DNA of 64,000 bases from NCBI GenBank assembly GCA_026003215.1, contig BPGV01000001.1:1641729-1705728 (forward strand), written 5' to 3'. Position numbers and translations under genes: made by a program. Shown here in pieces: positions 1 to 64,000 of this stretch (positions within the stretch are counted from its first letter, which is position 1; every line of letters starts with the position of its first letter). The notes below the pieces were generated by a model, which worked only from the letters and a program-made list of their open reading frames with translations, did no database searches and was not told the DNA's origin. Origin of the DNA: Bacteroidia bacterium. Its GTDB lineage: Bacteria > Bacteroidota > Bacteroidia > SpSt-205.

Positions 1-2
1 TA

Positions 3-1089
3 AAGGCAGATGTGGTTTGGCCCTTCTTGCTGGAACTGTACGAGGACTACAAAAAGGGTATTTTGCCCCACAAGCATTTTTTGCGAGCCGTTCGTCTGGT
101 AGAGTCGTATATATTTCGTCGGTTTGTATGTGGCATTCCTACTAATACTCTCAATAAGACCTTTGCAAGCTTTCCTCGCCATCTGGACAAGAAACGTTAT
201 TTGGAAAGCATAGAAGAACATTTTTTACGGTTGACGTCTAATCGGCGGTTTCCGCGTAACAGCGAGTTTGAAAAGGCTATCAAAGAGCGTGACTTATATA
301 CGGTTCGTAGGCGCTGTAAGTACCTCTTGCGCCGTTTAGAAAACCACGGCCGTAAAGAGCCTGTACTCGTCGAAGAGTATACGATTGAGCACATCCTGCC
401 GCAAAACGAGAACCTCTCCGAAGCGTGGCGCAAGGCCCTTGGGCCAGACTGGAAGCGCATCCAGCAAGAGTGGGTGCATACCCTCGGAAACCTTACCCTA
501 ACGGGCTACAACAGCGAATATAGCGACCGCCCTTTCCCTGAGAAGCGGGATATGCCCGGCGGCTTTCGGGAAAGCCCCTTACGCCTTAATCAAGGCCTGG
601 CAGAAGTAGCGGTCTGGAATGAAGAGGCCATCAAAGCCCGGGCCGACCGGCTGGCAAAGCTCGCCCTGGAAATCTGGCCTGAACCTCAACCTGCGGCACT
701 ATACCAGAGGGCGTGAGCACAGGCGCTACAGCATAGAGGATTTCCCTCGCCTTCTGGTGGGTCCCGCAGCTGAGCTGTTTCAAGCCTTCCGGAAAGAGGT
801 ACTCGCCCTCTCTCCCGAAGTCACCGAGGAGTTCCGTAAGCTATACATGGCCTATAAGGTAAGAGGCGCTAACTTCGTAAGTGTCGTGCCCCGCAAGGCC
901 TCCCTTCGGTTTTTCCTCAACCTAAACTTTGATGAAGTGCATGATCCACGCGGACTTTGTAGGGATGTAACGCATGTCGGCCGTTGGGGTACGGGCAATG
1001 TGGAGTTAAGACTTAGGCAGGCCGAAGATATAGACTATCTCCTAAGCTTAGTGCGTCGGGCATTTGAGAAACAAAGGGGTGTAGGATAG
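3..1089 (+). pseudogene. GmrSD-like DUF262/DUF1524 nuclease, C-terminal part with DUF5655 tail, frameshifted
   Basis: The reading frame is open at the left edge, so the DUF262 (ParB-like) N-terminus lies outside. The visible part ends in a DUF1524 HNH-like module with the IEHILPQ motif (about 385-405) followed by a TLGNLTLTGYN-type segment, as in modification-dependent GmrSD/type IV enzymes. That frame stops at 716. The next frame continues without a gap as a DUF5655-like domain (about 710-1085, with LYMAYKVRG and GLCRDVTHVGRWG), which is the usual C-terminal partner of DUF262/DUF1524 proteins. Removing one base near 705-713 (for example from the GGG) joins the frames. The family cuts foreign or modified DNA. 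Whether this is a dead gene or a sequencing error cannot be decided here. Confidence 0.75.
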
Positions 1090-1150
1090 CTAAGGTGGAC
1101 TGGACTTGCCTATCCCTTTTTGCAGGGAAGCGTTGTAATATTGCCTACTT

Positions 1151-2726
1151 ATGGCCAAGCGGAAGGGTACTCCAGTTCAGGCTGGGGACAACGGCGCTAC
1201 TGTCGGCTATGAAGTACAGCTCTGGCGGATGGCAGATGCTCTACGGGGCGCCATGGACGCCTCAGAGTACAAACACGTGGTATTGGGGCTTATTTTTCTC
1301 AAACACATATCCGAGGCTTTTGAAGAGCAGCGCGCCTTGATTGAAAAAGTTCAAAAAGAACTTTACGCAGACCCCGAAGACCCCGACGAATACTGTTCCG
1401 AAGGCGTTTTTTGGGTACCCCCTGAGGCCCGGTGGTCCTATATCCAGAGCCAAGCCCGCCAACCCCATATCGGCCAAATCATAGACAAAGCCATGGAGGC
1501 CATAGAGCGGGATAACCCCGCCCTCAAAGGCGTTTTACCCAAAGACTATGCGCGACCTGCTCTGGATAAAAACCGCTTGGGTCAGCTTATAGATTTGATT
1601 AGCTCTGTAAAGGTAGGCGGAAAAAGCGCTGAGGACCGAGATTTCTTAGGGCGGATTTATGAATACTTTTTGGCGCAGTTTGCCAGTGCAGAGGGACGCA
1701 AAGGGGGTGAGTTTTATACCCCGCGGTGTGTAGTTAAGCTGCTGGTGGAGATGATAGAACCCTATTGGGGGCGGGTGTATGACCCCTGCTGCGGTTCGGG
1801 GGGTATGTTTGTGCAGTCGGTAGCGTTTATTCGGGCGCATACGACAGGAAACGGCAACGGCGGCAAAGCCAAAGCCGACCTCTCCATCTACGGCCAGGAG
1901 TCCAACTACACTACTTGGCGCCTCGCTAAAATGAACCTCGCCTTGCGCGGGATTGAAGGCCAAATCAAGCATGGGGATACCCTCCGCGACGATAAGTTCC
2001 CCGACCTGAAGGCTGATTTCATTTTAGCGAATCCGCCTTTCAACATGAAGGACTGGGGTGGTGAGCAGCTACGACAAGATAAACGTTGGAAGTATGGGGT
2101 TCCTCCTGTGAATAACGCCAACTTTGCGTGGGTACAGCATATCATTTATCACTTGGCGCCGGATGGCGTAGCGGGGTTTGTCCTGGCGAACGGGTCGCTT
2201 TCCAGCAACCAGGGCGGAGAAGGCGAGATACGGCAGGGCATCGTAGAGGCTGACCTGGTAGATTGTATCGTAGCGCTACCGGGGCAGCTTTTTTATTCTA
2301 CCCAGATACCCGCGTGCCTGTGGTTTTTGGCGCGCAATAAGGCCGATAAGCGCTTCAGGGACCGGCGGGGACAAGTGCTCTTTATAGATGCGCGTCGGAT
2401 GGGCCGCATGGTGGACCGAACCCACCGCGAGCTCACCGACGAGGAGATCCAAAAGATCGCCCGTACCTACCACGCCTGGCGCGGGGAGAAGGATGCGGGC
2501 GAATACCAAGACGTCCCCGGCTTCTGCAAGAGCGCGACGCTTGAGGAGATCCGCAAGCACGGCTACGTGCTCACGCCGGGCCGCTACGTAGGCGCGCCGC
2601 CGCAAGAAGAGGACGACGAGCCCTTCGAAGAGAAGATGCAGCGGCTGGTGGCGCAGCTTCGCGAACAGCAGGCCGAGGCGGCGCGGCTGGATGCCGCGAT
2701 CGAGGCCAACCTGAAGGAGCTTGGGT

Positions 2727-2737
<11 letters not shown>
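1151..2737 (+). CDS. hsdM: Type I restriction-modification system DNA methyltransferase subunit HsdM
   Basis: A 528-residue N6-adenine methyltransferase, the usual HsdM length. It has an N-terminal HsdM helical domain, SAM-binding motif [11 protein letters not shown] (residue 211 on) and catalytic motif IV NPPF (294-297). With HsdS it methylates a bipartite site; with HsdR it forms the restriction complex. The stop overlaps the start of hsdS1, as in most hsd operons. The last ~60 residues ([18 protein letters not shown] onwards) are repeated in decayed form at 3985-4189. The 3' third is more GC-rich than the host genes around it, which together with the island context suggests horizontal transfer. 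Confidence 0.95.
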
Positions 2738-3980
<1,243 letters not shown>

Positions 3981-3984
3981 AAGG

Positions 3985-4189
3985 TGACCTGATGAAACCC
4001 GCAAACGTAGCTACCTTCTTACCTTTGGCCGCTATGTGGGCGCACTTTCACAAGAAAGCAATCACAAAACCGTTTGACGAGCAGATGAAACGGCTCAGAG
4101 TCCCGCTGAAGGAACAAATGGCAGAGGCCCGCCGCTTGGAAGAAGCCATCTGGGAAAACCTGGGGGAGCTTGGCTATGGCCACCGTTAG
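3985..4189 (+). pseudogene. Remnant of the 3' end of a second hsdM
   Basis: Directly after the native hsdS1 stop the translation reads [19 protein letters not shown] (3988-4044), matching the HsdM C-terminal segment [19 protein letters not shown] different frame then continues [10 protein letters not shown] and ends [15 protein letters not shown], matching the HsdM end [11 protein letters not shown]. So about 60 codons of another hsdM survive, with a frameshift between about 4044 and 4070. The stop (4187-4189) overlaps an ATG at 4176 that opens the first copy of the ImmA gene start. It is inferred that an hsdM-hsdS unit was placed in front of, or replaced, most of an older hsdM. Confidence 0.8.
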
Positions 4190-4287
4190 AGTGACACCTA
4201 ACCCGCAAGTGCTAACTTAGCTTTGCAGAGCCATGGCAGAGACACCACTTTCGGTTAGAGTGACACCTAACCCGCAAGTGCTAACTT
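4185..4287 (+). repeat. 34-bp direct repeat duplicating the ImmA gene start
   Basis: Positions 4185-4218 and 4254-4287 are identical over 34 bp, 69 bp (23 codons) apart. The first copy is read from ATG 4176 as a 14-residue peptide [14 protein letters not shown] ending in TAG at 4218. The second copy, from ATG 4233, reads [18 protein letters not shown] and continues into the ImmA gene. It looks like a tandem duplication of the original start in which the first copy became a short upstream ORF overlapping the hsdM remnant. Confidence 0.85.
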
Positions 4288-5392
4288 GGGCAGTTAAACG
4301 GGTCCCAGCAGAGCGCCTACAGAAATTCCCGCACTTGGATGATTGGCTTTCTGGGGCAGAGAAGCCTACACTGCGCCAGCTGGAGGACTTGGCTAAGGCT
4401 GTCGGGGTGCCCTTCGGCTATTTCTTCCTGCCTGAGCCCCCCAAAGAAGAACTCCCGCTGCCTTACTTCCGCACCATAGAACAAAGTACTCCTGCGGCTT
4501 TTAGTCCGGAGCTCGTAGAAACGCTTTATCTGATGCAACGCCGCCAGGGATGGATGCGCGAGTACCTTATAGAACGGGGGCATGCGCCGTTGCCTTTTGT
4601 CGGTTCTGCCCAGCCAAGCAGCTCCCCCAAGCGGTAGCTCATGCTATGCGCGAAGCCCTAAAGCTTGAGACGACATGGGCGGCTTCTCTCCCTACGTGGA
4701 CGGATGCCCTGCGTACCTTATGCCAGAGAGCCGAGGAAGCAGGCATACTCGTGGTTATCAACAGCATAGTAGGGAATAATACACACCGCAAGCTTTCTGT
4801 GGCGGAGTTTCGGGGGTTTGTGCTGGTGGATGCGTATGCTCCGCTGGTATTCCTAAATGGAGCTGACAGCAAAGCGGCTCAGATGTTCACCTTAGCCCAT
4901 GAGTTAGCTCATGTGTGGCTGGGGTACAGCGCTTCGTTTGACTTATACGAGCTGCAGCCGGCCCACGATGCGATAGAGCAGGCATGTAATCGGATTGCGG
5001 CAGAGTTTTTAGTGCCGGCGCAGCCTTTCCAGGAGTTTTGGCCCGAAGCTAAGAGGCGGCCAAAGCCGTTTCAAGCGTTGGCGCGGCGCTTCAAGGTTAG
5101 TGCAATTGTCGCGGCCAGGCGGGCCCTTGACCTCCGGCTCATAGCCCAAGAGGAGTTTCGGGCTTTTTACCACGACTACATCCGCCGCGAGCAGCGAGCG
5201 GCCCCTTCCGCCGAAGGAGGCGGCGACTTCTATGCCACCCAGATACCCCGGCTGGGACGGCGCTTTGCTGAGGTGGTTATGCAAGCCGTAAAAGAAGGGT
5301 CTTTGCTGTACCACGAAGCCTACAGACTAACAGGGCTGTATGGGCGCACCTTTGATAAGCTGGCCGAAGCGCTCCACCGCAAAAAGCCGTGA
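4233..5392 (+). pseudogene. XRE-type/ImmA-IrrE metallopeptidase antitoxin-like protein, frameshifted
   Basis: The first half carries a helix-turn-helix-like region (LRQLEDLAKAVGVPFGYFFLPEPP) typical of XRE-ImmA proteins. The second half has the ImmA/IrrE zinc-peptidase motif HELAH (about 4900-4914) and a C-terminal domain. The first frame ends at 4637; the second is open well before that and runs to 5392. Adding one C to the C5 run at 4624-4628 restores a continuous reading (QPSSSPQAVAHAMREAL), so the lesion is a single homopolymer change and could be a sequencing error. The stop overlaps the GTG of the PIN-like gene (GTGA at 5389-5392). This pair of families is a known toxin-antitoxin-like association beside restriction loci; the role here is inferred. 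Confidence 0.85.
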
Positions 5393-5898
5393 ATCCTTCA
5401 CCGCTGCCATATCTCCTGGACACCAGCGTTTTTATTGAAGCTCACCAGCGCTATTATGGCTTTGACATCGCGCCCGGATTTTGGGAAGCACTTTTACGGT
5501 ATGCCCAGCAAGGGTATCTACTCAGTATTGACCGCGTAAGCGACGAACTCCTTCGCCAGCAGGACGAGTTGGCCAAATGGGTAACAAAGCATTTCGCTGG
5601 CTACTTTCTAAGCACTAAGAAGGACGAAAGCATCCTGGACGCTTACCAAGCTGTGATAAACTGGGCAGTAAGTGAAAAACGATATACCCAAGCCGCCAAA
5701 AGAGAATTCGCCGAAGCGACTAATGCGGATGCGTGGATTGTGGCGTATGCCCGGGCGAAGGGCTGCAGGGTGGTCACGCAGGAAGTCAGCGCCCCGTACT
5801 CCAAGACCACAATCAAAATACCGGACGTTTGCCAAGCGTTCAACGTGGCGTGCATCAATACCTTTGAAATGATGCGTAGGCTGGGTATCAGGTTATGA
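5389..5898 (+). CDS. DUF4411 PIN-like ribonuclease (probable toxin)
   Basis: A 169-residue PIN-like protein. Conserved acids are an early Asp in LLDTSVFIEA, a central acidic position (VSDELL) and DAWIVAYA near the end, the pattern expected for metal-dependent PIN RNases of the DUF4411 family. It starts at GTG 5389, overlapping the ImmA stop, so translation is probably coupled. DUF4411 genes commonly follow XRE-ImmA genes and are treated as toxin partners; activity here is not shown. Its sequence is intact, while its partner has a frameshift. Confidence 0.8.
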   Translation: MNPSPLPYLLDTSVFIEAHQRYYGFDIAPGFWEALLRYAQQGYLLSIDRVSDELLRQQDELAKWVTKHFAGYFLSTKKDESILDAYQAVINWAVSEKRYTQAAKREFAEATNADAWIVAYARAKGCRVVTQEVSAPYSKTTIKIPDVCQAFNVACINTFEMMRRLGIRL

Positions 5899-5910
5899 AC
5901 CGCAGAGTAG

Positions 5911-5918
5911 TATATTTG
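5911..5918 (+). promoter_or_regulatory. TAnnTTTG -7 box upstream of hsdS2
   Basis: TATATTTG, 13 nt before ATG 5932, with GGAGG between box and start. It matches the Bacteroidota -7 consensus. Unlike most other boxes in the window, this one leaves room for a ribosome binding site. Confidence 0.4.
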
Positions 5919-5931
5919 GAGGAGCACGCCT

Positions 5932-7316
<1,385 letters not shown>

Positions 7317-7320
<4 letters not shown>

Positions 7321-9587
7321 TTGGGATTAGGAAAATCATACGCTTACGCAACGGTGGGATTTTCCGCGATTTCCAATGGCCCACGGACTTGCCAGAGTTC
7401 GGGCGCTACAACCTGATTTATGGATGGAACGGTACTGGCAAGACTACGATCAGCCGTATCTTGCGAGCCCTTGAGCTCCGCCAGCAGCCAGATGGCGAGG
7501 TCGTGCTCTGTGTTGACAACGGTAATGTGTGTGCCAAAGATTTTCTGAACCCCAAGCTTTCAATCAGGGTTTTTAACCGCGATTTCATTTATGAGAATGT
7601 GTTTCGTACAGGTGGTGGGGATATCCCACCGATTTTTGTTCTGGGCAAGGAGAGTATCGAAAAACAGCAAAGGCTGGACACGCTTAAAGCTCAGCGAACA
7701 GGGAAGCAGCAAGAGCTGGACGCTGCCAAACGGACCAAGGAACAGGCTGAACAGGAGCTTGACAAGCACTGCATCAATCAAGCCAAGCGCATTAAAGAGA
7801 CCCTCCGCCGCAAGGGAAGCGCGTATAACGAATACGATAAGCGGCGTTATCGGGACAGGGCACAGCAGATGGCGAGCGAAGGAGATGCGTCCGAGTATAG
7901 ATTGGATGCCGCCACGCGTGATGACCTGCTGCGGCAGCATGAGGCCACTCAGAAATCGAAGGTTGCAGAGGTGTCGTACCAACTACCAGATTTGCAACAA
8001 CTGGCAGCCGAAGTCCGCCAGATGATGCAAAAAACCGTTGTCTCGTCGGCTATCCAGAACCTAAAGGATGATTCTGTGCTTGCGGACTGGGTGCGACATG
8101 GGCTGGCGTTGCATAAGGATCGAAAGTCAAACAAATGTCTCTTTTGCGAACAACCGCTGCTTGAAAACCGCCTCAAAGACCTGGAGGCGCATTTCAACAC
8201 TGAATATGAGCGGTTCCTGCAGGGGCTCGAAGATTACATTCGCCGGCTGAAAGCACTCGAGGAGCAGGCAGCCGGGGTGAAACTCCCCCACCGGACTGAA
8301 CTATATGACGATTTAGCAGCGGAGTACGACGGTGCGGAGCAAGCGCTGCGGCAGGCGCTTGACGCTGTGCGGAAATGTATCAGCGAGCTCATCAATGCCT
8401 TGAACGAGAAGAAGAGCCAGCCGTTCCGGGCATTGCCCCTAAGGGTCCAATTGGCATCCGTAGATAATAGCGTCGTGGATCGCGTGAACAATGTCATCCG
8501 TAAGCACAACAAAGCCTGCGACGAGTTTGACCAGAGAGTGCAGGAGGCACGCGACCGCTTGGCTCTGGACATGATCGCCGAGAGCTTAGAAGAGTTCGTC
8601 CAGCTTCAGAAAGCAGTTGAGAGCAAAAAAGCAGAAGTAGATCGAATTAGCAAGAAAATTGAAGAACTAACTCAAAAGATACGACAACTGGAAAGCGATA
8701 TTGTGGAGCATCGCAGGCCTGCTGAGGAGCTAAATGAAGACCTTCGCAAGTACCTCGGCCATGATGAGCTACGCTTAGAAATACAGGACACTGGATACAC
8801 GATTACGCGTCACGGCAAACCTGCACAAAATCTAAGCGAAGGCGAGATGACAGCTATTGCTCTGCTTTACTTCCTCAAGTCGCTGGAGGACCGTGGGTTC
8901 GACAAGAACAACGGCATCGTAGTGCTTGATGATCCAGTGTCAAGCCTCGATGCTCATGCCCTTTACTTAGCGTTTGCCTTTATTTGTCAGCGTACGGAAG
9001 GCTGCGGACAGCTGTTCATACTTACACATAACTTTACTTTCTTTAGGCAGGTGCGAAACTGGTTCCACCATCTCAAGGGCCAAAGGAAAAGCGACATTAC
9101 GAAACGACCCGCGCGCTTCTACATGCTGGATTGCGCGTATGAAAACGGCATACGATGTAGCAGAATCCGACTGCTTGATCCCCTTCTTGAGCAATACGAA
9201 TCTGAGTACCACTATTTGTTTGCGCGTATCTATCGCGCCGCCATGGACACTGGGACAGCGAGTTTGGAGCAAAATTACGAACTACCCAACATGGCCAGAC
9301 GTCTTCTTGAGGCATTTCTGGCTTTTCGCCAACCAGCGACTTCAGGCGGACTCTTGCAGAAGATGCAGGCAATAGTTTTTGATGAAGCAGAAAAAAATAG
9401 AATTCTCCGTTTTCTTCATACACACTCGCACAGCGACGCCGTTGGTGATCCCGGCCACGACCCGTCTCTTCTCGCTGAAGCCGGGTCTGTTCTAAAAGAT
9501 CTGTTGGAGCTCATCGAAACTCAGGATAAGGCTCACTATGATGAGATGGTCAAGCTTGTAACGGCTAAACCCGAGGAAGAGGATTAG
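7317..9587 (+). CDS. RloC-like AAA ATPase / anticodon nuclease with zinc hook
   Basis: A 756-residue protein of the AAA_13 family. It has Walker A GWNGTGKTT (residue 36 on), long coiled coils, a Rad50-like CxxC zinc hook (Cys274, Cys277), an ABC signature NLSEGEMTA (about 505), Walker B with D-loop VVLDDPVSSLD (about 535) and a C-terminal His-rich stretch HTHSHSD (about 700). Length, zinc hook and location between hsdS and hsdR fit RloC, a tRNA anticodon nuclease that guards type I restriction systems, rather than the shorter PrrC. Family knowledge places the nuclease triad in the C-terminal part; its residues are not identified with certainty here. Start overlaps the hsdS2 tail. Confidence 0.8.
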
Positions 9588-9797
9588 CAAATGGCGGCGT
9601 GCTTGACTGAAACCAATATCACCCTTTAGTGGATATACCAGGGTTTGCTTGCTGGTGCTATTAAGTGTCATACAGGCTGGATGGTGCTCTCGGTTGGGGT
9701 TATCGTGCTCTGCTGCGTTCCCCCTGCTGTGTCCTACCAAACCCCATCTGCGGACGGCTGAGCTATCTAAGCGAAAGCGGACGTATCTTTATTCCGT

Positions 9798-12700
9798 ATG
9801 GCACGGATTACCGAGGCGACGCTGGAGGAGGCGGCGTTGGAGTGGCTGCGGGGGTTAGGGTGGGAAACGACCACGGGTAGCGCCCTTGAGGGGGGGCAGC
9901 TCTTCAGTGAACGGGCCAGCCGTAGCGAGGTGCTCCTGCAAGGCCGGCTCCAAGCGGCCATAGAGCGGCTCAACCCCGACCTCCCCGCCGAAGCCCACGA
10001 AGAAGCCCTCCGCACACTCAAGCACTTAGAGGGGGCCGACCTCCTCCAATCTAATCGGACCTTCCATCGCTACCTGACAGTGGGTGTTCCTGTGGAGTAC
10101 CGCATCCCCACTGGCGAGCTCCGCGGCGCCCAGGTGCAGCTGATACACTGGCACCAGCCCGACCAAAACGACTGGCTCGTCGTAAGGCAGTTTCCCGTAG
10201 TGGAGAATCGCCATCGTCGTCGGCCAGACCTCGTGCTCTTCGTAAATGGGCTCCCCTTAGCCGTGATGGAACTCAAAAATCCCGCTGACTCCCGTACAAG
10301 TGTCTTTGACGCATACCATCAGCTGAAAACGTACTGGTCAGAGCTGCCTTCCCTTTTCCAGTACAACGAGGTTTTGGTGGTATCGGATGGGACGGATGCT
10401 CGGGTAGGACCCATCGGGGCTGGGCCCGAGCATTTTAGGGTTTGGCGGCTATTGGATGGCGAACCTGACGCTTCAGAGCCCCCCAACCCCTTAGAGGGGC
10501 TGCTAAAGGGGTTATTTCGTAAGGAGGTTTTCTTGGCGTATGTGAAAAACGGTATTGTTTTTGAGCAGGCAGGAGGGGGCCAGCTGGTCAAGAAGATAGC
10601 GGCGTACCACCAGTTTGACGCGGCGCGCAAAGCGGTAGAGCGGACCTTAGCGCTTCGGCGGGCGGCTCAGTCGGGCTTGCCAAAAGAAAGCCGTATTGGG
10701 GTGGTTTGGCATACCCAGGGCTCCGGTAAGAGCCTCACGATGCTTTTTTATGTAGGGTGGATAGTGCGGGAGCCAGAGATGGCTAACCCCACCGTGGTGG
10801 TTTTGACCGACCGTAACGACCTGGACGATCAGCTTTTTGGGACTTTTGCTCGCTGTGCGGATAGCTTAGGACAGACGCCCGTCCAAGCGGAGAGTCGCCT
10901 TGACCTACAAAAACGGCTCGCTGTGCCCAGTGGGGGGATTGTCTTTACTACTATTCAAAAGTTCCTCCCCGAAGAGAAAGGCGCTCGGTATCCGTGCCTT
11001 TCTGACCGTTCTAATATTATAGTCATAGCCGATGAAGCCCACCGTAGTCAGTATGATTTTATAGACGGCTTTGCGCGTCATTTGCGTGATGCCCTGCCTA
11101 ATGCGTTATTTATAGGCTTTACAGGCACACCTATCGAAAAGTCCGACCGAAACACACGGGCAGTTTTTGGGGACTATATCGCTATTTACGACATAGAGCA
11201 GGCCGTAAAGGATGGGGCGACGGTGCCGATTTATTATGAGAGCCGCTTAGCGAAGTTATCTCTCCCTGAGGCGTACAAGCCTAAAATAGACGAGGCCTTC
11301 GAAGAACTCACCGAAAGTGAGGAGCAAGAGGAGAAGGAGAAGCTCAAGAAGAAGTGGGCGCAGTTAGAGGTGATTGTGGGGGCCGAGCCGAGGATAAGGG
11401 AGGTGGCGCGGGATATAGTGGAGCACTTTGAGCGGAGGTGTGAGGTCCTGGAAGGGAAGGGCATGATTGTATGCATGAGTCGGCGCATATGTGTGGCGCT
11501 GTACGAGGAGATTATCCGGCTGCGGCCTGCGTGGCATAGCGACAGAGACGAGGAAGGCGTGCTAAAGGTCGTCATGACTGGCTCGGCGAAAGACCCGCCC
11601 GAATGGCAGATGCACATTCGCACGAAGGAACGGCGCGAGCGGTTGGCGGACCGCTTCCGGGACCCGAAGGACCCTTTCCGGTTAGTGATTGTGCGGGATA
11701 TGTGGCTTACCGGCTTTGATTGCCCGAGTTTGCATACGCTGTACATAGATAAGCCCATGCAAGGCCATACCCTTATGCAGGCTATCGCCCGGGTCAATCG
11801 CGTCTTTCGGGATAAGCCGGCGGGCTTAGTGGTGGATTATTTAGGCTTGGTTGGAGCTCTGCGGCAGGCCTTAGCGGTCTATACAGAGAGTGGGGGGCGC
11901 GGGGCCCCGGCTTTAGACCAAGAGGAAGCTGTAAGGGAGATGCGCACGTACTATGAAGTATGCCGGGATATGTTTAGTGGGTTTGACTACTCGGCTGCCC
12001 TTAGCGGAGACCCGAGGGGGCCTTTGGTGCTTTTACCTGCGGCCCAAGAGCACATTTTGCAGGAGCCCGAGGGCAAAAAGCGCTTTACACAGGCGGTGCG
12101 CGCGCTTACCCGCGCCTTTGTGCGGGCTGTGCCCCATGAAGAGGCCCTGCGGCTGCGCGCTGAGATAGCCTTTTTTCAGGCGGTAGCTGCGGCCTTCCAC
12201 AAGCAGGCTTCCCCCACACCCTCCGCCAATAACTCCACAGAAGTAGCGTATGCTATTCGTCAGCTGGTCTCGCAGGCGATCGCACCCGAAGGCGTGATAG
12301 ATGTATTTGCTGCAGCGGGCCTGCATAAGCCGGATATTTCTATTCTTTCGGAGGAGTTTCTCGCAGAAGTCAAGCGCATGCCGCATAAGCACTTGGCGGT
12401 CGAGGTGCTACAGAAGCTCCTCCGGCAGGAGATACGACAGGTCTTCCGAAAAAACGTAGTACAAGAGCGCACTTTTTCTGAGCGGTTAGAAGAGCTGCTG
12501 GAGCGCTATCAGAAACGTATCGTGGATGTGATAGAGGTGGTGGAAGCACTTATTGGCTTGGCGCGCGAGATGCGGGAGAGTGCCGCTCGTGGGGAAAAGC
12601 TGCATCTGACCCCAGAAGAGGTAGCCTTTTACGATGCCTTGGCGGCCAGCGAGAGTGCCCAGCAGCTCCTGGGTGATGTTACCCTACGACAAATCGCCCA

Positions 12701-12890
12701 AGAACTCACGCAAGTCATACGAGCAAATGTGACCATAGATTGGATGTATAGAGAACAGGTGCGGGCCGATCTGCGCAAAAAGGTTAAACGGCTCTTGCGG
12801 AAGTACAACTACCCTCCCGATAAAACCGAAAAAGCTACCGATACCGTACTGGAACAGGCCGAGGTATTGGCGGAGGCCTGGGCTGCATAG
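9798..12890 (+). CDS. hsdR: Type I restriction endonuclease subunit HsdR
   Basis: A 1030-residue translocase/nuclease. The N-terminal PD-(D/E)xK nuclease is visible as RPDLVLFV...MELKNP (about 141-163). The SF2 motor follows, with Walker A HTQGSGKS (about 304), DEAH box ADEAHR (about 411), FTGTP and the late motif [10 protein letters not shown]. The C-terminal ~300 residues are helical and should bind HsdM/HsdS. No frameshift is seen. It lies 210 bp after the RloC-like gene; a near-match promoter box TATCTTTA ends 6 nt before its ATG, so it may have its own promoter. It would serve hsdM/hsdS1. Confidence 0.95.
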
Positions 12891-12957
12891 ACCTTTTTGC
12901 CTATTTTCAAGCAGCTGAGCAGATGATAGAGTAGGTGCTCCATTTTTAAGAGGCGCA

Positions 12958-12965
12958 TAACTTTG
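12958..12965 (+). promoter_or_regulatory. TAnnTTTG -7 box of the SIMPL-domain gene
   Basis: TAACTTTG, exact match to the Bacteroidota -7 consensus, 8 nt before ATG 12974. A transcript from it would have almost no leader. Confidence 0.55.
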
Positions 12966-12973
12966 GCAGCAAT

Positions 12974-13708
12974 ATGAACGACAGCAAATATGTGAAAGCC
13001 CTTTTTATTAGCTTGGCGGTAGTACTCTCTGCAGTTATTTTGGGGTATGCCTGGGTAAAGAGTAAAGCCCCGCGTCACACTATTGCGGTGACGGGTTCGG
13101 CGCGAAAAGATTTTACGGCGGACCTTATTCGGTGGGAGGCCCGTATTTCACGCCTTGCCCCAGACCTGAAAACCGCCAACCAGCTGCTGGCCGAGGATAT
13201 AAGCTTTGTAAAAGCCTTCCTCGCTAAGTGGAACCTCAAAGAAGGGACTTGCCGCTTCACGCCTATTATGGCGCGGCGAAAGTATAAAAACACCTACAAA
13301 GAGGGCGACCTTGTTTCGGAGGAGTTTATCGGGTTTGAGGTAGAGCAGACGCTTATTGTGGAGTCGCCAGACATAGAGACAGTGGAAAAGATGATAGGGC
13401 AAATCGGGGAGATTATCAGTCGGGGGATAGAGTTTGAGGCAGGGGACCCGGAGTATTTTTATACTAAGCTGGTGGATTTGAAGCTCAGCTTATTGGAGAA
13501 GGCTGCTGAGGATGCACGGGCGCGAGCCCAGACGATAGCCACCACGGGGGGCGGTCGCTTAGGCAAGCTCATAGATGCCAGTATGGGAGTCTTTCAGATA
13601 ACCGCCCAAAATAGTAACGAACCCTTCGAATGGAGCGGCACCTTCAATACCAAAAGTAAGTACAAAACCGCTTATATCACGGTGCGTTTGGCGTATGAGC
13701 TGAGGTGA
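12974..13708 (+). CDS. SIMPL-domain (DUF541) envelope protein
   Basis: 244 residues with one N-terminal membrane segment (about 7-27, LFISLAVVLSAVILGYAW) and then a SIMPL domain. The domain begins ITVTGSA-like (IAVTGSARKDFTADLIRWEA) and ends ITVRLAYELR, as in YggE-type proteins. SIMPL proteins are periplasmic or surface proteins with poorly defined roles in stress or outer-membrane function. The gene is the first host-like gene after the restriction island and converges with the S9 peptidase (2 bp between stops), with no obvious terminator hairpin between. Confidence 0.85.
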   Translation: MNDSKYVKALFISLAVVLSAVILGYAWVKSKAPRHTIAVTGSARKDFTADLIRWEARISRLAPDLKTANQLLAEDISFVKAFLAKWNLKEGTCRFTPIMARRKYKNTYKEGDLVSEEFIGFEVEQTLIVESPDIETVEKMIGQIGEIISRGIEFEAGDPEYFYTKLVDLKLSLLEKAAEDARARAQTIATTGGGRLGKLIDASMGVFQITAQNSNEPFEWSGTFNTKSKYKTAYITVRLAYELR

Positions 13709-13710
13709 GG

Positions 13711-15774
13711 CTACCTCAGGTGCTGGCTGAAGAACTGTTCTATCTCCCAATAGACCCTATAACGGTAAGCGGGCAGGCTATGGTTTTGGTTCGGGAAGAT
13801 GTGCCACGTTATGGGGGCGTCGGGCTGGGTGCGTAAGAGCTTTTCTAAGAAGCGGTAGGCATTTTGCACGTGGACGTTGTCGTCAGCATCGCCATGGATA
13901 AGGAGGGTGGGCACGCGGAGGGAGGTATTAGCGGGGGGAAGGGCGGTGCGTTCGTAGCCGGTGGGATTGTGCTCGGGCGTATCCATGAAGCGTTCGGTAT
14001 AGGCGGTATCGTACAGGCGCCAGTCAGTCACGGGGGCTACGGCCACAGCAGCAGCTAAGGCGTCTGGCGCCGCAAAGGCCAAGCGCAGCGCCATATACCC
14101 CCCATAACTCCATCCGAACGCGCCAACCTTGCCCACGTAAGGGAGACCTTTCAACCAGCGGAGGAAAGCCACCATATCCTCCGTCTCGGGCAGCCCCAGT
14201 TGCCGATAGATAGAGAAGCGTCTTTCAGGATAGAGGGCGGTGCCTCGACCGTCCATGCAGGCCACGAGATACCCCTGCTGGACCATGTAAGCCTGCCAGT
14301 AAAAGGGGAGATTCTTAAACTCGTCGCTCACCTGCTGTGAACCCGGGCCGCCGTAGAAGGTGAAAAGCACAGGATAGGAGCGGGTAGAGTCAAAGGGCTG
14401 AGGGAGGAGGAAGTAGCCCCACAGGTTCCCTGCTGGGCTGGGCACCTCCACGAAGCGCACTTGTACGGGCAAGCGCTGGTTTCGGAGGTGCGCGTTGAGG
14501 TCCGGGAGGGGTAGAGCTTTTTCAGGCGCATGCGCTGAACGTACCTCTTCTTTATAGGGGGAGTCGAAGCGGCTGTATAGGAGGTAGAGGACTTGGCTGG
14601 CGAGCTGGCCTTCGGCCCAGCCGGTAGCGGGCGTGAGCCAAACAGGAACAGGGTTTTTCTGGGTGAGGGGCAGGTATCCTACCCGTTGGTGGATGGGGGC
14701 TTCGCCAGCGGCGTGGAAGAAAAGCTTGCCGGCTGCACAGCCAATCAAGCTACGGAGGCCGGGCACTGTATATACGGCCAGGCGGCGGCCCTTGTAGTCG
14801 TAGCGCCAGATCTCGGCGGGACCTTTGCCGTTTGCCAGGTAATACAGCTCGGGCTGGTCCGGATTCCACACGATGAGGTGCCGGTCGTCCCAAGTGAAAA
14901 ACCCATCGGTGCTGTCTCGGAAAAATGGCGTCGGCGCCGCTTGGCCTACTTCGTAGCGGTAGAGGGTGAAGTGGTTTTGGGAGCGATTGAGATGCACGAA
15001 GTAGAGTTCATCGCCCATGGGGCTCCAGCTGAGCCAAGGAATGTAGCCGCCGGTACTGTCTATCCAGAGGCGGGTAGGTTGGCCTGTAGCGAGGGAGAGG
15101 AGATAGAGGCTTACGATAGGGTTGCGTTCGCCGGCCCGCGGGTAGCGCAGGGAGACGGTGAAGGGATAGCCCTTCCCGTGATAGGTGAGGGGGTAAGTAG
15201 GGGTGGCCCGGTTGTCCAAGACGAGGTAGGCGAGGTAGGCCCCCGAGGGCGATACCGCGAACGCCTTAGTGAAGCCGAACTCTTCTTCGTACAGCCAGTC
15301 GGTGGTACCTGCCCGTACGGGGCCCGTGTAGCGGGTGAGGGTATCCCAGTGTCCTTTTTCCGGGCGGAAAAGGTAGAGGTTAGCGGTATCGGCTGCGATG
15401 AGGGCTGTGCCTTGGGGGAGGGCTTCGGCTTCTTTCCAGTGGGTGCCGGGGAGGGAAAGGAGGCGCTCGCCTGCCTTCCAGCGCAGGGAGCCGTAGCTGG
15501 AGTGGCGGAAGCCCCACCGCAAGTTTTCCCAAGCTATCCACCCTTGCCCCCCTGGCATAGGCACCCAACGGTCAAAAGGCGTGACTTTGTCTAAGGTCTC
15601 AGCTTGGAGCGATGCCGATAGGCGGTAGATAGGGCCATTTTCGGCTTGGCCGTACCAGCCGTCTGACCCTTCCACCAGGTCATGGGTGTGGGCATAGTAG
15701 CGATACTCTCGCCAGAGGGCGGAGAGAGAGAGGGTTTGCCCCAAAAGTATACCTACCCCCAAAAGAAGTCGCAT
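13711..15774 (-). CDS. S9 family dipeptidyl-peptidase IV-like serine peptidase
   Basis: 687 residues with an N-terminal signal-like segment (MRLLLGVGILLGQTLSLSA), a DPP IV-type propeller (about 40-440) and a C-terminal alpha/beta hydrolase. The catalytic triad is visible: Ser in GWSYGGYMA (about 552), Asp in HGDADDNVH (about 624) and His in NQNHSLP (about 665). It should cleave dipeptides, often after Pro, from exported peptides in the periplasm. It is divergent from the T9SS cargo gene at 15883 with 108 bp between the starts. Confidence 0.9.
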   Translation of the reverse strand: MRLLLGVGILLGQTLSLSALWREYRYYAHTHDLVEGSDGWYGQAENGPIYRLSASLQAETLDKVTPFDRWVPMPGGQGWIAWENLRWGFRHSSYGSLRWKAGERLLSLPGTHWKEAEALPQGTALIAADTANLYLFRPEKGHWDTLTRYTGPVRAGTTDWLYEEEFGFTKAFAVSPSGAYLAYLVLDNRATPTYPLTYHGKGYPFTVSLRYPRAGERNPIVSLYLLSLATGQPTRLWIDSTGGYIPWLSWSPMGDELYFVHLNRSQNHFTLYRYEVGQAAPTPFFRDSTDGFFTWDDRHLIVWNPDQPELYYLANGKGPAEIWRYDYKGRRLAVYTVPGLRSLIGCAAGKLFFHAAGEAPIHQRVGYLPLTQKNPVPVWLTPATGWAEGQLASQVLYLLYSRFDSPYKEEVRSAHAPEKALPLPDLNAHLRNQRLPVQVRFVEVPSPAGNLWGYFLLPQPFDSTRSYPVLFTFYGGPGSQQVSDEFKNLPFYWQAYMVQQGYLVACMDGRGTALYPERRFSIYRQLGLPETEDMVAFLRWLKGLPYVGKVGAFGWSYGGYMALRLAFAAPDALAAAVAVAPVTDWRLYDTAYTERFMDTPEHNPTGYERTALPPANTSLRVPTLLIHGDADDNVHVQNAYRFLEKLLRTQPDAPITWHIFPNQNHSLPAYRYRVYWEIEQFFSQHLR

Positions 15775-15882
15775 AAGGCGAAAGTACGACTTAGGCGGGG
15801 CTATCTACCCTTCGGGCGCTATTTTTGCTCCCTGAGCCGCTGGCGAGCGAGTAAAAATAGTTCGCGTTGCATCTTTGTAGAG

Positions 15883-18525
15883 ATGAAGATATGCGGTGTC
15901 GTTTTCTTGTCTGGGCTGCTATGGGCGCAGGTGTATCCGGACAGTGTACTTATCCGATGGAAGGAGCAGGGGTATAACCCATTTGCCGCCCCTCCGCCGC
16001 CTGGAACCATACAGCCGCTCAATCTCCCTGAGTCGGATTGCAGCGGGGCTATCCGTATTTGCACCAATACCTACAGCTATCCGGGGGGTATCCCCTCTGC
16101 GGGTACCGTCTCCGAACTTGGTGGTTTAGGCCGAGGTACTTGCCTCTCAGGAGGAGAACATCGCAGCGTGTGGTTCATTTTTACGGTGCAGAGCAGTGGT
16201 ACGATGGGCTTTCTCCTCTGCCCGAATGATTCTACGGGCAATGATTATGACTTTGCCATGTGGGATGTGACAGGTCTGCAAGACCCTTGTAGCATTTTCC
16301 AAGGGACGGGGAACGTGCCGCCTCCCATACGCTGTAACTTTTCCACGCCGCGGGGGGTCACTACTTGTTGCGGGTTCCCCTCCAACTACTGCAGCACAAA
16401 GGGGCTCACCGGATTAGACCATACAAACCCGCAGCCAGGTATCCTTAGTTATGGCGCAGGTGGTCCTCCCGTTATGCCTGGGCTTAATGTCACAGCAGGG
16501 CAGACTTTCTTGCTCTTGATTGACAACTGGAGCAATAATAATGTGGGCTTTACGATACAGTTTTATGGTACGGCGCAGTATTTTGATGCGACGCCGCCGC
16601 AGCTCGATAGTGCGTATGTTTTTTGTAGCCCCAGCTACGACACGCAGCAGCCTTCTTTGAGCAAGCTGCGGGTACGGTTTGATGAGCTCATCAACATCAG
16701 TAGTGTAGCGGCGGATGGTTCAGACTTTGTGGTGGTGCATAATGCCACGAGTACTCAGGTGCCGGTGACGGCCGCTGCGTCCGTGAGTCCGCCCCAGACC
16801 AATTCGGTAGAGCTTACGTTAGGGCAGCTGCTCGTGCCGGGGCAGAGCTACACGGTATATGTAGGGTACAACCCGTCCGGCTCAGGTAGTCCTAATGGAC
16901 AGCCCGGCAGCGATGGCAATACCATTTCAGACCAGTGTGGGGTTAATGTCCCCATAGCTAACATTCCTCAGGGGAGTGGAGCGACCGCCTATGCTTTTAC
17001 GGTGCCGGATACGATGGAGGTACAAGTTACGCTCACACCGCCGCGCTGTGTGGGTACGCCCACGGGACAGATACAAGTGCAGGCCACAGGGCCTTTTGCC
17101 CCGTACCAATATGTGCTCCTTACAGGCAGTGGGACCGTGCCCCCTACAAGTGGATGGAGTACTACCGCTACGTGGACCAATCGAGCGGCTGGGACCTATA
17201 CTGTGTGGGTAAGGGACGCTCGGGGATGTATCCAACGGTGAGTAGTGCAGCTGCCAGACCCCCAACCGGTAGGCGTGGTGGTACTCGATTCGCTATTGTA
17301 CACCTGCGGGAGCGGGGGCTTTGTGCGCTTAGAGGGAACGGGCGGCACAGGGCCGTACGAGTTTAGTGTGCTTCCACCGTACCCCACCTGGCAGAGTAAT
17401 GGGTATTTTGGTGGGCTGGCTGCTGGAACTTACACCTTGCGGGTGCGGGACGCTAACGGGTGTATTGCTACGCGTACCATTGCCGTGCAGCAAGCACCCG
17501 CGCTTTCCGCCCAAGTGGTCACCATAGATACCGTGCGCTGCCATGGGGAGACGGGAGGCTTTGCTGTGCAAGGCGTAGGAGGAACCCCTCCTTTTAGCTA
17601 TGCGCTGATAGGCTTAGGCCAGGCTAATGCCACGGGTAGCTTTACTGGACTCCCTGCAGATACCTATTGGGTTGAGGTACGAGATGGCTTAGGTTGTCGT
17701 GAGACGCTGCAAGTGGTGCTACCACAGCCGGATAGCCTTGTTATTGCTGCGGCTCAGGTTATCCCTTCGGCGTGCAAGACCACTGCACAGGGAGCCATAC
17801 AGCTCACCGTACAGGGCGGTAATCCGCCCTATACCTTCACTTGGCGGGATAGCACGGGGGCGCCGCTGCCTGCTACTTCTGACCAGCTTACAGGCATACC
17901 TATCGGCTCGTACGCTGTCACTATCACCGACCGCAAGGGGTGTACCGTAGGGCCAGTTTCGTACCAAGTGGATTACACCTATCACGCTGCAGTACGCCGA
18001 TTTTCTTACGAAGTGGTAGAAGATTGCCCGAAAAAGCGTCTCCGTTACACTGTGGACGTAGAGGGCGTAGACCCGCTCACCTTTATTTGGACATGGGAGG
18101 ATGGGAGCCAGCAGACCACTACGCAGCCCATGGCCGAACGGGAATATAACCCTCTACAAGGGGGTACCTTGCCTGTGCACGTAGAGGTGCGGAGCGGTGG
18201 ACAGTGCGCCGTAGATACTCTGGTAGAAATACCTTTCACTGCCTGTTCAGGGCTTCTTATTCCCACCGCCTTTACGCCGAATGGCGATGGCATCAACGAC
18301 CTCTGGTATATACAAGCTTTGGGCTTCAAGCGCTATACCTTGATGATATTTGACCGGTGGGGCGCTCAAGTATGGACCAATGGCGGGGATATGACGAAGT
18401 TTTGGAATGGGCGCACCCAAAATGGAGAGGAGGTTCCAGAAGGGGTGTATGTGTTTTCTTTTGTGGGGACAGATAATAACGACAAGGCTGTCCAGCGTAC
18501 GGGTACGGTGACCCTCTTGCGATAG
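15883..18525 (+). pseudogene. T9SS type B cargo with SprB-like repeats, interrupted by an in-frame TGA
   Basis: Starts at ATG 15883 with a signal peptide (MKICGVVFLSGLLWAQ). An extracellular N-terminal domain follows (about 40-200), then a Big-like segment, four or more SprB-like repeats (each ending like AGTYTVWVRDARGC), and a gliding-motility-associated C-terminal sorting domain (FTPNGDGINDLW...IFDRWG, last ~85 residues). The frame is the same on both sides of a TGA at 17239-17241 (codon 453), between repeats; the aligned position in neighbouring repeats is an ordinary residue. So it is one gene of about 880 codons with a nonsense change. Truncation would remove the sorting signal. Sequencing error is possible. 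Confidence 0.85.
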
Positions 18526-18545
18526 GGGCAAAGCTGGCCCATGGG

Positions 18546-18585
18546 GGAGGGGGGTAGCTGTGAGCTATCCCCCTCCTTTCTTTTT
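18546..18585 (+). terminator. Rho-independent terminator after the SprB-repeat gene
   Basis: Stem of 14 bp with one G-T wobble (18546-18559 with 18563-18576), GTG loop, then TTTCTTTTT at 18577-18585. It lies 20 bp behind the stop at 18525. Confidence 0.85.
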
Positions 18586-18863
18586 ATGCGCTGTACTTGG
18601 CGGGGGGAGGGCGGCTGGGTCTGGCTTTTTATGAAGGGGTGGAGGCTAAGCTTGGTAGCTTGTTTTATTACGCTGAGAGGCGGCCCGCTGGAGTCTCCCA
18701 GTGGGTTCTCCATTAGGTAGAAGCCTGGCTGTTTGAAGAACTGTAAGGGTTGGGATGTTGGACTACCTTATTGTAGGCCATGTCAAGATAAGCTAAGGCG
18801 TATGCATTTATCCAAGGTTGTGAGCGGCTGTAGCAGCGCAGCGCGAAGGAGAGAGAAGAGATA
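18586..18863. other. Intergenic stretch between convergent genes, no gene recognised
   Basis: Between the two terminators of convergent T9SS cargo genes. No convincing coding frame, tRNA or repeat was seen. A weak GC-rich hairpin (CCCGCTGG...CCAGTGGG, about 18687-18709) is present. Confidence 0.5.
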
Positions 18864-18900
18864 CAAAATAAAAAGGGGCGCCTGCGCAGCAGGCGCCCCT
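18864..18900 (-). terminator. Rho-independent terminator of the T9SS type A cargo gene
   Basis: Perfect 12-bp GC-rich stem (18874-18885 with 18889-18900), 3-nt loop, followed on the minus strand by a T-rich run (complement of 18864-18873). It lies 22 bp behind the minus-strand stop. Confidence 0.9.
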
Positions 18901-18922
18901 GTCGTAGGAGGAGCTGAGGCGG

Positions 18923-21676
18923 CTATTCCACCAGCAGGCGGAGGGTAGCGGTCTCTTGTGGCGTGAGCACCTGTACGGTGTAGAGGCCGGCGGGGAGGGC
19001 GATAGAGAGCTGGGCCGGAAGATGGGTGACCGTGCGGTGCTCCACCAATCGTCCGTGCAGGTCTATCAAGCGAACCTCGGCAGATCCCGCATAGGTGGGG
19101 TGAGCCACCGTGAAGGTGCTGTGGGTAGGATTAGGATAGAGGGACCATGCCCCAGCAAGCGCTCCCGCGGGTAAAGAAGCGGTGGTGATGCTCACGGTTT
19201 GGCTTACGGTGTCGTTGCCGCAAGGGTTATAGGCGATGGCGGCGACAGTGTAGGTGCCATTAGCCGCGTAGGTGTGCGTGCCAGAGAGGCCGCTGGCGCT
19301 GGGGGTGGCATTCGGGAAGTCAAAGAACCACCGTACCGAATCGGCATCCGTGGCCGTAACGCTGTAGGTGATTTGGGCACCACTTGTCCCGATAGTCAGG
19401 CCGCTCAGCGAAGCTGGCCCTCCATAAACACGGAGGGAGCTGCTGTAGGAAGTGTATCCACAAGAGCTTTGTACGGATAGGCTTACGGTGTAAAGGCCGG
19501 GGGCAGCATAGGTATGAGATGCCGTCATGCTGGTGTCGGAAAGGCTATTTCCATCGCCGAAGAACCACTGAGCTGAATAGACGTCAGCATTAGTGCCGGT
19601 ACGACTGAAGGTCACTGGCTGTCCAACGCAGGCACTACCTGACGCTTGGAAGTGCGCTACGGCGCCATTGCCAGCAATGGTAATAGGATGGTACATCGTA
19701 TCATTGCCGCCACAGCCAATAGCCACCACCATAAGGGTAGTGGAAGCAGTAGGGGCAGGGAAAGACAGCGAGACCGAAGAGAAAGGCGGTGAAACCGTAG
19801 TCGCAGGGGCTTGGAATAGGAGGTTCGGGCCCGCATATACACGCACTTCTTGAATATGTTCTCCCGAAAGGGAACCGGACAGATTTTGGCCGGGGCAGGC
19901 ACTACTGGGAATGAATGTCCCTTGAATAGTAGCGGCCTCCGTAGAGATGAGGAGAGGCAGGCTTGCGTATCTCTTGCCACAGGGATAGCGGTATTCTAAG
20001 GTGAGGGTGGTGCCGCCAGCGGGTACAGAAACTGTGACCGTATCTCCCCACGCAAAAGTGCCTATTACCGTCCCATTAGGAAGTAGGTAGCGCACGCTAT
20101 CAGGAGCACCTACAAAAGGGAGTTGGAAGACCTGTACGTTGCCTCCGCCTGAGCACACTGTGCCTATTATTTGTGGGGAAGGGAGCGGTGTGTTAGGAGC
20201 CCCGTTAGGCACTTGTATGCTCACCGTGCCTGTATAAGAACCGCAGCTATTAGTGAGGGTATAGGAGAGGTTGTGGCTGCCGGGGGTAGTCGGCGCAGGG
20301 AAGAGCGTATCTAAGCTATAGCCATTGAAGGGATTTCCGCTATTGAGCCAGCTGGCTTGCCATTGGAGGGTAGCGCCTGCCTGCGATAGCGAGAAGTTAG
20401 TAGAAAAGAGGCTGACCTGGAAAGTCTGCCCCGGACATACGCTGGAAGGCGAGGCACTTCCGAAGGCGGAAGGAGTACCGGTGGTATTAGTGGGGGACCA
20501 TGAAATCACATCTTCTCGAGAGGCACAGGGTAGCTGTTGGCGAATCTTGATAGCCACCGGGAAAGTCGTGCCTGCCGGGAAAGTATGTTCTACAGAAGAG
20601 GCCCCCACATAGTCCCAAGAGCCGTCGTTCCCTATATCCCAGCTTACCAAGCCTTCTGCGGGGTACGCATACAAGCTAAGAGGGGTGCCTACGCAATAAG
20701 AAGAGGGGTAACTGGATAGAGAGGGTAGATTCAGGCTGCTGGGGCCATACACAGTAAAGGAAGCTGACGAAGTATTGGAGTTTCCGCAAGTATAGGTGAA
20801 GTAGCACTCGGCTGTGTAAGCGCCTGGCGTGGCACCTAAAGGCACGGTCCAAGTTACAGGAAGCGTGTTTCCGGTATAGATGATAGTATTAGCAGGGTCT
20901 TTTATCCGTACCACTACCCCTGTAGTATCGCCTACCTCGTAAGGGAAAGCAGGTTGGATGACGAGGGATTGCCCTGGGCAGACACCATTCGGGTTGGTAC
21001 TGATAGCGTAACCTGTGGCGCCTGGTGAGGTATAGTAAGTAGTGGTGTATGTGACACTTTGCCCGCAAGCGTAAGCTACTACCGCTACTTGCCAGGGGGA
21101 GGTGGCGGGAGCTGTCGCCGTAAAGGTGGTCTGGTTGCGAACCGTATCGGTAGGATTAGGCCCATAGCCTACCTTAAAGCTATCCGCCCCTGTAACTGTA
21201 AGTTGAAAGGCTACGGTGCTCCCTGGACAGAAAGTAGCCCCCACTCCGGGCGAGAGGGAGATAGAAGGACTACCCTTTATAATAAGGCTGCGCGCCAGGG
21301 CTACTGCTCCTGAAGGGGTGGCTACTCCCAAGAGCACACCCCCAGTACCAACGCTCAGGAAGGAGACCCCTATTTTACGCTTGTTTGGTATACCGTTAGC
21401 AGGAAATGGATACGGTGGTGCCGAAGTACCATCATATACGACGGTTCCGCTGTGGTTGTCCAGGACCCATTTCCAGGCGGTGATGCCTGCGGCAGCCATG
21501 CCTGTGGTGTCCACTATAAGCCAATACGTGTCTTGACACACGGGCGTGAGACCCACGGGACTGGCGCCGTTACCGGTGGAGTCTGCATACACATTCCAGT
21601 TTGTCCAGGGCGACTGTGCCCATACGAGGGTGCATAATGCACCGATGGCAAGCCATGTACTTCGTGAAGTACGCAT
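18923..21676 (-). CDS. T9SS type A cargo protein with PKD domains
   Basis: The start is set at ATG 21676 because the signal peptide (MRTSRSTWLAIGALCTLVWAQ) begins there; an upstream start at 21697 would put seven residues before it. The protein is about 917 residues, with several Ig/PKD-like beta modules rich in Ser, Thr, Pro and Gly. One clear PKD domain has WFFGDGNS...HTY near residue 730 and another follows it. The C-terminal ~80 residues match the type A sorting domain (WSLYPNPT...LIDLHGRLV...LPAGLYTVQVL). It should be secreted across the outer membrane by T9SS and retained on the surface. Binding target unknown. Confidence 0.9.
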   Translation of the reverse strand: MRTSRSTWLAIGALCTLVWAQSPWTNWNVYADSTGNGASPVGLTPVCQDTYWLIVDTTGMAAAGITAWKWVLDNHSGTVVYDGTSAPPYPFPANGIPNKRKIGVSFLSVGTGGVLLGVATPSGAVALARSLIIKGSPSISLSPGVGATFCPGSTVAFQLTVTGADSFKVGYGPNPTDTVRNQTTFTATAPATSPWQVAVVAYACGQSVTYTTTYYTSPGATGYAISTNPNGVCPGQSLVIQPAFPYEVGDTTGVVVRIKDPANTIIYTGNTLPVTWTVPLGATPGAYTAECYFTYTCGNSNTSSASFTVYGPSSLNLPSLSSYPSSYCVGTPLSLYAYPAEGLVSWDIGNDGSWDYVGASSVEHTFPAGTTFPVAIKIRQQLPCASREDVISWSPTNTTGTPSAFGSASPSSVCPGQTFQVSLFSTNFSLSQAGATLQWQASWLNSGNPFNGYSLDTLFPAPTTPGSHNLSYTLTNSCGSYTGTVSIQVPNGAPNTPLPSPQIIGTVCSGGGNVQVFQLPFVGAPDSVRYLLPNGTVIGTFAWGDTVTVSVPAGGTTLTLEYRYPCGKRYASLPLLISTEAATIQGTFIPSSACPGQNLSGSLSGEHIQEVRVYAGPNLLFQAPATTVSPPFSSVSLSFPAPTASTTLMVVAIGCGGNDTMYHPITIAGNGAVAHFQASGSACVGQPVTFSRTGTNADVYSAQWFFGDGNSLSDTSMTASHTYAAPGLYTVSLSVQSSCGYTSYSSSLRVYGGPASLSGLTIGTSGAQITYSVTATDADSVRWFFDFPNATPSASGLSGTHTYAANGTYTVAAIAYNPCGNDTVSQTVSITTASLPAGALAGAWSLYPNPTHSTFTVAHPTYAGSAEVRLIDLHGRLVEHRTVTHLPAQLSIALPAGLYTVQVLTPQETATLRLLVE

Positions 21677-21844
21677 ATTGCCAGTACTTCCTCGCAAGCA
21701 TCATACCTAATAGCGTGCTATGCCTCTCAGCTTTCAGCTGGACCTTCTTATAAAGCACTGATTGGTAAGCCATTAGACACTGATGGCAAAAAAAGTTTAG
21801 TTTTTTCTGGGGTAGCTTTGAGGGAGATGAGGTCCCGAGTCGCG

Positions 21845-21882
21845 GTAGAGCTTGTAAGCCTAAGCTTACAAGGAAGCTCTAC
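21845..21882. repeat. Interrupted inverted repeat overlapping the S9 peptidase promoter
   Basis: Left arm GTAGAGCT-TGTAAGC (21845-21859), 4-nt loop, right arm GCTTACA then AGGA bulge then AGCTCTAC (21864-21882). It is a 15-bp perfect complement apart from the 4-nt bulge. The right arm runs into the -7 box at 21880. It could be an operator; it lies upstream of the expected transcription start, so it is not an RNA leader structure for this gene. Confidence 0.65.
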
Positions 21883-21887
21883 CTTTG
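21880..21887 (+). promoter_or_regulatory. TAnnTTTG -7 box touching the S9 peptidase start
   Basis: TACCTTTG ends 1 nt before ATG 21889 (4 nt before a second ATG at 21892). If active, the mRNA must begin at or very near the start codon. Confidence 0.55.
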
Positions 21888-21888
21888 C

Positions 21889-24540
21889 ATGATGCGAGTA
21901 ATAACCGCCTTTGTCGTACTTTGGGGGCTAATGCGTGCGCAGCTGCCGCCACTTTTAGATAGGGAGCTTTTCTTTGGGGACCCGGTCCTGGCCGGCGTAG
22001 AAATCTCTCCCGATGGCAAATGGCTTTCTTTTATCAAGCCACATAATGGTACGCTCAACCTCTGGCTTCAACCTATTCAAAATGGGCAGCTGGGGGAAGC
22101 TTTTCCTATCACAGCGAGCGATAGGCGGCCTATCACGCAGCCCTTCTGGAGCCCGGATAGTCGCTATGTGCTGTATGTACAAGACAAGGATGGCGATGAA
22201 AACTACCATCTTTATCGCATCGCCGTAGCAGAGGCTAAGCCGGGGCAGATTCCCACAGCGGTGGACCTTACCCCTCGGGCCGGGGTGCGCGTGCTACCGT
22301 ATGCTTTCCCCAGAGAAAAACCCGGTGTAGCCTACATAGGTCTCAACGATAGAGACCCCTCTCTACATGATTTGTATGAGCTCAACTTAGCTACTGGGCA
22401 GCTTACCCTCTTGTATGAGAACAAGGAGGGTATCTTAGGATGGGGCATAGATGCGCTGGGCCGTATCCGCTTCGCCGTGAAGATGGGGCCAGAAGGGGAA
22501 ACCGAACTCTATGAGGTTACCCGCAAAGGGAAAGGCCTTTCCTTCAAAAAAGTATATCAAACCGCATGGGATGAGTCCGCTACTATTGCTTATTTACCTA
22601 AGAAAGGCAAGGAGATTTACCTCATCACCAATAAGGGTGTGGATAAATCCCGCTTAGTGCGTTTTGACCCTACGACGGGCAGAGAAGTAGAGGTACATAA
22701 AGACCCAGAGGATAGGGTAGATGTGGGTGCGACCGTATTTGATAAAAAAACAGATAAGCTGCGCTTGGTTTCTTATACAGATGACAACCGTCGGCGCTAC
22801 TTCTTTGATTCTAAGCTGGAAGGATGGTTTAAAAAGTGGGAGGAACTTTTGCCTGGGGGTGAGATAGGGCTCGCGGGGCTGTCGGAGGATGAGCGGTATG
22901 GGGTAGTGAGTTTTAGCAGTGATAGGGAGCCGGGGCGGTATTATTTTTGGGATGCGGAGAAGCAGGCGCTACGGGAGATTGGGCGTGCTCGGCCGGACCT
23001 GCCTTCGGAGCACCTGGCAGAACGTCGCCCGGTGCGTATAAAAGCCCGAGACGGGGTAGAACTACCGGCTTACCTTACCCTCCCGAAGGGGATTACGCCT
23101 AAAAACCTGCCTGCGGTGCTGTTTGTGCATGGAGGGCCCTGGTACCGAGATTACTGGGGATACGACCCCATGGCCCAGTTCTTAGCTAACCGCGGCTATG
23201 CGGTCTTACAGGTAAACTTCCGAGGGTCTACAGGGTATGGAAAGGCTTTCATCAATGCGGGCAATAAGCAGTGGGGTACAGGCACCATGCAGCATGACCT
23301 TACGGATGCCGTGCAACAGATGATAAAGGAGGGCATTTTTGACCCTAAAAGGGTGGCTATTATGGGCGGCTCTTACGGGGGGTATGCCACGTTGGCAGGG
23401 GTGACCTTTACGCCGGAGTTGTATGCGTGCGGAGTTTCTATTGTGGGGCCTTCCAGCATTATAACGCTTATTCGTTCGGTGCCGCCGTATTGGAAGCCGC
23501 TTATAAAAATATTTCACAATCGGGTGGGCAATCCGGAGGATTCTGCTGATGCTGAGCGCCTCAAAGCCCAATCGCCTTTATACCATGTGGATAGGATACG
23601 GGTGCCTTTGCTGATTGTGCAGGGGGCTAATGACCCGCGGGTCAAGCAGCACGAGTCGGACCAGATTGTAGCTGCGCTGCACGCGAAGGGCTATCCCGTA
23701 CGGTATCTCTTAGCTCCCGACGAAGGGCATGGGTTTCAGAACTATGACAATCGTATGGCGATGGTGGTGGCTATTGAGCAGTTTTTGAGTGAGCGCTTGG
23801 GCGGGCGCCTCCAGCCCGAGGTGCCGGAGAAGATAGCTAAGCGTCTGCGGGAGATTACGGTGGAACCTGCCACCGTCAAGGTTCCCCAGGCGGAAACGGC
23901 TGCTCCAGTAGCGTCCCTGCGCCTGCCCCTGCAAGCTCCCTTACGCAGCCGTTGGCTGTATCAAGTAACCTTGCGCGGTAGGTCTATCGCCGCTCAGGCA
24001 GTGGAGGAGTGGAAAAAGGTGCCGGAGGGGTGGTTGTTTGTAGAGAGTGTAGAGTCGCAGGACCTGCCGGCTTTGCGGAGTGCGGATACCACGGTGGTAG
24101 ATGCGGAAGGGCAGCTTGTACGCGGTCACCGCACCCAGCAAGGCGTAGAGATTGTGCTTGTACGGCGAGGGGATAAGCTGGAAGGTACCTTTGAAGTGAT
24201 GGGGCAAAAGAATCCTTTTACTACGGCGGTGAATGGTCAGCCCGTGTATCCGACGGGGGGGGCGTTGCGGTATTATCTGGCTTCGCTCCCGCTGGCAAAG
24301 GGCTATGTGGCGGAAGTGCCCCTTTTCTCGCTGCAGAAGCAAGCCTTTGATAAGGCGCGCATCACCGTAGAGGATGAGGAGCGGATTACCGTGGGAGGTC
24401 AGGCAAAAGATACTTGGCGGGTGCAGATTGCAGCCGAGGGCGTGAAACAAACGATATGGATAGATAAGCTTACGGGGCAGCCCTGGCGTAACCAAACGGT
24501 GGTGGCGGGTGCCTCCCTGCTGGGGGAGCGGATTGAGTGA
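21889..24540 (+). CDS. S9 family prolyl oligopeptidase-like peptidase with extra C-terminal domain
   Basis: 883 residues: a short signal-like N-terminus (MRVITAFVVLWGLMRAQ), a WD40-like propeller (about 30-390), an alpha/beta hydrolase with Ser in GGSYGGYA (about 492), Asp in GANDPRV (about 580) and His in DEGHGF (about 613). After the hydrolase end (about 655) there are ~220 more residues that normal S9 enzymes of this type lack. They are beta-rich and resemble DUF3108-like envelope domains (ends ERITVGGQAKDTWRVQI...IWIDKLTGQPWR). Extracytoplasmic peptide degradation is likely. Its stop overlaps the nadE start. Confidence 0.85.
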   Translation: MMRVITAFVVLWGLMRAQLPPLLDRELFFGDPVLAGVEISPDGKWLSFIKPHNGTLNLWLQPIQNGQLGEAFPITASDRRPITQPFWSPDSRYVLYVQDKDGDENYHLYRIAVAEAKPGQIPTAVDLTPRAGVRVLPYAFPREKPGVAYIGLNDRDPSLHDLYELNLATGQLTLLYENKEGILGWGIDALGRIRFAVKMGPEGETELYEVTRKGKGLSFKKVYQTAWDESATIAYLPKKGKEIYLITNKGVDKSRLVRFDPTTGREVEVHKDPEDRVDVGATVFDKKTDKLRLVSYTDDNRRRYFFDSKLEGWFKKWEELLPGGEIGLAGLSEDERYGVVSFSSDREPGRYYFWDAEKQALREIGRARPDLPSEHLAERRPVRIKARDGVELPAYLTLPKGITPKNLPAVLFVHGGPWYRDYWGYDPMAQFLANRGYAVLQVNFRGSTGYGKAFINAGNKQWGTGTMQHDLTDAVQQMIKEGIFDPKRVAIMGGSYGGYATLAGVTFTPELYACGVSIVGPSSIITLIRSVPPYWKPLIKIFHNRVGNPEDSADAERLKAQSPLYHVDRIRVPLLIVQGANDPRVKQHESDQIVAALHAKGYPVRYLLAPDEGHGFQNYDNRMAMVVAIEQFLSERLGGRLQPEVPEKIAKRLREITVEPATVKVPQAETAAPVASLRLPLQAPLRSRWLYQVTLRGRSIAAQAVEEWKKVPEGWLFVESVESQDLPALRSADTTVVDAEGQLVRGHRTQQGVEIVLVRRGDKLEGTFEVMGQKNPFTTAVNGQPVYPTGGALRYYLASLPLAKGYVAEVPLFSLQKQAFDKARITVEDEERITVGGQAKDTWRVQIAAEGVKQTIWIDKLTGQPWRNQTVVAGASLLGERIE

Positions 24541-26375
24541 TGCGCATAGGCGTCGCAGCGGTTCGTACTACGCCTCTGGATTTTGCGGGCAACCAAGCCC
24601 GAGTGAAAGCTCTTATCACTCAGGCCTACCAGGAGGGGGTAGAGGTCTTGGTTTTCCCGGAGCTGTGCTTGTCCGGGTATGAATGCGGGGATTTTTTCTG
24701 GCATCCGTGGGTGGCTGCGGCGGCGTGGGAAAGCCTCCAAGCGCTCGTTGGCCTTACGGAAAATATCCTTGTAGTGGTAGGCCTGCCGCTGGAGCTATAT
24801 GGACGGCTGTATAATGCCGCTGCGCTTGTTGGAGATGGGCGCATATGGGGTTTTGCGCTCAAGCGGCACCTACCCCGCGACGGGATTTTTTATGAGCCCC
24901 GTTGGTTCTCTCCGGCCCCGGCTCAGCGGCTGATAGAACCTCGCACAGGCGCGCCGGCCGGCTCGGCTTTGCCGTTTTATTGGCAAGGGCTGGGTCTGGT
25001 AATAGAAATATGCGAGGATGCCTGGCAGCCAGCTCGTCCCTTAGAGGCAGTCCATGCGCATATTGCCCTAAGCCTGAACGCTTCTCCCTATGAGATGGGG
25101 AAGCGTACCCGTCGCCAGCGGATGGTCTTAGAGAGCAGCTACCGGTACCACTGCGTATATGCTTACGCTAACCTCTTGGGTAACGAAGCGGGTAAGCTCC
25201 TCTACGACGGGGAGAGCCTGATTGCTTGGAATGGCGAGCTTTTGGCCGCTACACCTGTGTTTTCGTATAAAGAAGGGGAGCTGGCTTGGGCGGATATTCC
25301 TGTAGAGCGGGTCTTGCGGACAGGCCGCCAAAATGCGGCACCTGTACCTACGCAAGGGATTAAGGTGGAGGTTTCCCCTGCTAAGGAAACTGAAAAGAAC
25401 GGGGAACCCAGGGGCACGCTTTCGCTACGGGTGCAGGAGCGGTGGGAGGAGCTTACGGAGGCCATAGCGATGGGCTTATGGGATTACTTGTGGAAGAGCC
25501 GGAGCCGGGGGTTTGTGGTGTCGCTCTCGGGCGGCTTAGACTCGGCTGCATGTGCGGTGCTGGCGCACCTGGCTTTGCGCTGGGCTAAGGAGCGCTTGCC
25601 TACGGAGACTTACCAGCAGTTTTTGGCCTACATGCAGGGAGAAAGCCCCCAGGTCTATAGTTTTTACCAGGCCACAGCGCAGAGTAGCGCAGAGACTTTT
25701 CGGCGGGCACAGGCTTTGGCAGAGGAGGTAGGGCTACCTTTCTATCGTTGGGAAGTGCAGGATATTGTAGAAGCTTATGAAAAGAAAGTAGAAGGATGGT
25801 TAGGTCGTCCGCTTTCATGGGAAAAGGATGATATAGCCCGCCAGAATCTGCAGGCACGTGCGCGTGTGCCAGGGATCTGGATGACCGCTAACCTCTTAGG
25901 GGCGCTGCTCCTTACGACGAGCAACCGAAGCGAGCTGGCTGTGGGGTATTCTACGATGGATGGCGACAGTGCGGGGGGGCTGGCCCCTATTGGCGGGGTA
26001 GCTAAGGCGGACCTGCGCGAGTGGGGGTTATGGGCTGCGGACCAGTTTGGCTGGCCTACGCTGAGGGAGATTGCTTGGGCTACGCCTACGGCGGAGTTGC
26101 GTCCCGGCGGCCAGGCCGACGAAGAGGACCTTATGCCCTATCCGGTATTGGCCGAGTTAGAACGCTTATGGGTACGGCAGGGGGTAGCCCCGGCCACACT
26201 CCGCGCTCATCTGGCGGCTCGAGGGCTCCCTCCTCAGTGGGCCGATAAGTTCTTACGCCTTTTCCGCCTAAGCCAGTGGAAGCGAGAACGCACCGCACCG
26301 GCTTTCCATGTAGATGGGCATGACTTAGACCCTCGGAGCTTTGCACGGCTGCCTATCCTCCACGCCCTTCAATAA
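24540..26375 (+). CDS. nadE: Glutamine-dependent NAD+ synthetase
   Basis: About 611 residues with two domains. The N-terminal nitrilase-type glutaminase shows its triad as Glu in FPELCLSGYE, Lys in FALKRHLP and Cys in EICEDAW. The C-terminal ATP-pyrophosphatase synthetase has the P-loop SLSGGLDSA (about 323). It amidates deamido-NAD+ using glutamine as nitrogen source, the last step of NAD synthesis. The ATG at 24540 overlaps the upstream stop (TGATG); a GTG one codon earlier is equally possible. Confidence 0.95.
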   Translation: MRIGVAAVRTTPLDFAGNQARVKALITQAYQEGVEVLVFPELCLSGYECGDFFWHPWVAAAAWESLQALVGLTENILVVVGLPLELYGRLYNAAALVGDGRIWGFALKRHLPRDGIFYEPRWFSPAPAQRLIEPRTGAPAGSALPFYWQGLGLVIEICEDAWQPARPLEAVHAHIALSLNASPYEMGKRTRRQRMVLESSYRYHCVYAYANLLGNEAGKLLYDGESLIAWNGELLAATPVFSYKEGELAWADIPVERVLRTGRQNAAPVPTQGIKVEVSPAKETEKNGEPRGTLSLRVQERWEELTEAIAMGLWDYLWKSRSRGFVVSLSGGLDSAACAVLAHLALRWAKERLPTETYQQFLAYMQGESPQVYSFYQATAQSSAETFRRAQALAEEVGLPFYRWEVQDIVEAYEKKVEGWLGRPLSWEKDDIARQNLQARARVPGIWMTANLLGALLLTTSNRSELAVGYSTMDGDSAGGLAPIGGVAKADLREWGLWAADQFGWPTLREIAWATPTAELRPGGQADEEDLMPYPVLAELERLWVRQGVAPATLRAHLAARGLPPQWADKFLRLFRLSQWKRERTAPAFHVDGHDLDPRSFARLPILHALQ

Positions 26376-26391
26376 CTTCACCTGAACCCAC

Positions 26392-26399
26392 TAACTTTG
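26392..26399 (+). promoter_or_regulatory. TAnnTTTG -7 box of sppA
   Basis: TAACTTTG ends 4 nt before ATG 26404, implying a leaderless or nearly leaderless message. Confidence 0.55.
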
Positions 26400-26403
26400 T
26401 CCT

Positions 26404-28140
26404 ATGTGGCGTTTCCTCCGGCTGGTGCTGGCGTTTATATTGGCTTTTTTTCTCACTATCCTGATAGGGGGAGCCTTGATTGCGGGGATGCTTACAACAG
26501 GGCTGACCATAGCGGGAAGCAGGGAAGCCGATACGAAACCCCTACCCAAGAAAGGATGGCTCAAAATAGCCTTTTCGGGTGAGCTTCGAGAGCATGCAGC
26601 TGCGGACCAGCCGTCTTTTTCGTGGATAGAGGGGCTTTTTGGGGGCCCTTCAGAAGAGGCGCCGACCTTAGAGGAGCTACGCGTAGCCCTGCAAGAAGCG
26701 GCTACCAACGAAAAAGTGCAGGGGATTATTTTAGAGATGGGCGATCTTTCTGCCCAGCCTGCCCAAATCCAGCAAATAGGCCGATGGCTGGCTGCCTTTA
26801 AGGCTCAGTCCAAAAAGCCTATTTATGCGTATGGCGACTATTTTACGGAGAGTACTTATTACTTGGCGTCGCTGGCGGATACGATTGTGATGTATCCCCA
26901 AGCAGGAGCCTCCTTAGAATGGAATGGTCTGGCTACCCAGGCGCTCTTTTTTAGGCGATTTTTAGAGAAGTGGGGTGTCAAGCCGAGGCTTTTTCGGGTA
27001 GGTCGGTATAAGTCTGCGGCCGAGTCTTTCACCGAAGAAAAGTACAGCGAGGATAATCGGGCGCAGCTTGCGGCGCTGTTAGAGGACATATGGGCGGTGT
27101 GGGTAGATTCTATTGCTCGGCGGCGGCATTTGTCTCCAGAAAGCCTGCGGGTATGGCCGGACCAGTATGTATTTTTCTCGGCGGAGCAGGCCCAGGCAAA
27201 GGGTCTCATAGACCTCCGTATGCCATGGCAGGAGTGGATGGGGCGTTTTATTCCTGAAGGAGAGGAAAAGCCGGCCTTCATTTCAGTGAGGCAGCTCCTG
27301 CATGCAGCCAAAAAGAAAGGCTCGGAGGAGCAAGTAGCCCTCGTGTATGCAGAGGGGGAGATTGGACCTGAATCGGCCCTTTCCGCAGAAGAGCTGGTTC
27401 CTGTGATAGAAAAGCTTGCACGAGAAGAGAAGGTCAAGGCTGTGGTGCTGCGCGTACATAGTCCAGGGGGGGCTGTATTGGATTCGGATAAGATAGCGCG
27501 TGCGCTGCGTGCGCTGCGCGAGAAAAAACCTTTGGTAGTTTCCATGGGAGGGGTGGCGGCGTCAGGGGGGTATTATATTTCTGCTTTTGCGCAAAAGATT
27601 GTGGCAGAGCCTACTACGGTTACCGGCTCTATTGGCGTGATTGGGCTGCTTTTTGATGTGCGCGAGCTTTTAGAGAAACATGTAGAGCTACGCAGCGATA
27701 GAGTAAAGGTTGGGGGCAAGTACGCGGATTTTATGAGTCCTTATCGGGAGGCGCTACCGGAGGAAGTCGCGCGACTTCAGGGCGAGATAGAAAGCATATA
27801 CCAGGAGTTTTTGGCGGTAGTGCAGGAAGGGCGGCGTTATCCTTCGCGAGAAGCGGTGCATACGATTGCGCAGGGACGTGTGTGGTCCGGGACGGATGCA
27901 TTACCGATTGGATTAGTGGATACACTGGGCGGGATAGAGACGGCGATAGTGCTGGCGGCACGGGCTGCTGCCTTGGAGGAATATAGTGTAGGGGTTTATC
28001 CGAAGCCCCAGACCTTTTGGGAACGATGGCTCAAAGAGTTTAATGCAGTGGCCCATTCTATGATAGCAGTTCTTCTGAAGCCCGCTAACTTCCCTGATAG
28101 CATACAACTCCGCTGGGCTGATGAAGTAAAAATTTACTAA
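26404..28140 (+). CDS. sppA: Signal peptide peptidase SppA, long (67K) type
   Basis: 578 residues, the double-domain SppA form. One N-terminal membrane segment (about 5-30) is followed by two ClpP-like halves. The catalytic Lys should be in VGRYKSAAESF (about 200) and the Ser in GGVAASGGYYIS (about 386). It degrades cleaved signal peptides in the membrane. The next gene starts 5 bp downstream, so both are probably co-transcribed. Confidence 0.92.
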   Translation: MWRFLRLVLAFILAFFLTILIGGALIAGMLTTGLTIAGSREADTKPLPKKGWLKIAFSGELREHAAADQPSFSWIEGLFGGPSEEAPTLEELRVALQEAATNEKVQGIILEMGDLSAQPAQIQQIGRWLAAFKAQSKKPIYAYGDYFTESTYYLASLADTIVMYPQAGASLEWNGLATQALFFRRFLEKWGVKPRLFRVGRYKSAAESFTEEKYSEDNRAQLAALLEDIWAVWVDSIARRRHLSPESLRVWPDQYVFFSAEQAQAKGLIDLRMPWQEWMGRFIPEGEEKPAFISVRQLLHAAKKKGSEEQVALVYAEGEIGPESALSAEELVPVIEKLAREEKVKAVVLRVHSPGGAVLDSDKIARALRALREKKPLVVSMGGVAASGGYYISAFAQKIVAEPTTVTGSIGVIGLLFDVRELLEKHVELRSDRVKVGGKYADFMSPYREALPEEVARLQGEIESIYQEFLAVVQEGRRYPSREAVHTIAQGRVWSGTDALPIGLVDTLGGIETAIVLAARAAALEEYSVGVYPKPQTFWERWLKEFNAVAHSMIAVLLKPANFPDSIQLRWADEVKIY

Positions 28141-28144
28141 GCGT

Positions 28145-30916
28145 ATGGAAGTGGAGTTACTTTGGCCGTTGATACAGGATCTGATACGAGGTCCCGAAAT
28201 ATCCGAAGAGGATTGGAAGTTTTTACGACAGAATGCGGATACGTTAGGGTGTCCAGATGGGGTACTGCGGGGGATGGTGGAAGCGCGATTGGCTTATGGG
28301 CAGTCGCAGCTTTTGCCCCGGGTGGAGGCGCTTAGTAAGCTGATAGAAGCCCTGGGCGGTGAAGCCCAGCGAAAAATGCCTTTTTTGCTGGAAGTGGCCC
28401 AATATCTCTCTGTCCCTATTGATGTGGTTCAGGTACTGGTGCAGGTGCCTCGCACGCCTTCCTTGCGGTATTTGGTGCGCCTTTTACGGGCCATAGAGGC
28501 TGCAGGTGGCTTGTCAGAGCTCCTGCCATGGGTGGAAGCGCAAGCTCAGGCTCTCAAGCTCCCGGCAGAGATTATTGCCCCGCTTATGGAGCTCTTGACT
28601 GCTGCCCAGCGTAAAGCTCTTACTCAGGCTTTACGGAGTTATTGGGCGCTCTTGCGGCTATTGGATAAGCAGGGGATGCCCGCCGTAGAAGTAGCTTACC
28701 TCATAGACCTTGCACGGGAGGCTCGCCTTACCGACACCGTAAGCCAAGGCTTACAGGAGTTTTTACGGTTGAGACAACGAGGCACTTCCCCCGTAGAAGG
28801 ATTAGCTTACCTGGTGCGAAGCTTCATTCAAAAGGGCGTCCTATCTGAGGAAGAGCTTCCTTTTTTAGCTGAGCTGGCATCCCAGGAGGGGGTGCCGGAG
28901 GTGGTCTTGGAAGCGCTTATAGAAGTTGAGCAGAACCTGCGCAAGTCACCGTCGGGTTTTTTTGGGGCGGAGCTTCTCCAGCCGCTTATTCGGGCATTTT
29001 TGCAGGTGGACGCCTTAGATGATGCGGCTTTTCGGCTTTTAGTCCAGCGGGGGAATGAACTCAACCTCACGCGCAGCCATGTAGAGGCTATTATAGACCT
29101 TGAGCAGCAGATAGTGCAGAAAGTCGCTAAGTTTCCCCAAAGCCTTCAGCCGCTTATCCATGTGCTGGTAGAAAATGCACGCATATCGGATGATAGGCTT
29201 ATTTACCTGGTCAAGAAAGCCCAAGAGATGGGAGGCTCAGAGAAGGTAGTGCGGAGTTTGGTGCAGATAGAGATTACGGCTCAGAGGAAGGCCCTCCAGG
29301 AAAAGCCTATCTTGTCCCCTCCGTCGCCTCCGCCTGTGGTAGAGGCTCCCCCCCCGCCGCCTGTGTCGTCACCTACGTCCCCCCCTACGCCCGTAGAGGT
29401 CTCTTCGCCTCCAGCTCAAGTGAGTGCTACACCGCTTTCCCTCTCGGATAGTAGTATTTCCCTGGCGCTAAAAACATCCACCTTCCCTAAGGGGGGAAAC
29501 TTTCCCTCCGTGTCGGCCGATTTTCATGGGATAAAGGTCTTTTCCCTCCGCTCAGAGAAGGATATTATTCGTAAAGCGGAGATATTTTCTGTAAATGGGC
29601 GCACAAACTGGTATGCCTTTTTGGAATACGGGGAAAGAGAGTATGTACTTATTGCCAAAGGTAAGCCGGAATATCGCTTTGAAGAGGTACTAAGCTGGGC
29701 TGTCAGCCCTACCGGCGAAGTGATAGCGGTAAAGCATCGGATGCAAGGCGGCCAGCGGGTATACCTCAATGGTGAAGATAGCCGCCCCTTAGAGGAAGTC
29801 TCTTCCCTCATACTTTCCCCTAATCACCGCCACCTGGCCTACATAGGGCGCAAAGGCGAAGAGCTCTTTGTATTCTTGGATAATATCGCTACCGGGCCTT
29901 TTCTGCAAGTGACTAACTTGGTTTTTCGTCCAGAGACCGAAAATGAGCTCTTTTTCGCATACCAAGTTGAAAAAAATAAGTGGCTTATTCGGGATTATTT
30001 TAGTAATACCTACGGGGAGCCTTCATCTTTTATAGACCAGCTGACTTTCTCGCCCAATGGTCAGCGCATGGTGTATGTCACCCTTAAAAACAGGAAGTTT
30101 TATCTGCGGGAAAATGCGACTCAAGGAGAGGCGTTTGATCTCATATCAGATGTGCGCTTTACCGCCGATAGCCAGCATCTCGTGTATCTTGTGCAGAAGG
30201 GCATGCAGATAGGGATTGTCTGGGACCACGAGGTGCTTGGGCTGGCAGAGGGAATTTTAGGCGTTACCCTCTCGCCAGACAGTAGATTTGTGGCTTACAT
30301 TGCTCGGGAAAAGGAAAACCAGTACCTCTGCGTCCAAAAAAAGCGTCTCGGACCGTATGAGCGGATAGACAAGCCTTTTATAACTACCACCAAGCCAGCT
30401 GTTATTTATCCCGTAGTGCTCCAAGGGAGGCATCATATTTTTATAAACGGGGCGCCGGAAGCTGGCCCCTTTGAAGCTGTAGTACGCTTCAGTGGCCAAG
30501 GGGATAGTTATGCCGCCATCGTACGGAAGGGAAAAGACGAGCAGGCCGTGCTACGGGATGGTAAACTCGGCAAGCTCTACTCCACGGTGGACCAACTGGT
30601 ATGGGATAGCTCAGGACAAAACTTAGCCTATATGGCTCGCCGGAAGGGAGCATGGAGTGGGGTAGTGTGGAACGAAACGGAAAGCGACCAATACGACTTC
30701 CTTCAACATATTATTTTTAGCAGTGATGGCAAAGCGCTCCTCTTTTTTGCCCGACGGCGCGACGGCTGGTATGCTGTGCTGAATGATACGCCTATTCCGG
30801 AGAGCCTTTGCAAAGAACTACTCAGCCCACCGGTGTATGATGAAAAAAGCCGCTCGTTTTACTACCTCTATCGTCAAGGTAAAGATGTGTATGAAGGCCG
30901 TATAGCCTTGCGGTAG
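28145..30916 (+). CDS. Protein of unknown function: seven helical repeats, proline linker, propeller-like domain
   Basis: 923 residues, no signal peptide or membrane segment seen, so probably cytoplasmic. Residues 5-380 hold about seven divergent helical repeats of ~45-50 residues (5-50, 63-101, 108-150, 166-207, 217-264, 277-325, 333-380). They share the pattern LxPLI..f....ls.e.l..L...A...g.....v..li.ve, resembling the EF-hand/TerB-like short helical modules of many Bacteroidota proteins. Residues 386-430 are a Pro/Ser linker. Residues ~445-923 form repeated beta units (SPNGQRMVYV, SPDSRFVAYI, SSDGKALLFF) like a WD40/TolB propeller. No catalytic motif is visible. A scaffold or interaction role is inferred from architecture only. 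Confidence 0.7.
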   Translation: MEVELLWPLIQDLIRGPEISEEDWKFLRQNADTLGCPDGVLRGMVEARLAYGQSQLLPRVEALSKLIEALGGEAQRKMPFLLEVAQYLSVPIDVVQVLVQVPRTPSLRYLVRLLRAIEAAGGLSELLPWVEAQAQALKLPAEIIAPLMELLTAAQRKALTQALRSYWALLRLLDKQGMPAVEVAYLIDLAREARLTDTVSQGLQEFLRLRQRGTSPVEGLAYLVRSFIQKGVLSEEELPFLAELASQEGVPEVVLEALIEVEQNLRKSPSGFFGAELLQPLIRAFLQVDALDDAAFRLLVQRGNELNLTRSHVEAIIDLEQQIVQKVAKFPQSLQPLIHVLVENARISDDRLIYLVKKAQEMGGSEKVVRSLVQIEITAQRKALQEKPILSPPSPPPVVEAPPPPPVSSPTSPPTPVEVSSPPAQVSATPLSLSDSSISLALKTSTFPKGGNFPSVSADFHGIKVFSLRSEKDIIRKAEIFSVNGRTNWYAFLEYGEREYVLIAKGKPEYRFEEVLSWAVSPTGEVIAVKHRMQGGQRVYLNGEDSRPLEEVSSLILSPNHRHLAYIGRKGEELFVFLDNIATGPFLQVTNLVFRPETENELFFAYQVEKNKWLIRDYFSNTYGEPSSFIDQLTFSPNGQRMVYVTLKNRKFYLRENATQGEAFDLISDVRFTADSQHLVYLVQKGMQIGIVWDHEVLGLAEGILGVTLSPDSRFVAYIAREKENQYLCVQKKRLGPYERIDKPFITTTKPAVIYPVVLQGRHHIFINGAPEAGPFEAVVRFSGQGDSYAAIVRKGKDEQAVLRDGKLGKLYSTVDQLVWDSSGQNLAYMARRKGAWSGVVWNETESDQYDFLQHIIFSSDGKALLFFARRRDGWYAVLNDTPIPESLCKELLSPPVYDEKSRSFYYLYRQGKDVYEGRIALR

Positions 30917-30919
30917 GGC

Positions 30920-31936
30920 ATGCGGCCCGAGGATAAGCTTTTTCTGGGGCGAGCGCTCCAACTGGCGTGCCGAGCTTTTCCCGCGGAAGTAGAGCCTAAT
31001 CCTCCCGTAGGTGCAGTAATCGCTGTGGGTACAGAAGTATTGGGCGAAGGGTATCACCGCCGATATGGGGGGCCCCACGCCGAAATAGAGGCTTTAGCGG
31101 CTGTCCGGGACAAAGAACGCCTTCCCGAAGCTACCTTGTATGTCACACTGGAGCCCTGCTGCCATACGCATAAAAAAACCCCGCCGTGTGTGCCAGCGAT
31201 CGTGGAGGCAGGAATACGCCGAGTAGTGGTGGGCACCATAGACCCTAATCCTGCCGTGCGAGGAGCAGGCATAGCTGCCCTGCGCGCCGCAGGCCTGAGT
31301 GTGGAACTGGCTGCTAACCCTCGTCCTTTCCGTAAGCTACTGCGCCACTTCTGGGTAAATCTTCGGCACAATCGGCCCTACATCACGCTCAAATGGGCCC
31401 AAACCGCTGGACCTACGGGGGGCTTTCCTTTTTATGGGGGGTGGATAGGCAGCCGATGTGTAGGTAAGTGGCCCATCTCTGGCTTTTGGGGACAGGTATG
31501 GGCGCATCGTCTGCGGGCCCAGCATAGCCACATAGCCGTAGGATACCGTACCTGGCTATTAGATAAGCCGGCGCTCACTACCCGGCTATTTCCCGGTGGT
31601 AGCCCTCAGCCTCTGGTTTTTTACATGCCTGCCTACCCCTCTCCTGAGGAAGAACCCCTTCCGGCCTATGCTTGGCCGCTGGCTCGTCTTACCGAAGAAA
31701 GCTTGTCTGCACTATACCACGCCCACCGCGTCGGGTCTCTCCTCGTAGAAGGAGGAGCGGCCACGCTGAACCGTTTCCTGGCAGCGGGGCTTTACGATGA
31801 AATCCATATCATCGTCTCCTATGCCGAGCAACCCCTGCCCCCAGAGCCGGTATGGGCCCCTGCCTGGCCCGCGCTACGGTGGCGACGCAAACGCCTCTCC
31901 GCTACCGAAGAAGTATGGTTCGCTCACAAAAAGTGA
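30920..31936 (+). CDS. ribD: Riboflavin biosynthesis deaminase/reductase RibD
   Basis: 338 residues. The N-terminal zinc deaminase has HAEIEAL and EPCCHTHKKTPPC; the C-terminal reductase starts near 150 (PYITLKWAQT) and ends with the LLVEGGAATLNRF segment. It converts the GTP cyclohydrolase II product to 5-amino-6-ribitylamino-uracil phosphate. It lies 3 bp behind the 923-residue gene and in front of sdhC; no other rib gene is in the window. Confidence 0.93.
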   Translation: MRPEDKLFLGRALQLACRAFPAEVEPNPPVGAVIAVGTEVLGEGYHRRYGGPHAEIEALAAVRDKERLPEATLYVTLEPCCHTHKKTPPCVPAIVEAGIRRVVVGTIDPNPAVRGAGIAALRAAGLSVELAANPRPFRKLLRHFWVNLRHNRPYITLKWAQTAGPTGGFPFYGGWIGSRCVGKWPISGFWGQVWAHRLRAQHSHIAVGYRTWLLDKPALTTRLFPGGSPQPLVFYMPAYPSPEEEPLPAYAWPLARLTEESLSALYHAHRVGSLLVEGGAATLNRFLAAGLYDEIHIIVSYAEQPLPPEPVWAPAWPALRWRRKRLSATEEVWFAHKK

Positions 31937-31973
31937 CCCCGCAATAGGCTTTTTTGGTTTATTTTGCGGAGGT

Positions 31974-32648
31974 ATGGAAGCCAAAACTGTCTCCCCTCCG
32001 GTGGGATGGCTGCATACAACGGTAGGCCGTAAAGTCGTCATGGCCCTAACAGGCCTGTTTCTGATTACCTTCTTGGTGGTGCATCTGGCGGGGAACCTCC
32101 TCCTCCTCCGAGATGATGGGGGGGCCGCCTTCAACGCTTATGCTGAGTTCATGAGCACGAATCCCTTTATACGGGTCTTAGAGATACTCCTTTTTGCGGG
32201 TTTCGTGGTGCATATTTATCAGGGTTTGTATTTTATCTTTCGGGAGCGGCGGGGTCGCCCGAAAGGATACGCCCGCAATGATGCTTCGGCGAATACTAAT
32301 ATCTTTTCGCGCACCATGCGCATCAGTGCTTTGGTGATATTGATCTTTTTGATTGTGCATTTGCGGCACTTTTTCGTGGAACATCGTTTTTTAGGCTCCC
32401 CTCTGACGATGTATGAAAGCTGTAAGTTAGCCTTTGAAAACCCGTGGTATTCGGGCTTTTATGTGGTGAGCATGGTTCTGCTGGCCTTTCATTTGGCGCA
32501 TGGGTTTTATAGTAGCTTTCAGACGTTGGGGCTTATCGTGAATCGTCGGATAGAACGGGTGATTCAGTGGGCGGGAGCAGCGTTTGCCTTTTTGGTGCCG
32601 CTGGGTTTTGCGATTATACCGCTGTACTTTCTGTTGCAAACATTCTAA
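31974..32648 (+). CDS. sdhC: Succinate dehydrogenase cytochrome b subunit
   Basis: 224 residues; the start at ATG 31974 is chosen because GGAGG lies just upstream and the sequence begins with the family N-terminus (VGWLHTTVGRKVVMALTGLF). Five membrane segments are visible, with His residues in VVHLAGN, VVHIYQG, LIVHLRH and FHLAHGF that can ligate haem b, as in the di-haem Bacteroidota/epsilon-type subunit. It anchors SdhA/SdhB and reduces quinone. First gene of sdhCAB. Confidence 0.93.
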   Translation: MEAKTVSPPVGWLHTTVGRKVVMALTGLFLITFLVVHLAGNLLLLRDDGGAAFNAYAEFMSTNPFIRVLEILLFAGFVVHIYQGLYFIFRERRGRPKGYARNDASANTNIFSRTMRISALVILIFLIVHLRHFFVEHRFLGSPLTMYESCKLAFENPWYSGFYVVSMVLLAFHLAHGFYSSFQTLGLIVNRRIERVIQWAGAAFAFLVPLGFAIIPLYFLLQTF

Positions 32649-32660
32649 AAAAATACGCTT

Positions 32661-34634
32661 ATGGCAGAGATATTGACGGCTCCGGCCCCGACGACTACTA
32701 TCTCTTGGCGAGAAGGGGCCCCTATAGAAAATAACAAGTGCCCTACCGGCGAGTTAGAGAAGCGCTGGACCCGGCACAAGGATAGCCTGCGTCTGGTAGC
32801 CCCGCACAACAAGCGTAAGTTAGAGGTGATTGTGGTAGGGGCGGGGTTAGCGGGGGCCTCGGCCGCAGCTACCTTGGGCGAGCTGGGATACCAGGTGAAA
32901 GTATTTGTCTATCACAACTCCCCCCGGCGGGCCCATAGCATTGCTGCCCAGGGCGGTATCAATGCAGCCAAAAACTACCGCAACGATGGGGATAGCATCT
33001 GGCGTCTCTTTTATGACACTATCAAGGGGGGCGATTTCCGAGCGCGCGAGTCTAATGTGTATCGCCTGGCCGAAGTAAGCGTCAAGATTATAGACCACTG
33101 TGTGGCGCAGGGGATTCCTTTTGCGCGGGAGTATGGGGGGTATTTGGACACGCGTTCGTTTGGGGGGGCGCAGCTCATGCGTACCTTTTATGCGCGGGGA
33201 CAGACGGGCCAGCAGCTTCTCTTGGGGGCTTATACGGCCCTCCAGCGGCAGGTTGCCCAAGGCAATGTCCAAGTGTATTACAACTATGAGGTGGTGGATA
33301 TTGTGGTGGAGGAAGGCCGTGTCCGTGGAATAATCGTTCGGAATCTGATTACAGGCGAACTGCATCGGGTGGCCGGCCATGCGGTGGTGTTAGGGACGGG
33401 AGGGTATGGCAACGCTTACTACCTCTCTACCAATGCGAAACTCTCCAACGCTACGGCTATCTGGCGGGCGCACCGCCGAGGCGCGTACTTTGCCAATCCC
33501 AGCTTTGTGCAAATACATCCTACCTGCATCCCCCAATCCGGCGAATACCAGTCCAAGCTTACCCTCATGAGCGAAAGCCTGCGTAATGATGGCCGCGTAT
33601 GGGTACCCCGCACCCCCGGCGACAAACGCCGTCCCCAAGATATCCCCGAAAGCGAGAGGTGGTACTACCTGGAGGAATGGTACCCCTCCTTTGGGAATCT
33701 GGTTCCTCGGGATATTGCTTCCCGGGCGGCTAAGCGGGTATGTGATATGGGGTATGGCGTGGGGCCTACGGGGCGTGCCGTGTACTTAGACTTCTCGGAT
33801 GCTATCAAACGCTTAGGCCGAGAGGTTATTTACCAGCGCTATGGCAACCTTTTTGAGATGTACGAGGAGATTACCGGCGAAAGCCCCTGGGAAACCCCCA
33901 TGCGTATCTATCCAGCCGTGCATTATACCATGGGGGGCCTGTGGGTGGACTATAACCTCATGACCAATATTGAAGGGCTATACGCGATTGGCGAGGCAAA
34001 CTTCTCCGACCATGGCGCTAATCGCTTGGGAGCCAGCGCTCTCATGCAAGGCTTGGCCGATGGCTACTTTATCTTGCCCTACACTATCGGCGACTACCTG
34101 GCTACACAATTGTTTGTAAAGCTTTCTACCGATACGGCGGCTTTTGCTGACGCCGAAAAAGACACCCAAAAGCGCATAGAACGCATACTCTCCACCAAAG
34201 GCACCCATACCGTAGATGAATTTCATCGCGAGCTGGGGAAAATCCTGTGGGACCACTGCGGATTGGCCCGCAATGCCCAAGGCCTTACCCAAGCCTACCA
34301 CCAAATCCACGAGCTGCAGGAACGCTTCTGGAAAGAGGTTTTAGTGCCAGGGACGGGGCAGGAGTTCAACCAAAACTTAGAAAAAGCGCTCCGAGTGGCC
34401 GACTTCTTAGAGCTCGCTAAACTCATGGTAGTAGACGCCTACCACCGCGAAGAATCCTGCGGCTGTCACCTCCGCGAAGAGCACCAAACCGAAGAGGGCG
34501 AAGCCCTCCGCAACGACGAAAAGTATGCCTATGTAGCCGCGTGGGAGTGGGCCGGCGAAAAAGAACCACCTACTTTGCATAAAGAGCCGCTTAAGTTTGA
34601 GTTTGTCAAACCCACGGTGAGAAGTTATAAATGA
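32661..34634 (+). CDS. sdhA: Succinate dehydrogenase/fumarate reductase flavoprotein subunit
   Basis: 657 residues, FAD-binding subunit. Dinucleotide motif [19 protein letters not shown], the FAD-attachment segment [12 protein letters not shown] with its His, the substrate-site Arg in the [15 protein letters not shown] region, and a long C-terminal helical domain ending with a His/Cys-rich stretch ([13 protein letters not shown]). It oxidises succinate to fumarate on the cytoplasmic side. The stop overlaps sdhB by 4 bp. Confidence 0.96.
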
Positions 34635-35401
34635 GTAAGCCTATGCGATTCACGCTCAAAATCTGGCGTCAAAAGAACGCCCAAGAGCCCGGGCACTTTG
34701 AGACTTATGAGATAGACGGCATCTCGCCAGATGCGTCCTTTTTAGAGATGCTGGATGTGCTTAATGAAAAACTTATCAAAGAAGGGAAAGACCCCGTGGC
34801 TTTTGACCACGATTGTCGGGAAGGTATATGCGGTTCGTGTGGGATGTTTATCAACGGACGGGCGCATGGTCCCTTGCCGAATATCACCACGTGCCGGCTG
34901 TATATGCGGCATTTCCGGGATGGGGAGACAATTGTGATTGAGCCTTTCCGCGCGAAGCCTTTCCCCGTAATAAAAGATTTAGTGGTGGATAGGTCGGCGT
35001 TGGATAGGATTATTCAAACTGGAGGGTATATTTCTGTGAATGCGGGCAGTGCGCCGGATGCGAACGCTATTCCTATCCCCAAGCCAGTGGCCGATAGGGC
35101 GTTTGACTATGCGACTTGTATCGGGTGCGGGGCCTGCGTAGCTGCGTGTAAGAATGCATCGGCGATGCTTTTTACGGCGGCGAAAGTGTCTCACTTAGCT
35201 CTCCTGCCACAGGGGCAGCCCGAGCGACGAGAACGGGTCAAAAAGATGGTAGCGCAAATGGACGCAGAGGGGTTTGGGCACTGTAGTAACACTGGCGCCT
35301 GTGCGGTGGAATGCCCGGCAAAGATTCCGCTCACGGCGATAGCCCAGCTCCAGAGAGACTTTATTTGGGCGAATCTGACGCCGGATCCGTATGTGCGATG
35401 A
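34631..35401 (+). CDS. sdhB: Succinate dehydrogenase iron-sulfur subunit
   Basis: 256 residues. Cysteines of the [2Fe-2S] site are in [12 protein letters not shown] and TTCRLY; those of the [4Fe-4S]/[3Fe-4S] sites are in [15 protein letters not shown] and [16 protein letters not shown]. It passes electrons from SdhA to the cytochrome b subunit. Translationally coupled to sdhA. A strong hairpin follows the stop. Confidence 0.96.
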
Positions 35402-35406
35402 GGTGG

Positions 35407-35439
35407 GGGGCGGGCGGCGCCTACGGCGCCGCCCGCCCC
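35407..35439. terminator. Very strong hairpin between convergent genes
   Basis: Perfect 15-bp GC-only stem (35407-35421 with 35425-35439) with a TAC loop, 6 bp after the sdhB stop. There is no T-run directly after it on either strand, so termination is inferred from position and stability. Confidence 0.6.
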
Positions 35440-35462
35440 AACCCGTCAAAAAACCACTTACT

Positions 35463-36137
35463 TCATTCTCCCGCAGTAGCCTTCCGTAGCCACATCACCC
35501 CCACCAACAAACCCGTAGGCCATCCATACCGACTGAGCTGGTGTATCGTCTGCGCATACAGGCGTAGCTCGCTATGGAGGCCTTCCCGCATACGCAGCTC
35601 GGCATACAGGCACAGGTTGGCTATCCAAGGCGGTATGACGCGCTGGACATCGCTAACGCTTACGCGGTTCCATTCCTGGATGGGTTGTCCATCTGGGGTT
35701 TCGTATTGCAACATGAGGGTTTGGCCTAAGAGCCGCAGCACTTGGGGTCCCGCCGCTATGGCGAAGCTGCCCTCGGTATCAAAGGCGATCCGCCAGAGCG
35801 CTTGCATGTAGAGGTAGTGGGTATAGGTATGGGCACTTGCTGTGCTTTGGAGGGGACGGCCCGAGAGCGGCGAGATGTATATGGCGCTATCTAAGATAAG
35901 CCGAGAATGCCCCATGAGGTACCCAAAGCCCGGCATAAAAGCATGCACCAAGCGGCTTTTCCGGCTTTGGAAGAGGTATATGCGTCCTGTCGCGCCTATC
36001 TCTCCGCCGAGGCGAGCGTAGAACTGCGCATACGGGGTGCGGTATTGGTAGAGGCTCATCCCTATTCGGAGACCGAAGGCGTTTTCTTGGGCGTAGAGCA
36101 AGGTAAGCCCTACCCAAAGGAGAGCGCTACGCTTCAT
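35463..36137 (-). CDS. Conserved hypothetical exported protein, outer-membrane-like
   Basis: 224 residues with a signal-like start (MKRSALLWVGLTLLYAQ) and alternating beta-strand sequence rich in Tyr, Arg and Gly, ending in aromatic strands. It may be a small outer-membrane barrel or a periplasmic beta protein. No recognised family. The start overlaps the end of the TPR gene by 11 bp, so both belong to one minus-strand operon. Confidence 0.6.
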   Translation of the reverse strand: MKRSALLWVGLTLLYAQENAFGLRIGMSLYQYRTPYAQFYARLGGEIGATGRIYLFQSRKSRLVHAFMPGFGYLMGHSRLILDSAIYISPLSGRPLQSTASAHTYTHYLYMQALWRIAFDTEGSFAIAAGPQVLRLLGQTLMLQYETPDGQPIQEWNRVSVSDVQRVIPPWIANLCLYAELRMREGLHSELRLYAQTIHQLSRYGWPTGLLVGVMWLRKATAGE

Positions 36138-36452
36138 CTAAGCCGAGGTACAGGGTCAGTTTGCTTCGGAAGTCGCGCAGGAGCGTAAGGTCGCGTGCAT
36201 CCTCGGCTAAGTGCATCCCTTCCCGGAAGGCCGCAATGGCCTCGGGTGCTCGCGACCGGTTTGCTCGTAGAGCAGGCCCAGCTGATAGTAGGTGGGATGG
36301 TACTTTGGGTCCCGGCGCAGGGTTTCCTTGAAAGCCTCTTCGGCTTCTCTATAGCGCTTTTGTCCTAAGAAGAAAACCCCTAAGGCATGCGGCCAGAAGG
36401 GGTCTTCTGGGAAGGTCTCCACTCGTTCTCGCAGCTCTTTTTCTCGGTCCAT
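36127..36452 (-). pseudogene. Small tetratricopeptide-repeat protein, frameshifted
   Basis: From ATG 36452 (MDREKELRERVETFPEDP) the frame shows two TPR units (FFLGQKRYREAEEAF, YYQLGLLYEQTGR), then runs off after about residue 67. A second frame restores a normal third unit, APEAIAAFREGMHLA, and an end LYLGLDEA with a stop at 36127-36129. One missing base near 36252-36258 explains it (expected GRE-APEA). Restored length is about 108 residues. Either a recent mutation or a consensus error. Confidence 0.75.
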
Positions 36453-36475
36453 GTAGGGGCAAGATAGGATTTTTT

Positions 36476-37423
36476 TCACAAAAGGGCTTGTGTGCCGCCG
36501 CGCAGGCTGTAGAGGTTGGTGCGACCGGTTTTTTTGCGGAGGAGGAAGGCCACTTGTCGGCTGCGTTGGCCGGTCTCGCAGACAAAGACAATCGGTTGGC
36601 TGGGCAGTTCCCAGGTATCCCATTGATACCACCGCCAGCGCTGGTGCGGAAAGGGCAAAGGCTTTTTGGGTTCCTCGCGTAGGTCTATCCAGAGGGGCTG
36701 AGGGAGCGTGTAGGCTTGGGCGAGGGCTATCTCCAAAGGCAAGGAAGTCGAGGGGGCCAGGAGGAAGGTGTGGGTTTCGCCGCGGCGCAGGTCTATGGTA
36801 AAGAGGCGATTCACGGGGGCGGAGGTAGGGTCAGACAGGTATTGGGCGGCTAAGGTGGCTTGCAAACTGCCAATGATACCGGGCAAGCCGCCGAGTACCC
36901 CTGCCTCGCTACACGAAGGCCCTCCCTCCGCCTCGCCAAAAAAATCTTTGTATCGAAGGCCTTGCCATAGAGCGGCTTGCCCTTCCCACTGGAAGATAGC
37001 TCCATAGACCCAGGGCTTCCCTATGGCCGAAGCTTGCGCATCTATCAGCAGGCGGCTCTGAAGGTTATCGGTGCCGTCTATCCATATATCGGCTTGCGGC
37101 CCGACCGTCTGGAGGAAAGGGGCATCTACCCACACGGGATAGGTCTCTATTACCATATCGGGCCGAAAGGCCTTGAGATAAGCGGAGAGGGCTTCTACTT
37201 TGAGGCGGCCGATTTGGGTGGGGAGGTATAAGGGTTGGCGATGCAGGTTTTCTTCGGCTATGGTATCGGGATCCACTAAAAAGAGCTTGCCTATGCCCAT
37301 GGCGGCCAGATACAAGGCGGCTGGTGTGCCTAATCCCCCTACGCCTATAATCAGAGCACTTTTTTTGGGGAGCGCTTCTTGGTCCCACCCGGGCAAGCGT
37401 ACCTGCGGTAGATACCGGCGCAT
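36476..37423 (-). CDS. MoeB/ThiF/HesA-family E1-like adenylyltransferase fused to rhodanese
   Basis: 315 residues. The E1 part has ATP-binding GVGGLGTPAALYL (27-39), the Asp in DGTDN (116-120) and the conserved Cys171 in CSEAGVLGGLPGIIG. The C-terminal ~85 residues are a rhodanese domain with active Cys282 in VCETGQRS. It should adenylate the C-terminus of a ThiS/MoaD-like sulfur carrier and pass sulfur to it. The protein has only these two Cys residues among the expected sites, so the usual four-Cys zinc site of MoeB/ThiF is absent. The carrier protein partner is not in the window. Confidence 0.88.
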   Translation of the reverse strand: MRRYLPQVRLPGWDQEALPKKSALIIGVGGLGTPAALYLAAMGIGKLFLVDPDTIAEENLHRQPLYLPTQIGRLKVEALSAYLKAFRPDMVIETYPVWVDAPFLQTVGPQADIWIDGTDNLQSRLLIDAQASAIGKPWVYGAIFQWEGQAALWQGLRYKDFFGEAEGGPSCSEAGVLGGLPGIIGSLQATLAAQYLSDPTSAPVNRLFTIDLRRGETHTFLLAPSTSLPLEIALAQAYTLPQPLWIDLREEPKKPLPFPHQRWRWYQWDTWELPSQPIVFVCETGQRSRQVAFLLRKKTGRTNLYSLRGGTQALL

Positions 37424-37435
37424 ACTCTGGCTCCC

Positions 37436-39097
37436 TCAGGGCGTTTGAGCTCGCAGGAAAACCTCTCCTCGGTCGTATTCCCAGAGCTGCCAGCGGTACT
37501 TTTCACAGGCCGGCGGATAGACATACCGATTGAGTAGCCCCTCCCAAGAGAAGCCCTCAGGCAACCCCTCCCGATTGTATGCCTGCGAAAGGTACGCTAT
37601 CCACTGCGCAGCATCGTATCCCTGCGCATGAAACACAGAAGGCCGCTGAGAAAATACTTGACTCACCTTCCGACTAAAACTCAACCACGCCGCACTATCC
37701 GGTAGGGTACTTTGCGGAACCCATATCCGCATACGCCGATAATCTTTGAGTTGGGTATAGCGGAGGGCATTCCAGCTTTCTAACCCAATCACGAGCGGAG
37801 GCAAAGTATCTCGGCCTAACTTGTGCAGCAAAAATCCAATCGCTTCTTCTTGGGTAAAGCCTACCACATACCAAGACGCTTCCGCTACGGAGTCCTTAAG
37901 CGTACGCCAGCGCTGGGTAAGTTCGGCTGTGGAACCGCGCACAGCATACGTGGGAGCATAATAGGTGCTTCGTACCCCTTCTACAAAGGCACTGGCATAA
38001 GGGTCCTCGGGGTCATACAAGATTACCCCTGGGCCGAGCTTAGGGAAGGAGTCTCTGAGGAAGCTTCCTACCTTGGCTCCTTGGCAAAAAGCGGGCACGG
38101 TGAGCGAAAAGGCATAACGGTGACGAGGATAGGCCGGGTTTATCGGGATGGCATGCCATACGCCTTTACGCTCACAAAAGGGCGCAATCAACTGGTTGAG
38201 GGTATAAGAAACCTCCCCAATCAAGATGTGCGGGGGGGCGCTTTCCCACAACTTAAGTAGGTCTAAGAGGTGGGTGATGTTGCGTTCGCTGTCTTCTACC
38301 TCTATGCGCCAGACGAGGTATGGAGAACGGCTCTCTTGTAGCCCCAGCTCAAAGCCCTCCCAAAACTCTAAGAAGGGCGAGTTTTTTTCTTGGGTAGCCA
38401 TGAGGGGGAGGAGCAGGGCCACGCGTAGGGTTTCGGTGGGGAGGCTGTCGGTGAGGCTTTCCCACGTGAGGCTGTCGGGAGGGGTACCGCAGCGCTGCTT
38501 ATGGTAAGCATGCCAAAGGCGCCACAGGGGCCATTCGCATGCCTGGCGTAGGTGATAACTCACGGCCGGCGCCAAGTAGGGAAAAAGCGCCTCCCCCCCC
38601 TCTCGCCCTAAGTAGGCCCACAAAAAGCCCACATCCGCTTCCCGGTACGCAAAGTACGAGAGGCGATTCTCTACTGCGGCGCGTAGATCCTCAGGCGTAT
38701 GCGGGCTCTCTATAAGGGTACGCAAAAGGTACAGCCCCTCTGGCCAAGTAGACCGCTTCCTAAGGAGGAGGTCAGCCCGTAAATAGGTGGCTTCTGCCCC
38801 CAAAGGCGAGGTAGGACTGTACCGAGAGACGAAGTACCAGTGGCCGAGGGCTTCTTGTTCCCTACCAGCCCTGGCCGCTAAAATTCCTTGGAGGAGAGCG
38901 GCCTCCCAGCGCACCAGGCTATCGGGGTCTTCCCGCGCTTGGGCCAGGTAGCGCTGTGCATTTACGGTGAGGCGCTTCTGGAGGGCCTCATACGCTTGCT
39001 CCAGCGCCGATGAACGCTGTGCATAGCCTATGGGGCTTCCTCCCAACCCTATGCTGAGGGCCCATCCGATAAAACTCCTACTCCAATAGCGCAGCAT
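37436..39097 (-). CDS. Periplasmic-binding-fold protein with N-terminal TPR-like region (LpoA-like architecture)
   Basis: 553 residues; signal-like N-terminus, a helical repeat region (about 30-200, with ALGHWYFVSRYSPTSPLGAEATYLRAD) and a type I periplasmic-binding domain (about 218-545, beginning RVALLLPLM). This layout resembles LpoA/LppC and amino-acid-binding proteins of Bacteroidota. No transporter genes are adjacent, so a cell-wall or envelope role is as likely as transport. Start and stop overlap with the FAH gene (39097). Confidence 0.7.
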   Translation of the reverse strand: MLRYWSRSFIGWALSIGLGGSPIGYAQRSSALEQAYEALQKRLTVNAQRYLAQAREDPDSLVRWEAALLQGILAARAGREQEALGHWYFVSRYSPTSPLGAEATYLRADLLLRKRSTWPEGLYLLRTLIESPHTPEDLRAAVENRLSYFAYREADVGFLWAYLGREGGEALFPYLAPAVSYHLRQACEWPLWRLWHAYHKQRCGTPPDSLTWESLTDSLPTETLRVALLLPLMATQEKNSPFLEFWEGFELGLQESRSPYLVWRIEVEDSERNITHLLDLLKLWESAPPHILIGEVSYTLNQLIAPFCERKGVWHAIPINPAYPRHRYAFSLTVPAFCQGAKVGSFLRDSFPKLGPGVILYDPEDPYASAFVEGVRSTYYAPTYAVRGSTAELTQRWRTLKDSVAEASWYVVGFTQEEAIGFLLHKLGRDTLPPLVIGLESWNALRYTQLKDYRRMRIWVPQSTLPDSAAWLSFSRKVSQVFSQRPSVFHAQGYDAAQWIAYLSQAYNREGLPEGFSWEGLLNRYVYPPACEKYRWQLWEYDRGEVFLRAQTP

Positions 39098-40089
39098 CAG
39101 CTGGCCACAATCGTATTGGCTAAGGTACCCAGTTCTTGCCCAATCAAGAGCACTTCATCGCCGGGTTTGAGCCATACTTCGGGGGCGGTGGGGTCCTCTC
39201 GCCGTCGAGTGCCGTTGATTTCTAACAGGCAACCTGTGCCCACCGTGCCCGAACCAATCACTTCCCCCGGAAGCACTTCCACGCCATAGCTTACCCGCTC
39301 GATAATCTCAGCGAAGGTCCAGCTCATGTCGGAGAGGTAACCGTAGCTTATGGGGGTGTTGTTGAGCTCGGCTTGCAGGGCCAGCTTATAAGCATTCCCT
39401 ACGCGGCCAGGCGGGGGAGCGGTCCGATACGGCTCTAACTCCTCCGGCGTGACTACCCAGGGCCCTAAGCTCGTGGCAAAATCTTTTCCCTTCGCCGGGC
39501 CTAAGTTAAGCTTCATTTCTTCCATCTGGAGGCTGCGGGCGCTCCAATCATTCATGAGCATGTAGCCGAAGATATACCCATCCGCTTGGTGGGCGGGAAT
39601 ATTTCGGCCCGACTTCCCCAAAATCACCGCCACTTCCAGTTCAAAGTCTAACTTTTCTAAGTGGCGGGGTTCTACATAGACGGGTCCTGGCCCGGTGACA
39701 GCCAAGGCGTTGGAGAAGTAAAATACGGGGAACTGGTCAAACTCAGGTATCATCTCTAAGCCGCGGTTCCGGCGGGCGGCTTCTACATGCTGGCGAAAGG
39801 CATACCCATCGCGCAGGCTTACCGGCCGACGGACGGGGGAGAGTACGCGTACGACCGCATACGGTACTTGCAGCTCTTCAAAATCGCCTCGTTCGTGATA
39901 GCGGCGGAATACCCATTCTACCCAAGCTTCGTACGGTAGGCGGTTAGCGATATAGGTCTCCATGTCCTGAAAGGGGAAGCGGCGTCCGGTAACGCGTCCC
40001 ACAGCAGCCAACGAGAGCACAAACTCCCCTGAGTAGCTTAGTAGGCCCAGGGCTTCTTCTCCCTGCCAGACAAACCGCACAAACTTCAT
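39097..40089 (-). CDS. Fumarylacetoacetate hydrolase family protein
   Basis: 330 residues with the FAH C-terminal fold: metal ligands expected in [16 protein letters not shown] and in the [19 protein letters not shown] segment; Gly-rich [13 protein letters not shown] near the end. It hydrolyses C-C bonds of acylpyruvate-type compounds; aromatic amino-acid breakdown is possible but not proven. Divergent from recA with only 15 bp between the two start codons. Confidence 0.88.
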
Positions 40090-40105
40090 ACCTTTGACAA
40101 AGGTA
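40089..40105. promoter_or_regulatory. Palindromic shared promoter of FAH and recA
   Basis: The 15 bp between the start codons, ACCTTTG-A-CAAAGGT (40090-40104), are a perfect palindrome around one base. With the start codons (CAT/ATG) the symmetry extends to 21 bp. Each strand reads TACCTTTG, an exact -7 box: plus strand 40089-40096, minus strand 40105-40098. Each box ends 8 nt before its own ATG. The two promoters overlap almost fully. No SOS-type box was recognised. Confidence 0.75.
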
Positions 40106-41181
40106 TGGCCTCAGAGAAAAAGGTAGGCCTTCCCGAAGAGAAGCAAAAACTTTTGCAGGCTACCCTGCAGAAGTTGGAAAAGGAGTACGGGAAGGGCACT
40201 GTCATGAAGCTAAATGAGCGGGGTGACCAGGCTATAGAGGTGATTTCTACGGGTTCTTTGGCGTTGGATGCGGCGCTGGGGGTAGGGGGGCTGCCGCGTG
40301 GGCGTATTGTAGAGATTTACGGGCCGGAGGCTTCGGGGAAGACCACCTTAGCCCTCCATGTGATTGCCGAAGCCAACAAACAAGGCGGCCTCGCTGCCTT
40401 CATAGACGCAGAACATGCCTTTGACCCCATCTATGCCCAAAAGCTCGGCATCAACACCGAAGCGCTGATTATCTCACAGCCCGACTACGGAGAGCAGGCG
40501 TTGGAAATCGCCGACTCGCTTATTCGTTCAGGGGCCATAGATGTGGTGGTGATAGACTCGGTGGCGGCTTTGGTTCCCAAAGCCGAATTGGAGGGAGAAA
40601 TGGGCGATGCCAAGGTAGGCCTTCAGGCACGGCTCATGTCCCAAGCCTTACGCAAGCTCACCGCTTCTATCTCTAAGACCCGCTGCATCGCTATCTTTAT
40701 AAACCAGCTTCGGGAAAAGATAGGGGGCATGGCAATGTATGGGCCCTCCGAAACTACCACGGGCGGGAACGCTCTCAAGTTTTACGCCTCGGTGCGCCTG
40801 GATGTGCGCCGCATCGCCGCTATCAAAGAGGGAACCGATGTGATTGGCCACCGGGTGCGCGTCAAAGTAGTGAAAAATAAAGTCGCCCCGCCCTTCAAGC
40901 TGGCGGAGTTTGATATTTTGTATGGGGAGGGCATCTCCAAGATAGGCGAGATTATAGACTTAGGGGTGCAACTCGGCGTTATTCAGAAGTCAGGCTCGTG
41001 GTTTAGTTACGAAGGGCAGAAGCTGGCGCAGGGCCGAGAAAATCTACGCGTTTTTCTGCGGGATCATCCGGAGCTGGCCACCGAACTGGAAGCGCGCATC
41101 CGCCCGCTCCTTACGCAGGTGACCGACCTCCAGGTGGCTTCCTCACCCATAGAAGAGTTTGGGGTAGAACCTACCGCCTAA
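40105..41181 (+). CDS. recA: Recombinase RecA
   Basis: 358 residues, normal RecA length. Walker [10 protein letters not shown] (about 73-81), Walker [12 protein letters not shown]1/L2 regions with [23 protein letters not shown]. Full C-terminal domain present. Catalyses strand exchange and, in many bacteria, LexA cleavage. Followed 3 bp later by asd. Confidence 0.98.
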
Positions 41182-41184
41182 GGT

Positions 41185-42171
41185 ATGCGGATTGGGATTG
41201 TAGGAGTTACCGGTTTGGTGGGGCGCACTTTTTTGAAGGCGCTTCCCTTATATGGGTTTGATAGGGCAGAAGTATATGGGGCGGCTTCTCAGCGGTCGGT
41301 GGGGCAACGCATCCCTTTCCGTACCGGCGAGCTGGTGGTGGAATCCATAGAGAGTCTTTTAGCGAAGCCGCTGGACCTGGTGTTTTTTTCGGCGGGTGCA
41401 GCTGTCAGCCGCGAATGGGCCCCTCGGTTTGCAGAAAAAGGCGCATGGGTCATAGACAACTCCTCGGCTTGGCGCTTGGAGCCCGACGTGCCGCTGGTGG
41501 TGCCTGAAGTCAATTTCTCCGATATAGGGGGGGCTCGCCTCATAGCTAATCCCAACTGTTCTACTATCCAACTGGTGGTGGTGCTGGCGCCGCTGGCGCG
41601 GGCGTTTGGCCTGGAGAGGGTAGTGGTCTCTACTTATCAGGCGGTCACCGGCACCGGCCAAAAAGCCGTGGATCAGCTTATGCGTGAAAGGCAAGGCCTT
41701 GCCGGGCCGGCGGTGTATCCGCATCCGATTGACCTCAACTGCCTCCCACAATGCGATGTCTTTGAAGCTGAGGGTTACACCAAAGAAGAGTGGAAGATTA
41801 TCCGAGAGAGCCGAAAAATCCTCCACCTGCCCGATTTAGCTATTACGGCGACAGCGGTACGGGTGCCGGTGATAGGGGGGCACAGCGAGAGCGTGAATGT
41901 GGTGCTGGCCCAGTCGGCTACGCTGGATGAGGTACGAGAAGTACTTTCTCAAGCGCCAGGGGTTATCCTCCAAGATGAGCCCGAAAAAGCCCGTTATCCG
42001 ATGCCCCGCTATGTAGAGGGGCAGGACAGGGTATTTGTAGGACGGCTACGGAAAGACACTTCCCATCCACGCGGATTTAACCTGTGGATAGTAGCGGATA
42101 ACCTGCGCAAGGGGGCAGCTACCAATGCCCTCCAGATAGCCCAGCATGTGGTGGAGACGGCACGCGTCTAA
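41185..42171 (+). CDS. asd: Aspartate-semialdehyde dehydrogenase
   Basis: 328 residues. NADP-binding start GIVGVTGLVGR, catalytic Cys125 in NPNCSTIQ, and the substrate region with RVPVIGGHSE. Reduces aspartyl phosphate to aspartate semialdehyde for lysine/DAP, threonine and methionine synthesis. Starts 3 bp after recA with AAGGT directly before ATG. Confidence 0.96.
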   Translation: MRIGIVGVTGLVGRTFLKALPLYGFDRAEVYGAASQRSVGQRIPFRTGELVVESIESLLAKPLDLVFFSAGAAVSREWAPRFAEKGAWVIDNSSAWRLEPDVPLVVPEVNFSDIGGARLIANPNCSTIQLVVVLAPLARAFGLERVVVSTYQAVTGTGQKAVDQLMRERQGLAGPAVYPHPIDLNCLPQCDVFEAEGYTKEEWKIIRESRKILHLPDLAITATAVRVPVIGGHSESVNVVLAQSATLDEVREVLSQAPGVILQDEPEKARYPMPRYVEGQDRVFVGRLRKDTSHPRGFNLWIVADNLRKGAATNALQIAQHVVETARV

Positions 42172-43789
42172 GGTAGCCGTAGGACTTATAGGCTTCTTTG
42201 CAGGCGTATGGGGGGTAGGCGTGGGCGAAGTGCCCCTCTTTGATTGGGATGAGGTCAACTTCGCTGAGTGTGCCCGCGAGATGCGGGTAAGTGGTAACTA
42301 TCTCTATCCGCAAATCGGCTTTCTCCCCTTTTGGGAAAAGCCCCCGCTGTTTTTCTGGGTTCAGGCGGGCTTTATGGCGATCTTCGGTGAAAACGCCTGG
42401 GGAGCTCGCCTGCCCAACGTCTTTATCTCTGCGCTCACCCTCGCGGTTTTGTACTATCTGGGGAGAAGGTGGCATGGGGAGGGGTTTGGGCTAACCTGGC
42501 TCTTTTTGCAGGGAGTTTCGCTTTTGCCTTCTTTTTATGCGCGCAGTGGGCTTATAGACCCGCTTTTCAATCTTTTTATGCTCCTTGCCACGGTATGCGG
42601 CGCGTATGCGGTAGAGAAGGGGCGTCTGGGGTGGGCCTTGGGTATGGGGTTTTGCGCCGGGCTGGCTACCCTTACCAAGGGGCCGGTGGGGCTCCTTATG
42701 CCGGCTGTAGCGGTGGGGACGCTCTTACTTTTCCGGCGGCAGCTCCCACGTATAGGGGTGCTTTTGCTGGGCGGAGGGTTGGCTTTTGGGATGGTAGTAG
42801 GCCCTTGGCTGGCCCTCCTCCTCCAAAGCGATGGAGGCAAGCTTTTGGCGGACTTCTGGGCCTATCAGTGGCGGCTTTTTTCTACGCCGGATGCGGGGCA
42901 TGGGGGGCCTTGGTACTATCACTTGGTGGTCGTTGCGGTCGGGATGTTTCCGGCTTCTTTATGGGCGATAGGAGCTTGGCGGCTGCCTTTTCGTAAGCTA
43001 CCCGCGCCCGCCCAAGCCCTTTTATGGCTCACCACCTGGACTTTGGTGGTTTTCTCCATAGTCAAGACGAAGATCCTACACTACTCTTCTCTTAGCTACT
43101 ATGGGGTCTCCTATTTAGCGGCGTGGGTGTGGCTCTACCACCGGAGGTGGATATGGCGCACAGGCGGAGTCCTCACAGGGCTAATAGGCCTCTTATTGGC
43201 GATAGGGACCCTTTGCGTAGGGGTTATTATGCACTTCTGGCCCAGGTGGATACAACAGATAAAAGACCCCTTCATGCAAGCCGCTATCCAAAATACCCCC
43301 CTGGACTGGGAGGGCACAGAGGGCTGGCCGGGCTTCGTCTTGGCGGGGGGATTGGCAGTGCTTTACCTACTTCCTTGGAAAAATACTGGGCGCTTAGGTC
43401 TATTAGGCCTGGTATGCCTGCTGTGGGAAGCGCTCATGCTCCGGCAGTTGGCTGGCCGAGTAGAGGCGTATACCCAGGCCCCCCTGCGCCAGTTTTGCAC
43501 CGAGAAAGCGCAAGAAGGCGCCCTGGTCTGGCCAGTGGGTTTCAAAAGTTATATCCCCTTCTTTTATGGGCAAATGTCCCCCGATGCTTCACCAGCTGTG
43601 GTGGGGGATACAGACCTTTTTCAACAAAAGCTTTTAGCGGGCGAGATGCCCTTTCCGGTGTACTTTGTGAGCCGGGTGGATAGGTATAAGCCTTTTCAAG
43701 AGGCGCATCATTTGGAAATAGTAGAGCAGCGGGGGGCATATGTATTGTTAGCCCCGCCGTATCGGGGCCCTGGCCAAGCCGGCAAGTAA
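42146..43789 (+). CDS. GT39-like/ArnT-type membrane glycosyltransferase
   Basis: 547 residues with about a dozen hydrophobic segments. The first extracytoplasmic loop has the acidic pair in FDWDEVNFAE, followed by EKPPLFFW, both typical of PMT/ArnT family transferases using polyprenyl-linked sugars. The acceptor (lipid A, protein or other glycan) cannot be told. It overlaps the asd 3' end by 26 bp. Confidence 0.85.
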   Translation: MWWRRHASKVAVGLIGFFAGVWGVGVGEVPLFDWDEVNFAECAREMRVSGNYLYPQIGFLPFWEKPPLFFWVQAGFMAIFGENAWGARLPNVFISALTLAVLYYLGRRWHGEGFGLTWLFLQGVSLLPSFYARSGLIDPLFNLFMLLATVCGAYAVEKGRLGWALGMGFCAGLATLTKGPVGLLMPAVAVGTLLLFRRQLPRIGVLLLGGGLAFGMVVGPWLALLLQSDGGKLLADFWAYQWRLFSTPDAGHGGPWYYHLVVVAVGMFPASLWAIGAWRLPFRKLPAPAQALLWLTTWTLVVFSIVKTKILHYSSLSYYGVSYLAAWVWLYHRRWIWRTGGVLTGLIGLLLAIGTLCVGVIMHFWPRWIQQIKDPFMQAAIQNTPLDWEGTEGWPGFVLAGGLAVLYLLPWKNTGRLGLLGLVCLLWEALMLRQLAGRVEAYTQAPLRQFCTEKAQEGALVWPVGFKSYIPFFYGQMSPDASPAVVGDTDLFQQKLLAGEMPFPVYFVSRVDRYKPFQEAHHLEIVEQRGAYVLLAPPYRGPGQAGK

Positions 43790-43804
43790 CCGCCTTTCGT
43801 GGTG

Positions 43805-43812
43805 TAGCTTTG
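43805..43812 (+). promoter_or_regulatory. TAnnTTTG -7 box of the M16 peptidase gene
   Basis: TAGCTTTG ends 4 nt before ATG 43817. Confidence 0.55.
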
Positions 43813-43816
43813 CCGC

Positions 43817-45050
43817 ATGTATCCGGTGGCGCCTGGGGTATGGTTCTGGCCTAAGCCTTCTGCCCTCAGCGTATATACGCTCCTGCTCTGGGATGTGGGC
43901 AGCCGACACGATCCCCCAGGCCATGAAGGCCTCCTCCACTTCTTAGAACACACCCTTTTCAAAGGCACCAAGCGACATAAAGGCAAGGAGCTCTTTCAGC
44001 GCATAGAAAAAAAACGGCGGCGAGCTCAACGCCTTTACCACCAAAGACAAAATGGCGATTGAAGGACGAGTCGCCCCCAGAGATTTAGCCCTCCTCTTGC
44101 ACACTTTTCATGAGTTAGCTTACGAAGCCACCTTCCCCGAAAAAGAAGTGGAGAAAGAGCGCGAGGTTATCTTAGAAGAGCTGGCCATGTACGAAGATAT
44201 CCCCGAGGAGTCGCTCTTGGATAAGTTTGAGGAGCAGCTTTTCGCGGAAGGGGGGCTCAAGCATCCGATTATTGGATACCCCGAGAGTGTGCGTGCTACA
44301 CAGGCAGCGGATTTACGGCGTTTTTATGAGCGGGAGTTAGCGGTGGTGCCGTGGGTGCTACTTGTTACAGGACCTGTTACGGAGCGGGCGTTGGGGGCTG
44401 CGCTCAAAAGCACCGGCTGGCATGGGCAGCCTCCTCCCCAGCACAAGGCGCGCCTGCGTGAAGAGCAGGTATCCCCTCCTTCTTTCCAGCGGTATGAGCG
44501 TCCCACCCAGCAAGTGCATTTGGCTGTGGGGGGGATAGGGCCAGCGGCCTACGACTGGGAAGCCGCCCTGCCCCTCCAGCTCCTCCTCCACGAGATAGGG
44601 GGGCCGCACATGTCCAGCCGCCTCAATAGTCTACTGCGAGAACGGTATGGTTGGGCTTATACGGTGTATAGCTTCTGGCAGGCGTACCCTGAAAAGAGCG
44701 TATGGGGCATATACGCTGGCCTTAGCCCAGAAGCGGCCGAAAAGGCGCTGCGGCTTATACACCGAGAGCTGGAGCGGTGGGCCGAAAAGCCCTCCTCCCC
44801 GGCCGTATTGGCCCGCATCAAGCGCTCTTTCTTAGGACGGCAAGCCCTCACCTATGAGGTTCCCAGTCACCGCTTGTATATAGAGGGCCGGTTTCTGTTA
44901 GACCAAGGCCAGCCCTTAGACCTACGGGCCTGGCAAGAAGCCGTCGCCGCTGTTACGCCCCAAGCCCTCCAAGAGGCCGCCCAACAAGCTTTTAGGCAGG
45001 TGTATACCCGCTTATATGCCCCAATAGAAAAAGTGCCTCAGCTGTCATAG
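43817..45050 (+). pseudogene. M16 family zinc peptidase, frameshifted at an A8 run
   Basis: The N-terminal part has the inverted zinc motif HFLEH (HxxEH) at about residue 40; the continuation has the downstream acidic helix EKEREVILEEL that supplies the third ligand, then the rest of a ~410-residue single-domain M16 protein. The frames are joined by removing one A from the A8 at 44007-44014, giving IEKNGGELNAFTTKDKMAIEGRV. As written, the first frame stops near 44062. A sequencing error in the homopolymer, a true mutation or transcriptional slippage at A8 would all look the same here. Confidence 0.88.
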
Positions 45051-45059
45051 CGGAGCCTG

Positions 45060-45067
45060 TACCTTTG
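45060..45067 (+). promoter_or_regulatory. TAnnTTTG -7 box of aspS
   Basis: TACCTTTG ends 4 nt before the GTG start at 45072. Confidence 0.55.
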
Positions 45068-45071
45068 TCTC

Positions 45072-46820
45072 GTGGAAAGCACCGCTTATCGTACGCATGG
45101 GTGTGGGGAGCTGCGGCCCCAGCATGTAGGCCAACGCATAAAAGTAGTAGGGTGGGTTCGCCGCGTGCGGGACTTAGGGCACTTCGTCTTTGTGGATTTG
45201 CGCGATAGAAGCGGGATCCTCCAGCTCTATGCCCCTGTTCAGAGCCCGTGTTACGCTGAACTCAAGGCCTTAGGCCGGGAGTGGGTCATCCAGGCAGAGG
45301 GGCACTTGCGCTTGCGCGAAAGCCCCAATCCCGCCCTCCCCACCGGCCAAGTAGAACTAAAAGTAGAAAAGCTCGTGGTGCTGAATCGCTCACAGGTACC
45401 CCCCTTTTTGATTGAGGATGAGACGGATGGGCAGGAGGAGCTGCGCTTACGCTACCGGTATTTAGACCTGCGGCGGCCTATTATGCAGCGCCGCCTTGAG
45501 CTGCGCGCCGAAGTCCTCCACGTTGTACGGTCCTACTTGCGAAGCCGGGGCTTTTTGGAAATAGAAACCCCCATGCTTATCCGTTCTACCCCAGAAGGGG
45601 CGCGCGACTTTGTGGTGCCCTCTCGCCTGCGTCCCGGCACCTTTTATGCCCTACCGCAGTCCCCCCAGCTCCTCAAGCAGCTACTCATGATTGCGGGCTA
45701 CGATAGGTACTTTCAGATTGCTCGTTGCTTCCGAGATGAGGACTATCGCGGAGACCGACAAGCCGAGTTTACTCAGATAGACTGCGAGCTAAGTTTCGTC
45801 ACCCAGGAGGAAATCTTTGCCATCTTTGCAGGGCTGGTTCGGGAGGTATATGCGCAGGTGTTAGGGATAGAGATTGGAGAGATACCCCGGCTCTCGTATG
45901 CCGAGGTGATGCAGCGCTACGGCTCGGATAAACCTGACCTGCGTTATAGCCATGCGTGGGAGGAGGTTACGGATTGGGCCCAAGGGCAAGGCGTGCCGTT
46001 TTGGGCGGGCAGGAAGGTATTTTGGCTATGGGTGCCCCAAGGCAAGGCCTCCCGTAAACAGATAGACCGCTGGCAAACCATAGCCAAAGAACAAGGCGCC
46101 CTCTCCCTGGCTACCGTCCAAAAAGAAAGAGACAGCATCAGTAGCTCGCTGAGCAAGTTCTTTTCGCTGGAAACCCTCTCTCTGGAAGGGGAGGGCTTAG
46201 GGCTGTGGGTAGGGTTAGATAAGGATAAGCCGGCCTATGCCGCATTAGGCGCTGTACGTAATGCTGTCCTACGCGACCTAAACCTCCCGCCGGAAAAGCC
46301 CTGGGCTTTCTTGTGGGTCAAGGACTTCCCGCTCTTTGAAGAGGATGCAGAAGGGCGCTTGCAAGCCGCACACCATCCCTTTGTGCTGCCCCACCCAGAA
46401 GATATAGACAAAATAGAAGAGGCCCCCTTGGCGGTGCGGGCTCAAGCTTATGACCTCGTGATAAATGGGTATGAGATTTTGAGTGGGAGCTTGCGGTGTC
46501 ATACGCCGGAGCTCCAAATGCGGATATTTCGGGCCTTAGGGTTTTCGGAGGAGGCGGCTCAGGCGAAATTCGGCTTTTTATTAGAGGCGTTAAGTTATGG
46601 GGCGCCGCCGCATGGCGGATGTGCTTTTGGGTTAGATAGGTGGGTGATGCTGCTGAGTGGGGGGCAGAGCCTACGAGATGTAATGGCTTTCCCGAAGACC
46701 ACCAGTGGGGCGGACTTGATGTTACAAGCGCCGGCGCCGTTAGACCCTGCCCAAAAGGCTGAGGTGCTGCGCTGGATTAGCGCTGATGAGTCTTCCGCGC
46801 CTTCTACCTTTGTGGAGTGA
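45072..46820 (+). CDS. aspS: Aspartyl-tRNA synthetase
   Basis: 582 residues, bacterial-type class II enzyme: N-terminal OB anticodon-binding domain (VVGWVRRVRDLGHFVFVDLRD), motif 2 FRDEDYRGDRQAEFTQID, bacterial insertion domain, motif 3 GCAFGLDRWVMLL. GTG start supported by the promoter box and by the family N-terminus. Charges tRNA-Asp. Confidence 0.97.
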   Translation: MESTAYRTHGCGELRPQHVGQRIKVVGWVRRVRDLGHFVFVDLRDRSGILQLYAPVQSPCYAELKALGREWVIQAEGHLRLRESPNPALPTGQVELKVEKLVVLNRSQVPPFLIEDETDGQEELRLRYRYLDLRRPIMQRRLELRAEVLHVVRSYLRSRGFLEIETPMLIRSTPEGARDFVVPSRLRPGTFYALPQSPQLLKQLLMIAGYDRYFQIARCFRDEDYRGDRQAEFTQIDCELSFVTQEEIFAIFAGLVREVYAQVLGIEIGEIPRLSYAEVMQRYGSDKPDLRYSHAWEEVTDWAQGQGVPFWAGRKVFWLWVPQGKASRKQIDRWQTIAKEQGALSLATVQKERDSISSSLSKFFSLETLSLEGEGLGLWVGLDKDKPAYAALGAVRNAVLRDLNLPPEKPWAFLWVKDFPLFEEDAEGRLQAAHHPFVLPHPEDIDKIEEAPLAVRAQAYDLVINGYEILSGSLRCHTPELQMRIFRALGFSEEAAQAKFGFLLEALSYGAPPHGGCAFGLDRWVMLLSGGQSLRDVMAFPKTTSGADLMLQAPAPLDPAQKAEVLRWISADESSAPSTFVE

Positions 46821-47077
46821 GCCGAGCGCGTGTAGAGGCGCAAGCCCTCGCGCAGTTAGAAGCCCTTTTCCGCCGAAATGGCTATACCCTCAAATACCTC
46901 AAGGGAAACTTCCGAGGGGGGCCTTGCCGTTTATATGAAAATAAAATGGTCGTCATCAACGCCATATATCCGCCGGCGGGGCGGGCCCGGGCTTTGGCGC
47001 TGATTGCCGAGTCCCTCCAAGAGAAGTTAGACCTTACGGAGGAAGAGAAGGCCCTTATCCAACGGCTCCTCCCATGA
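46817..47077 (+). CDS. Small conserved hypothetical protein
   Basis: 86 residues from GTG 46817, overlapping the aspS stop (GTGA), and overlapping the next gene start by 4 bp. So it sits in a tight aspS operon. Mixed alpha/beta sequence (GYTLKYLKGNFRGGPCRLYENKMVVIN, split by a loop; helical C-terminus). Family not recognised. Confidence 0.7.
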   Translation: MSRARVEAQALAQLEALFRRNGYTLKYLKGNFRGGPCRLYENKMVVINAIYPPAGRARALALIAESLQEKLDLTEEEKALIQRLLP

Positions 47078-47850
47078 AGCTGGTCTTTCTGGGCACGGGC
47101 ACCTCGCAGGGCGTGCCCATGTTGGGGTGTACGTGTGCGGTATGTGCCTCGCCTGACCCGCGGGATAAGCGCTTGCGCACCTCCGTGGCGCTCTTCGTGC
47201 GAGACAAGGTATGGGTGATAGATACGGGGCCGGACTTTCGGTATCAAGCGCTGCGGGCGCGTCTGCCCACCGTAGATGCGGTGCTTTTTACCCACGCCCA
47301 CAAAGACCATACCGCCGGGCTGGATGATGTGCGGCCCTACAACTACCTCCAAGAAAAACGCATACCCCTTTTCGGCGACAGCCGTACCCTCACCCAAATC
47401 CGCATGGAATATGCCTACGCCTTTGACGGCCCCCCGTATCCCGGCATACCGCAGCTAACCCTTTTTGAAATTGAATCCTATGCTCCCTTTACGCTCCACG
47501 GCGTGGAAGTGCATCCTTTTTGGGTATGGCATTATAAGCTGCCGGTGTTGGGGTTCCGCATAGGAGGACTCGTGTATGTCACGGATGCCAGCGCTATCCC
47601 CGACGAAAGCTGGCCCTATCTGGAGGGCGCAGAGGTGCTGGTCCTGAATGCCCTCCGCAAAGAGCCCCATATTTCGCATTTTCATTTAGAAGCAGCCTTG
47701 GAGGTAGTGGCCCGCGCGCGTCCCCAGCAAGCTTACTTCATCCATATTAGCCACCTCATGGGCCGTCATGCCGAGGTCCAAGCTACACTGCCCCCCAAGG
47801 TCTATTTGGCTTACGATGGCTTGGAAGTGGTAGTGCCCAATACAACGTAG
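47074..47850 (+). CDS. MBL-fold metallohydrolase, PhnP-like
   Basis: 258 residues. Starts with LGTGTSQGVPMLGCTC, typical of PhnP-type phosphodiesterases, including a Cys cluster (CTCAVCAS). Metal motif THAHKDHTAG, Asp in VTDASAIPD and a late His in HISHLMG. Probably cleaves a cyclic phosphodiester; substrate unknown. Co-transcribed with aspS. Confidence 0.88.
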   Translation: MKLVFLGTGTSQGVPMLGCTCAVCASPDPRDKRLRTSVALFVRDKVWVIDTGPDFRYQALRARLPTVDAVLFTHAHKDHTAGLDDVRPYNYLQEKRIPLFGDSRTLTQIRMEYAYAFDGPPYPGIPQLTLFEIESYAPFTLHGVEVHPFWVWHYKLPVLGFRIGGLVYVTDASAIPDESWPYLEGAEVLVLNALRKEPHISHFHLEAALEVVARARPQQAYFIHISHLMGRHAEVQATLPPKVYLAYDGLEVVVPNTT

Positions 47851-47855
47851 TTTTG
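47848..47855 (+). promoter_or_regulatory. TAnnTTTG -7 box before the SHOCT-like gene
   Basis: TAGTTTTG, overlapping the stop codon of the MBL gene; ends 4 nt before ATG 47860. Confidence 0.5.
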
Positions 47856-47859
47856 TCTG

Positions 47860-48432
47860 ATGCGCAGTTATCGGGTGCTCCTTCTGCGAAAGTTCCCCGA
47901 AAATCCTACCCTGGGTTTCTATCGGCATCCTAAGCTCCCCAGCTCGCTTTTAGGGCGAACCTTGGTACGATTCTTACATGTAACTTCTCCATCGGATGTC
48001 GTGGCTTTTTATTATCAAGAGCGTCTTTTTCGCAGTTATGAGGTGCTTTTTACCGATACACATGTGTATGACAAGAAAGCCTATTACCCCTTAGAGGACA
48101 TTCGGGGGGTACAACGCACAGGGAGTCAGCTCAAGCTGGAAATCAGCCAAGTAGGACGCATCGTAGGCCATACCATGGAGCTGGCCTCTGAGCTGGCAGC
48201 AGAACTTATGGAGCGAGTTTTTGAGCTTATCATTCAGGCCCCTAAGGAAGACGCTATTGAAAAAGTCATACAAATGCGGGCCGGTCTCAATATGGCCAGC
48301 GTACAGTGGCTTGAGCTGCGGGATGAAGTCCTCAAAACCATAGACCTCCTCCATGAGAAGTATCAGGAAGGCAAGCTGTCGCTCTTAGAGTATGAGATGC
48401 TGCGAGAGGACCTTTTGCGGCGACTGGTATAA
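47860..48432 (+). CDS. Hypothetical protein with PH-like body and SHOCT-like tail
   Basis: 190 residues, no signal peptide. The first half is beta-rich (VLFTDTHVYDKKAYYPLEDIRGV resembles bacterial PH-like domains), a middle helix follows, and the C-terminal ~35 residues (LLHEKYQEGKLSLLEYEMLREDLL) resemble a SHOCT oligomerisation motif. Function unknown. Confidence 0.6.
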   Translation: MRSYRVLLLRKFPENPTLGFYRHPKLPSSLLGRTLVRFLHVTSPSDVVAFYYQERLFRSYEVLFTDTHVYDKKAYYPLEDIRGVQRTGSQLKLEISQVGRIVGHTMELASELAAELMERVFELIIQAPKEDAIEKVIQMRAGLNMASVQWLELRDEVLKTIDLLHEKYQEGKLSLLEYEMLREDLLRRLV

Positions 48433-48448
48433 TGTTTAGAGAGAGGGT

Positions 48449-49729
48449 ATGATGGACCGTTACCTGCGTTGGGCGTTTTTGCTGGGGATATGGCTTATCG
48501 CTGAAGGGGTAGGGTATTATGGCTTGAAGCGCCTAAGGTTTTGGCGGCGGTGGATGGGCTGGAGCACCGTGGGAGCGTTTGTACTACTCTTGCTCTTGTA
48601 TGGGGTGGGGTTTGTGGTACAAGGGCTGGGCCAGCATGGGCATACGATTTTTTTATGGCTGCAACGAACGGCAGGAATCGTCTTTTTAGGGTGGCTTGCC
48701 ATAGTGCTGGCTAAACTTTTAGGGGGGCTCGTAGGCATAGGGACAAGCTTGCTGCCCAAAGGCCGCCTCTCCCCTTCGGGGGAAGCCTTTCAGCCTGAGC
48801 GGCGGGCCGCCTTGCAGGTGATTGGCGGGACTTTGGCCAGCCTGCCGGCGGTGGCGCTGGGCTACGGTTTTTGGATAGGACGCTTCCGTTTCCAAGTACA
48901 TACCGTGGAGGTGGCTTTGCCAGACTTGCCCCCCTCCTGGGAGGGTGTGACCTTCGTACAACTCTCAGACCTCCATAGCGGGAGTTTTCTTTCCCCTCGC
49001 CCTTTGGAGGAAGTGTGGGAAAAGGTGCAAAAGCTCTCGCCGGACGCCATCCTCTTTACGGGCGATTGGGTGAATGCCTACGGCTGGGAGCTTGAACCCT
49101 TTGTGCAGCCGCTCTCCCAGCTGAATGCACCCTTAGGCAAGTGGGCTACTTTGGGTAACCACGACTATGGCGACTATGCCCGTTGGCGCACCCCCGAAGC
49201 CAAAGCCCAGGACCACGCCTACCTCCGCCAGCTCATCCAAGAAACAGGCTTTAGGCTCTTAGATAACGAAGCCGCTATCCTTGAACGGCAAGGCGAGCGG
49301 CTTGCGTTAGTAGGGGTAGGCAACTGGAGCAGTTGGCGGCGCTTCCAGCGCTATGGGGACTTGGCTAAGGCTTGGCAAAGGGTGCCCCCGCAGACTTGCG
49401 CCATCCTCCTTACCCACGACCCTACGCACTGGGAAGCCCAAGTCTTAGGCAAATATCCCATTTCCCTCACGCTAAGTGGACATACCCATGGCCTCCAAAT
49501 GGGGGTAGAGTGGGGCCAGTGGCGCTTCAGTCCGGCGGCCTGGCTCTATAAGCACTGGGCTGGCCTCTACCAAGAAGGAGCCCAGTTTTTGTATGTCAAT
49601 CGCGGCCTGGGGTATATTGGCGTGCCGGCGCGCTTGGGGATATGGCCGGAAGTGACGCTTTTGCGCTTGTATAGGGCTTCTTCTCCCCAAGCGGTGAGAG
49701 GTCAAGCCCAGACCAAAGCTTACGCATAG
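48449..49729 (+). CDS. Membrane metallophosphoesterase
   Basis: 426 residues. Three or four N-terminal membrane segments (to about residue 145), then a calcineurin-type phosphoesterase with all metal motifs: SDLHSG, FTGDWVN, LGNHDYGD, LTHDP and SGHTHG. This is the YkuE/YaeI-like class found widely in Bacteroidota. Substrate unknown (UDP-diacylglucosamine or phosphodiesters are possible). GAGAGGG before the ATG is a possible RBS. Confidence 0.88.
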   Translation: MMDRYLRWAFLLGIWLIAEGVGYYGLKRLRFWRRWMGWSTVGAFVLLLLLYGVGFVVQGLGQHGHTIFLWLQRTAGIVFLGWLAIVLAKLLGGLVGIGTSLLPKGRLSPSGEAFQPERRAALQVIGGTLASLPAVALGYGFWIGRFRFQVHTVEVALPDLPPSWEGVTFVQLSDLHSGSFLSPRPLEEVWEKVQKLSPDAILFTGDWVNAYGWELEPFVQPLSQLNAPLGKWATLGNHDYGDYARWRTPEAKAQDHAYLRQLIQETGFRLLDNEAAILERQGERLALVGVGNWSSWRRFQRYGDLAKAWQRVPPQTCAILLTHDPTHWEAQVLGKYPISLTLSGHTHGLQMGVEWGQWRFSPAAWLYKHWAGLYQEGAQFLYVNRGLGYIGVPARLGIWPEVTLLRLYRASSPQAVRGQAQTKAYA

Positions 49730-49743
49730 CTATATTTAGGGCC

Positions 49744-50577
49744 GTGTTCCCAGAGACGCTACCGGAAATAGCGGATAGCGACTTAGAGCAGTTTTTCCAA
49801 ATCATGCTTACCCAGTATGGCTATGACTTTCGGGGTTATGCGCCGGCTTCGCTCAAGCGGCGCTTAGGGACGGTGCTCAAGCGGTATGGCCTCGCGGATA
49901 TGCGCACGCTCAACCAACGGCTCCTCACCCAGCCAGACTACTGCGAACGGTTTATCAACGAAATCACGGTCTCTACTACGGAGCTTTTTCGGGACCCTTC
50001 GGCCTGGATCGCGCTTAAGACGCAGGCCTTGCCGCTTTTCTTATCTATGCCGCAGCTGCGGATATGGCATGCCGGCGCCTCTACCGGCGAAGAGGTCCTC
50101 TCTATGGCTATCCTCCTCACCGAAATGGGATTGTACGACCGAGCCCAGCTTATCGCTACAGATATAGACAAGCGTTCCCTGAACCAAGCCCAAAAAGCTA
50201 CCTATCCTTTGCGCAACCGAGCCCTGTATGAGCAAAACCTAAAAACCGTTTTCCCTTTGAGTTCTTTGGATAAATACGCCAGAGAAGAAGAAGGCCAATT
50301 GGTTTTTCGTCAAGAGCTTTTGCGGAATGTTCTTTATTTACAACATAATTTGGTTTCTGAGGGTGTATTTGGTCTATTTGAAATAGTTTTGTGCCGAAAT
50401 GTGCTCATTTATTTTACGCCTGAGCTTCAAGATAGGGTGGTGATGAAGCTGGTAGATAGCCTGGTGCCGGGCGGAGTGCTCATGATTGGGACGAAAGAGT
50501 CGCTCTTTTGGTGCAGTGCAGCTAAGCGCCTGGTTGCCATCAATGAAAGCGAACGCCTCTACCGAAGACGCCAATGA
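49744..50577 (+). CDS. cheR: CheR-type protein-glutamate methyltransferase
   Basis: 277 residues from GTG 49744. N-terminal helical CheR domain with NEITVSTTELFRDP, SAM-binding GASTGEEVLSMAILL, and CRNVLIYF near the end. It should methylate glutamates of a receptor or other signalling protein. No chemoreceptor, CheA or CheW gene lies nearby, so it probably serves the adjacent PAS/phosphatase system. Overlaps cheB by 4 bp. Confidence 0.93.
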   Translation: MFPETLPEIADSDLEQFFQIMLTQYGYDFRGYAPASLKRRLGTVLKRYGLADMRTLNQRLLTQPDYCERFINEITVSTTELFRDPSAWIALKTQALPLFLSMPQLRIWHAGASTGEEVLSMAILLTEMGLYDRAQLIATDIDKRSLNQAQKATYPLRNRALYEQNLKTVFPLSSLDKYAREEEGQLVFRQELLRNVLYLQHNLVSEGVFGLFEIVLCRNVLIYFTPELQDRVVMKLVDSLVPGGVLMIGTKESLFWCSAAKRLVAINESERLYRRRQ

Positions 50578-51149
50578 AGGGACGCGAGGTATTTTTATGG
50601 GTAGTAGGGGGTTCGGCGGGGAGTTTTACCCCTGTGCGAAACTACCTGCATCAAATGCCTTATCGCCAGGAAATGGCCATACTCCTATGCCTCCATCGTA
50701 TGCGCAATCCCCGCATTAGCATGATTGAAGCGTTGGGACGCGTGCCGGAGTGGCGAGTACTCGAGCCAGACGATAAGACCTTTGTGGAAGGCGGCTTTGT
50801 ATATGTAGCCCCGGCGGATTATCACCTTTTGGTGGAAAAAGAGGGCTACTTAAGCTTGGCCGTAGATGAACCTGTGCACTTTTCTCGGCCGAGTATAGAT
50901 GTACTCTTGCAATCGGTGGTGCAGGCCCAGTGGCCCCGAGCCGGGGCAGCGCTCCTCTCGGGAGCCAATAGGGATGGGGCTTACGGGATGTACCTCTTCC
51001 ATAAAGCAGGCTACTTTACGGCTGTCCAAGACCCCGCCGACGCCGAAATCGCCACCATGCCGGAAGCCGCTTTGGCTTTGTTTGAACCGAAGGTGCGCTT
51101 TCCCATCTCTCAGCTTGTAGAGGTAACCTTGCAAGCCTTATCTTTGTAA
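50574..51149 (+). CDS. cheB: CheB methylesterase domain protein without receiver
   Basis: 191 residues, only the CheB catalytic domain. Triad candidates: Ser in GGSAGSF, His in LHRMR and Asp in SGANRDGA; YVAPADYH is also conserved. The N-terminal receiver domain of chemotaxis CheB is absent, so activity would not be controlled by CheA phosphorylation. Coupled to cheR by a 4-bp overlap. Confidence 0.9.
   Translation: MKGREVFLWVVGGSAGSFTPVRNYLHQMPYRQEMAILLCLHRMRNPRISMIEALGRVPEWRVLEPDDKTFVEGGFVYVAPADYHLLVEKEGYLSLAVDEPVHFSRPSIDVLLQSVVQAQWPRAGAALLSGANRDGAYGMYLFHKAGYFTAVQDPADAEIATMPEAALALFEPKVRFPISQLVEVTLQALSL
51139..51146 (+). promoter_or_regulatory. TAnnTTTG -7 box of the PEBP/phosphatase unit
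   Basis: TATCTTTG ends 6 nt before ATG 51153; a TTG lies 21 nt upstream of the box, a fair -33 element. It lies inside the cheB 3' end. Confidence 0.6.
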
Positions 51150-51152
51150 AAC

Positions 51153-51635
51153 ATGAGGTATATTTTGAGCCTCTCGGCGGCCTTATGGGCGCAAATGTGG
51201 GTGCGTATCCAGGGGTACGAGCCCGGGGCCTTCCTTCCGCCTGAGCATACGTGTGATGGCGCAGATATAGCGCTTACTATTCAATGGGGGGGCGCCCCCG
51301 CCGGTACCCAAGTGTATGTACTTCGGCTGTATGACCCGGATGCCCCAGCGGATACTTTTACCCATTGGATTGTGTATAACTTCTCGGGGCAGGAGGTAGG
51401 CCCCCGAGCACAGCACCTTAAGGAGGGCTATAATGACTTTGGGCAAAAGGGCTATAGGGGGCCTTGTCCGCCGCCCAGGGATGCGGCTCATAGGTATGTC
51501 GCCGAAGTATATGCTCTGCGTCGGCCTCTGCAGGTGAGTGAGCCGGTGACTTGGGACAAACTACGACCGGCGCTCGCTGACAAAGTATTGGCGCGGGCAG
51601 AGACTTTTGTGCGGTATAAGCGGCAGAAGCACTAA
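51153..51635 (+). CDS. PEBP (YbhB/YbcL) family protein, exported
   Basis: 160 residues with a short signal-like start (MRYILSLSAALWAQ). PEBP motifs: LRLYDPDAPADTFTHWIVYN and YRGPCPPPRDAAHRY. Such proteins bind anionic ligands such as phospholipid heads; the bacterial role is open. Its stop overlaps the start of the phosphatase gene (TAATG). Confidence 0.88.
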   Translation: MRYILSLSAALWAQMWVRIQGYEPGAFLPPEHTCDGADIALTIQWGGAPAGTQVYVLRLYDPDAPADTFTHWIVYNFSGQEVGPRAQHLKEGYNDFGQKGYRGPCPPPRDAAHRYVAEVYALRRPLQVSEPVTWDKLRPALADKVLARAETFVRYKRQKH

Positions 51636-54361
51636 TGCGGCGCTGGGGCATAGCCGATTATCTGGGGGTGGGGTTGGCGGTCATAGTAGGGGGCGTAGGC
51701 TTTATCCTCCTTTCTGGGATATGGGTGATTACCCAGCGGGACCTTGCGCTGGCAGCAGGGGCCCCCACATGGGTCCAGTGGGACAAAGCCCTTTCCTTGT
51801 GGGCGTATGGCGCTTTGGTCCTGCTTCTGCTTTTAGCGGTGGGAGTAGCCTTGTGGTGGTGGGGGTCGGTCGCCCGGGGCCTCCTTAGTCTAAGGGATTA
51901 CTTGCGTGGGCTTTTATGGGAGGGGCGCGAGCCGGAGCCGGTGTCCTTCTCTCTCCCTCAGGAAGCCCAGGAAGTTTCGGAAGGGCTTAGGGCCATAGCG
52001 GCCTTTTTACGGGTTATCCAAGAGGCGGCTCGGGGCGAGCGTCACAGCGTGCCTCCTCACGCCAGTGATTGGCCGCCTTTCCTGCGCGAAGGGGCCGAAA
52101 CCCTGATTGCCCACTTGACGCACCTCGCCCAGCGTAAAGCCCTCTCAGAAGCCCTATTTGCACATGCGCTCATGCTACTCCGTTATGGTCAGCAAGAAAG
52201 TGAGGTAGAGCGGTATGTAGAGAAGGCAGGACAGGTATTCTTACAGGCTGTGGGGGCAGCTATTGGAGCCTTTTATCGGCTTGAAGGGGATAAGCTTCGT
52301 CGCGTATATGCTTATGCGTATTCGGCCCAAGCGCCGGAGGTTTTCCAGATAGGGGAAGGGTGGGTCGGACAAGTCGCCCGGGAGGGGCACCCGCTCTGGC
52401 TTACAGCTGTACCGGCAGAGTACGAGGTCGGCTCAGGTCTGGGCCGCGCTACCCCGCATGCATTGGCTATCTTACCGGTAATCGCTGGCGCTACTATCCG
52501 AGGTGTTTGGGATTTGGCCAGCTTCACGGAATGGGATCCCGTACAGCGTGAAACCGCCGAAGCCCTCCTACCTTTTTTTGCCATAGGGTACCTCCTCGTA
52601 GAAGAGGCTCAGCGTGATACTCTCCTTCAAAAAGCCCTCACGGAGACCCAGCGCTCTTTGGAGGCGGAAAGGCACCGCCTGGCGGACATGGCGACCCAAC
52701 ACGACTCGCTCAAAAAAGACCTCCACACCCTAAAGCAGAGGCTTTCAGAAGCCGAAGAGGCCTCTGTGCGGCTCAATCAGCGGTATGCCCTTCAGCAAAA
52801 GTACTGGGAGACTATTATAGAGCACCTCTCCGAAGTGGTGGCGCTTTTTGACTCGACAGGGCGCCTTACGTACCTGAGTCCTTCCGTGACGCGCGTATTA
52901 GGCTATGCGCCCGCTGAGCTCCAGGTGTTTTTCCGCCCTGTAGAAAAAAGCGATGCCGATGCCGTAAAAGCGTATTTTTCCCAGCTATTACACACCGAAG
53001 GAGAGCCCCTTACCCTTCGTTTTAGGTATCGTCATAAAGCAGGGCATACGCTTTGGGTAGAAGCCGCCGGTCAAAACTACCTCCACTACCCCGCTATCCA
53101 GGGCATACTTTTGGTTTTACGCGACATTACTGAACAAGTTGAATATGAAAAGCAATATCGTACCCGCCTAAAGTTCCAATCTCTGGTAGAAAACTCTCCT
53201 GATATTATATTTAGAACCGATAGAGAGGGGCGGTTCTTGTATGTCAATCCCAGCATAGAGCGGTATACAGGTTATCCTCCCTCTCACTACATACGGAATA
53301 CGATTTATTCGGTAGGTTTTTCGCTGGAGGAGGTGCATTTCTGGCAGGAGTTTATCGGAGCGGTGTTTAGTAGCTTGGAGGTGCAATCGGCGGAGATAGA
53401 TTTTCCTTCTATTTATGGGATTCGTCGGATGGCGGTGCGGGGGATACCGGAGGTAGGACCAGAAGGCGAGATAGAGACGATGGTGGTGCTACTTCAGGAT
53501 ATTACGGAGCTCAGGCAGGTACAGGAACAGCTCCGACTGCAGAATATACGGTTAGAGCAGGCTAAGCTGGTATTAGAGCAGCAAAAACGGGAGCTCGAGG
53601 AAAAAAATCGGGATATAATGGAGAGTATCACGTATGCGCGGCGGATACAAGGGGCGCTTATTCCAGGGGAGGAGGGGTTGGCTGAGTTTTTCCCAGATAG
53701 CTTTGTGCTCCATTATTTGCGGGATGTGGTGGGGGGAGATTTTTATTGGTACGGCGCTGTGGATAATAAAGTCGTAGTAGCGGTGGTAGATTGTACGGGG
53801 CATGGGGTGCCAGGGGCTTTCATGACTTTTTTGGGCTACACCCTGTTAGAGACGGCGGTACATGAGCGGCGTATCTTGACGCCATCCGAGATCCTGTATT
53901 TTATGGACATGCGGTTGCGAGAGATGTTTTCTGGGCAAGAGAGTGTGCAGGATGGCATGGATGTAGCGCTCTGTGTGATAGAGCCGGAGCGGCGTATATT
54001 GCGGTTTGCTGGGGCCCATCGGCCGCTTTTATTGTATCAAAATGCCACTTGGTCGCTCGTAGCGGGGGCGCCCGCGGGTTTAGGGGGGGCGGCTTGGCTC
54101 GGGGAAGTCAAGCAGTTTACCACCCAAACCTTCTCGTATCAAGCCGGCGATCAGATCTATCTGTATTCAGACGGGTTTTTGGACCAGTTTGACCGAGAGG
54201 GGAATCGCCGCTATTCCCACCGGCGCTTCCGAGAGTTCTTAGCTACTTGGGGGCATCTCCCTATGAAAGATCAGGCGCGTCTCCTGGTAGAAGAGCTTAA
54301 CGCGTGGAAGGGAGAAGGTTCGCTTACAGATGATGTAACGGTGGTAGGTATCCGTTTATGA
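51635..54361 (+). CDS. Membrane GAF-PAS-PAS-SpoIIE (PP2C) phosphatase, SiaA-like
   Basis: 908 residues. Two N-terminal membrane segments (about 10-32 and 53-75), a linker that may be HAMP-like, GAF (about 170-325), coiled coil (about 330-390), PAS1 (about 395-500), PAS2 (about 510-625, FRTDREGRFLYVNPSIERYTG), coiled coil (about 625-665) and a SpoIIE phosphatase (about 670-908). Metal-binding Asp are in RDVVGGDFYW (about 702), VDCTGHG (about 718), GMDVAL (about 775) and DDVTVVGI (about 898), so it should be active. By analogy with SiaA it would dephosphorylate the SiaC-like proteins encoded downstream. PAS/GAF ligands unknown. Confidence 0.92.
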   Translation: MRRWGIADYLGVGLAVIVGGVGFILLSGIWVITQRDLALAAGAPTWVQWDKALSLWAYGALVLLLLLAVGVALWWWGSVARGLLSLRDYLRGLLWEGREPEPVSFSLPQEAQEVSEGLRAIAAFLRVIQEAARGERHSVPPHASDWPPFLREGAETLIAHLTHLAQRKALSEALFAHALMLLRYGQQESEVERYVEKAGQVFLQAVGAAIGAFYRLEGDKLRRVYAYAYSAQAPEVFQIGEGWVGQVAREGHPLWLTAVPAEYEVGSGLGRATPHALAILPVIAGATIRGVWDLASFTEWDPVQRETAEALLPFFAIGYLLVEEAQRDTLLQKALTETQRSLEAERHRLADMATQHDSLKKDLHTLKQRLSEAEEASVRLNQRYALQQKYWETIIEHLSEVVALFDSTGRLTYLSPSVTRVLGYAPAELQVFFRPVEKSDADAVKAYFSQLLHTEGEPLTLRFRYRHKAGHTLWVEAAGQNYLHYPAIQGILLVLRDITEQVEYEKQYRTRLKFQSLVENSPDIIFRTDREGRFLYVNPSIERYTGYPPSHYIRNTIYSVGFSLEEVHFWQEFIGAVFSSLEVQSAEIDFPSIYGIRRMAVRGIPEVGPEGEIETMVVLLQDITELRQVQEQLRLQNIRLEQAKLVLEQQKRELEEKNRDIMESITYARRIQGALIPGEEGLAEFFPDSFVLHYLRDVVGGDFYWYGAVDNKVVVAVVDCTGHGVPGAFMTFLGYTLLETAVHERRILTPSEILYFMDMRLREMFSGQESVQDGMDVALCVIEPERRILRFAGAHRPLLLYQNATWSLVAGAPAGLGGAAWLGEVKQFTTQTFSYQAGDQIYLYSDGFLDQFDREGNRRYSHRRFREFLATWGHLPMKDQARLLVEELNAWKGEGSLTDDVTVVGIRL

Positions 54362-54369
54362 GCTTTCAT

Positions 54370-54377
54370 TATCTTTG
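54370..54377 (+). promoter_or_regulatory. TAnnTTTG -7 box of the first SiaB-like gene
   Basis: TATCTTTG ends 2 nt before GTG 54380 and 8 nt before an in-frame ATG at 54386; the spacing in other genes favours the ATG. Confidence 0.5.
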
Positions 54378-54379
54378 CC

Positions 54380-54958
54380 GTGGATATGGTGGCTTCACAA
54401 TCGGAGCTCTTGCATGAGCCGGCGCTGAGCTATGCGTACCCCCTGTATCGCAACATGCTGGATAATAGCATCATTTTCATGTATCATGGCCCTATTACAC
54501 CCGATCTGGTGGTAGATGTCCTAAGCATGGTAGAATATCGCTTGGGAGATGCTAAGGAGGACAGGCGGATAAGCAAAAAGCTCTTTAATATCATGGTGGA
54601 ATCCTTTTCCTTAGGAGAAGATCAGCGGCGGGGCCATTCTGTGCTTATTGTGCGGCAACTGCCCTACCTGTACGCCGTAAGCATTGGGCGTCGCATCCCC
54701 AGCGGAGTGGTATATCAGGTAAAAGCTTTTTTGGATTGGGTCAATACCCTCTCGCCCGAGCAGCTCCGAGAAGAATATCACCGCGCTCTCCAGACCAAAG
54801 AGGCTGACAAGCCCCAAGGCATAGGAGGTTTGCCGTTGATCAGTATTTTGGACCTTGCGCGTAAATCGCATGATGTCTTGCATTATGCGTTTGAGTATCT
54901 GGATGATGAGGACTCGTTTTTCTCGCTTGAAGCACGGATCCAAAAAAATATGATATAA
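54380..54958 (+). CDS. SiaB-like protein 1 (DUF6272), predicted pseudokinase
   Basis: 192 residues from GTG 54380 (190 from ATG 54386). It aligns end to end with SiaB-like protein 2: DNSIIFMYHGPITPDLV, SKKLFNIMVES, LDLARKS and SFFSLEARI all match. The N-box is different: copy 2 has E59..N63..H66H67, whereas here Glu74 is kept and then SFSLGEDQRR replaces the QN-HH part with a deletion. The Gly-rich ATP lid GTAGLGMID is IGGLPLISILD. Without the Asn that holds Mg-ATP it should not phosphorylate. A regulatory or SiaC-binding role is inferred. Confidence 0.85.
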   Translation: MDMVASQSELLHEPALSYAYPLYRNMLDNSIIFMYHGPITPDLVVDVLSMVEYRLGDAKEDRRISKKLFNIMVESFSLGEDQRRGHSVLIVRQLPYLYAVSIGRRIPSGVVYQVKAFLDWVNTLSPEQLREEYHRALQTKEADKPQGIGGLPLISILDLARKSHDVLHYAFEYLDDEDSFFSLEARIQKNMI

Positions 54959-54961
54959 GCT

Positions 54962-55345
54962 ATGGAAGCTTTGCGGATAGAATCGACTCACAAGACGCCA
55001 CGGGTGATTTTGGACCCAGAGAATGGGATTTTTGAGTTTTCGGGAAGAAGTATTCCGGAGGATGCTTTGGGGTTTTATAATCCCATATTTGAATGGTTGG
55101 ATAAGTATGCTCAGCAGCCGCTGCCCAGGACGCATGTGCGCTTTGACTTGGAATACTTCAATACGAGCAGTTCTAAAAATATTTTAGAGATACTTAAGCG
55201 CCTGGAAGCTATCCATGCCTCAGGTCACGAGGTGCGCGTTACATGGTTTTATGACGAAGATGATGAGGACATGGAAGAGACCGGACAAGATTATCAAGCG
55301 CTGCTCAATTTGCCTATTGAACTTTCCGTAAAAGTCCAATCGTAG
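54962..55345 (+). CDS. SiaC-like protein 1 (DUF1987)
   Basis: 127 residues, STAS-like DUF1987 fold. The conserved FNTSSSK motif places Thr68 at the same position as the phosphorylated Thr68 reported for Pseudomonas SiaC. A late acidic loop (DEDDEDMEETGQDY) is shared with copy 2. In the Sia system unphosphorylated SiaC binds and activates the diguanylate cyclase SiaD; no cyclase is seen here, so the target is unknown. Starts 3 bp after the pseudokinase gene. Confidence 0.9.
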   Translation: MEALRIESTHKTPRVILDPENGIFEFSGRSIPEDALGFYNPIFEWLDKYAQQPLPRTHVRFDLEYFNTSSSKNILEILKRLEAIHASGHEVRVTWFYDEDDEDMEETGQDYQALLNLPIELSVKVQS

Positions 55346-55351
55346 CCGCCT

Positions 55352-55915
55352 ATGAGTATGACATATAGCTATTATAAAAACATGCAGCTGAATAACATCA
55401 TCTTTGTATATCAAGGTGAGGTTACGGCTGACCTGGTGTCTTCTATCTTGCAGATGGTAGAAAATAAGCTGGAGGGGGAGGGGGAGGATCGTAAGGTCAA
55501 AAAACGGGTCTTTAATGTAATGGTAGAATGCCTGCAAAATGTATATCATCATTTGGATGCGCTGCCCCCCACGGATCCATCCAATCCCGTGCGGGATAAG
55601 ACGGCGCTGCTTATGATTGGGCGGGAAGAAAAAGATTATTTTATTATCACGGGTAACCATGTGCTCAACGATAGGATTCCTGACCTCAAGGCGCGCTTAG
55701 ACCGGATTAATCGTGCCAGCAAAGAAGAGCTCAAGCAGCTGTATCAAGAGGTGCTCACGGGTACAGGGTTCAGTGAGAAAGGGACAGCCGGGTTGGGTAT
55801 GATAGATATTGCCCGAAAGTCTGGGCAGCGGCTGGGGTACGACTTCCACCCTGTGAATGAGAAGTATTCCTTCTTTAGCCTGGAAGCCCGAGTTTCACGT
55901 ATTCCTGAGAAGTAA
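55352..55915 (+). CDS. SiaB-like protein kinase 2 (DUF6272), probably active
   Basis: 187 residues, GHKL-related kinase fold. N-box E59-x3-N63-x2-H66-H67, TGN near residue 100, and Gly-rich lid GTAGLGMIDIARKSG are all present. By analogy with SiaB it should phosphorylate the SiaC-like proteins at Thr68, opposing the SpoIIE phosphatase. It starts 6 bp after siaC-like 1. Confidence 0.9.
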   Translation: MSMTYSYYKNMQLNNIIFVYQGEVTADLVSSILQMVENKLEGEGEDRKVKKRVFNVMVECLQNVYHHLDALPPTDPSNPVRDKTALLMIGREEKDYFIITGNHVLNDRIPDLKARLDRINRASKEELKQLYQEVLTGTGFSEKGTAGLGMIDIARKSGQRLGYDFHPVNEKYSFFSLEARVSRIPEK

Positions 55916-55916
55916 A

Positions 55917-55924
55917 TAACTTTG
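55917..55924 (+). promoter_or_regulatory. TAnnTTTG -7 box of the second SiaC-like gene
   Basis: TAACTTTG directly behind the SiaB 2 stop; ends 7 nt before ATG 55932, so this gene may also be expressed alone. Confidence 0.5.
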
Positions 55925-55931
55925 CCTGCCC

Positions 55932-56306
55932 ATGCGCAACCTTGTTATAGAGCCGACCTCCAAAACACCCAAGGTCATCCTGAATGCGGACCTGGGTATT
56001 TTTGAGATTACCGGACGAAGCATACCTGAAGATGCGATTGGCTTTTACAGAAAAGTTTTAGATTGGATAGAGGAGTATAGTAAAAATCCCCTTCCTGAAA
56101 CCGCATTCAAGTTTCATTTGGAGTACTTTAACACCAGCTCGTCTAAATGCCTCCTGGATATTTTCCGTAAGCTTGAACGGATGCACAAGAATGGTCATAA
56201 AGTGGTGATACGATGGCACTATGATGCCGATGATGAAGACATGGCAGAGACAGGGCAAGACTATCAGGCTTTATTAGATGTACCTTTTGAACTGGTACCC
56301 GTATGA
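55932..56306 (+). CDS. SiaC-like protein 2 (DUF1987)
   Basis: 124 residues, clear paralog of copy 1: both share GRSIPEDA, LEYFNTSSSK with Thr68 in the same position, and the acidic ETGQDYQALL loop. Substitutions are mostly in surface helices (for example YRKVLDWIEEY against YNPIFEWLDKY), which may give partner specificity. The stop overlaps the next gene by 4 bp, coupling it to a membrane coiled-coil protein. Confidence 0.9.
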   Translation: MRNLVIEPTSKTPKVILNADLGIFEITGRSIPEDAIGFYRKVLDWIEEYSKNPLPETAFKFHLEYFNTSSSKCLLDIFRKLERMHKNGHKVVIRWHYDADDEDMAETGQDYQALLDVPFELVPV

Positions 56307-56764
56307 GCCAGCAAGATCAATATTTCCCCGAAGAAACGGCATTCTTAGAAGAAGCTCGGGCAAAAGCCGAAAAAGGAGCGCTCTCGCCCGAGGAGTGGCG
56401 CCAAGCCTATGGGATATTGATAGAAAACTATGAAAACTTGTTAAAAACTGTGGAGGTTCTCACCCACCAGGCGACGCAGTTAGAAAATAAGCTGGAGAAG
56501 GTGCGCTCTCAGCTGGAGCTCCAAAAAAAGGCGCTAAGCATGGAGGTAGAGGGCTTGGAAAAACAAGTGCATGTGCAGCAAAAAGAGGTTCATAAAAAAG
56601 CTCAAGAAAGAGATTTCTTATACGATCAGATGGGGAAAACCCGATTGATGCTTATAGTTATATTGGCAATTCTACTGGTGATTGTGGGTTTTGTCTTTTA
56701 CTATCTTTTTGTGGATACAGAGCGCATGATTACATTCGTCAAAAGACTACGGGGTTTGGAGTGA
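56303..56764 (+). CDS. Coiled-coil protein with C-terminal membrane anchor, copy 1
   Basis: 153 residues: helical N-terminus (EEWRQAYGILIENYENLLKT), long coiled coil (about 55-110) and one membrane segment (about 116-138) near the C-terminus with a short basic tail. It is a paralog of the gene at 56799. The N-terminal motif resembles the dimerising signalling helix found before output domains in Bacteroidota proteins, but no output domain is attached. A membrane-bound docking partner for SiaC is an inference. Confidence 0.75.
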   Translation: MSQQDQYFPEETAFLEEARAKAEKGALSPEEWRQAYGILIENYENLLKTVEVLTHQATQLENKLEKVRSQLELQKKALSMEVEGLEKQVHVQQKEVHKKAQERDFLYDQMGKTRLMLIVILAILLVIVGFVFYYLFVDTERMITFVKRLRGLE

Positions 56765-56784
56765 GCGGTATGGAGGGGAAGCCT

Positions 56785-56792
56785 TACCTTTG
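56785..56792 (+). promoter_or_regulatory. TAnnTTTG -7 box of coiled-coil copy 2
   Basis: TACCTTTG ends 6 nt before ATG 56799. Together with AAGGTA it forms a small palindrome (TACCTT-TGT-AAGGTA) resembling the recA/FAH element. Confidence 0.5.
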
Positions 56793-56798
56793 TAAGGT

Positions 56799-57266
56799 AT
56801 GAGTGTAAGTAATCGTAAGGACCTCTTTGCGGAGGAGTCCAAGCTGCTGCAGGAGGCTCGTTTGCGACTGGCTCAGGTGGACTTGGGGAGTGAGGCGTGG
56901 CAGCAAGAATATAAAAAGATGGTGGAGGAGTACGAAAAGCTTTTAGGAGAAGCGCGGGCTCTTACGCGTATTGCTGACAGAAACCAGCGTCGCCTGGATG
57001 AAATGAATGCTGAGTTAGAAAGACAAAACGAGCTTTTGCGCCTCAAAGAAGAAGAAGTCAAAAAGACTCAACAGGCTATTATTCATAACTATCAACGCAT
57101 CGCAGAAGAAGGTGCTCTTATGGACAAGCGAGTAGGGCGTATTCAGATACTTCTTATAGTGATGATAGCTGTATTAGTGGTTATTATTCTTTTCATGCTT
57201 TACTACCTCATCTTCGAGCCGCAACGAGCGGTAGATCTCATGGAGTCGCTTCGAAAATCGCGCTGA
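56799..57266 (+). CDS. Coiled-coil protein with C-terminal membrane anchor, copy 2
   Basis: 155 residues, same layout as copy 1: EAWQQEYKKMVEEYEKLLGE, then LTRIADRNQRRLDEMNAE, a coiled coil to about 110 and one membrane segment (about 117-139). The LTRIADRNQ helix closely resembles the linker seen just before cyclase or kinase domains in other signalling proteins. Here the only thing after it is the membrane anchor. Probably dimeric, with the helical part in the cytoplasm. Confidence 0.75.
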   Translation: MSVSNRKDLFAEESKLLQEARLRLAQVDLGSEAWQQEYKKMVEEYEKLLGEARALTRIADRNQRRLDEMNAELERQNELLRLKEEEVKKTQQAIIHNYQRIAEEGALMDKRVGRIQILLIVMIAVLVVIILFMLYYLIFEPQRAVDLMESLRKSR

Positions 57267-57268
57267 TA

Positions 57269-57856
57269 ATGTATCCTTTGGCGATCTGCCTCTGGTTGGT
57301 AGATAGTCTTAGGGGCGTGCAGTATACGCATGTTATTGGGGAAGGTGAGGGCGGCTGCCTGTGTGCACGGGTATATATTCAACAGGCGGACAAACCGCTA
57401 TTTTTACTGGTAGAGGGGCAGTTGCCGGGGGAGAGTTGGCGACTCTGGCAGCGGGTAGCGGTAGATCGCTGGAGCCTTCCCCGAGAAGTGAAAGTGTGTA
57501 CAGGTCCTCACCGAGGCGGTACCAAGGTGCGTTTTCGTTTAGTAGGACCTACGCTTAGTGCGGGTCAAGCTACTTTGTATGAGGGCTTCCCCTGGGGGGC
57601 ACCACCCCGACCGCCGGAAATCCATATTGTCACAGAGGCAAATCCCCCACTTCTTCGTCTCTTGCTTGGAGAAGGCGGCACCTATCTCGTACGGGGCTAC
57701 AATCGCTTCGGAGAGGAGATATTTAGTATTCCTATTCACGAATCGCAAGCTACTGAGGTTACCTACGTGTGGCCTGCCCTAAAAGGGCAGTTTTTGCTCC
57801 AAGTGTATGATGTGCAAACCCAAAAAGTAGTCACCGAAAAATCTGTCCGACTTTGA
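57269..57856 (+). CDS. Hypothetical exported protein
   Basis: 195 residues with a weak signal-like start (MYPLAICLWLVDSLRG) and beta-rich sequence throughout (YLVRGYNRFGEEIFSIPI, FLLQVYDVQT). No family recognised. It starts 3 bp after coiled-coil copy 2 and ends 4 bp before the dehydrogenase, so it is within one transcription run; a link to the signalling cluster is uncertain. Confidence 0.6.
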   Translation: MYPLAICLWLVDSLRGVQYTHVIGEGEGGCLCARVYIQQADKPLFLLVEGQLPGESWRLWQRVAVDRWSLPREVKVCTGPHRGGTKVRFRLVGPTLSAGQATLYEGFPWGAPPRPPEIHIVTEANPPLLRLLLGEGGTYLVRGYNRFGEEIFSIPIHESQATEVTYVWPALKGQFLLQVYDVQTQKVVTEKSVRL

Positions 57857-57859
57857 GGT

Positions 57860-58711
57860 ATGAAACCTAAGGTAGTGGTATTAGGCGCAGGCACGATGGG
57901 TACAGGCATAGCCCATGTCTTTGCCCAATATGGCCATCCTGTGGCTTGGGTAGAAGTAGATAAGGCTCGGTGGGAAAAAGCCCGCGCTACCGTCGCCCAC
58001 AATGTGGATCGGCAAATACGCAAAGGCATCCTTACCGAGGCCGATAAGGAATCGCTTTTGGCTCGTCTTACCTTTTATGCAGACATCGCGCCTGCGGTAC
58101 AGGAAGCCGCCCTCGTCGTTGAAGCTGTGCCCGAAGAGGTGTCGCTCAAAATCTCCGTCTGGCAAGAAGTAAGCCGTCATGCCCCTGAAGCCGCTATTCT
58201 GGCTACCAATACCTCCTCTATTTCCATTACCCGTTTGGCGGCTCACGTACATAAGCCCGAGCGCTTCATTGGCATGCATTTCATGAACCCCGTCCCGGTA
58301 ATGCGGCTGGTGGAGGTTATCCAAGGGCTCCAAACCAATGAAGCCACTGTGCAAGCTGTGATAGACTGGGCACGCACCTTAGACAAGGAACCCGTGCTGG
58401 TGCAAGATTATCCCGGCTTTATTTCTAACCGCGTGCTCATGCCCATGATAAATGAAGCTATCTATGCGCTGTATCAAGGTGTAGCTACCCGCGAAGCCAT
58501 AGATACCATCATGAAGCTCGGCATGAATCATCCCATGGGGCCGCTGGAACTGGCGGATTTTATCGGGCTGGATGTGTGCTTGGCCATTTTGCGGGTGCTG
58601 CATGAGGGTTTTGGCGATCCTCGTTACGCACCTTGCCCCCTCCTTGTAAAGATGGTAGAAGCGGGATACTTAGGACGAAAAACCGGTAAGGGCTTTTACG
58701 AGTATTCCTAA
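57860..58711 (+). CDS. hbd: 3-hydroxyacyl-CoA (3-hydroxybutyryl-CoA) dehydrogenase
   Basis: 283 residues. NAD motif [13 protein letters not shown], catalytic His and Ser/Asn in [11 protein letters not shown] and NTSSIS, and the C-terminal dimer domain with [11 protein letters not shown] at the end. Oxidises or reduces 3-hydroxyacyl-CoA in fatty-acid or butanoate metabolism. The stop overlaps the next ATG (TAATG). Confidence 0.94.
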
Positions 58712-59352
58712 TGCGCCTACGGCGGCTCGTCGTTAATCCCTATCAAGAAAACACCTATCTCCTCTGTGCGTCCAATGGGGACGCCTGGGTGATAGACCCC
58801 GGCATGCATACCACCCAAGAGTATCGGGCATTTGAACAGATCTTGGCGGAAGAAGGGGCACGCCTCACAGGGATATACCTTACCCATGCCCACATAGATC
58901 ATGTTTTAGGGGTGGCTTGGGTCGTGCAAAAATATAAAGTCCCCCTTTTCTACCACGCTGCGGAAGAGGTGGTCTATGACCATGCCGCCGAATATGCGAC
59001 TTTGATGGGCCTAAACTATGTCTCTGGCCCTCGCGCCGATGCGTACTTAGCCGAGGGACAAGAACTGACCTTAGGGGACATACGGGTAAAGGTGCTTTTT
59101 GTGCCAGGGCACTCGCCGGGGCATGTGGCCTTTTATCTTCCGGATCTGGGGTGGCTTCTTTCGGGAGATGTGCTCTTCCGGGGCAGTATTGGAAACTATG
59201 AGCTACCTTTGGCCAGCTACGATACCCTTATGCAGTCGCTTCGGGAGAAGGTATTACCCCTGGGAGATGCAGTGCAAGTGTGGCCAGGTCACTGCGAATC
59301 TACCACCATAGGCATAGAAAAGCGTTCAAATCCATTCCTCTACGCTCTATGA
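58711..59352 (+). CDS. MBL-fold hydrolase, glyoxalase II-like (YcbL type)
   Basis: 213 residues. Metal motif THAHIDHVLG, His in VPGHSPGHV, Asp in LSGDVLF, and the late His in WPGHCE. Similar to YcbL-type thioester hydrolases. The C-terminal substrate domain of true glyoxalase II is missing. Overlaps the STAS gene start by 4 bp. Confidence 0.9.
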   Translation: MRLRRLVVNPYQENTYLLCASNGDAWVIDPGMHTTQEYRAFEQILAEEGARLTGIYLTHAHIDHVLGVAWVVQKYKVPLFYHAAEEVVYDHAAEYATLMGLNYVSGPRADAYLAEGQELTLGDIRVKVLFVPGHSPGHVAFYLPDLGWLLSGDVLFRGSIGNYELPLASYDTLMQSLREKVLPLGDAVQVWPGHCESTTIGIEKRSNPFLYAL

Positions 59353-59897
59353 GATATCAGATAGAGGAGGTGGAAGGCGGTACCCTTTTCCGCCCGTTAG
59401 AGGAGCGGCTCAATGCTACGCATACGCCAGCCCTCAAGGCGGAATTTGCGGTGCTGGCTCACTCGCGCACGGGAGGGGTGATTATAGACCTGTCTTCTGT
59501 GCAATCCTTAGACAGTTCGGTCTTGAGTGCGCTACTCCTTTTGCGGCGCATGCTGGGGGAGAGGCCTTTGGCTGTAGTGGCGCCGCATCCTCCCCTGCGC
59601 TCCGTATTTTCTCTGTCTAAACTGGATGAAATCTTCACGCTTATGCCGACGATAGACGAGGCTTTGCTGTATCTGCAAAATCAATCCGCCCTTGTGGCGA
59701 AGAAAGCCGAAGAAGAGTGGGAAGACGAAGAGGAAGAATGGGAAGAAGAGGACGAAGAAGAGTGGGAGGACGAGGACTGGGATGAGGAAGAATGGGACGA
59801 AGAAGAGTGGGACGAAGAAGAGTGGGACGAAGACGACTGGGAGGAAGAAGAGTTAGAAGAAGACTGGGAGGAAGAAGAAGAGGAGGAAGAAGACTAA
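59349..59897 (+). CDS. STAS-domain protein with acidic/Trp-rich tail
   Basis: 182 residues from ATG 59349, which overlaps the MBL stop (ATGA). Residues 1-112 are a STAS fold (anti-sigma antagonist type) with LDSSVLSALL; Ser56 matches the phosphorylated Ser of SpoIIAA. Residues 121-182 are almost only Glu and Asp with Trp every five residues over much of the stretch (124, 131, 139, 144, 149, 154, 159, 164, 173), encoded by 15-bp imperfect repeats. It may mimic nucleic acid or mediate binding. No anti-sigma kinase is adjacent; the Sia cluster lies 2 kb upstream. Confidence 0.88.
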   Translation: MRYQIEEVEGGTLFRPLEERLNATHTPALKAEFAVLAHSRTGGVIIDLSSVQSLDSSVLSALLLLRRMLGERPLAVVAPHPPLRSVFSLSKLDEIFTLMPTIDEALLYLQNQSALVAKKAEEEWEDEEEEWEEEDEEEWEDEDWDEEEWDEEEWDEEEWDEDDWEEEELEEDWEEEEEEEED

Positions 59898-59906
59898 CTT
59901 TTGGGA

Positions 59907-60818
59907 ATGTTCTATGTTCGGGTGCTGGGAGCGGGAAGTGCTATGCCCCTCCATGGGCGGCACCACTCCTCCCAGTGGCTCCACTGCCGGGGGGCAAACT
60001 TTTTGATTGATTGTGGGGAGGCTACCCAGAACCAACTCCTCCACTTCGGCCTCAAGATACACAAGATAGAGGCCATCTTTTTATCCCATCTGCATGCCGA
60101 CCATGTGTTGGGGTTAGCGGGGCTTCTGACTACGCTCCACATGCAGGGGCATCAGAAGCCCCTCTACCTCTGGGGGCCTAAGGGCCTGCGCAGCTTCATA
60201 GAACAGCAGCTGCAAGCCACCTTCGCCGCCTTACGCTACCCGCTTTTTATCGGAGAGATACTCTTAAGCCGTGAAAAAGTGCAGCTGTGGGATACGCCCC
60301 ATGTAGAAGTGTGGGCATTTCCCTTGCGACATGGGGTCCCTACCATAGGGTACCTCTTTCAAGAAAAACCCCGGCCCCCCCGCTTGGATACCGAACGTGC
60401 TGCTGCCCTTCAGCTTTCGGAAGCGGAGATCGCCCACCTCCGTCTCGGAGGAGCTGTAGAACGAGAAGGCCGACTTTACACATGGGAGTCTCTCACGCTA
60501 CCGCCTCCCTCTCTCCGAAGCTATGCCTATTGCAGCGATACAGCGTATGACCCAAGGGTGCCAGATTTTGTTTCCGGGGTTACGGTACTTTACCATGAAG
60601 CTACCTTCCTTTCGGCTCAGCAAGAGCGGGCGCGCCAGACGCTCCACTCCACCGCCGTGGAAGCCGCTCGAATAGCTGTACAAGCCCAGGTCCGCCGCCT
60701 GTACTTAGGCCACTTCTCTGCCCGATACACACGACTAACCCCCTTCTTAGACGAAGCCCGGGCCCTCTTCCCAGAAACTTACCTCGTCCAAGAAGGCGAA
60801 ACTTACCCTATCGAATGA
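59907..60818 (+). CDS. rnz: Ribonuclease Z
   Basis: 303 residues from ATG 59907 (a TTG at 59901 is less likely). MBL motif HLHADHVLGLAG, His in the FPLRHGVPTIGY region, Asp in YCSDTAYD, and a late LGHFSARYT. Matures tRNA 3' ends. Stop overlaps the next start by 4 bp. It lies 9 bp behind the STAS gene, so the two are likely expressed together. Confidence 0.93.
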   Translation: MFYVRVLGAGSAMPLHGRHHSSQWLHCRGANFLIDCGEATQNQLLHFGLKIHKIEAIFLSHLHADHVLGLAGLLTTLHMQGHQKPLYLWGPKGLRSFIEQQLQATFAALRYPLFIGEILLSREKVQLWDTPHVEVWAFPLRHGVPTIGYLFQEKPRPPRLDTERAAALQLSEAEIAHLRLGGAVEREGRLYTWESLTLPPPSLRSYAYCSDTAYDPRVPDFVSGVTVLYHEATFLSAQQERARQTLHSTAVEAARIAVQAQVRRLYLGHFSARYTRLTPFLDEARALFPETYLVQEGETYPIE

Positions 60819-61597
60819 GCGGCAAAGCCGAAAGGCTCTTCATTATTCTAAGCGCCTTTTTTCTGGGAAATGCCCTGGTCGCAGAGTTTATTGGTGTTAA
60901 AGTCTTTTCCTTGGAAAGAACCTTGGGCCTGGAGCCACATCCTTTTACCCTTTTCGGAGAAGGCCCCCTAACTTTCTCTCTCTCTGCAGGTGTGCTGCTC
61001 TGGCCCTGGGTCTTTATTACCACCGATATTATCAACGAATACTTTGGGCTGCGGGCGGTGCGCTTTCTTTCCTGGCTGGGTGCCGGCGTGATAGCGTATG
61101 CTTTTCTCATGGTCGGGCTGGCTATGCTTTTACCGCCTGCGGACTTCTGGATATGGCGTGAGGTGGACGGACAAAAGCTACACATGCCTACCGCTTTTTC
61201 GGCTATATTTGGGCAGAGTTTATGGATAGTGGTGGGTTCGCTTACGGCTTTTTTATTAGGGCAGTTGGTGGATGTAGTGAGCTTTCACTGGCTGCGGCGG
61301 CTTACGGGCGGGCGGTGGCTGGCGGTGCGCGCCACCGGCTCTACCCTCATCTCGCAGCTCATAGATAGCTTCGTAGTGTTGTATATCGCTTTTTACTGGG
61401 GGGCTGGCTGGAGCTTCGCCCAGGTGACCGTAATCGGCCTCCTCAACTACGTCTATAAAGCTACGGTAGCCTTGCTCCTTACGCCTGTACTGTACGGCGT
61501 GCACTGGCTCATAGATAGGTACTTAGGGGAGGAGCTCGCACATCACCTTATAGACCAGGCTGCCCGCCATAGTGCTGAATGGAGCTTTTTCAAATAG
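60815..61597 (+). CDS. Queuosine precursor transporter (YhhQ/DUF165)
   Basis: 260 residues, about six membrane segments. Family signature TDIINEYFGLRAVRFLSW and the C-terminal LNYVYKATVALLLTPVLYGV. Takes up preQ0/preQ1 for tRNA queuosine synthesis. Next to ribonuclease Z, so two tRNA-related functions share this operon. Confidence 0.93.
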   Translation: MSGKAERLFIILSAFFLGNALVAEFIGVKVFSLERTLGLEPHPFTLFGEGPLTFSLSAGVLLWPWVFITTDIINEYFGLRAVRFLSWLGAGVIAYAFLMVGLAMLLPPADFWIWREVDGQKLHMPTAFSAIFGQSLWIVVGSLTAFLLGQLVDVVSFHWLRRLTGGRWLAVRATGSTLISQLIDSFVVLYIAFYWGAGWSFAQVTVIGLLNYVYKATVALLLTPVLYGVHWLIDRYLGEELAHHLIDQAARHSAEWSFFK

Positions 61598-61615
61598 TAG
61601 CCCTGAAATGCAGCC

Positions 61616-62221
61616 TTATTTCTGCCAGGTGCGGAGGTAGGCTATAAGGCTTTGGATTTGCGTATCCGTAAGGTAGGGATGTCCTGGCATAACCCCCTTC
61701 CCCGCACGAATGACAGCCGCCCAATAGGCGGTATCGGGGTTTTGGGTCGGATGCAGCGAAGGCGCCTTTTGGTACGCGGCTCGGCCGTCTGCGCCATGAC
61801 AGCGCAAGCACAGGGTCTCATACAGCTTTTGCCCCGCTTCTATAGAGGGGCCTTGGGTCGCTATGGCTTGTACGCGCTTTTCCTCAGAACGGAGCCGAAA
61901 ATCCCTTTGCAGCGCCAGTCCATACGCATACGTCAGAAGTAAGAAGGCCGCTATGCTAAGCCGTTTGTTTTTTCTGCGGCTCCCTACTATCGCCAGCCCA
62001 ATCGCAGCTAAGACCAGCACATACTTCGCTACGTATGGGGCGCTCCACGCTGCAGGCGCCTTGAAAAGGAGATATGCGCCTGTAAGCACCAAAAGGGTGT
62101 CCAACACCATGTGTAGCTTTTTCAAGCGTTCTGCCCACTGGGGGAAGGCGATAGGAGCTCCTACGAGCACGAGTAAGAGTACGCCCAAAAGGTGGTGCGT
62201 GTGCAAAATGCCGGTATCCAT
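61616..62221 (-). CDS. Four-helix membrane domain fused to a cytochrome c domain
   Basis: 201 residues. Residues 1-105 contain about four hydrophobic segments with His residues (His7, His9, His10 and His37) that could bind haem b or quinone, resembling SirB2-like domains. Residues ~120-201 are a cytochrome c with haem motif CLRCH and a Met ligand in GVMPGHP. It may move electrons between the quinone pool or outer periplasmic carriers and the membrane. No oxidase gene adjacent. Confidence 0.8.
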   Translation of the reverse strand: MDTGILHTHHLLGVLLLVLVGAPIAFPQWAERLKKLHMVLDTLLVLTGAYLLFKAPAAWSAPYVAKYVLVLAAIGLAIVGSRRKNKRLSIAAFLLLTYAYGLALQRDFRLRSEEKRVQAIATQGPSIEAGQKLYETLCLRCHGADGRAAYQKAPSLHPTQNPDTAYWAAVIRAGKGVMPGHPYLTDTQIQSLIAYLRTWQK

Positions 62222-62245
62222 CCGAGCAAAGGTATAAAAGGGCGC

Positions 62246-63139
62246 CTACTTTGCCGCTCGCAGTAAGTCGGCCAAAGCGGCACTGAGGGTAGGATAGCGA
62301 AAGGCAAACCCTTCCGCTAAGAGCCTATGGGGCACTACATACGCGCCCCGGGTGAGCGTGGTAGCGATTTCTCCAAAAAGTAGGTGTAGGAGGCTTTCGG
62401 GGATGGGTAGGAGGATAGGGTAATGTAGGGCCTGGGCCACAGCTTGGGCAAAGGCTTTAGCGGAGACCGGCTCAGAGGCGGTCAGGTTATACACGCCGCT
62501 TTTCTCGGGGTGCCGAATAGCCCACAGGAAGGCTTCCACCACATCGGCTATATGTACCCAGCTAAAACCCTGCAGGCCTGGGGCAGAGTAGGTGCCTATT
62601 CCGAAGCGGAAGGCTTGACGAAGCTTAGGCCAGGCGCCCCCCGCTGGGCTTAGCACTACGCCTATACGGAAGATAACAGGCGGCTTAGGGGATTCTTGGG
62701 CGGCTTTTTCCCAGGCTTGGGCGAGGCCCGCTAAGAAGTCCTGACCGGGCGGACTTTCTTCGGTGAGGCGTTCCTGCGAGAGGGAGGCACCGTAGTAGCC
62801 TATTGCCGAAGCACTGATGAGCCGCGCCGCCGGCGCATAGGTCCGCATCCATGCGGTTAGCCCTCGGGTACTCTCCACGCGGCTCTCCCACAAGGTGCGT
62901 TTGTAGGCTTCTGTCCAGCGGCGCTCCGCAATCCCTGCCCCCGAGAGCTGCACCACAGCGATGAGCTTCTGCGTGTCTATGCGGGGTGGATGCAGCCCAT
63001 CCCAGACAAAAGTTTCAGCGAAGGGGAAGCTTTTTCGCTGCCGGGTCAGTACGCCCACTGTGTAGCCGGCTTCCGCTAAGGCTTTTCCCAGCGCTTCGCC
63101 GATCAGCCCACTGCCTCCGGCTAAAAGCACCTCCACCAT
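62246..63139 (-). CDS. TIGR01777 family oxidoreductase (YfcH/SulA-like epimerase)
   Basis: 297 residues, short-chain dehydrogenase fold. NAD motif LAGGSGLIGEALGKALAEAG, the ISASAIGYYG segment with the active-site Tyr, and the C-terminal ~50 residues typical of the family (LLAEGFAFRYPTLSAALADLL). Substrate unknown. 24 bp from the cytochrome c gene, same strand. Confidence 0.9.
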   Translation of the reverse strand: MVEVLLAGGSGLIGEALGKALAEAGYTVGVLTRQRKSFPFAETFVWDGLHPPRIDTQKLIAVVQLSGAGIAERRWTEAYKRTLWESRVESTRGLTAWMRTYAPAARLISASAIGYYGASLSQERLTEESPPGQDFLAGLAQAWEKAAQESPKPPVIFRIGVVLSPAGGAWPKLRQAFRFGIGTYSAPGLQGFSWVHIADVVEAFLWAIRHPEKSGVYNLTASEPVSAKAFAQAVAQALHYPILLPIPESLLHLLFGEIATTLTRGAYVVPHRLLAEGFAFRYPTLSAALADLLRAAK

Positions 63140-63195
63140 GTAGGGGGAAACAAAAACCTACGCCTTTACCTGCTTCTCCCTGAGGGAGAGCTCTT

Positions 63196-64000
63196 TTACC
63201 ACAAGCCTCGCAGCCAGCGCAGGTGGAGGGGTATTTCTACGCTCCAAGTGAAGTTTTGGAGGACTTGGGTGAGGGTGGTGGGACGGCCATGGGTATAAGA
63301 GCTTCCCAAGACGGGGAAGTACCCGCCGATGAAGAGGTCGGGCCAGAGTCGTATCACCGGCAGCCCCACACTCAGGCCCCAGTAGGAGCGTTTTTCTACG
63401 GGGAGGAAGCCGGCGTCTATGCGGAGAACCAAGAGGCGCCAAACCGGGAGGGGCAGTTCCAGGTTTGCGGCCAGAAGGGTGGTGGTGCGCAAGGTATCGC
63501 TTGGGGTACGCCAGGCGCCTTGGGTTTCCGGCATCTGTTGGCGGGTAAGGCGGGTGGGGCCTTCCCGGAAGCGGTCTATCAGCACCCGTTCCCCGAAAGG
63601 ATCATACCCACTGGGCCGAAAGAGTAAATAGTCTGGCGCGCCGGTTTGGACCCAGCCGGCATAGCTTCTGGCCCAGAGCCGCCATTTGGGGAAGGCCTCC
63701 CAGCTTAGGCGGCTCTCGGCTTCTGCGCGCCAGTGACCCCGTAGGTCATGCCCTACCGAAGCGCTACTGGCTATCGTGAGGATAGCCTCCTCTCGGCGGC
63801 CCTCCCAGTCTAAGGCTACATAAGCAGGTCGGCCGGCATTTTCCCACGTGTAGGTGTAGGGCTGCTCTGTCGCGTACGCCAAGTGATGCGTGCGCAAGCG
63901 CACAATATGCCTCCAGCCGAATACCTCATACCGCCGGCGGAAGGTCGCTTCTATGCTGGCCTTACTGCGCCAAAAGCCCGCAAAGGTAGCGGTGCGCAGG
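63196..64000 (-). CDS. Probable outer-membrane beta-barrel protein, C-terminal part
   Basis: The frame is open to the right edge, so the N-terminus is outside. About 267 residues are visible, with strongly alternating beta-strand sequence rich in Arg, Trp, Tyr and Leu and no catalytic motif. It resembles the barrel-like C-terminal domains of some Bacteroidota surface metallopeptidases or transport proteins. Exact family unknown. Confidence 0.55.
   Translation of the reverse strand, partial: LRTATFAGFWRSKASIEATFRRRYEVFGWRHIVRLRTHHLAYATEQPYTYTWENAGRPAYVALDWEGRREEAILTIASSASVGHDLRGHWRAEAESRLSWEAFPKWRLWARSYAGWVQTGAPDYLLFRPSGYDPFGERVLIDRFREGPTRLTRQQMPETQGAWRTPSDTLRTTTLLAANLELPLPVWRLLVLRIDAGFLPVEKRSYWGLSVGLPVIRLWPDLFIGGYFPVLGSSYTHGRPTTLTQVLQNFTWSVEIPLHLRWLRGLW

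Follow-up and report, generated by a model that had tools for sequence, protein, structure and literature searches.

Among the described systems closest to the locus analysed here is SiaABCD of Pseudomonas aeruginosa (PMC7647112, PMC8457831), in which genes for a PP2C phosphatase, a protein of the SiaB kinase fold and SiaC, with its Thr T68, are followed by the stalk of the diguanylate cyclase SiaD; control of adjacent proteins by SiaC has been suggested (PMC8457831). The SpoIIAB/SpoIIAA/SpoIIE and RsbW/RsbV/RsbU switches are alike in combining a GHKL-type kinase, a STAS-like phosphoprotein and a PP2C phosphatase, but their output is a sigma factor, whereas the output proposed below is a coiled-coil stalk, and SiaC and SiaB are families of their own. 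Chemoreceptor adaptation (MCP, CheA, CheW, CheR and CheB) shares with the locus CheR and CheB genes and clustered membrane coiled-coil proteins.

A hot-spring bacterium was found to carry a SiaABC-type switch locus in the window, i.e. the whole 64,000-nucleotide stretch of DNA that was analysed. All seven open reading frames, from the SiaA-like phosphatase to CC2, were confirmed on the + strand in the order SiaA-like phosphatase, SiaB1–SiaC1, SiaB2–SiaC2, CC1, CC2, and Pfam agreed with the earlier note's description of a phosphatase and two SiaB/SiaC pairs. The six intergenic gaps are, in order, 18, 3, 6, 16, −4 and 34 nt, so that the spacing of mostly 0–20 bp given in that note applies to all but the CC1–CC2 gap; at the −4-nt gap, the start of CC1 overlaps the SiaC2 stop. 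Identical gene order is kept in 10 other, related species, and the layout is therefore not due to chance. As in P. aeruginosa, the order is A–B–C and then a stalk, in which the SiaD docking motif is recognisable (CC2). In contrast to SiaABCD, there is no GGDEF domain, the stalk is membrane-anchored and lacks a catalytic domain, the B–C pair is doubled with one kinase degenerate, and CheR–CheB lie upstream.

The SiaA-like phosphatase (51635..54361, +; 908 amino acids) has two transmembrane segments and, by Pfam, a GAF domain, two PAS domains and a SpoIIE/PP2C domain (PF07228, 89 bits), whose metal-binding residues are in place (GDFYW, VDCTGHG, YSDG and LTDDVTVVG). It resembles P. aeruginosa SiaA over the PP2C domain only; the NCBIfam equivalog for full-length SiaA was not reached (180 of 700 bits), with the match limited to the same part. 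Both SiaC proteins lie far above the Pfam cut-off for PF09345 (24.5 bits): SiaC1 (54962..55345, +) scores 143.8 bits and SiaC2 (55932..56306, +) 145.5 bits. Neither reached the NCBIfam equivalog for Pseudomonas-type SiaC (91–94 of 150), and SiaC2 aligned with P. aeruginosa SiaC (6KKO/7E6G) at E 1.6e-17. The T68 equivalents (55163–55165 in SiaC1, 56133–56135 in SiaC2) both sit in the sequence YFNTSSSK, and this putative phospho-acceptor threonine (YxNTSS) was present in 12/12 SiaC1 and 12/12 SiaC2 orthologues. SiaB2 (55352..55915, +; DUF6272, 143 bits) retains the motifs ECLQN, TGN and GTAGLG and passes the NCBIfam SiaB family kinase cut-off of 85 bits with 170 bits.

The last gene, CC2 (56799..57266, +), encodes a tail-anchored coiled-coil stalk. 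A held-out profile was built from seven stalks, all non-Bacteroidota neighbours of SiaC, among which SiaC binding is proven for the two P. aeruginosa SiaD sites only. This SiaD-type stalk profile scored CC2 at 25.0 bits (E 1.9e-6 in a scan of open reading frames). The most conserved 22 residues of CC2, LTRIADRNQRRLDEMNAELERQ (56961..57026, +), form the predicted SiaC-docking block and align with SiaD 77–91, KVARISDRYQQMMRD, for which the contacts were taken from PMC8457831. CC2 gave no direct sequence match to solved structures, and the link to the SiaD sequence was made via Azospirillum SiaD. In the AF2 model, a helix at residues 11–24 is followed by one long helix, 31–139, running into the membrane, which resembles the small N-terminal part and stalk of SiaD (PMC8457831). 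SiaD Ser82, which bonds T68, is replaced by Ala in CC2 and by Gly in CC3, a third family member. CC3 belongs to another SiaB–SiaC–coiled-coil set 0.1 Mb from the locus in the same genome; its longest conserved run is RMGDRLQAKL, and the genome holds only these three CC-family genes, each adjoining a SiaB–SiaC pair. The motif through which the Pseudomonas SiaD stalk docks SiaC is present in CC2, and at the sequence level the earlier suggestion that the coiled coils take the place of SiaD is strongly supported.

No convincing Pfam family and no catalytic domain could be assigned to CC1 or CC2, and no GGDEF protein was found there or anywhere else in the genome, in line with the earlier reading that the SiaD cyclase is absent. 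With the usual enzyme target missing and the docking sequence carried by small membrane proteins beside the switch, its most likely target is a bare stalk in the membrane, not a signal-making enzyme. The locus is probably a partner switch of the SiaABC type in which a stalk anchored in the membrane, with a predicted docking site for SiaC, serves as output in place of SiaD. Across the genomes compared, the stalk behaves as a plug-in, fused to GGDEF, a histidine kinase, a class III cyclase, a phosphatase, a membrane anchor or nothing, and in another family (L151) an independent stalk-plus-membrane protein follows SiaC. The coiled-coil genes are conserved beside SiaB/SiaC elsewhere, so that one of the two outcomes named in the earlier note as refuting its reading did not occur. 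Since SiaA–SiaB–SiaC–[stalk + output] is a common design, the layout is less isolated than had been supposed. No account of this gene arrangement, or of the motif in proteins other than SiaD, came up in literature searches; they covered open-access literature only, so this absence is weak.

A less probable but credible alternative shares the docking step and places the true output elsewhere, with the stalks serving as tethers or sinks that hold free SiaC near the membrane phosphatase and tune the switch. The lack of a catalytic domain in CC1 and CC2 would suit such a role, as would stand-alone stalks of 77–99 amino acids adjoining SiaC in other genomes (L120, L129 and L133) and the unlinked stalk-bearing enzymes of some genomes. 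However, the A4 profile finds only CC2 and CC3 as stalk proteins in this genome, which leaves no further target of the stalk type in view.

The doubled genes had been read in the earlier note as two channels sharing one phosphatase, with a coiled coil for each SiaC; SiaB1–SiaC1–CC1 and SiaB2–SiaC2–CC2 would then be parallel, equivalent and insulated from each other. The core clade fits this arrangement in the order and number of its genes, and the SiaCs and coiled coils are indeed paralogous pairs: SiaC1 and SiaC2 are sisters (100/86), and separate acquisition was rejected for this reason, while CC1 (56303..56764, +; a tail-anchored coiled-coil stalk with one transmembrane segment near the C-terminus) and CC2 share 30% identity (E 1e-19). 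The altered docking block of CC1, LTHQATQLENKLEKVRSQLELQ (56459..56524, +), is likewise its most conserved 22 residues, and its core is unlike that of CC2, which favours separate channels, though the altered docking core also counts against two equivalent ones. Against insulation, nearly all contact residues of the docking surface are common to SiaC1 and SiaC2, and the outgroup L039 has two SiaC genes with a single CC. SiaB1 (54380..54958, +; DUF6272, 49 bits) falls below the SiaB family kinase cut-off (80.6 bits) and in core species no longer has the conserved motifs of the nucleotide site (N-box Asn, TGN and Gly-rich loop), and is likely a pseudokinase. Its predicted fold is SiaB-like (AF2 pLDDT 89), with SiaB in 6KKO as the top PDB match and SpoIIAB as the second. 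As dS was saturated for SiaB1, dN alone was compared (0.24 for SiaB1 vs 0.036 for SiaB2). Two equivalent, insulated channels are thus improbable. Simple decay of SiaB1 and CC1 was also considered and rejected, because both are retained in all 11 species and QATQLE, in the altered core, is the longest conserved run of CC1.

The specificity of the motif was examined with the held-out profile and a wider docking profile. The held-out profile scored CC2 at 18–29 bits in the 11 species, the maximum among 3,000 shuffles being 14.1; CC1 and several CC3 orthologues scored at background. Among 3,516 open reading frames, every match at E<0.02 adjoins SiaC, and matches above this value include noise. With the wider profile, the motif was found in 13/18 SiaC-positive Bacteroidota genomes and 1/278 SiaC-negative genomes (Fisher 7e-18) and, among genomes contributing no row to it, in 6/10 vs 1/278 (2e-9), both values being inflated by genome relatedness; no stalk was seen by docking profile in 5/18 SiaC-positive Bacteroidota genomes. 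That the motif is a generic coiled-coil linker, which would leave its SiaC neighbourhood uninformative on docking, is very unlikely: linkers of kinases and cyclases generally look alike and the weaker matches are noisy, but SiaC-less genomes almost never have it, shuffles fail to reach CC2 scores, and it fits the SiaD contact residues.

The proposed partner switch ending in a membrane stalk is built on what can be read from the DNA: the genes, their intact or lost motifs, their conservation, the docking block and the absence of GGDEF. SiaB2 would phosphorylate Thr68 of SiaC2, and probably of SiaC1 too; the membrane GAF–PAS–PAS–PP2C protein would sense a signal and take the phosphate off SiaC. 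The RIADRNQ block of CC2, presumed to be a tail-anchored parallel coiled coil, would then receive free SiaC, whose docking may alter or stabilise how the coil assembles at the membrane, as it does for the stalk of SiaD. A diverged yet conserved sub-module would be formed by SiaB1 and CC1: SiaB1 is probably a SiaC binder that does not phosphorylate its partner, and the probable role of CC1 is to modulate CC2 or to engage SiaC by a different mode.

Just upstream lie genes for a CheR-type methyltransferase (49744..50577, +; PF03705 and PF01739), the genome's only CheR (a single genomic match), and a receiver-less CheB methylesterase effector domain (50574..51149, +; PF01339 over residues 9–170 of 191). 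A YbhB/YbcL (PEBP) family gene (51153..51635, +; TIGR00481, 91.8 bits) separates CheB from SiaA in the core clade, though not in L039, L055 and L099. CheR–CheB adjoin the Sia locus in L029, L031–L037, L039, L055 and L099, a link recurring in three lineages. Unlike in chemoreceptor adaptation, the genome has no MCP signalling domain (PF00015) and no CheW domain of CheA/CheW (PF01584), and CC1, CC2 and the SiaA-like protein contain no MCP-type methylation consensus. A speculative reading, on the doubtful side, is that CheR/CheB were recruited to the SiaABC switch in a cell without chemoreceptors or GGDEF proteins, where the membrane coiled coils (or the phosphatase) may be their reversibly modified substrates, so that the switch adapts, and SiaC docking would govern how bare membrane stalks assemble. 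The orphan pair beside the switch is a candidate answer to the role of receptor-less CheR/CheB.

SiaC-family (DUF1987) proteins are widespread, and SiaD is their sole target in the literature found. The docking motif offers a sequence handle for predicting SiaC targets elsewhere, among them two kinds of cyclase, histidine kinases, phosphatases and membrane anchors, and turns the suggestion on SiaC and adjacent proteins (PMC8457831) into a testable code. On this view SiaABC resembles a Thr-phosphorylation module of general use, with outputs that can be exchanged.

The source genome is a single 2.27-Mb contig that contains the window, and it is close to hot-spring 'Bacteroidia bacterium' MAGs (SiaC2 is 97% identical to that of KatS3mg026). 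Seven consecutive genes on the + strand (51635–57266) encode a SiaA-like phosphatase (908 aa, two TM segments, GAF-PAS-PAS-PP2C), followed in order by SiaB1, SiaC1, SiaB2, SiaC2 and the tail-anchored coiled-coil proteins CC1 and CC2. CheR (49744–50577) and CheB (50574–51149) lie directly upstream, with a single PEBP-family gene separating CheB from the phosphatase. Both SiaC1 and SiaC2 retain the phospho-Thr68 site, and alignment of SiaC2 to SiaC of Pseudomonas gave E 1.6e-17. Elsewhere in the genome, two orphan SiaC-family genes (L027, 6462–6923; L028, 6743–7111), which adjoin cytochrome oxidase genes and an acetyl-CoA synthetase gene, carry Ser in place of Thr68 (YINSSS and YLNSSS). SpoIIE phosphatase matches number ~19–20 genome-wide, whereas SiaC and SiaB number only five and three. 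At 59280–59897 of the window a STAS-like protein (TIGR00377, 29.9 bits, under the cut-off) bears a ~60-residue acidic, Trp-rich tail with EEDWEEEDW repeats, which is also found in six relatives (L032, L034–L038).

Because the genome is so compact, tight spacing alone is weak evidence for the layout, and the case is made by conservation. The identical seven-gene order was found in ten other species (L029–L038; in L030 a contig end truncates the phosphatase gene). In the outgroup L039, CheR-CheB-SiaB1-SiaC1-SiaB2-SiaC2 is followed by one coiled-coil gene only and then by a pseudouridine synthase gene on the opposite strand. A third set, SiaB3-SiaC3-CC3, occupies a separate site in the source genome and was found again in six relatives as well as in the distant genome L095. 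All three CC-family genes of the source genome adjoin SiaB–SiaC pairs. The association of coiled-coil genes with SiaB/SiaC, described for the window in the earlier note, is thus kept elsewhere, and the absence of the cyclase SiaD was confirmed, as no GGDEF protein was found in the whole source genome. A 20-row docking-stalk profile (A4) detected only CC2 and CC3 there, which leaves the membrane stalks as the only putative SiaC targets visible from sequence.

In the SiaC–SiaD crystal structure (7E6G), SiaC docks on the SiaD stalk helix, contacting R74, K77, V78, R80, I81, S82, D83, R84, Y85, Q86, M88, R90 and D91, and SiaC T68 inserts beside S82/Q86 (PMC8457831). The SiaD chain carries a first docking site, LEKVARISDRYQQMM, and a second, LERIARISDGFQSMA; the matching stretches are ALTRIADRNQRRL in CC2 and LLTRMGDRLQTKL in CC3. 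To avoid circularity, a held-out profile of 46 residues was built from seven stalks only, all encoded beside SiaC: P. aeruginosa SiaD (two sites), Azospirillum SiaD and the adjacent histidine kinase, Caballeronia SiaD and two Cohnella GGDEF-HD proteins. Experimental SiaC binding applies only to P. aeruginosa SiaD, the rest being SiaC neighbours. CC2 scored 18–29 bits in 11/11 species; shuffled CC sequences (n = 3,000) reached at most 14.1 bits. Over 3,516 ORFs from all fetched loci, every match at E < 0.02 adjoins SiaC. Docking on CC2 is the step of the proposed mechanism with the best sequence support.

SiaC was present in 18 of 296 Bacteroidota genomes. A4, part of whose rows were drawn from these same genomes, matched 13/18 SiaC-bearing and 1/278 SiaC-less genomes (Fisher 7e-18), and 6/10 versus 1/278 once row donors were removed (P 2e-9), values that overstate the evidence because the genomes are related to one another. 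The one exception among the SiaC-less genomes is G280 (420 contigs), where the docking stalk (locus L164) is part of a class III cyclase-like protein and SiaC may simply be missing from the assembly.

CheR–CheB adjoin SiaA/SiaB/SiaC genes in this lineage, in L055 (CheR-CheB-membrane GAF-phosphatase-SiaB-SiaC) and in L099 (SiaB-SiaC-CheR-CheR-CheB-membrane GAF-phosphatase), which makes the pair a probable part of the module. The source genome has one CheR and no MCP signalling or CheW domain, and no MCP-type site was found in CC1, CC2 or SiaA. The homologous membrane GAF proteins between CheB and phosphatase (L055, 1983–2795; L099, 5517–6296) are similar to the phosphatase's own GAF domain and are a possible shared sensor.

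The proposal of two equal channels was not supported. SiaB2 has intact nucleotide-site motifs; SiaB1 of the core species has lost the N-box Asn, TGN motif and Gly-rich loop, while keeping a Glu taken as the equivalent of P. aeruginosa E61. SiaB1 is probably a SiaC-binding pseudokinase, since its predicted model (pLDDT 89) best matches SiaB of the SiaB–SiaC complex 6KKO (E 4.5e-11), with SpoIIAB second. It is retained everywhere despite faster evolution (dN 0.24 versus 0.036 for SiaB2). In CC1 the docking core is altered to QATQLE, its longest conserved run; the single L039 protein still has TADKLEMKL. The sister relationship of SiaC1 and SiaC2 points to tandem duplication within the lineage, and the two share nearly all docking residues. 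Given the degenerate SiaB1, the altered CC1 core and these shared residues, one complete arm with a diverged modulator arm is likely.

In other genomes, the fusion partner of a SiaC-adjacent stalk is a histidine kinase (L113, L136), class III cyclase (L138), SpoIIE phosphatase (L124), GGDEF (L114) or GGDEF-HD (L104), and some such stalks stand alone (77–99 aa; L120, L129, L133); in a different family, L151 has a CC3-like membrane-anchored stalk after SiaC. SiaC-bearing genomes also contain stalk-fused cyclases and kinases whose fetched flanks lack SiaC. Besides SiaD, the Azospirillum lipoferum SiaABC operon (L107) encodes a histidine kinase (4908–5843) that shares SiaD's docking stalk, and a single SiaC may thus control both. 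In the source genome, a signal would act on SiaA, which would remove phosphate from SiaC; free SiaC would dock on the CC2 stalk, predicted to be a single helix of 109 residues that enters the membrane, and alter CC2 assembly. SiaB2 would reverse this, and SiaB1 and CC1 would tune the switch. Once docked, the membrane stalk may be a tether rather than an output, or may itself be the output of the switch.
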